Source: a virus
Strand: one strand, 5' to 3'
DNA: 25,431 nt
Virus record (IMG/VR): IMGVR_UViG_3300029448_000395
Coordinates: 1 to 25,431 of that record
Shown here: positions 1 through 25,431 of the stretch, one piece after another
Layout: every line of letters begins with the position of its first letter
Numbering within the stretch: position 1 is the first letter of the stretch
Notes under the pieces: model-generated
What the model saw: only the letters and a program-made list of their open reading frames with translations
What the model was told of the DNA's origin: nothing
Database searches by the model: none
Made by a program: the position numbers and the translations under genes

Positions 1-351
1 CCTGAAGGTAACGACATTATAGTATTGGGCTTTGATTCGATGCAGTCAAGAAAAGAAGCAGTCTCTAATATAATGAAACAGCAAAAACCTTTATACCTCA
101 TAGATGGTAGAATGGGTGCTGAACATTACCAACAGTATGTGTTTGATAATCCTACTTTATCTAAATACCTAAAAACATGGTATTCTGATGAAGATGGAAG
201 TAGTGAACCTTGTAATGCAAAAGCAACATCATATTGTAGTAATATGAGTGGTAGTTTTATAGCAAATTCCATTAGGAAATTGATTATGGAACAGCCTTTT
301 AATAAGGAAATATCATTTCATTTCCCTACAATGATGTTGGAATTGAAATAG
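1..351 (+). CDS. ThiF/E1-like adenylyltransferase-family protein, C-terminal part (5' end outside window)
   Basis: The frame is open from the first base, so only the last 116 codons of a longer gene are present; an in-frame TTG at base 25 and the later ATG are unlikely to be the true start. The segment DIIVLGFDSMQSRK resembles the strand-loop of ThiF/MoeB/E1 enzymes in which an Asp and an Arg contact the adenylated partner. The later PCNAKATSYCSNMSGSFIA resembles their Cys-containing helix that packs on the Rossmann core. ThiF-family proteins adenylate the C-terminus of ubiquitin-like or sulfur-carrier proteins. The ATP-binding glycine-rich loop would lie upstream and cannot be checked. It is the first gene of the left block in this window and is followed by a 139-base gap. 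A non-catalytic relative is possible. Confidence 0.55.
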   Translation, partial: PEGNDIIVLGFDSMQSRKEAVSNIMKQQKPLYLIDGRMGAEHYQQYVFDNPTLSKYLKTWYSDEDGSSEPCNAKATSYCSNMSGSFIANSIRKLIMEQPFNKEISFHFPTMMLELK

Positions 352-490
352 GTTTTTATTACCTATAAATCCAAATAAAAGTGCAGTTGTGCAGCAATCT
401 AATTACTCTTAATTGTTGCATAATTGCATTTTTATTATTAAATTAACAGGCTTTAAAAATTAAAATAAACCATATAAAGGAGAAATTTAA
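352..490. other. Intergenic leader with small hairpins before the recombination genes
   Basis: This is the longest gap in the left block apart from the structured element at 4776-4935. A 6-bp hairpin (ATAGGT 348-353 with ACCTAT 361-366) overlaps the preceding stop codon but has no T-run, so it is not a classical terminator. Further on, TGCAGCAA (390-397) can pair with TTGTTGCA (413-420), with one G-T pair. Three TGCA blocks (382-385, 390-393, 417-420) and a fourth at 425-428 allow alternative small stems. A T-run follows at 429-433. No convincing -35/-10 pair was found. The Shine-Dalgarno AAAGGAGA of the next gene lies just before its ATG. Confidence 0.3.
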
Positions 491-1108
491 ATGGGATTTA
501 ATATAAAAGACTATACATTAGTCAAAGATCGACTCGTCGCATTTCGTGAAGAGTTTCCACTTTCAAGCATAACTACAGAATTATTAAGTGTAAGTAATAT
601 AGTAGATTCACCAACAGGTGATTATGCAAATGAATACGTGGTAAAAGCAACCGTAATACCTAATCCATTGCAAGAGCCAGAAGTAGTTTACACTGGTTTA
701 GCAGCTGAAAGAGATAATACGGGATTCGTAAATAAAAGTTCAGCAATAGAAAATTGTGAAACATCAGCAGTAGGTCGTGCATTAGCATTTGCAGGCTACG
801 GCGGCGATCAACAATTTGCCAGTGCAGAAGAATTGATTAATGCTAAAACAGCACAATCAAAATCTGCTTTAACAGGTGATTTATTAGAAGTAATGGACAA
901 CTTATTTAAAGTAGCAATGCCTCATTTAACAGATGAACAACAAAAATCATATAGAGAAAGACGTAGTGCTGGATATTATGATACTAAAGTTAAATGGAGA
1001 AAAAGTGTTAATGGTTTTATAAATTTATCACTTCCTAAAGAACCTAAAGCAATAGATTCTAAGGAGGTTAAAAAAGTTGGAAAATCAAAAAACAAAAAAG
1101 ATGCCTAG
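491..1108 (+). CDS. Erf-like / single-strand annealing phage recombination protein (putative)
   Basis: This 205-residue protein starts at ATG 491 behind a clear AAAGGAGA. The N-terminal part (MGFNIKDYTLVKDRLVAF) and the central ETSAVGRALAFAGYGG followed by ASAEEL match a pattern I associate with Erf/Rad52-like phage single-strand annealing proteins, where an E-x-S-A-x-G-R-A-L helix precedes an A-S-A-E-E segment. The C-terminal 60 residues are basic and lysine-rich, as expected for a nucleic-acid-binding tail. It is the first gene of a run that also encodes an SSB-like protein, a primase-helicase and a nuclease, which supports a role in replication or recombination. Its last 32 bases overlap the next gene. 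The family assignment is from memory of motif patterns and is moderately certain; the nucleic-acid role is more secure than the exact family. Confidence 0.55.
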   Translation: MGFNIKDYTLVKDRLVAFREEFPLSSITTELLSVSNIVDSPTGDYANEYVVKATVIPNPLQEPEVVYTGLAAERDNTGFVNKSSAIENCETSAVGRALAFAGYGGDQQFASAEELINAKTAQSKSALTGDLLEVMDNLFKVAMPHLTDEQQKSYRERRSAGYYDTKVKWRKSVNGFINLSLPKEPKAIDSKEVKKVGKSKNKKDA

Positions 1109-1355
1109 TGAGCATAGAATAGAAGGAATGAATCCATCAGAAACTAAATTGATCCAAAACGATCATGGAACATACATATTAGTAAGAGTTTCTATGGAAA
1201 AAAACCATTCTTATCATGAAATGCCAAACCATAAAGAAACAATTCGTGCAGTTTCATTAGAATTAGAGAGATTGCAAGAATGGGTTGACGAAGGAGAGGC
1301 AGAAACTCATCAAAATTACCTAAAAGATAATATGACCAAAGAGGAGGAATCATAA
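1077..1355 (+). CDS. Small conserved-looking phage protein, unknown function (TTG start)
   Basis: I do not recognise this 92-residue protein. The start is chosen at TTG 1077 because a near-perfect AAGGAGGT (1061-1068) sits 8 bases upstream; the first in-frame ATG is eight codons later at 1101. The protein is charged and polar with no membrane segment. The C-terminal half (RAVSLELERLQEWVDEGEAE) is probably a helix or short coiled coil. The gene overlaps the annealing-protein gene by 32 bases and ends exactly where the SSB-like gene begins, so it is translated as part of that unit. Its place between two DNA-binding proteins suggests an accessory role in the same process, but nothing in the sequence shows which. 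Confidence 0.7.
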   Translation: MENQKTKKMPSEHRIEGMNPSETKLIQNDHGTYILVRVSMEKNHSYHEMPNHKETIRAVSLELERLQEWVDEGEAETHQNYLKDNMTKEEES

Positions 1356-1880
1356 ATGGCAATTACAGGTACTAAAGTTGCTAGCAGTAGCAATGGTAAT
1401 AAAAGTTATTTTGTTAATAAATGTACAATTAGCGAAATAACTCAACAAGAATCACAATATAGTGATACAAGTCTTAAAGTTACATTAGAAGATAGTAGAA
1501 ACGGGTATTCTTATACTTGTTTTATTAATCAAAACTTTGAGAAAGATACTAACGGAATTGTAACTGATCTTAAATTTCCAGATGATGTTAATACATTGTA
1601 TTTAGCAGCTGGTAAAGATTTAAACGTATCAGATGTTGGTGAAATTAATGTAGATAAATTAGAAGGAGCACAAGTTGCTTGTTTAAGTTATGAATCTACA
1701 GGTAAGTACAAAAGAGCAATCTGGAGCGTAATGTCTTCATGGGATGATGTTGATAAGCTTGAAGCAAAATTTGCTGAACAAGTTAAAAAAGGTTATCCTA
1801 AAAACTATAAAAAAGGAAATAGCACAGATACAGTAATGGTTGGTGGGGAAAAAACAGCCGTTGATGATCTACCTTTTTAA
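1356..1880 (+). CDS. Single-stranded DNA-binding protein-like
   Basis: This 174-residue protein starts at ATG 1356, directly after the preceding stop and behind GAGGAGG. It ends in an acidic tip, DDLPF (170-174), the type of tail that in bacterial and phage SSBs (such as E. coli SSB, DDDIPF) recruits replication and repair partners. The N-terminal 115 residues alternate beta-rich segments with aromatic residues (YFVNKC, YSYTCFINQNF), compatible with an OB fold. The linker before the tip is lysine-rich (KKGYPKNYKKG). It would coat single-stranded DNA at the phage replication fork and work with the neighbouring annealing protein and primase-helicase. The fold is inferred; the acidic tail and context are the main evidence. 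Its stop overlaps the next ATG by one base (TAATG). Confidence 0.65.
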   Translation: MAITGTKVASSSNGNKSYFVNKCTISEITQQESQYSDTSLKVTLEDSRNGYSYTCFINQNFEKDTNGIVTDLKFPDDVNTLYLAAGKDLNVSDVGEINVDKLEGAQVACLSYESTGKYKRAIWSVMSSWDDVDKLEAKFAEQVKKGYPKNYKKGNSTDTVMVGGEKTAVDDLPF

Positions 1881-2143
1881 TGAAGACTAAAGCAATAGAC
1901 ATTGTTTTATATTGGTTAGAAAACCAATTTAAGAGAAAAAGAGCCTTCTACAGTTTTGATTTTGAAACAGAAATTGTAAACTATGGAAGGCTTGCTCATC
2001 AGAAAGTACATACCCCAAGTACTTATTCTAGAGCATTTAGAACAGTTCGTTCAAGTGATGCTTTAGAAAGAAAGGGATACAAGTTAAAAGTAATTAAACA
2101 TAATGAAAGTAAGAGTAAAGGATGGATAATAGAAAAGCTATAA
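1880..2143 (+). CDS. Small basic protein, possible DNA-binding, unknown function
   Basis: This 87-residue protein is translationally coupled to the SSB-like gene through a TAATG overlap. It has no cysteine pair or membrane segment. It is rich in Lys/Arg and aromatic residues (FKRKRAFYSFDFE, YSRAFRTVRSSD) and ends in a run reading RKGYKLKVIKHNESKSKGW. That end looks like the beta-wing of a small winged-helix protein, where a helix is followed by two basic strands. This is a visual impression only and no family is recognised. It overlaps the primase-helicase gene by 22 bases, so it is very likely co-expressed with the replisome proteins and may act as a loader or regulator. That function is inferred from position alone. 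Confidence 0.7.
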   Translation: MKTKAIDIVLYWLENQFKRKRAFYSFDFETEIVNYGRLAHQKVHTPSTYSRAFRTVRSSDALERKGYKLKVIKHNESKSKGWIIEKL

Positions 2144-3915
2144 TTGAATTAGTCAAAGGAGATATAAGAAACAGAAATGTTACTATACCTTTAAATGACT
2201 ATGAAAACATAGTAAAAAAGAATGCATGGAAAAAAGAAATGTATCGTTCTTATTATTCATTTGACGAAACTTTTGGTGAACATGTATCCGATAATCAATC
2301 TGTAAAAGGATTTGATGGATTAATCTATTTAGATGATATTATTGTAGATATAGATAAAGGTGACATAGACGATAGTAGTTTTCAAGGATATGTTATGGAT
2401 TGTATATCACAATTATTAGATAAAGGATTGATGGCTGAAGATATAAACGTATGGTTCAGCGGTAGTGGATATCATCTTAAATTAAAAAACGTATTTGGTT
2501 TTCAACCAAGTAAAGAGTTACATACAAAATTAAAATATACAATGGAAAAACATTTTGACTTTGGTGACTCTATATACGATAAGACAAGAATAATACGATC
2601 AGAATGGTCACTGAATAAGAAAACAGGGCTCTCTAAAGTATTTATTCCGCTTAATTTAATGCAAGATTTAAGCTACAATAACATTAAAAAAATTGCATCT
2701 AGTAAATTGAATTACAATAAATTTGCTAAGAAGTATGACGGATTTTGGGATTCTTTCTTCAAAGAAGACTTACAATTTGATCCATATTTGCAATCAATGA
2801 TAGTTGCTTCACCTACTATCGTTACTAATGGTAATACCAATAAAAAGAAAGGTGAAGTAAGTACAGTTGTATCATGTATGCAACACGTATTTAATGAAGG
2901 GCCAGTAAAAGGCTCAAGAAATATGAAACTAATGAGAATGGTAAGTTCTTACAAAAGAGCAGGTGTTCCATTTCTTGTTACTTTACAAGGAATGATGACG
3001 TGGAGTAATGGAACGTTATCTGAAGGTGAAATATCAAGATCTGTAACAAATGTTTATGAAGGAAATTATTCCTACAGTTGTAAAGACCATATTATGTCAG
3101 AATATTGTGATCCAAAATGTATATACTTTAAACGTAAAGATTATACATTGGAAATTAATAGTATTGATGATTTAGAAGCAAATTTAAGATCGTATATAAA
3201 CGAAGATTTGACTGAAAAATCTATTGATATGGCTGACTTGTTTGATGTACCAAATTACAGGTTAAAACCAGGTGAATTAATAATATTCTCTGGTGATACT
3301 GGTATGGGTAAATCTGCATTTATTCAATATGTAGTTACAAAAGCAATGAAAGACGTATTGTATTTATCTCTTGAGATGAAAGAGGAATTAACTTTTAGAC
3401 GTTTTGGACAAATGGCTTTAGGTAAAAGTCAAGAATGGATTGACAATCAATTTAAAACCAATCCAGACTTTACACTTAAAGAAGAGTTGGGACATATAAA
3501 GTTAATGACAATAGCACCAAGGATAGATTCAGTAAAGAAAATTGTTGCAGAATATCAACCAAACGTATTAGTATTAGATACTACTGATGAAATACAAGTT
3601 GATTTTAATAGAGGTGAAATAGAAAAACAAAATATAATTATTGATGGATTAAAGCAAATTGCTCAAAGAAACAATATTATTATTATTGCTATATCTCATT
3701 TAAATAAAACAAGTGCAGCATCAAATGTAGTTACACTTCATTCATTGAAGGGTTCTTCTAATTTAGTACAAAAAGCCGATAAAGTATTAGTTATCAAAGG
3801 TGAAAGAAATGAAAAAGTAAGAACTATAACATCTGAAAAATCAAGAGATGAAGATAGGTTTGAAATGACAGTATTCTTTGAAACAGATAGCTTTACTTTT
3901 CGTAAATTAAAATAA
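2122..3915 (+). CDS. Bifunctional primase-helicase: AEP-type primase fused to DnaB/RecA-like helicase
   Basis: This is a 597-residue replisome protein. The N-terminal third has the marks of an archaeo-eukaryotic-type primase: a D-x-D (D76-I-D78, in IIVDIDKGD), an SGSGYHLKL strand with a histidine (H118) corresponding to the sxH nucleotide-binding motif, and TRIIR (155-159) as a candidate third basic motif. A middle segment contains C320, C329 and C333, a possible metal site. The C-terminal part is a RecA-fold helicase: Walker A GDTGMGKS (391-398), a YLSLEM segment, Walker B VLVLD (482-486), a sensor ISHLNK (524-529) and LKGSS (542-546). It would unwind the duplex and synthesise primers. No DNA polymerase is in the window; it may lie to the left. 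The fusion parallels T7 gp4 and Twinkle but uses a different primase fold. The start overlaps the previous gene. Confidence 0.8.
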   Translation: MDNRKAIIELVKGDIRNRNVTIPLNDYENIVKKNAWKKEMYRSYYSFDETFGEHVSDNQSVKGFDGLIYLDDIIVDIDKGDIDDSSFQGYVMDCISQLLDKGLMAEDINVWFSGSGYHLKLKNVFGFQPSKELHTKLKYTMEKHFDFGDSIYDKTRIIRSEWSLNKKTGLSKVFIPLNLMQDLSYNNIKKIASSKLNYNKFAKKYDGFWDSFFKEDLQFDPYLQSMIVASPTIVTNGNTNKKKGEVSTVVSCMQHVFNEGPVKGSRNMKLMRMVSSYKRAGVPFLVTLQGMMTWSNGTLSEGEISRSVTNVYEGNYSYSCKDHIMSEYCDPKCIYFKRKDYTLEINSIDDLEANLRSYINEDLTEKSIDMADLFDVPNYRLKPGELIIFSGDTGMGKSAFIQYVVTKAMKDVLYLSLEMKEELTFRRFGQMALGKSQEWIDNQFKTNPDFTLKEELGHIKLMTIAPRIDSVKKIVAEYQPNVLVLDTTDEIQVDFNRGEIEKQNIIIDGLKQIAQRNNIIIIAISHLNKTSAASNVVTLHSLKGSSNLVQKADKVLVIKGERNEKVRTITSEKSRDEDRFEMTVFFETDSFTFRKLK

Positions 3916-3926
3916 AGGAGAACTAC

Positions 3927-4142
3927 ATGTTTAATTATTACGTAAATAAGAGTAGTAAAGATCATACGACATATTGTTTAAGATTCTTATATATATTTAT
4001 TATAGGAGTTGGAGTTAGTAAAATGGTAGGTAAATCATTTACGATTTATCTAAGTATTGCTAAATTGCAATTTATGTTTGATATTACTTACTTTGGTGCA
4101 TTACAATCTAATGTGAAACTTGGAACACCTGGTGACGCATAG
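3927..4142 (+). CDS. Small membrane-associated phage protein, unknown
   Basis: This 71-residue protein starts at ATG 3927, 11 bases after the helicase stop, with AAAGGAG at the right spacing. Residues 17-30 (CLRFLYIFIIGVGV) are strongly hydrophobic and could form a membrane helix. They are followed by alternating hydrophobic strands (FTIYLSIAKLQFMFDITYF). No family is recognised. The good ribosome-binding site and tight packing between two clear genes make it a real gene. The last 11 bases overlap the preferred start of the nuclease gene, so the two are probably translationally coupled. An open frame on the opposite strand (3738-3965) runs over this start but lacks support and is treated as a shadow. 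Confidence 0.6.
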   Translation: MFNYYVNKSSKDHTTYCLRFLYIFIIGVGVSKMVGKSFTIYLSIAKLQFMFDITYFGALQSNVKLGTPGDA

Positions 4143-4473
4143 AAATAAAATACGTGGCAACAATCTTGAAAGAGAATGTGTCAATGTGGCTAAAGAAGCT
4201 GGGCTTTCTGGAGAGAGAGCCTATGCTTCTAATGGCTTAGCATTGGGCAAATCCGAACAAGTAGATTGTTTAGTAGAAGGATATGCAATTCAGGCTAAAA
4301 TGAAAAAGAAAATTGCACAATGGTTATATCCTGAGCATCATGCAGATGATGTAGACTTAGTAGTAACACGTATGGATCGAAAACAAGCATTAGCAGTAAT
4401 ACCATATAAAGAATGGATAAGATTAATTAAAATAGAAAAGGAGTACAATAGTGGCAAAGATAAATCTGAGTAA
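4132..4473 (+). CDS. PDDEXK-fold nuclease, Holliday-junction-resolvase-like (putative)
   Basis: The protein has about 113 residues. The pattern is that of small PDDEXK nucleases such as archaeal Hjc: RGNNLERE with a conserved Glu (E13), a Gly-rich turn (ASNGLALG), then VDCLVEGYAIQAKMKK giving D45 and a Q54-x-K56 pair. The Q-x-K replaces the more usual E-x-K. The rest (VDLVVTRMDRKQALAVIPYKEW) fits the last strand and helix of the fold. It would resolve branched recombination or replication intermediates, consistent with neighbours for annealing, SSB and helicase. GTG 4132 (overlapping the previous stop, weak GGA upstream) is preferred; TTG 4120 is the alternative, and a TGA just upstream rules out anything longer. 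It could also be a restriction-type or VRR-like nuclease. Confidence 0.55.
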   Translation: MTHRNKIRGNNLERECVNVAKEAGLSGERAYASNGLALGKSEQVDCLVEGYAIQAKMKKKIAQWLYPEHHADDVDLVVTRMDRKQALAVIPYKEWIRLIKIEKEYNSGKDKSE

Positions 4474-4615
4474 AAAAGAAGGCGTCATTATAATTAAATT
4501 AGCTCAACAAATTATTAAAGCATTAGAAAAGGAAAAGCATTTAAAAACAATACGCAAATCTGAAGATAATCATGATAATACTGGGTATATAAACGGGAGC
4601 GGAGGATATGAGTAA
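4451..4615 (+). CDS. 54-residue phage protein, unknown
   Basis: GTG 4451 lies inside the end of the nuclease gene and is preceded by AAAAGGAG, an ideal ribosome-binding site. The product begins MAKINLSKKEGVIII, has a lysine-rich amphipathic helix (KLAQQIIKALEKEKHLK) and ends in a Gly/Asn-rich tail that encodes the Shine-Dalgarno of the next gene. No family is recognised. The start signal and the 8-base overlap with the next gene are what mark it as real rather than chance. Confidence 0.6.
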   Translation: MAKINLSKKEGVIIIKLAQQIIKALEKEKHLKTIRKSEDNHDNTGYINGSGGYE

Positions 4616-4772
4616 GAAAGATAAAGAAAAGAATTATTTAGATTTCTACAATCCAGCAGAATTGATGATAGTTAAAGCAGCATTACTCAATTATAGAAAA
4701 GCACCTTTTGTTGGTGAAACAGAAAAAGAAATGATTGAAGAAATACTTAAGAGAATTAATCAAGATAATTAG
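4608..4772 (+). CDS. 54-residue phage protein, unknown
   Basis: ATG 4608 follows GGGAGCGGAGG, giving two candidate ribosome-binding sites. The product is MSKKDKEKNYLDFYNPAEL then a predicted helix (MIVKAALLNYRKA) and an acidic-basic helix (ETEKEMIEEILKRI). It is entirely soluble and looks like two helices. It is the last gene before the 160-base structured element at 4776-4935, and its stop lies only three bases before that element. Function unknown. Confidence 0.6.
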   Translation: MSKKDKEKNYLDFYNPAELMIVKAALLNYRKAPFVGETEKEMIEEILKRINQDN

Positions 4773-4775
4773 ACA

Positions 4776-4935
4776 ATTATCCCCCCTATAAAATAAACAT
4801 GCATTACAAGGATGCAGGCGGGTATCCAATCCCGTACGCTTGACATATGTTTTTCATTATTTTGTTCATGCTTGTATTGCAAATACATCGGTTGGCACTT
4901 ATGTATAAATATATTAACAAATAAGGGGGGATAAT
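4776..4935 (+). promoter_or_regulatory. 160-base structured element closed by a perfect C6/G6 inverted repeat (candidate riboswitch-like leader or ncRNA)
   Basis: ATTATCCCCCCT (4776-4787) is the exact reverse complement of AGGGGGGATAAT (4924-4935), a 12-bp closing stem with six G-C pairs in a very A+T-rich genome. Inside are: AAACAT/ATGTTT (4795-4800/4847-4852); a GCAT/ATGC hairpin with a 7-base loop (4801-4804/4812-4815); CGGG/CCCG with an 8-base loop (4819-4822/4831-4834); and two mutually exclusive hairpins, TGTATT/AATACA (4873-4878/4882-4887) and ATACAT/ATGTAT (4883-4888/4901-4906). Loop bases CCAAT (4826-4830) can pair with loop bases GTTGG (4891-4895), with one G-T pair, a possible kissing interaction. 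The right arm touches the Shine-Dalgarno (AAAGGAGA 4936-4943) of the next gene. No open frame of note lies inside. A small inverted-repeat mobile element is an alternative, though no flanking direct repeat is visible. Confidence 0.55.
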
Positions 4936-4946
4936 AAAGGAGAAAT

Positions 4947-5099
4947 ATGAAGCAACCAAAAAGAGATACAGTTTGGGATGTAAATGTTGAAGGTAAATTG
5001 AATAGTAATAATATTATCTTTCATACTAATAAATATCAACGAATTGTGTCAAAACTTAAAAAATATAATGATTTTATAAAAAAAGTAAAGGAGCTTTAA
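4947..5099 (+). CDS. 50-residue basic phage protein downstream of the structured element
   Basis: ATG 4947 has AAAGGAGA immediately upstream, abutting the closing stem of the element at 4776-4935. Folding of that stem could therefore affect ribosome access. The product begins MKQPKRDTVWDVNVEGKL and ends with a lysine-rich helix (YQRIVSKLKKYNDFIKKVKEL). No family is recognised. Its stop overlaps the next start (TAATG), so the two genes are probably translated together. Confidence 0.6.
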   Translation: MKQPKRDTVWDVNVEGKLNSNNIIFHTNKYQRIVSKLKKYNDFIKKVKEL

Positions 5100-5263
5100 T
5101 GGAATGTACAATTTGTACTAATGGAGTACCAGCATCTGAACCAATAGAAACAGGTGATCCAGGACATTACATTGCTTTATGCACTGGGTGTCGAGATTGG
5201 GGAGAGTTCGAAAACGAAGAAGAGATAGAAGAAAAGGAATTCGAGCAAGAAAGAATTTCATAG
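5099..5263 (+). CDS. 54-residue zinc-ribbon protein
   Basis: ATG 5099 overlaps the previous stop, and AAAGGAG lies just upstream. The protein has two CxxC pairs, C3-x-x-C6 and C28-x-x-C31, with a 21-residue spacer: a classic small zinc ribbon. A highly acidic C-terminal half follows (EFENEEEIEEKEFEQE). Short zinc ribbons in phages often contact host RNA polymerase or act as small regulators, but here the role is unknown. It is the last gene of the left block and is followed directly by the terminator hairpins. Confidence 0.7.
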   Translation: MECTICTNGVPASEPIETGDPGHYIALCTGCRDWGEFENEEEIEEKEFEQERIS

Positions 5264-5270
5264 TAGAAAA

Positions 5271-5291
5271 CAAAGGGAAATTTGCCCTTTG
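5271..5291. terminator. Hairpin at end of left block (possible - strand terminator)
   Basis: CAAAGGG (5271-5277) pairs with CCCTTTG (5285-5291) around a 7-base loop. On the - strand the stem is followed by TTTTC, so it may back up termination of the late operon. On the + strand no T-run follows, so there it may only protect the 3' end of the message. Confidence 0.5.
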
Positions 5292-5295
5292 GAAG

Positions 5296-5342
5296 AAAAA
5301 AGTTTACGAGGATCGTTATAGGTCTTTGTAAACTTTTTTTTT
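5296..5342. terminator. Bidirectional Rho-independent terminator between convergent gene blocks
   Basis: AAAAAAGTTTAC (5296-5307) pairs perfectly with GTAAACTTTTTT (5328-5339). The T-run continues to 5342 on the + strand, and the A-run of the left arm supplies T residues for the - strand. The 20-base loop can extend by GATC/GGTC pairing. It sits between the last + strand gene (ends 5263) and the end of the - strand operon (5397), exactly where a bidirectional terminator is expected. Confidence 0.85.
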
Positions 5343-5396
5343 AATACTAATACATACCTAAAAAAAGATAATGTCTTTAAGGGTTATTTATGAGCC

Positions 5397-8300
5397 TTAT
5401 TCTTCAATTTCATCTTCTTTAGGTCTTTTATCATCACCTAACCTACCAAATGTGTGAACTGGTATACCTAAAGTGTATTCCATCCACATTTCAGGCGTTT
5501 CTAACGATCTTACAACATCTCTACCTAACCTACCAAATGGAAATGCAGTTGCAAAAGTATATTTCCAAAAGTTTTCAAAATCATTGTTTATTAATCCAAC
5601 CATTGGAGTTAATCCAAATCTTGCAATAGGAGGAGTAACAATACCTAATGGAGCTAATGCTGGATGTCCATATTGATTATAGAAAGCTCTTTCTCTTTCT
5701 TGGTCATCACCAAACATTAAATGTGAAAAATCTACTGCCCAATTCATAGGTGGAGATAATGCATATTCAAATAAAGATGCAGCAAATACAACAGACAATG
5801 CAGAAACCATTAAATCTGCACTCATTTGTCTTTCAAATCTTTTATTTGCTTCAAAATTACCATAACCTTCAGTTAACATATAATCATTTATAATATTAGC
5901 TCTTCTTCTGATACTATTCCAACCATAAGGATGGAAACGTGTCATCATTCTACCAAATGCAGTATTAGCAAAATTAGGTCTATTTGTAGCATGATAAATA
6001 AATTGTGATGCAGCAATACCTTTTTTAGCATAATCTAATAAAAACTCTTCACTTACTTCAACCTTACCTCTACTATCAGTATATAATTCTTTAGCTTTTA
6101 AATAATGAGAAATAGCAGACTTAATACGCAAATGTCTTTCAGTAGATCTCATTGCTAAAGAACCTAAATCAAGGAATTTCTTAGTAATACCTTTGTCTTT
6201 AGCAGATTCCATAAAAGTTCTTTCAACTACTGCTTCTCTTTCAAGTTCATTAGCTCTATTTAATTCTTTATCTTTTGTATAAATAGGAAGTTTAGCAAAT
6301 TTTCTTTGAATTATTTCACCAGTTTCTTTAGCAAATTCTTGCCAACGTGTTTCACCAGGAGGTCTCATCATAGCCAATTCCATGGTAATATTATTTTCCA
6401 AGAACCCATATGACTCAAAATACTGATGTATATGTCTTTTATTTTTAATAGTAATAGATTCCCATTCTTTTTTAGTAGGGTCCCATCTATTAAATTTAAC
6501 ACCTTTAAAATGAACATTAACTAATTTATCTTCACTAAAAGATTCAAAATAATGTTTAAAACCAGTATCAGTAATGGTATTTAAAGTACCACCATATAGA
6601 TTAGCAACAGCTGATTTAGGGTGTGCAAGTAATGACATCATTTCAAACTTACCTTCCATATCAGATAACCAATTTAACTTAGAAACCATACCTTTATGTC
6701 TTGCTTGTGGATCAGTTGGTAAATCTTTAAAAATTTGTATCCTATTACCAGTTACATATCCTAATGCTTTATTAGCAACATTATCAAATTTCAACATAAC
6801 ATTACCAACAGTTTCATCACTATACCAAGATCTAAATGATTTTCTCATATTAATTTTATCTACATTAGCAGGTTTACCTTTGCTATCTACAGATTCTATA
6901 AATTCTTTTTTATATTGAAGTTCTAATGTACGAACCATACCTTGTTTACCTAAACCACCATCACTTATTTTAACTTTACGAACTGTTCCATTTGTTTTTG
7001 TTACTGTGCTATTAGCCCAATCTACGTATTGAATTTCATTGTTATATATTTCTTTTCTAGTTTTAATATCTGTAAATTTACCATATAATTTATGTCTATC
7101 ATTTCTTTGTTTTCTATTTAAATCTCTAAAATAATCATTTTCAAGTGCTTTAACTTGTTCTGCTTTTTCTTCTTTGGTTAATTTTTTATTTTTTCTAATA
7201 TTTTTTCTATCATTTCTAAAAATTGCTTTTTTAACAGTATAATCACTTTTAAATCTTATATCTCTTTGCATAGCATTTATTTCAGTATCACTAGGCATAG
7301 TCCATTGATCAAAATCTTTTATTAATTTAGCTTCAATAGTTCCTAATCTTTTATCTACTATAAACGAATCTGAAAAACCAGATTTTTGATAATCTTTTAA
7401 AATATCCATCTCTTTAGCTGTAACACCATTTATATCTAAATCTCTAGTAGATTGATATCCCATATAACCTTTAGTCATATCAATCATTTTATTTAACCAT
7501 TTTTCTCCATGTTCTCTTTCTATATGTTTATTACCATGAACACCATTTTTAAAATTAGTTAATAAGAGCCTAGATTGAAGTGCTGCTAATTGTTGAGTTA
7601 TACCATCAGATGTTTTTAAAGCATAATTTTTTAAAGCATCAAAGGTTACGTCATATCCTTCAACTGGTACTGCTGTTCTAGTTCTACCATGAGTAGGAAC
7701 ACCTATACCAATTCTTTCAGATGCAGACGAATTTCTTCTTGATGATAATTTTGATAATTCACGTTCAACTGCTGGATCATGTAATTCATTGTTATATCTT
7801 TGAGGATCTTTTACTAAAGTGTTTATCATTCTTTTGTATAAAACAGCTCTAGCATCTTGAAGAGTTAAGAAACCTTCAGTAACTTGCTGTGCTAACCTTG
7901 GAGATTCTTGTCTTATTTCAGCTAAAGTTATACCTTGCTTGTAATCAAAAGTACCATCTTCTCTTTTATTTCCAAAAATACGAATAGTTTCTGCTGGAAT
8001 ATGTTCTTCCATTATTCTTTTAACACCAGCTTTGGTACTATCTTGACCCATTAAAGGCCAATATCTTTTAGAGAATAAAACTCCATCAACTTCTTGAGCA
8101 CCAATTTTACCAGTTTTAAGAGATCTAAGCTGTCTTTTATTAGTTTCTTTTATTATCTTTTGAACTTCTTTAAATTGACCAGCTTTTTTTAAAGCAACAG
8201 GATCTAAGCCAATTCTTCCATTTTTCATTACAGTACCATAATTCATTTCTAATGTATCTAATAAATCTAATTGTAGATTGATCCAATTTATATCATCTAT

Positions 8301-11300
8301 ATGAGGCTGTCTTTTAATTACATTCTTACCTTCTTTCAAATCTTTGTTTAAAACATTGTATTCATCTAAGAATAAAACTCTTTCCCTATCTATCCAACCT
8401 TCTTTAGATAAAAACATTTCAGATAAAGATTTTTCCCAATAATTAGCATCTTCTTTTCTAACTTTATCTCCATAAAATTTATCATAATTAAACATTCCAC
8501 CAAATTTACCTTTTTTAATAGTCTTACGATTTAAAACTTTTTCCATTTCAGCGTAATTACTTTCATACATATCTTTATATACAGAAGAAGCAAATGGTTC
8601 AAAAATTTCTTTTTTAACATAATTAACTAAATCTCTTGAAGTCATATCTACTGTATCTCCAGTTCCTCTATCTTTAATTCTAAAGACAGTTCCTTCTGGA
8701 ATGCTTTCTAATGCTTTTCTAGATTGAATCAAATTTCTTTCTAAGTTATCTAAAGATCTTTGATGTTCATTTACTCTTGGTCCAGTTCCATCCCAAGCTC
8801 CATCTTTTTCAATACCAAGTTGTCTTTCATATGCAGCTACAGCTGATATAATATCTTTATACTTGTTATATACTTTAGGATTATCAGTTCTAATTCCATC
8901 TAAATATCCATTATATTCTTGTTCCATAGCTTTACGTAAAGCATTTGCAGCTTCATGTTTAATTCCTATTTTTTCACCTATAAGTTCTATGGTACTAGCA
9001 GGCATTCTAACTCCATATTCTTTAAACTTGCCATTTTCTAATACTTGTGCTTTATCTACTCTGAACAAGTTTTCATGTTTAGCCATTATTTTACCTAATT
9101 CAGAAGGAAATAATAGGTCTATAGCCCAATCTGGTGGTAATAATTGAGAATCAGGATCTAATTGAAGATCTTCCATCTCTTTTACAAGGTCTTTGTGTAT
9201 AAGTTTTCTAGCTGCCCATTCTTTATGTGTCATTAAATATCTATTTTCAAACATATTGTTTAAAATTCTTAAATGATTATAGTCTATAGTCTCTGTAGTT
9301 ACTTTAGCAGCAATATCTAAAGCTTTAAATCCTCCAGTATATTGACTAGATACGTCCATAGCTCCAGCTATATTGCCACTTTTAATCATTTGATATATAT
9401 TTCCTTGGAATCTTCTAAGTTCTGAATCTAAAAACTCACTATGAACTTTATATTTAGATGTAATTTTTTCTTTTTTTGCTATTTGTTTCTGAAGTTCTTT
9501 CTGAATGTCTTGAGACTGAGATACTGCTTCCCAATCAAATAAAGATTCTTTAATAAACTTACCTACATCTTCCATTTTAGGATTTACTTTTTTACCATAC
9601 ATTTCAGAGAAATTTTCTACAGGTTGTAAATATGGTTCAGTTTGATTTTTGAGCATAGTTTCTGTAGCTTCTACTACTTTTTGTTGATTAGCTCTTAAAA
9701 CATCTTGTTCAAATTTAGCAATATCTAATTTAACTTCTTTAGATATAGCACCATTTCTGTTCATATTATCTCTAGAGTGCTTTTCTATATAATTTCTTCT
9801 TTCAAAACCAAAAGCTTCTAAGTCACTTGTTAAATTATTGTATTTACTTCTATCTCTTTCGCCTTGTTTGCCACGCCATGAAGACATATCTAACTTATCT
9901 TGGTCAATTCTAGGGTTTCCTTTTTTACCACCTACAAAATCTACGATATTTCTACGTTCTCTTAATTTGTTTTTGTATTTTCTTTGAACATTTTCATGAT
10001 ATGTTTTTTGAGAATCAGTCATATTTGTAAAACTAATTTCAGCCATATGTGGATGTGCTTCATGCCAATATTCAAACAGTTGTTCAATTCTTCTATAAAT
10101 TTCTTGTTTAGCTTTTTGTGGAACAGACTTTTTGCCTTTTGCAAATCTACCGCTATCAAAATATTCATCTAATTGTGTTTTAAGCATTTCTTTAGAATGA
10201 TAAACTTTTTCTGCATAACTCATTTGAGCTAGAGGGTCTTTAATGCTTTTATTCTTTCTATATCTAACTGTATCAGCTTTTTGCTGTTGTGCAATATGTG
10301 CTACCTCTGCTACAAAATTATTTAAATCTTCTCTTTTGTATATACCATACTTTTCAAAATCACCAACTAAATCTTCTACAAATCTATTACTTTCCATAAT
10401 AGCTTTTGCTACTCTGATTGGATGCATTTTATTATATAAAAAATGAGGATTTTCCATTATAACATCTTGTTCTTGTTTGGTCATATCTCTTAACAAGTCT
10501 TTATTCATATCTCTTATACTAAACAATTCTTGCCCAAAAGGATCGTTTTCAATCATCTTACTTAATTTTCTCATGGTATTTAAAATATCTCTTTTTTCAA
10601 TTCCAACAAATGGATCTATATCAAGATTCCAATTTTTAGAATGTTCAGCCATAGTTTTAAATATACTATTTGCACTTCCATGTTCTTTTATTACGTCATT
10701 AGATAGTTGCTTATATGTTTTTCCTTCTGGTAAAATACCTCTAAATGCAGCTTGATGATAGTTTGAATACGTTGCACTTTGTTTAGCATTATAATCTTTA
10801 GCCCAACGTTCTGAAAATCTTTCTACAACCCATGGAGCAGGGTCAATATAGCTAACTTCCGCAGCATCAATATACTGATTAGATATAGAAGCAGTTTCTA
10901 CTATCATCTCTTGCCATAACGCTTCAGCTTCTTTTTTTGACATTTTTGGATTTCTTTGTATAGCTAAATTTAAAGCTAACTTTGCTTTCATAAAGCCATT
11001 AAACAACTGACCTATACTATCTTTACCATATGTAGCTGCAATACCAGCTTGTTGCTTATGTCCAAGTAAAAGCATTTTAAATGGATTTGATGCATCGTTT
11101 TTATCTATATATTGAGCTTTTGTCCAGTACTGATTTACTTTTCTATCTTTTAATTCTTTATCAGGGGATAGTTGAGGATTGTTTCTATCTATTTTTTCAG
11201 ACATTTCAAATCTTACTTTGTCTTGTCTATATCCCTTTACAATATCTTTTGGCATACCCCAGGATAAATGCGCAGAGTCAATATCTTTATCAGCTCCACC

Positions 11301-14300
11301 CATATACATATCGTTTCTACCATTAGTAATCAACATAGAACCTGTTCCATTTTTACCTTTAACCCACCCAACAAACTTTAAAGCTCTCATATTACCAGAA
11401 GTTAATACTGGAGAACGGTTTATTAATGCATATTGAGAATCTATCCATCTTTGGTATTCTCCTTTACCACTTAAAGAAGCAATAGTTTTTTGGTCTCCTT
11501 CTAGTATTTTAGACATAGTTTTCCACCAGTCTTTTAATTTTATATATTTTTTAGGGTTAGAAGGATCTTTCATTCTCATGAAATTACCAGCACCTTCCCA
11601 TAGCATAAATTCTTTATCTCCAAGACCTTTTTTTTCTGTAGAGTATTTTTGTTTTCTTGACGCAACTTTATAGTCATAAGGTCCTAATATAGCTTTATAA
11701 GTATTTTCTACTCTCGGTCTTACTATTCTAGAGAAAGCATAATTTCTCCACGATTTTTGAACAAACTCACTAGTACCTCTACTCATCAAGGTAGTATAAC
11801 TAAAATCTGTACTAGCTAAATGTTCTCCTACGTGTAAAGAGCTTATCTTGTCAGATTCCAGCATCTCCATATCTATTGTTTGTTGAGTCTTATCTTTATA
11901 GAATAAATGTTTTATTACATCAGCAGCTGCTTTACTTTGAATGTTAGTTGATAATAGTTTACTCAATGTTGTCATAGAAATTTTATCTATATCTATTCCA
12001 GATAAATCTTTATTATCGTTAATTCTTTTATTTGCTCTTTCAGTTTGTAATGTATCTCCATTTACGTTTTCTCTAATTAAAGTTTTCCAACTATCATGAA
12101 ACTTTTTACCCTCTGGAGTTTTAGGGTCAAATTGAACATCGTTTATATTTAAAAACATTTGTTGCATAATGTTTTGAGAGTGATCCGAATTGCTCGGCTT
12201 CATAGATTCATACACATGAGGATTTAAATATAAATCTTGTGTAGATAAATTAAATGTTTTAGCTTCTGACGGATAAGACATTTCTCCAGTAAGCTTATCT
12301 TGAGACATTTTATTAATAGGTACTCTAGGTGCATGCTTAGCAGCTGAAGTATACATTATTGCCTTAGGATTATCTGCATGGCTTTTCATATATGCTGTAT
12401 CTTCTTTATCTGCTCTTACATAAGCAAACTTTCCTATAACTACACCACGTGTTCCATCAGGATTAGAATAAACAGTACCTTTAGCTGTTCCAGATTTTAA
12501 TACTCCACCTAAACGAAGCATTGTTGCATCGTAAAAATCAGCATCTAATATAAAAGTACCATCTACACCAGACTCATATAAAACTTCTTTTTTATCTAAT
12601 ATTCTTTTATAAACTGGGTCTTCTATTAAAATTGCTTTAAAATTGTTATCTGCAAAACCGTATTCTACTCCATCAAGAAAAGGGATTTCTGGCTTATCTC
12701 TTTGGTTTAAATATTTTTGTTGTTTTGAAGGGTCTACAAATCCTCCTTGTTTTTCAGCAGCTAACCATTGTTTTTTTAAACCTATTAAATTTGTATAATT
12801 AATATCTTTATTACTTTTTATAAGACCTAAATCTCTTAATCTATATATGTATGTTGCAACGGAATTATTTTTTACAGATAAACTATTTAACGGGTTTTTT
12901 AAATCTAAAGAATTTTTAAACTTTGAAGTACCACCACCCATTAAAGAATTGTAAATTCTTGTTACTTGCTGTCCTGAAAGTAAAGGGTCTTGAACTATAG
13001 CTTTATCTGTTCTCCCTTTAGTGCTCCAAGGTAATGTTCTAACGTCTATTCTACCAGTATCCCCTATTGTACCGTAAATAAATTGACCTTTTTTATTAAG
13101 GTTTTTTTCTAAATTCAACCATTGCAGCTCAGTAACATTAGCTTCTACTTCGAAACCTGTAAATTTACCCTTTTTAAAAACCCCTTTTTGGTATTTAGAG
13201 TTAGGAGAAACGTATTGTGCATCTATAATATTTTTATATGTTCCATCTTTTTGAGGAACGGATCTTTCTCCAACTACTTCTATATAGTCTATAGAATAAC
13301 CCCACATGGTGTTAAATCCTTTGTAAGTATCTCTAACTCCACTACCTTCTCTTGTTACTATATTACCTTGCGGGTCTGTTTCTGGTGTTGGATATGGCCC
13401 TTTAGGAACTTTTATATTTTTTTGTTTATTGTTTTTATTTCCAACAAGACTAATTATATGACTGTCCTTGCTAGGTTTTATTTGGTCAAATGCATGTGCT
13501 TGACTTTTTAAAGTTTGTTCTTGCCCTTTTACTACGGAATCTCCAAACTGTAATCTTATTTTTTCTACAAATTTATCAGCATCTATACGATTATCGGGAG
13601 CTTCGTTTTTTACTTCGTTATAAATAGTTCTAATACCTTTATGTGCTGATTCTGTATTTATATTAGCTTGAGTTTTTATTTTGTCTACAATTTGAGATAA
13701 AGACCCCATAGGTAATTCAGTTTCATTAGTAGTCGTTGAATTTTGATCTCTAAAATTGTCTCTAACAGTAAGAGGTTCTAAATTTATAAAATATTTTGGA
13801 TTATAAGCACTTCTTTTTACATCTGAAGGAGAATAGTTAGGGTCTATTTTTTTAGCTTCTTGTTCAGCAATATATTTAATAGCTTCTAATTTACCTTCTT
13901 GCTCACCTTTAGTTCTTAATATTTCTTGTATTTGCTCCTGAGTAACAAGACCTTCTTTTACTGCTCTATTAAATGCTTTAGCATACTCAAGGTCTACCTC
14001 TGCTTTAACTTCAAAGATACTTTCAATTTGTTGAACTCTAATAGATTCTAAATATCTATCCCAATACATTTGGAACTCTGGTGATTCATCTTTAAACCAA
14101 GGTTGTTTTCTTACATGAGCTTTAGCCTTATCCATTGACAAGGTTCTTTCTAATTCAGGAGCTCTTTCTACAATAGATTTAGTAGCTCTATTTTCCCAGC
14201 TTGATCTACCATTTACACTAAAGAATACTCCCATCAAGGTTTCATATACGACTTCTTCCATAGGCAAATCGTTTATAGCAGAAGATACACCTCCATATCC

Positions 14301-15374
14301 TGCTCCCATAGTACCTCTAGTTAAAGTGTTTATAAGGTTAAATACCTCAACATCATTTTCTTTTCTTGATAAAGACCTTGCTGTTTTTCTTACAGCATCT
14401 TCTCCAAATTTTCTTACTGATGGATTCTTTGACGCTAATAGCTTACCTATATTACCATACTCACCAATACTTCCAAATATACCACCTGCAATAGCACCGT
14501 GCATACCAGCTTTAGCCATATTTTTAACACCATCAACTGTAAGTCCAGCTTCATTTCTACTTGCTAAAGGATGGTTTGAAAACGCCATTAACAAACCTAC
14601 GTGACCTGCTTCATAAAGTATTCTAGAAACAGCTTCTTCTCCCATTTTATTTCTTAGTAACCCTTTGGTAATAAATTGCATAGCCTTATCTTTATTATCA
14701 CCTAAGAAAGCAAGTCCTTGTTCTTGAACTACTTCTGCTAATTTACCAGGAATAGATTTTAATTCATAAAGAGCTTTACCATCTTTAATAGGGTCCATAC
14801 CAACTGCTCTAGAACCACGGAGACCATAAACTAACTTATCATCAGCATCTGTTTTAGATAGCGTATTTGCTACTTTTGCTAATCCATAATTTAGTTTTTT
14901 ATTTTTAAGCTTCCAATTTCTTGATTGTGCTTCAAGTTTTTTACCAGTTTTAACTAAGTTTTTATTCTTTTCAGCTATACCTCTTCTTACTAAAGATTGT
15001 CCCACTGTTTTAGTAGCACCAGTAATCATTCTTAATCCACCAGCCATTACTCCAGGAGCAAGACCTATAAGGTGTCCAACGTTATTAATGATTTTTTCTG
15101 TAGGAGTATCAGGTTCATCTGCAAAACCAAACGTAGTAAACCCTTCTAACAACCCAGAAACTGCTTGTTTAACAACTCCATCTGTTATCTCTGGTTTAGC
15201 AAAAGGGATATCTAGTTCTTTGAATTTACCTTCAACATAACCTAATGTTTCTTCATCAAATGTAGTTCCAGCTTGGTCATATAGACGTTTTAGACGTATT
15301 GCAAATTCTCTTCGGTCTATAATACCGCTCTGAAGTTGATTAGATAATGCTTTTACAGCTCCGTTAGTAATCAT
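5397..15374 (-). CDS. Giant 3325-residue virion protein with candidate two-barrel RNA polymerase domain
   Basis: ATG 15374 follows the previous stop with no gap, so translation is probably coupled. Residues about 60-400 hold several small-residue hydrophobic stretches (LIGLAPGVMAGGLRM, GAIAGGIFGSIG), as in proteins that cross membranes during ejection. Residues about 930-1460 show a DG-x-x-I segment (D938), K965 in TAKGT, K1013 in SAAKH, NRSP (R1320-P1322), and DKDID (1362-1366). This order matches single-chain RNA polymerases with two double-psi beta barrels, whose Asp triad binds Mg and whose lysines lie in the other barrel. Residues about 1800-2800 are largely charged helices. The end holds LAHPKSAVANLYGG (near 2920), a FGRMMTRFHPYGW segment (near 3140) and a hydrophobic stretch (near 3190-3220), as in other giant phage and polyvalent proteins. 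Position last in the internal-virion-protein operon suggests packaging in the capsid. An inactive polymerase relic, or a T7 gp16-type ejection protein with no polymerase activity, is the main alternative. Confidence 0.7.
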   Translation of the reverse strand: MITNGAVKALSNQLQSGIIDRREFAIRLKRLYDQAGTTFDEETLGYVEGKFKELDIPFAKPEITDGVVKQAVSGLLEGFTTFGFADEPDTPTEKIINNVGHLIGLAPGVMAGGLRMITGATKTVGQSLVRRGIAEKNKNLVKTGKKLEAQSRNWKLKNKKLNYGLAKVANTLSKTDADDKLVYGLRGSRAVGMDPIKDGKALYELKSIPGKLAEVVQEQGLAFLGDNKDKAMQFITKGLLRNKMGEEAVSRILYEAGHVGLLMAFSNHPLASRNEAGLTVDGVKNMAKAGMHGAIAGGIFGSIGEYGNIGKLLASKNPSVRKFGEDAVRKTARSLSRKENDVEVFNLINTLTRGTMGAGYGGVSSAINDLPMEEVVYETLMGVFFSVNGRSSWENRATKSIVERAPELERTLSMDKAKAHVRKQPWFKDESPEFQMYWDRYLESIRVQQIESIFEVKAEVDLEYAKAFNRAVKEGLVTQEQIQEILRTKGEQEGKLEAIKYIAEQEAKKIDPNYSPSDVKRSAYNPKYFINLEPLTVRDNFRDQNSTTTNETELPMGSLSQIVDKIKTQANINTESAHKGIRTIYNEVKNEAPDNRIDADKFVEKIRLQFGDSVVKGQEQTLKSQAHAFDQIKPSKDSHIISLVGNKNNKQKNIKVPKGPYPTPETDPQGNIVTREGSGVRDTYKGFNTMWGYSIDYIEVVGERSVPQKDGTYKNIIDAQYVSPNSKYQKGVFKKGKFTGFEVEANVTELQWLNLEKNLNKKGQFIYGTIGDTGRIDVRTLPWSTKGRTDKAIVQDPLLSGQQVTRIYNSLMGGGTSKFKNSLDLKNPLNSLSVKNNSVATYIYRLRDLGLIKSNKDINYTNLIGLKKQWLAAEKQGGFVDPSKQQKYLNQRDKPEIPFLDGVEYGFADNNFKAILIEDPVYKRILDKKEVLYESGVDGTFILDADFYDATMLRLGGVLKSGTAKGTVYSNPDGTRGVVIGKFAYVRADKEDTAYMKSHADNPKAIMYTSAAKHAPRVPINKMSQDKLTGEMSYPSEAKTFNLSTQDLYLNPHVYESMKPSNSDHSQNIMQQMFLNINDVQFDPKTPEGKKFHDSWKTLIRENVNGDTLQTERANKRINDNKDLSGIDIDKISMTTLSKLLSTNIQSKAAADVIKHLFYKDKTQQTIDMEMLESDKISSLHVGEHLASTDFSYTTLMSRGTSEFVQKSWRNYAFSRIVRPRVENTYKAILGPYDYKVASRKQKYSTEKKGLGDKEFMLWEGAGNFMRMKDPSNPKKYIKLKDWWKTMSKILEGDQKTIASLSGKGEYQRWIDSQYALINRSPVLTSGNMRALKFVGWVKGKNGTGSMLITNGRNDMYMGGADKDIDSAHLSWGMPKDIVKGYRQDKVRFEMSEKIDRNNPQLSPDKELKDRKVNQYWTKAQYIDKNDASNPFKMLLLGHKQQAGIAATYGKDSIGQLFNGFMKAKLALNLAIQRNPKMSKKEAEALWQEMIVETASISNQYIDAAEVSYIDPAPWVVERFSERWAKDYNAKQSATYSNYHQAAFRGILPEGKTYKQLSNDVIKEHGSANSIFKTMAEHSKNWNLDIDPFVGIEKRDILNTMRKLSKMIENDPFGQELFSIRDMNKDLLRDMTKQEQDVIMENPHFLYNKMHPIRVAKAIMESNRFVEDLVGDFEKYGIYKREDLNNFVAEVAHIAQQQKADTVRYRKNKSIKDPLAQMSYAEKVYHSKEMLKTQLDEYFDSGRFAKGKKSVPQKAKQEIYRRIEQLFEYWHEAHPHMAEISFTNMTDSQKTYHENVQRKYKNKLRERRNIVDFVGGKKGNPRIDQDKLDMSSWRGKQGERDRSKYNNLTSDLEAFGFERRNYIEKHSRDNMNRNGAISKEVKLDIAKFEQDVLRANQQKVVEATETMLKNQTEPYLQPVENFSEMYGKKVNPKMEDVGKFIKESLFDWEAVSQSQDIQKELQKQIAKKEKITSKYKVHSEFLDSELRRFQGNIYQMIKSGNIAGAMDVSSQYTGGFKALDIAAKVTTETIDYNHLRILNNMFENRYLMTHKEWAARKLIHKDLVKEMEDLQLDPDSQLLPPDWAIDLLFPSELGKIMAKHENLFRVDKAQVLENGKFKEYGVRMPASTIELIGEKIGIKHEAANALRKAMEQEYNGYLDGIRTDNPKVYNKYKDIISAVAAYERQLGIEKDGAWDGTGPRVNEHQRSLDNLERNLIQSRKALESIPEGTVFRIKDRGTGDTVDMTSRDLVNYVKKEIFEPFASSVYKDMYESNYAEMEKVLNRKTIKKGKFGGMFNYDKFYGDKVRKEDANYWEKSLSEMFLSKEGWIDRERVLFLDEYNVLNKDLKEGKNVIKRQPHIDDINWINLQLDLLDTLEMNYGTVMKNGRIGLDPVALKKAGQFKEVQKIIKETNKRQLRSLKTGKIGAQEVDGVLFSKRYWPLMGQDSTKAGVKRIMEEHIPAETIRIFGNKREDGTFDYKQGITLAEIRQESPRLAQQVTEGFLTLQDARAVLYKRMINTLVKDPQRYNNELHDPAVERELSKLSSRRNSSASERIGIGVPTHGRTRTAVPVEGYDVTFDALKNYALKTSDGITQQLAALQSRLLLTNFKNGVHGNKHIEREHGEKWLNKMIDMTKGYMGYQSTRDLDINGVTAKEMDILKDYQKSGFSDSFIVDKRLGTIEAKLIKDFDQWTMPSDTEINAMQRDIRFKSDYTVKKAIFRNDRKNIRKNKKLTKEEKAEQVKALENDYFRDLNRKQRNDRHKLYGKFTDIKTRKEIYNNEIQYVDWANSTVTKTNGTVRKVKISDGGLGKQGMVRTLELQYKKEFIESVDSKGKPANVDKINMRKSFRSWYSDETVGNVMLKFDNVANKALGYVTGNRIQIFKDLPTDPQARHKGMVSKLNWLSDMEGKFEMMSLLAHPKSAVANLYGGTLNTITDTGFKHYFESFSEDKLVNVHFKGVKFNRWDPTKKEWESITIKNKRHIHQYFESYGFLENNITMELAMMRPPGETRWQEFAKETGEIIQRKFAKLPIYTKDKELNRANELEREAVVERTFMESAKDKGITKKFLDLGSLAMRSTERHLRIKSAISHYLKAKELYTDSRGKVEVSEEFLLDYAKKGIAASQFIYHATNRPNFANTAFGRMMTRFHPYGWNSIRRRANIINDYMLTEGYGNFEANKRFERQMSADLMVSALSVVFAASLFEYALSPPMNWAVDFSHLMFGDDQERERAFYNQYGHPALAPLGIVTPPIARFGLTPMVGLINNDFENFWKYTFATAFPFGRLGRDVVRSLETPEMWMEYTLGIPVHTFGRLGDDKRPKEDEIEE
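10995..12587 (-). other. Candidate double-psi beta-barrel RNA polymerase core within the giant protein
   Basis: This covers residues about 930-1460. First barrel: VDGTFILDADF resembles the DG-x-G-x-I-S strand of two-barrel RNA polymerases; TAKGTV resembles their K-G strand, and IMYTSAAKH the S-x-x-K segment carrying the second lysine, 48 residues later. Second barrel: NRSPVLTSGNMRAL aligns by eye with bacterial beta-prime NRAPTLHRLGIQAF, and GGADKDIDSA with NADFDGDQM. The spacing from Arg to the first Asp is 42 residues here and 35 in E. coli. Downstream, QQAGIAAT....SIGQL (about 1441-1457) faintly resembles the beta-prime GIIAAQSIGEP segment before the trigger loop. Asp triad and surrounding order are seen directly; enzymatic activity is inferred. 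Confidence 0.6.
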
Positions 15375-16607
15375 CTATTGTTCAAACCTATCTTTTTGGT
15401 ATCTTAAATGTTCTATAGCATTAGCAAAGTATTCAGCATCATCATCAAACCCTTGATCCTTAGAGAAGTTATATAGATTTAATGCTGTTTCAGCTGCTTT
15501 ATCTGCATCACGTATAGCTTCTTTTACTGCAAAGGAATCAGGATTAACTACCTTAGCTTTTAAAGCACCTGGTATTTGAGTGTGATACAATGCTAACATT
15601 CCACTAAATTGAGCTCTAGCATCTGCAACTCCCATATCTTCACGATCTTCAGGTAAAAAAGTCCAACTATCTTTAGGTTTTGTAATATCTCCAAAGTCTA
15701 CATCTCCTAATCCAGATGTTGCCATAAATCCAGCTTCTTCGTATGCATACATATGTTCTTTATCTAGCATTTGCATTTTCAAGTTAGAGTCAAGGTGCAT
15801 TCTTTCCATGTCCATAATACTACGTAATGCATCTAATTGTGCTTGATTACTAAAGTCCGCAGCTTTTTGATCGCCTTCAAGTTCTGCTCCTAGCTCCATT
15901 TGTCCTCTTGTAAGGTAATCTGTAAGAGCCATTGCATCTTTATTTATTTGATGTGCAAAGTCCATTTCATCTTTAGATAAATCACTACCTAATACCATTT
16001 GGTCAAGTTCATATTTTTGAGCTTGCCTAGCTTCAACTCTTCTCTGCTTAGCTTCTAACTTACTAAGTCTTGATGCATTGCTATAGTCTTGTTCTCCTCT
16101 AACATTAATAAGCCCTTTATTGGGACCTAAGCCAGTTGTTCTGTAAAACAAATCCCCTGCTTCCATATCATAATCTGCATCTCTTGCTGCTTCATATTCT
16201 CTTTTTCTGTATTCAGAAAGACGTTTATTTTCTGCTTTTGTAAGCTTAGCATCAACTTTCTTTTCCTTAATGAGAAGTCTATGAGCTTCTTGCATTTCAT
16301 CTTTATTTAAGCTTGATTCAAAGTCCATTAAACCTCTTTTCATCTTATCGTCAAACTCTCCTTTTTCAATATTTAGCTTTAAACCATGTTCTCTTTCAGC
16401 GTATCCAAGGAAATCTGAATGAGATATAGTTTTTCTTTCTTCCGAACCCGTAGTTTTAATACGAGACTTTTCTGCTCTAATAGCAGCAGCAGTTTCGTAA
16501 TCAATCTTTTCTCTCCAATCGGGTTCTTTTATAGTATCCATCAATCCTTTAACAGAACTACTAGTTCTTGATAAAGCATTTAAAAACTCTTCACTGTAAT
16601 TAGCCAT
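15375..16607 (-). CDS. Internal virion protein-like, helical (410 residues)
   Basis: The start is placed at ATG 16607 (MANYSEEFLNALS) because GGAGGAG lies immediately upstream; a longer reading from 16622 would place that ribosome-binding site inside the gene. The protein is almost wholly charged alpha-helix (EAKQRRVEARQAQKYELDQ, RDADKAAETALNLYNF), with no signal peptide, membrane segment or cysteine motif. It is encoded directly before the giant protein and after the hydrophobic-N-terminal 184-residue protein, an order recalling the T7 internal core genes 14-15-16. By that context it may be a structural partner of the ejected complex. Homology to gp15 cannot be claimed from sequence alone. 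Confidence 0.6.
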   Translation of the reverse strand: MANYSEEFLNALSRTSSSVKGLMDTIKEPDWREKIDYETAAAIRAEKSRIKTTGSEERKTISHSDFLGYAEREHGLKLNIEKGEFDDKMKRGLMDFESSLNKDEMQEAHRLLIKEKKVDAKLTKAENKRLSEYRKREYEAARDADYDMEAGDLFYRTTGLGPNKGLINVRGEQDYSNASRLSKLEAKQRRVEARQAQKYELDQMVLGSDLSKDEMDFAHQINKDAMALTDYLTRGQMELGAELEGDQKAADFSNQAQLDALRSIMDMERMHLDSNLKMQMLDKEHMYAYEEAGFMATSGLGDVDFGDITKPKDSWTFLPEDREDMGVADARAQFSGMLALYHTQIPGALKAKVVNPDSFAVKEAIRDADKAAETALNLYNFSKDQGFDDDAEYFANAIEHLRYQKDRFEQ

Positions 16608-16608
16608 T

Positions 16609-17163
16609 TTATACTCCTCCAAAGTCAGCTTGTGTATTTACTAGGTTAGACTTATTTCCAATGTTGTATCCACGAGTCATTGCTGTTGCTTCTAAATCTA
16701 ACAGCCCAGTCTGAACACCTCTTAAGCTTCCCTCTAATTGTTTTTCTAGTCCAAATCTTTGTTCTTGATACCCTTGTCTTCTATCTAGATTTTCTTGTTG
16801 GAAAGAAGTTCCCATTTGATCTTTTTGAGTTTCTAAAGTACCAGAATAAGACAATCCAGTTTGCCCTATCGCTCCATCCATTTGTTCTGAATCTTGTTTA
16901 AAATTTAATAATCCCCTTGCTTGACCTAGCTCAAAAGCCTGCCTACCAAATCCAGCTCGTTCTCTATATTCGTCTCTAATAGCAGAAACAGAACCTAATA
17001 ACTGTGTTTGTGCTTTTAATGCATGCTTTTTTTCTCTTGCTCTACGTCTTCTTTCTTCTCTTCTTTTTTTACGCATTCCAAACGCACCTAATATAGCACC
17101 GCCTATTGCTAAGCCTGCACTTATTGGGTTTGCTGCCATTGCTGCCGCTACTGCTCCACTCAT
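16609..17163 (-). CDS. Internal virion / ejection protein-like, hydrophobic N-terminus (184 residues)
   Basis: ATG 17163 overlaps the previous stop (TAATG) and is preceded by GGAGGG. The first 29 residues are Ala/Gly-rich and hydrophobic (AVAAAMAANPISAGLAIGG) and could insert in a membrane. A very basic stretch (RKKRREERRRRAREKKH, 31-47) follows, then a long Gln/Glu-rich helix. This architecture resembles T7 gp14-type ejection proteins, which form the outer-membrane channel. The gene lies two genes upstream of the giant protein. The assignment rests on architecture and order, not on a recognised motif. Confidence 0.6.
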   Translation of the reverse strand: MSGAVAAAMAANPISAGLAIGGAILGAFGMRKKRREERRRRAREKKHALKAQTQLLGSVSAIRDEYRERAGFGRQAFELGQARGLLNFKQDSEQMDGAIGQTGLSYSGTLETQKDQMGTSFQQENLDRRQGYQEQRFGLEKQLEGSLRGVQTGLLDLEATAMTRGYNIGNKSNLVNTQADFGGV

Positions 17164-17573
17164 TATTTTAACCCTCCATCGTCTTTATCTGACGTTCTAT
17201 TTAATATTTTAACAAAGTCAAATCTTTCATCTAAAGATTTCATCCACCATCCACCTTTAAAATCAGGTGCTAACATAGTAGCAACTTCATTTCTTGCCTC
17301 ATCGTGAACATCTGGTTTTTCCATTTCTTGCAACCATTCATCACTAGGTGTTTGTGGTGCACCATATAATTCTCCAGGTTGACCCGTTCCTTTTAATTCT
17401 GGATCTTGTGGTATTCCAGTTTCTTTTTCTTTCATATCGTCTAAAAACATTTGACTTGGTTTTTCTGGTGCACCATATAAATCACCAGGTTGTCCTGTTG
17501 CAGGATCTGTAGTCATATTGTCTAATGCTTTATCAGCTTCTATATTTTCTTTTTTTACTTTATCTTGAGCCAT
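17163..17573 (-). CDS. Small acidic virion-operon protein with duplicated TGQPG-LYGAP motif
   Basis: ATG 17573 is preceded by GGAGATTA and overlaps the lysozyme end by 14 bases. This 136-residue protein contains two copies of a TGQPG(D/E)LYGAP...PS unit about 40 residues apart (about 24-40 and 63-79). Each is followed by an acidic helix with a conserved bulky-aromatic pattern (QMFLDDM, EWLQEM). The C-terminal WWMKSLDERFDFVKIL may be a folding or capsid-binding segment. The repeats look like short linear interaction motifs, which would fit a scaffold-like or docking role for virion proteins. No family is recognised. Confidence 0.6.
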   Translation of the reverse strand: MAQDKVKKENIEADKALDNMTTDPATGQPGDLYGAPEKPSQMFLDDMKEKETGIPQDPELKGTGQPGELYGAPQTPSDEWLQEMEKPDVHDEARNEVATMLAPDFKGGWWMKSLDERFDFVKILNRTSDKDDGGLK

Positions 17574-18072
17574 TATTAATCTCCTTTAACGATTCAATAG
17601 TTTTTATAAAATCTTTTACCCTAACAGGTGTTTGTTCTATCCAACTAGAAGGTTCTTTATCTGGTGGATTTTTATACAATACTTCCTGTATTGCTTTATC
17701 ATATTCTCTATGTGATAAATGTTTCCATGTTTTAGGAAACTTTCTACTCCAACTAGCACCCAACTGATAATTAACAGATACTAAACCTATTATAACATCA
17801 TCGTTATCTGTGCAAAATATTTTAGCATCTCTTCTACCAGCCTTTAATGCTGTATCTACATCTTGTTTAAACCATTCATCAATAACATTGTTTGGCACTA
17901 AACATTTAACAGGATATTTTTCTTTTTCTTCCTTAGTTAAAAGATGTCCAATACCACAAGTAGCTTTACCTAAAGTATCTAAATAAACACTTTGTTTAAA
18001 TCCTTCACGATCTTTTAAATGTTCAAATAGTTTCTCCATAAATGGATCTTTCTTTTTAAAAAAACCAAACAT
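17560..18072 (-). CDS. T4-type lysozyme (GH24 muramidase)
   Basis: Starting at ATG 18072 (overlapping the previous stop as TAATG) gives 170 residues. The N-terminal part carries the full T4 lysozyme catalytic pattern: E23 in DREG, D32 in YLDTLG and T38 in ATCGIGH, with the same spacing as E11-D20-T26 of T4 lysozyme. It would hydrolyse the glycan strand of host peptidoglycan. There is no signal peptide; the first residues (MFGFFKKKDPFMEK) are a short basic lead-in. The holin lies about 5.5 kb upstream in the same operon, and this gene is embedded among virion genes. It could therefore be the endolysin, a virion-associated lysozyme used at entry, or both. Confidence 0.9.
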   Translation of the reverse strand: MFGFFKKKDPFMEKLFEHLKDREGFKQSVYLDTLGKATCGIGHLLTKEEKEKYPVKCLVPNNVIDEWFKQDVDTALKAGRRDAKIFCTDNDDVIIGLVSVNYQLGASWSRKFPKTWKHLSHREYDKAIQEVLYKNPPDKEPSSWIEQTPVRVKDFIKTIESLKEINNGSR

Positions 18073-18767
18073 TATTTTTTCCACCATTCATATAAACTTT
18101 CTCCAGCAAACTTTCCTAAATACCAGTTATCGCTTTTTGAGCCTGAATCATCTTTACCTGAATCATCTTTACCTGAATCATCTTTATTCGTAGGCTGGTT
18201 TGTTCCCTCTGGAGTAGGTCCAACAAAACCTTTATTTTCACCGTCTGGAACTGGTCCAACAAACCCAGGTACGCTTTGATAATCGCTTACATTAACTGGT
18301 TTTCTTTTGTCTGAAGTTCGAGTAATACTTCCGTCTGGATTTGTTTGCCAATCCTCTGTTCCTTCTAAATACATACTAATAAGGTCTTTTTTAGTTAATT
18401 GTTTGTCTGCTAAAGCAGCTCTTCTCAATGCTCTACCTGAAGCCATTTGAGTTCCGTCTGAGTTTACAGTTCCAGATCTCCAAGCTTTTCTTCCATGTTG
18501 TTCAATAAAAGTTTTTTTCATTTGTCTTCTATCTCTAAATCTTTCTGCAGCATTTTGAGCACCATCTTTTAGGGCCCCAACACCTTCTTTAATATCTTTT
18601 GCTGATTGACCTATACTCCAACCTATTTCTGCGCCTTCTGCCATTGCTGTCATAGTGTCTAAAGCTTTAATTGCTTTACTATTTTCAATCCTTTCTTGCT
18701 CTTTTAATTCTTCTTGAGCTGTTCCTCTTTTAAAACGACTCATTATTACATCTACTCTACTCGCCAT
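18072..18767 (-). CDS. Low-complexity virion-operon protein, unknown (231 residues)
   Basis: ATG 18767 has GGAGGGG upstream. The N-terminal 110 residues are charged helix with an Ala/Gly-rich segment (TAMAEGAEIGWSIG). A central NPDGSITRTSD looks like a beta-turn. The C-terminal third has GFVGPVPDGENKGFVGPTPEG and a tandem KDDSG repeat (three copies), followed by a Trp-rich end (ESLYEWWKK). The Gly-Pro and KDDSG units look like flexible linkers. It sits between a fibre-like gene and the lysozyme, so it is probably a minor structural protein. No family recognised. Confidence 0.6.
   Translation of the reverse strand: MASRVDVIMSRFKRGTAQEELKEQERIENSKAIKALDTMTAMAEGAEIGWSIGQSAKDIKEGVGALKDGAQNAAERFRDRRQMKKTFIEQHGRKAWRSGTVNSDGTQMASGRALRRAALADKQLTKKDLISMYLEGTEDWQTNPDGSITRTSDKRKPVNVSDYQSVPGFVGPVPDGENKGFVGPTPEGTNQPTNKDDSGKDDSGKDDSGSKSDNWYLGKFAGESLYEWWKK
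18142..18186 (-). repeat. Three perfect tandem 15-bp repeats encoding KDDSG units
   Basis: CCTGAATCATCTTTA occurs three times head to tail (18142, 18157, 18172). It keeps the reading frame and encodes the KDDSG linker of the 231-residue protein. Identical copies at DNA level suggest recent slippage, so copy number may vary between relatives. Confidence 0.9.
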
Positions 18768-18775
18768 AACCCCTC

Positions 18776-20179
18776 CTAAGGTGCAAATCCGTCTGAATTT
18801 ACCATTGTTATATCTAATTCTGAATTATCTGCAACATTTCCACTAGTATTTGAAAATGTTACACTCATATTTGCATCGTACCCTACAAAACTTCCTCTAA
18901 ATTGATGTCTAAAAGTTATGTATAAAGTAGCAGATGCACTCCCTAAATCTATTGTTGCTGATGCATTAGAACCAGTATTCCATCCATTAGGTCCTCCACT
19001 TGACCCTGGAGAACCAGTTGTACTAATAGCAAACCCTGGGTTTAAAACATTTCCAGAATCTTTAGTCCATGAAACTGTAGTGCTATTATTTCCAGTGTTT
19101 CCATTTGTTAATACTATTGACTTATTTGCATGAGTATAGTTACCTGTGCTTCCAGTTCCTACTGCAGTCATAGTAAAATCATTAGGAACAGTCCAACTAC
19201 CAGAAACACTTGGAGTTGTTATAACTTCACTTTCTGTAGCAGTTCCTACATTTTGTTGCGATGCTGTGTTTCTTGGTTCTGTTTTAAATTTATATGCTGT
19301 ACTAGCTTGTGGTGTAAGTCCTGCATTATTAGCATTAAAAGTATAAGTATCTGACCAGCTTCCCAGCCTATCAGAAGAACCGATAGTTATATTTACATAA
19401 TCGTTAGCTCCATAACTTCCTGCACTATTAAGTTTCCAATAAAGCCTAATACTTTCTGTTATCTGTGTATTACCTGCTAAAGCAACAGTAATTTCATTAG
19501 AGCTAGTAGTACCAGATTCAGTTACTGAAATAGTATTAGGTATTCTGCTTCTTACTTGACTAATTACAGCTTGGTAATCTAATGCAAATAATTTCTTACC
19601 AGTATCTCCAGAATTTCCATCTATTGTTTCTGTTGAAAAATACCTTACTCCATGACCTGAGTTAGTAAGACCTACTGGTATAATTAAAGATGAAGTTGTT
19701 ATAGGGTTATCTCTCATAACACTTCCGTTTGATAATCCATTATGAGATGAATCTGTTTTGCTTGTAACAGTATAACCATCAGGTTCTGTTTCCTTGCATG
19801 CCTCTAAATAACTACTCCAACCTTCTAAGTAGTCAGATCCATCTCCATCATCATAGTAAAAATTAAACACAATAGGTTTAGCACTATTAGAAGTTACTCC
19901 ACCACCACCTTCCCCAGAAGTAGATTCTGTAGTTGTTGTAGCAATACTTTCATCAGACTCGCTAGGTTTAGATAGTTTTGTTTTTAACCACATTCCATTC
20001 ATCTTACTATACAGATATTTAGTTTTACCAGTATCTATTAATCTTTGTTCTCCGTCTACTCCATCAAAAGGCTTTGGAGCTGTTTTATAAACTTTGGTAG
20101 GTCTTTCAGTTTGTTTTTTAACATCTCTTCTTGTCTTAACAGCCATAATTCCTGCGTAACTATTTTTAAAAAAACTCAT
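18776..20179 (-). CDS. Tail fibre / appendage-like protein, beta-rich (467 residues)
   Basis: The ATG at 20179 overlaps the preceding stop (ATGA). The N-terminal part contains DGVDGEQRLIDTGKTKYLY followed by MNGMWLKTKL, a repeat-like Gly/Asp beta element seen in many marine phage tail proteins. From about residue 70 the protein is very rich in Ser, Thr, Gly and Asn, and nearly free of cysteine. A region near 215-330 has alternating beta strands like a fibronectin/Ig domain. The end (AFSNTSGNVADNSELDITMVN type strands) is also beta. This composition fits a host-recognition fibre or surface decoration protein. No enzymatic motif is seen. It is placed directly after the 839-residue tail-like gene. 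Confidence 0.6.
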   Translation of the reverse strand: MSFFKNSYAGIMAVKTRRDVKKQTERPTKVYKTAPKPFDGVDGEQRLIDTGKTKYLYSKMNGMWLKTKLSKPSESDESIATTTTESTSGEGGGGVTSNSAKPIVFNFYYDDGDGSDYLEGWSSYLEACKETEPDGYTVTSKTDSSHNGLSNGSVMRDNPITTSSLIIPVGLTNSGHGVRYFSTETIDGNSGDTGKKLFALDYQAVISQVRSRIPNTISVTESGTTSSNEITVALAGNTQITESIRLYWKLNSAGSYGANDYVNITIGSSDRLGSWSDTYTFNANNAGLTPQASTAYKFKTEPRNTASQQNVGTATESEVITTPSVSGSWTVPNDFTMTAVGTGSTGNYTHANKSIVLTNGNTGNNSTTVSWTKDSGNVLNPGFAISTTGSPGSSGGPNGWNTGSNASATIDLGSASATLYITFRHQFRGSFVGYDANMSVTFSNTSGNVADNSELDITMVNSDGFAP

Positions 20180-22695
20180 TTTAAAGTCTTCTCTCTATAT
20201 ACAATTTGAATATCATTTATTTCAAAATTCCCATCTATTGCACTTCCATTTGATACGATTGCCAAAGCTAATGAATTAACATTTTTAAATTTGTCCTCAC
20301 CTTCTGCTTCATTTGTATCTCTAAGTTTTATATGTAAAGTTTTATAAATACCACTTGTTTTTGGTAATACAGTTTTAACGGCAGATTCATTATCAAAATT
20401 TTTATTTCTTAATATTATACCTGGTTCATTATTTGCACCTGGTACATTATCTGGAATAGCTTGAATTTCTACTGTGCTATCTCCAGATCCTGGATATTTA
20501 TAGTTAATATAAATACTATGTATTTTCTTCTTCGACTCTGGACTATTCATTGTAAAATCTTTAGTTTGTAAAAGAACGTCGTTATTGCTTAAAGTTAAAC
20601 TAGCAACAGAATCATCCCATTTATATAGTTTTAAATCATTACTATTTTTTGCATACCAAACTAATGTACCGTCGTTTAATGTAACCATATTAGATATATC
20701 ATCAGTATTAAATCTATTAGATGAATACATCCAAGAATTAGATTTTAAATCATACATAATTACTTTACCGTTTTTATTTCCAATAAATAAACTTTGTTTA
20801 TGAGGAAGATATCCTAAGACATTATCGTTATGGTAGTAATCATTTCCCCAATTAGCTAATCTTTTTTGTCCTATTTCGTTATAAAGTATATTAGTAATTG
20901 CTTCTCCATCGTATATATAAGCACCAAATCTATTGATCCAAGCAACAAAACCTTCTCCTTCTATTACATGAAATTCTTTTTCTACCCCTTTATGCTTATA
21001 ACTTCCTTCTAGATACTCTATATCTCTAGAACAATTTATAACATATAAAGTATTTCTTTTAAATTCTAACAACTTATCTCCAACAGATGCTAGTTTAATT
21101 ATGTCATCACCGTCATTTATTTCTACATCTATCTTATTATTTAAAGGAAAATAATCAAATTCATTAACAGGAGATTTAAATACTGTGTCGTTTGCTACAG
21201 TAATATATGCAGTATTGTCTTTTTTATCTTTATAATACGCCACATTGCCCACATAAGCCCTTCTATTGACGATTGTAGACGTTTTATAGCCTGTGCCTAG
21301 CCTACCTATGGCTGTGTCTTCTTTTTCAACGTATGGCTCATCCTCGGGCATTTCTTGCAATGATTTATTTAAACTGCTTATACCATTTACTGAAGAACTA
21401 TAAGCGTATTGATTAGATACATAGAAAAAGTCTCCCCCGCTTGCAACTTTTTCATAAAATATATTCCATGTATCATCTCCGCCTTTTCTATATCCTTTTT
21501 CAAAATTAACTTCAAATAATAAATATTTTTGACCTATTTCTCCATCTCTTCTTCTTGCCCAATAAAAATTAATACCTGTTTGCGATGGCTTATTAGGAAC
21601 TCTTCCTATCATACAGTAATGCATTTGAACTTTTTTATCTTCGTCTTGTCCTGATATTAAATGATTAATTACAGTACCTAAATGAACAGGCACTGATTCT
21701 TGAGTATCGTAAATATTTGAAGCAAATATTTCATAACTATCAGGCTTAGGAGTTGCACTAGAATACCAGTTATATATACTAGAATTGTCATCTACAGTAT
21801 TTCCAGTCCATATAGCTAATTCTATTCCACCATAAGAACCTCCACTCCACTCACTATGATTGTTAAATTCTTGTGTTATTGTTTGTGCGTTAACAGAAAC
21901 CAACCAAGAGTTTGCATCGTCTATATTAGTTTCAACAAAAGTTGTATTACAAGTTGCTTCTGATTCCCATTCAGCAGCAAACCAATTTTTTCCCATTTCT
22001 GCATTAACATCATAAGCATAACCGTCAGGAGAACCATAATGTCTATTAGCATTTATATCGACAGTATCTCTAGCTTTTATTGGTGCTATATATGCATTGT
22101 CAGCAACAAATACTTTATTATACTCAATATTTGGAGCATTAGCCACTCCAGTATCAGAAACACCCAGTCTTTTTTTAGTGTTAAGAAACTTTAATTTTTT
22201 AACTCTATTATTAACAGGGAACGGAGTTCCGCTTGTGCCAGTTAAATCTACCCAAGGACTTATTCGAATATCTCCATCTATCACAAGATACTCTACCTTA
22301 GCAGACGTAGATCCGTAATTTATAGTTGCAGTATTGCTTGCACTTATAATTGAACCTTCGGTATTATTAAACATTCTAATTTTTTTGATAGTTGGATCAT
22401 TTATAAATAGATATTCAGTATTTTCAGTATTTGTAGATGAATCTATTTTTCTATCTAAATTTAAATGCATTAATCCACTACCATAATAATGAGTATATGG
22501 ACTAGCTAAATCTATATGATCGTTATTACTACCAACAGACACATCATCAACATGTCCCATAAGTCTAACTTTACCAGGAGTTTCAGTGTCTACTCCATTT
22601 AATAATACTAGTTCTTCGTTTTTTACATCTCTTTTGTTAGTATTATTATTTAAGCCGCCACTGAAGTTCTCTAACTTAAGAACGTTTTTTGGCAC
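20176..22695 (-). CDS. Tail/stabilisation-like structural protein, 839 residues (GTG start)
   Basis: GTG 22695 is chosen because AAAGGA lies seven bases upstream. The beginning (VLKLENFSGGLNNNTNKRD...NEELVLLNGVD) follows a pattern common at the N-terminus of podovirus tail nozzle and stabilisation proteins: a short strand, FSGGLN, then RD-x-K and NGV. The remainder is beta-rich with many Asn/Gly turns and repeated Y/W-containing strands (KVIMYDLKSNSWMYSSNRF, GTLVWYAKNSNDLKLYKWD) that read like blades of a beta propeller. It probably closes the portal or forms the tail tube end. The C-terminal 140 residues look like a jelly-roll or carbohydrate-binding domain. Family assignment is by pattern and operon position. 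Confidence 0.65.
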   Translation of the reverse strand: MPKNVLKLENFSGGLNNNTNKRDVKNEELVLLNGVDTETPGKVRLMGHVDDVSVGSNNDHIDLASPYTHYYGSGLMHLNLDRKIDSSTNTENTEYLFINDPTIKKIRMFNNTEGSIISASNTATINYGSTSAKVEYLVIDGDIRISPWVDLTGTSGTPFPVNNRVKKLKFLNTKKRLGVSDTGVANAPNIEYNKVFVADNAYIAPIKARDTVDINANRHYGSPDGYAYDVNAEMGKNWFAAEWESEATCNTTFVETNIDDANSWLVSVNAQTITQEFNNHSEWSGGSYGGIELAIWTGNTVDDNSSIYNWYSSATPKPDSYEIFASNIYDTQESVPVHLGTVINHLISGQDEDKKVQMHYCMIGRVPNKPSQTGINFYWARRRDGEIGQKYLLFEVNFEKGYRKGGDDTWNIFYEKVASGGDFFYVSNQYAYSSSVNGISSLNKSLQEMPEDEPYVEKEDTAIGRLGTGYKTSTIVNRRAYVGNVAYYKDKKDNTAYITVANDTVFKSPVNEFDYFPLNNKIDVEINDGDDIIKLASVGDKLLEFKRNTLYVINCSRDIEYLEGSYKHKGVEKEFHVIEGEGFVAWINRFGAYIYDGEAITNILYNEIGQKRLANWGNDYYHNDNVLGYLPHKQSLFIGNKNGKVIMYDLKSNSWMYSSNRFNTDDISNMVTLNDGTLVWYAKNSNDLKLYKWDDSVASLTLSNNDVLLQTKDFTMNSPESKKKIHSIYINYKYPGSGDSTVEIQAIPDNVPGANNEPGIILRNKNFDNESAVKTVLPKTSGIYKTLHIKLRDTNEAEGEDKFKNVNSLALAIVSNGSAIDGNFEINDIQIVYREKTLK

Positions 22696-22810
22696 TTCTT
22701 GTTCCTTTCGATCTACCTACTTTAGTATTCATTGTTCTCCTATCTTTGTTCATCTCTGAACCATTCCAAGGATTACCTTTTAATCTGTTAGTTGTCATTA
22801 TTTTAGTCAT
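22676..22810 (-). CDS. 44-residue basic protein in the phosphoesterase-tail gene junction
   Basis: ATG 22810 lies in the overlap with the end of the phosphoesterase gene. The frame reads MTKIMTTNRLKGNPWNGSEM, then RRTMNTKVGRSKGTRSAKKR to a stop. It fills an otherwise empty gap of about 110 bases and overlaps the GTG start of the tail gene by 20 bases. Its end also contains the ribosome-binding site of that gene. It is strongly basic and has no hydrophobic segment. Evidence for translation is context only: the ribosome-binding site is weak. Confidence 0.5.
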   Translation of the reverse strand: MTKIMTTNRLKGNPWNGSEMNKDRRTMNTKVGRSKGTRSAKKRS

Positions 22811-23570
22811 TTCCGTCTATTACCTTTCCCCATACGGACGTTTTACCGTCAATTATTTCTACTGGTTCAACTTTAAAAGATCCATTATCAAACCAATCTA
22901 CGATTGCAAAGGCATGTGCCCAATTATGCAATCTTCCTTTTAACCATCTATTCTTGTCATGAGACATATCTTTTAAACATCCCATAGACCAAGCACCTAT
23001 ACTTCCATTCAACTTTGTAAGGGTATGTCTTTGCAAGTCGTGGGTATGTCCATATATTACATTCTCTCCGTAAGCTTCGAGATGTTTTTTTGCATGATAC
23101 GTAGTTGCATAGGCACCATGGAAAAAAGTGAGTTTGCCAATTTGTATAGGTAAATTATATTCACTGTATTTATACCCTCTCTCTTTTATTTTACATGCTT
23201 TAAAAAACGAGTAATCAGTAAGATAGGGATACTTAGTAACAAAATTATCCAACCAGAGATCGTGGTTACCTTGTAATAAATACTTTTCCTTACATCTAAC
23301 TTTTTTAAGAACTTTATCCCAAACATCTAATCCTTCATTTACTAATCGTATATCTTCATCAACAATAGGTAATTGAAATTCTAACGGCGGAAGTTTCTTA
23401 TCTTTATATCTCCATGCCGATACAGATTCCCATTCACCTACATCTCCTAAATTTACAAATATATCAGGCTTTATCATTTCAATAGCCTTAATAACGCAAT
23501 TTACTGCAGCTTTATCTTCTAACGGATAATGCTGATCTGGTATTATTATACCACGTTTCTTGAGTTTCAT
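22803..23570 (-). CDS. Calcineurin-like metallophosphoesterase
   Basis: ATG 23570 follows AAGGAGAG. The protein has 255 residues and all the metal-binding motifs of the family in order: D12-x-H14 (PDQHYP), G-D43 (NLGDVGEWE), G-N102-H103-D (QGNHD), H151 (FFHGAY) and G-H175-x-H177 (YGHTHD). Such enzymes cleave phosphomono- or diesters with two metal ions. Phage members are common but their substrates are mostly unknown; nucleotide second messengers, DNA ends or cell-wall phosphate are all conceivable. The gene sits between the holin and the tail genes in the late operon. No signal peptide is visible, so it probably acts in the cytoplasm of the infected cell. Confidence 0.9.
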   Translation of the reverse strand: MKLKKRGIIIPDQHYPLEDKAAVNCVIKAIEMIKPDIFVNLGDVGEWESVSAWRYKDKKLPPLEFQLPIVDEDIRLVNEGLDVWDKVLKKVRCKEKYLLQGNHDLWLDNFVTKYPYLTDYSFFKACKIKERGYKYSEYNLPIQIGKLTFFHGAYATTYHAKKHLEAYGENVIYGHTHDLQRHTLTKLNGSIGAWSMGCLKDMSHDKNRWLKGRLHNWAHAFAIVDWFDNGSFKVEPVEIIDGKTSVWGKVIDGND

Positions 23571-23579
23571 GTACTCTCC

Positions 23580-23951
23580 TTAAGCTGATCTTTTAACTTT
23601 TTCTAGACTACGCATTCCCCCGAGACCGAGCATCCCGAGTAAGACTGTAGTTAGTGTAGTCATATCAAACACTGGTAATTCTATTACGTGTCCAAACGAA
23701 TACAAAATAAAAGTTAAAAGAGGTTGTAGTATGTAGTGATACCCGAGTGCAGTGGCACAAATCCAGCCCGTAAAGGGCCTCCAGCCACTGACAAATCTCG
23801 ATGTATGACCAGCTTCAACTTTGTTTACTTCTAATTGGGCTTTGTTAATTTCTGCAATCATCATAGCCTTTTCTTCCTTGTCCAAAGTAAATCTATCAAC
23901 ATTGTCTGCGACTTTGTCAATAATTTTTCCAACTAGGTCTAATCTAGGCAT
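23580..23951 (-). CDS. Holin, 3-TM superfamily
   Basis: The start is placed at ATG 23951 (MPRLDLVGKIIDKV), giving 123 residues; an in-frame GTG at 23972 would add seven. The protein has a basic-acidic N-terminal helix, then SGWRPFTGWICATALGY, a signature of the phage 3-TM holin family. Three hydrophobic segments follow (roughly 58-72, 74-90 and 98-113), and it ends in LGLGGMRSLEKVK. Holins oligomerise in the inner membrane and set the time of lysis. Its partner is most likely the T4-type lysozyme at 17560-18072, which is not adjacent. The gene overlaps the end of the preceding coiled-coil gene by eight bases. Confidence 0.85.
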   Translation of the reverse strand: MPRLDLVGKIIDKVADNVDRFTLDKEEKAMMIAEINKAQLEVNKVEAGHTSRFVSGWRPFTGWICATALGYHYILQPLLTFILYSFGHVIELPVFDMTTLTTVLLGMLGLGGMRSLEKVKRSA

Positions 23952-24147
23952 CTTTTTCACATTCCTTGTCACATGCTTCTAAACCCTTCATGTAACCTTG
24001 ATGTTCAACAAGCATTTGCTTTACTTCTGCAAGTCTTCCTTGTTGTTCTTGTATAGTTTGAACAAGTTCATTGTGTTGTTCTACCATAGTTTCCATCTTT
24101 GTTGATGCTTCTTCCATTAAACTTAGCTCTTGTTTTTCTTTAGCCAT
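23944..24147 (-). CDS. 67-residue coiled-coil protein next to holin
   Basis: ATG 24147 has AGGAGA upstream. Almost the entire protein is predicted coiled coil (METMVEQHNELVQTIQEQQ...), with heptad-like spacing of hydrophobic residues. Two cysteines sit close to the C-terminus (ACDKECEKD). Similar short coiled-coil proteins accompany lysis genes in many phages, but I cannot say whether this one is a lysis regulator, a tail-fibre chaperone or a structural part. It has no membrane segment, so it is not a typical i-spanin. Confidence 0.7.
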   Translation of the reverse strand: MAKEKQELSLMEEASTKMETMVEQHNELVQTIQEQQGRLAEVKQMLVEHQGYMKGLEACDKECEKDA

Positions 24148-24171
24148 TACTTCTCCTGTTTTGGTTATTAA

Positions 24172-24597
24172 TTATTTCTTTTTACGTCTTGCTGCAACAG
24201 CTGCTCTATTTTTTTTCATTTGAGCTTTAACATTTGATGCAGTTTTTTTAACTCTAGACTTCACTTTGCTTACTACTTTTTTACCATAAGCTTTAGCTTT
24301 GCCTCTTAATGTAGTAGGTTTTTTCTTTTTAGTAGCTGCTTTTTTATACTTCCTACCATTCCAAGTATAAACTGTTCCTGGTTTAGCCGCTGCGTGTGCT
24401 GCTCTATAAGACTTAGCAGCTTTACTTTTCTTTTTATATGTAGGATAGTTACCGCCTTTAGTTTTAGTAACTGATTGTATTCCTCTTTTCTTTTTACCCG
24501 TAACAGATCTACGTTGTTTAATTTTAGCAACTAAACCTTTACGTTTCTTTTTAGGTCTTCCTACCTTTTTTCCGTATGTGCCTTTACCTTGTGGCAT
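24172..24597 (-). CDS. Histone H1-like, highly basic phage protein
   Basis: The start at ATG 24597 (MPQGKGTYGKKVG) is supported by AAGGAG six bases upstream; longer readings have no such signal. The 141 residues are extremely Lys/Arg/Ala-rich. An AT-hook-like GRPKKK occurs at about 14-19 and an H1-like tail at the end (KKVVSKVKSRVKKTASNVKA). The middle, GGNYPTYKKKSKAAKSYRAA then YTWNGRKYKK, is a unit I recall from many marine phage small proteins. It likely binds DNA or RNA, perhaps to condense the genome in the head; the function is not established. The preceding 45-residue gene ends 11 bases upstream. Confidence 0.8.
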   Translation of the reverse strand: MPQGKGTYGKKVGRPKKKRKGLVAKIKQRRSVTGKKKRGIQSVTKTKGGNYPTYKKKSKAAKSYRAAHAAAKPGTVYTWNGRKYKKAATKKKKPTTLRGKAKAYGKKVVSKVKSRVKKTASNVKAQMKKNRAAVAARRKKK

Positions 24598-24607
24598 ATT
24601 GCTCTCC

Positions 24608-24745
24608 TTATCCCTGTCCTCGGGATCGTTTTTTGTAGTATTTCGTACTATTTTTAGTACCATACTTTGTTAAGTTAGACATACCCTGTCTAGTTTTTTT
24701 CTTGGTTTTCTTAAAAACCTCTTGACTTTTAAATCCTTTTCGCAT
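24608..24745 (-). CDS. 45-residue basic protein
   Basis: Frame from ATG 24745: MRKGFKSQEVFKKTKKKTRQ, then GMSNLTKYGTKNSTKYYKKR and SRGQG. The stop lies in the Shine-Dalgarno of the following gene, a coupling typical of real phage genes. No ribosome-binding site precedes the ATG, which lies within an ATTAACGTTAAT palindrome. If transcription starts at the nearby promoter candidate the message would be nearly leaderless. An internal ATG at codon 22 is an alternative start. Such KTRQG...RGQG proteins occur, as I recall, in marine phages with no known function. Confidence 0.6.
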   Translation of the reverse strand: MRKGFKSQEVFKKTKKKTRQGMSNLTKYGTKNSTKYYKKRSRGQG

Positions 24746-24755
24746 TAACGTTAAT
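24744..24755. promoter_or_regulatory. Palindrome ATTAACGTTAAT, copy 1
   Basis: This perfect 12-bp palindrome covers the ATG of the 45-residue gene. An identical copy lies 45 bp away (24789-24800). Two identical palindromes about four helical turns apart on either side of a promoter-like sequence are typical of operator pairs. They might instead be recognition sites for a phage polymerase. Confidence 0.5.
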
Positions 24756-24781
24756 ATAATTAAATATATATAAAATTACAA
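24753..24781 (-). promoter_or_regulatory. Possible sigma70-type promoter for the late operon
   Basis: On the - strand, TTGTAA (24776-24781) is followed after exactly 17 bases by TATATT (24753-24758), close to the -35/-10 consensus. It lies in the A+T-rich gap between the thioredoxin-like gene and the 45-residue gene. In a genome this A+T-rich such matches arise by chance, so confidence is low. The flanking palindromes make it more interesting. Confidence 0.35.
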
Positions 24782-24788
24782 GTTAATA

Positions 24789-24800
24789 ATTAACGTTAAT
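24789..24800. promoter_or_regulatory. Palindrome ATTAACGTTAAT, copy 2
   Basis: Identical to the palindrome at 24744-24755. It touches the stop codon of the thioredoxin-like gene (24800-24802). I saw no third copy elsewhere in the window. Confidence 0.5.
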
Positions 24801-25165
24801 TATTTAATCTCTTTTTTAATTTTATCAAATACTTCCTGTTGATTAAATCTCATACTTATACCTGGCTCATATCTCATGACCTCTACACCTTCTTTTAAAA
24901 TAATAATAGTAGGTACTACTTTAATATTCCATTCTTTTTGAATAACAGCACCTATTGCTTTATTATTTAAATCAATTTCAGCTACATAACAAAGTTGAGC
25001 TAGTTTTTCAACCTCTACTCTGTTTTGATAATTCCAACCTGCATTTACTTGCACTACAGCACATTGCTGTACATTTAATGCTTGTACTTCTGCAAAACTA
25101 TCTAAGTTAACTGACTGTGAGTATAAGGGTGATTGCCATAGTAATAATCCAAGCAACCATGCCAT
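24800..25165 (-). CDS. Exported thioredoxin-fold protein lacking the CxxC active site
   Basis: The protein has 121 residues. Residues 1-18 (MAWLLGLLLWQSPLYSQS) look like a short signal peptide or membrane anchor. The rest follows the thioredoxin layout: AVVQVNAGW strand into the active-site helix, YVAEIDLNN strand, IKVVPTIIILKEG with the cis-proline (P85), then VEVMRYEPG. The WCxxC motif is replaced by GWNYQN (43-48), so no redox-active disulfide is possible there. It may act as a binding or chaperone domain, or retain only structural function. It is encoded early in the late operon and lacks a clear ribosome-binding site. Confidence 0.7.
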   Translation of the reverse strand: MAWLLGLLLWQSPLYSQSVNLDSFAEVQALNVQQCAVVQVNAGWNYQNRVEVEKLAQLCYVAEIDLNNKAIGAVIQKEWNIKVVPTIIILKEGVEVMRYEPGISMRFNQQEVFDKIKKEIK

Positions 25166-25190
25166 AATAATAATTCATCTTTAAACCCCA

Positions 25191-25431
25191 TTAGTTTTTA
25201 TTCATGTTAAGAAGAGTTTCGTTAATCATCTGTGTATCATCTTTAACCGAATCTACCTTCTCTTCAAGTTTTTCTACTTTTTCTTCTGTATTCATAATAG
25301 AATCACGAATCATTTGATCTTTAAGATCATACTCCATACGTGATACTTCTGGTTCTGGTAATTCTTTAGCAAGTTCTATTTCTGCTTGCAGGGAATACCA
25401 CATACCAACTACCAAAGCTATAGTTACTGCT
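25191..25431 (-). CDS. Membrane-anchored coiled-coil protein, runs off right edge (5' incomplete)
   Basis: The frame is open to the window edge; its first visible residues (AVTIALVVGMWYSL) form a hydrophobic segment, so the true start is probably just outside. A TTG at 25415 and an ATG at 25403 are in frame but would cut the membrane segment. The remainder is acidic coiled coil (NTEEKVEKLEEKVDSVKDD). A single N-terminal membrane helix plus periplasmic coiled coil resembles i-spanin-type or tail-associated proteins; no family is recognised. Confidence 0.6.
   Translation of the reverse strand, partial: AVTIALVVGMWYSLQAEIELAKELPEPEVSRMEYDLKDQMIRDSIMNTEEKVEKLEEKVDSVKDDTQMINETLLNMNKN

Follow-up and report, generated by a model that had tools for sequence, protein, structure and literature searches.

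A structured phage RNA conserved near the 3′ end of an early operon

What is the compact element that separates two small genes at positions 4776–4935 of the window, the 25,431-nucleotide stretch of IMG/VR record IMGVR_UViG_3300029448_000395 analysed here? The window is part of an A+T-rich phage genome that has only weak protein matches to cultured phages; its contig identifier and those of its relatives hint at a possible marine origin. A preliminary description had drawn attention to a 12-bp G6/C6 inverted repeat closing 136 bases, and we located both of its arms, which are perfect (ATTATCCCCCCT, 4776–4787; AGGGGGGATAAT, 4924–4935). The 25-kb window holds no second repeat of this kind (12 bp, at least six G/C, 60–200 apart), and the same search returned six repeats in total from 200 mononucleotide shuffles of the window. 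The predicted fold of the element has an energy of -47.2 kcal/mol, compared with a shuffle mean of -33.4 (z = -3.6), and none of 200 shuffles equalled it. The element takes up the space from the stop codon at 4772 to the Shine-Dalgarno sequence at 4936: its closing stem, P1, starts three bases past the stop codon of the upstream ORF, and its 3′ arm ends immediately before AAAGGAG (4936–4942), the Shine-Dalgarno sequence of the next ORF, which bears out the earlier remark that stem and Shine-Dalgarno adjoin. The features are collected in Table 1.

Table 1. Features of the element and its neighbours in the window.
Feature	Position	Strand	Remarks
RusA-like nuclease gene	4120..4473	+	Synteny bait; PHROG 244, E 1.6e-6
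Upstream ORF, 54 aa (FYNPAELMIVKAALLNYRKAPF)	4608..4772	+	Most constant neighbour of type I/II elements
P1 closing stem, 5′ arm AUUAUCCCCCCU	4776..4787	+	Pairs perfectly with 4924–4935
Joining segment AUAAAAUAAACA	4788..4799	+	Relatives' equivalent AUAUUAACA (alignments)
P2 hairpin UGCAU[UACAAGG]AUGCA	4800..4816	+	16 stem versions, all paired
Pseudoknot strand UACAAG in P2 loop	4805..4810	+	Partner CUUGUA 4871–4876
P3 hairpin GCGGG[UAUCCAAU]CCCGU	4818..4835	+	Loop region with A(A/G)(U/C)C
P3 loop segment CCAAUC	4826..4831	+	Complementary to GGUUGG 4890–4895 (candidate kissing/tertiary pairing)
Insertion, P3 to pseudoknot strand	4836..4870	+	Window and few relatives (L001, L121, L284), from alignment
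Pseudoknot 3′ strand CUUGUA	4871..4876	+	CCUU(U) in most relatives
Near-invariant block GCAAAUAC, P4 5′ strand	4879..4886	+	Relatives' alignment
P4 hairpin AUACAU..AUGUAU	4883..4906	+	Conserved loop GGUUGGC at 4890–4896; covariation
3′ joining segment AUAUAUUAAC	4909..4918	+	Conserved in types I and II (alignment)
P1 closing stem, 3′ arm AGGGGGGAUAAU	4924..4935	+	Adjoins Shine-Dalgarno of ORF 4947–5099
Downstream ORF (NNIIF family)	4947..5099	+	Neighbour not conserved
Opposing late operon, last gene 3325 aa	5397..15374	-	Marks convergent junction near element

Relatives were reached by three routes, through the replicative helicase, through core patterns and through the upstream RusA-like nuclease, the last of which is unbiased with respect to motif; altogether, 79 distinct elements were extracted from IMG/VR phage contigs. 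The helicase route gave seven IMG/VR loci (helicases 76–83% identical), all seven with the element at the same site. In their alignment the stems vary freely and the loops are fixed, the most constant letters being GCAAAUAC and UUGGUUGGC; P2, for example, reads as in Table 1 in the window, CGCUU[UAAAAGG]AAGCG in L002 and CAGAU[UAUGAGG]AUCUG in L001. Because core patterns, which contributed many further members, require these constant letters, we assembled a nuclease-based collection (protein alignment A4, 80 loci), in which the contig reaches the site at 77 loci, those of L297, L314 and L342 ending short of it, and an element is present there in 76 of the 77. Forty-one of these 76 carry the exact motif and 35 are diverged (including L334 and, by eye, L274), and the record of L297 has an element at its other contig end (L176). 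The sole exception among the 77, L306, shows a clean gene-to-gene junction at the site; the element of this genome, with unchanged orientation, is found 4 kb upstream, where a ThiF-like gene and a homologue of window ORF 491–1108 flank it. Further afield, in species-representative genomes of bacteria and archaea, one core pattern had two matches, both at unrelated loci, and the pattern GGATGCNGGCGGGNATCC was abandoned as a family search since it gave chance matches. As for cultured kin, the helicase weakly matches one Bacillus phage and the nuclease matches Salinibacter phages; searches for cultured relatives with two structural proteins returned no match.

The conserved structures that emerge from comparison with these relatives are P1, the hairpins at 4800–4816 and 4818–4835, of the ordinary kind mentioned in the preliminary description, and the hairpin at 4883–4906. 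P1 occurs among relatives in 54 distinct versions, with four to six pair types at every pair position, and its arms are complementary at 9.0 of 9 positions within an element and at 4.3 of 9 after arms are swapped between relatives. Since the P1 search maximises over positions, its scores were compared with those of dinucleotide-shuffled flanks, whose mean is near 19; best-stem scores are mostly 23–38, and as a single short stem scoring 23 lies inside the shuffle range, the evidence for P1 is that of the whole set. For the inner helices, an alignment of 46 members to our model R1, which is biased towards the model, has 96.6% of P2, P3 and P4 cells paired, two-sided changes in 11 of 14 core pairs, and a covariation score of 0.459; shuffling gave 0.183, with none of 500 shuffles as high, and slid alignments did not exceed 0.123. 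Two-sided changes affect four of five pairs in P2 and all five modelled pairs in P4 among the 46 members, P4 being additionally supported in the second architecture described below. A MAFFT alignment (A3) contains five pairs with two-sided changes, a count that its shuffles also attain, and has 39 two-sided cells and a covariation score above all 500 shuffles. Furthermore, P2 and P3 contain approximately 57 wobble (G-U) cells and 10 unpaired cells, which points to an RNA made from this strand and not to a DNA cruciform. Compensatory change and presence in relatives, the comparison by which the preliminary description proposed to judge its own reading, thus strongly favour a conserved RNA; the core secondary structure, its conservation and its strand are established. 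Judged by this comparison of sequences, 4776–4935 is conserved as RNA by its structure, not by its sequence.

Two tertiary contacts are possible as well. In 42 of 45 members, at least 4 bp can form between the P2 loop, whose final letters are AAGG in nearly every member, and a CCUU-like strand that precedes GCAAAUAC; the pairing reads UACAAG/CUUGUA in the window, L121 and L284 and AAAGG/CCUUU in the others, a compensatory A-U to C-G change. Additionally, nearly all members that have P3 carry ARYC (AAUC, AACC or AGUC) in its loop region, and each of these can pair with GGUU in the P4 loop. The loop complementarity reported earlier, CCAAU (4826–4830) with GUUGG (4891–4895), is real and extends in the window to CCAAUC (4826–4831) with GGUUGG (4890–4895), a contact longer than the core. 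Because GGUU is near invariant, the P3/P4 loop contact offers no double compensatory change. The putative pseudoknot (L2 with CCUU) and the kissing pair that we infer between ARYC and GGUU are supported by their consistency across members, short of full covariation, and the complementarity of ARYC and GGUU would be compatible with either intra- or intermolecular pairing. The overlapping hairpins at 4873–4887 (UGUAUUGCAAAUACA) and 4883–4906, put forward earlier as mutually exclusive, both exist in the window; relatives read AAAGCAAAUAC in place of the former, which cannot form there, so that any switch between the two would be peculiar to this genome.

The core is also found in other arrangements. 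In a second architecture, represented by 15 aligned elements (among them L063, L091, L099, L217, L224, L312, L318 and L339), P1 and the AAAUAC..GGUUGGC block are kept, P2 and P3 are missing, and a covarying hairpin is found inside P4 with a loop, UUAGU, that is invariantly complementary to ACUAA upstream; in L318, a P4 pair changes from U-A to C-G. We considered that this architecture might be a circular permutation and dropped the idea, as a modular reading, in which P1 and P4 are kept and the P2/P3 module is missing, is simpler. A minimal form of 86–100 nt (L221, L232, L220, L167 and others) follows, in other phages, other early genes, several of which end in a DELPF/DLPF-like tail like that of single-stranded-DNA-binding proteins.

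The position of the element in the genome and its copy number are established as well. The rightward genes of the window end with the nuclease and small ORFs and meet the end of the leftward late operon at 5397, and the mapped genomes repeat this layout, with the element closing the rightward early operon and facing the leftward late one. The same convergent early/late junction holds the element in G027, a phage with a terminase from another PHROG, and in G031, the genome with the relocated copy, it lies in a noncoding stretch of about 480 bp between unrelated genes. What follows the element varies (an NNIIF-type small protein, a zinc-ribbon, a GroES-like or an 'INVSINEQGQ' protein), and some relatives have no ORF between it and the opposing late operon. 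As the downstream genes differ or are missing and one copy has relocated by 4 kb, the element is independent of any one gene. A match occurs in 27 of 30 records, nearly always as one strong element per record, for which reason we rejected a multi-copy regulon. The gap from stop codon to Shine-Dalgarno sequence leaves no room for a promoter or terminator of its own, and the type I element would therefore be made as part of an mRNA. That ATATACTCC, which precedes type II elements, might be a phage promoter found no support, as the word is present in other places too and is missing near the remaining types.

Several observations were made around the element. In type II elements (L171, ~6455–6490; L274, ~4107–4157; L185 and L195), the stretch from the last ORF to P1 contains an additional strong hairpin, at which the upstream message may be terminated or processed. 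In the window, the last rightward ORF is closely followed by another inverted repeat (AAGTTTAC..GTAAACTTTTTTTT, 5260–5340) that resembles a terminator of the operon itself. The late protein encoded opposite the element is 3000–3450 aa long in the window (5397–15374), G006, G012, G013 and G024, and a tblastn search of 50,697 phage records with its C-terminal 999 aa found no match. In relatives, a Prok-JAB-like gene (below cut-off) and a ThiF/E1-like gene lie side by side in the early operon (L252, 16818–17762 and 17728–18384, in G006; 23092–23763 in G031), a pair that is reminiscent, by analogy, of the ubiquitin-like conjugation/deconjugation modules of phages. The 89.8-kb record IMGVR_UViG_3300030116_001948 (L294, L312), with two nuclease loci and two element architectures, looks like two related phage genomes joined, and element matches at both contig ends of G012 (IMGVR_UViG_3300030116_002299; 111–205 and 44700–44802) suggest a terminal repeat and hence a genome that is complete or circular.

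Is the RNA one that is already known? A scan of the window and its relatives against Rfam 15, including permissive thresholds, gave no family match and one unrelated match, in L164. No published description of the RNA family was found, which is weak evidence as subscription journals lie mostly outside the coverage of the search. GOLLD and ROOL, which are far larger and are present in Rfam, gave no match to the element. They resemble it in being phage-associated and noncoding, in having conserved tertiary contacts and in a function that was initially unknown (PMC12286853). We also considered whether GCAAAUAC might lie in a tmRNA-like tag or a small ORF and rejected this, as its spacing to GGUUGGC shifts by single bases between relatives and keeps no frame; for the same reason, the element is not coding. 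The element almost certainly belongs to a new, large family of structured RNAs that a group of uncultured phages carries.

What such an RNA does is less certain. We propose, with about an even chance of being right and on the strength of sequence comparison, that the element is an autonomous phage noncoding RNA that acts in trans and is embedded in early transcripts; of the two roles named in the preliminary description, leader and small noncoding RNA, the latter fits best. It would be a compact structured RNA of about 160 nt, read along the early (rightward) operon, in which P1 (9–19 bp) would isolate a domain of P2, P3, the loop-strand pseudoknot and P4, and the near-invariant GGUUGGC loop of P4 could pair with the P3 loop either within one molecule or between two copies. 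The domain would arise close to the 3′ end of the early transcripts as these are made, remaining in the mRNA or being processed from it, and we infer that it is stable or processed in this way; it may then bind, in trans, a protein or other macromolecule of phage or host. Its presence at nearly every locus examined, its near-invariant core and its freely varying helices imply strong selection for a specific function. A bolder version, in which a trans-acting RNA machine, possibly oligomerising via GGUUGGC, is needed by at least two terminase lineages for host takeover, counter-defence or the early-to-late transition, strikes us as rather doubtful.

A cis effect on the mRNA would yield much of the same conservation, which counts against action in trans. 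As a 3′-UTR or intercistronic element of the early message, the RNA could protect upstream messages against exonucleases, direct processing or uncouple the translation of neighbouring ORFs, a reading that is the main rival and that we consider possible though on the unlikely side. It would account for a type I P1 whose two ends lie a few bases past the preceding stop codon and at the following Shine-Dalgarno sequence, for the fact that most genomes have the element at, or close to, the 3′ end of the early operon, and for an upstream ORF that is more constant than the downstream one. However, a mere stabiliser would require no near-invariant GCAAAUAC and UUGGUUGGC across dozens of distinct elements, and the copy in G031 has unrelated genes on both sides of its noncoding stretch.

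The adjoining Shine-Dalgarno sequence, in type I relatives as in the window, raises the alternative of a ligand- or protein-sensing leader of the next gene, in which, in the window, AAGG of L2 and AAAGGAG of the Shine-Dalgarno sequence could compete for the CUU strand; the conserved junction and loop letters resemble a binding site, and the window has its alternative hairpins. This we judge improbable, since the following genes differ or are missing and belong to no consistent functional class, the hairpin at 4873–4887 is not found in relatives, which have no conserved expression-platform fold, and the element is relocated in G031. Likewise, the preliminary description matched it to no riboswitch class, and the Rfam scan agrees: no riboswitch exceeded its cut-off, and matches up to E 10 were at chance level. 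What we take to be the core consensus of cobalamin-type riboswitches, GGAA..GGUGAAAAUCC.., resembles UUUAAAAGGAAGC..GUGGUGAAAAUCCACC of type I elements together with the loop-loop contact, but the likeness is confined to some type I members, others varying freely there, no regulated cobalamin gene is present, and models RF00174, RF01482 and RF01689 gave no match at E up to 10.

In a packaging-RNA analogue, copies would join by intermolecular P3/P4 loop pairing and act on the capsid or portal in the manner of phi29 pRNA (RF00044), the nearest RNA in appearance and a phage RNA of similar size that also has, within a closing helix, pairable segments AACC then GGUU in the same order (GGAUUAAACCCUG and AUUGGUUGUCAA in phi29; GUAUUAAACCCUG and AUUGGUUGGCAA in L177). 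We regard this as very improbable. RF00044, which scores phi29 at 145 bits, found no match in 22 records of these phages, a search run without a positive control, and model R1 does not recognise phi29 pRNA. The terminase of these phages is of the ordinary nuclease-domain type (TerL of G006 has a Terminase_6C RNaseH-like domain), in contrast to the gp16 ATPase of phi29, and with model scores and terminase type both failing, pRNA identity is unsupported. Moreover, the junction differs and the element has a P2/pseudoknot module, it lies mid-genome at an operon junction whereas phi29 pRNA is at the genome end, AACC sits in an interior loop in phi29, and pRNA loop letters vary in general whereas those of the element hardly vary. 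A ribozyme, for which optional modules around an unchanging core, together with a closing stem that varies, would be typical, and with which two architectures retaining P1 and the AAAUAC..GGUUGGC core while exchanging other helices would agree, is scarcely to be expected, given that no Rfam ribozyme matched and no consistent candidate cleavage site was seen.

By sequence and structure, the element represents a new class of RNA without a described relative in Rfam, and the 79 elements and two architectures make structure probing and partner pull-down feasible. If the RNA does act in trans, it would be a new phage tool for controlling host or virion processes.
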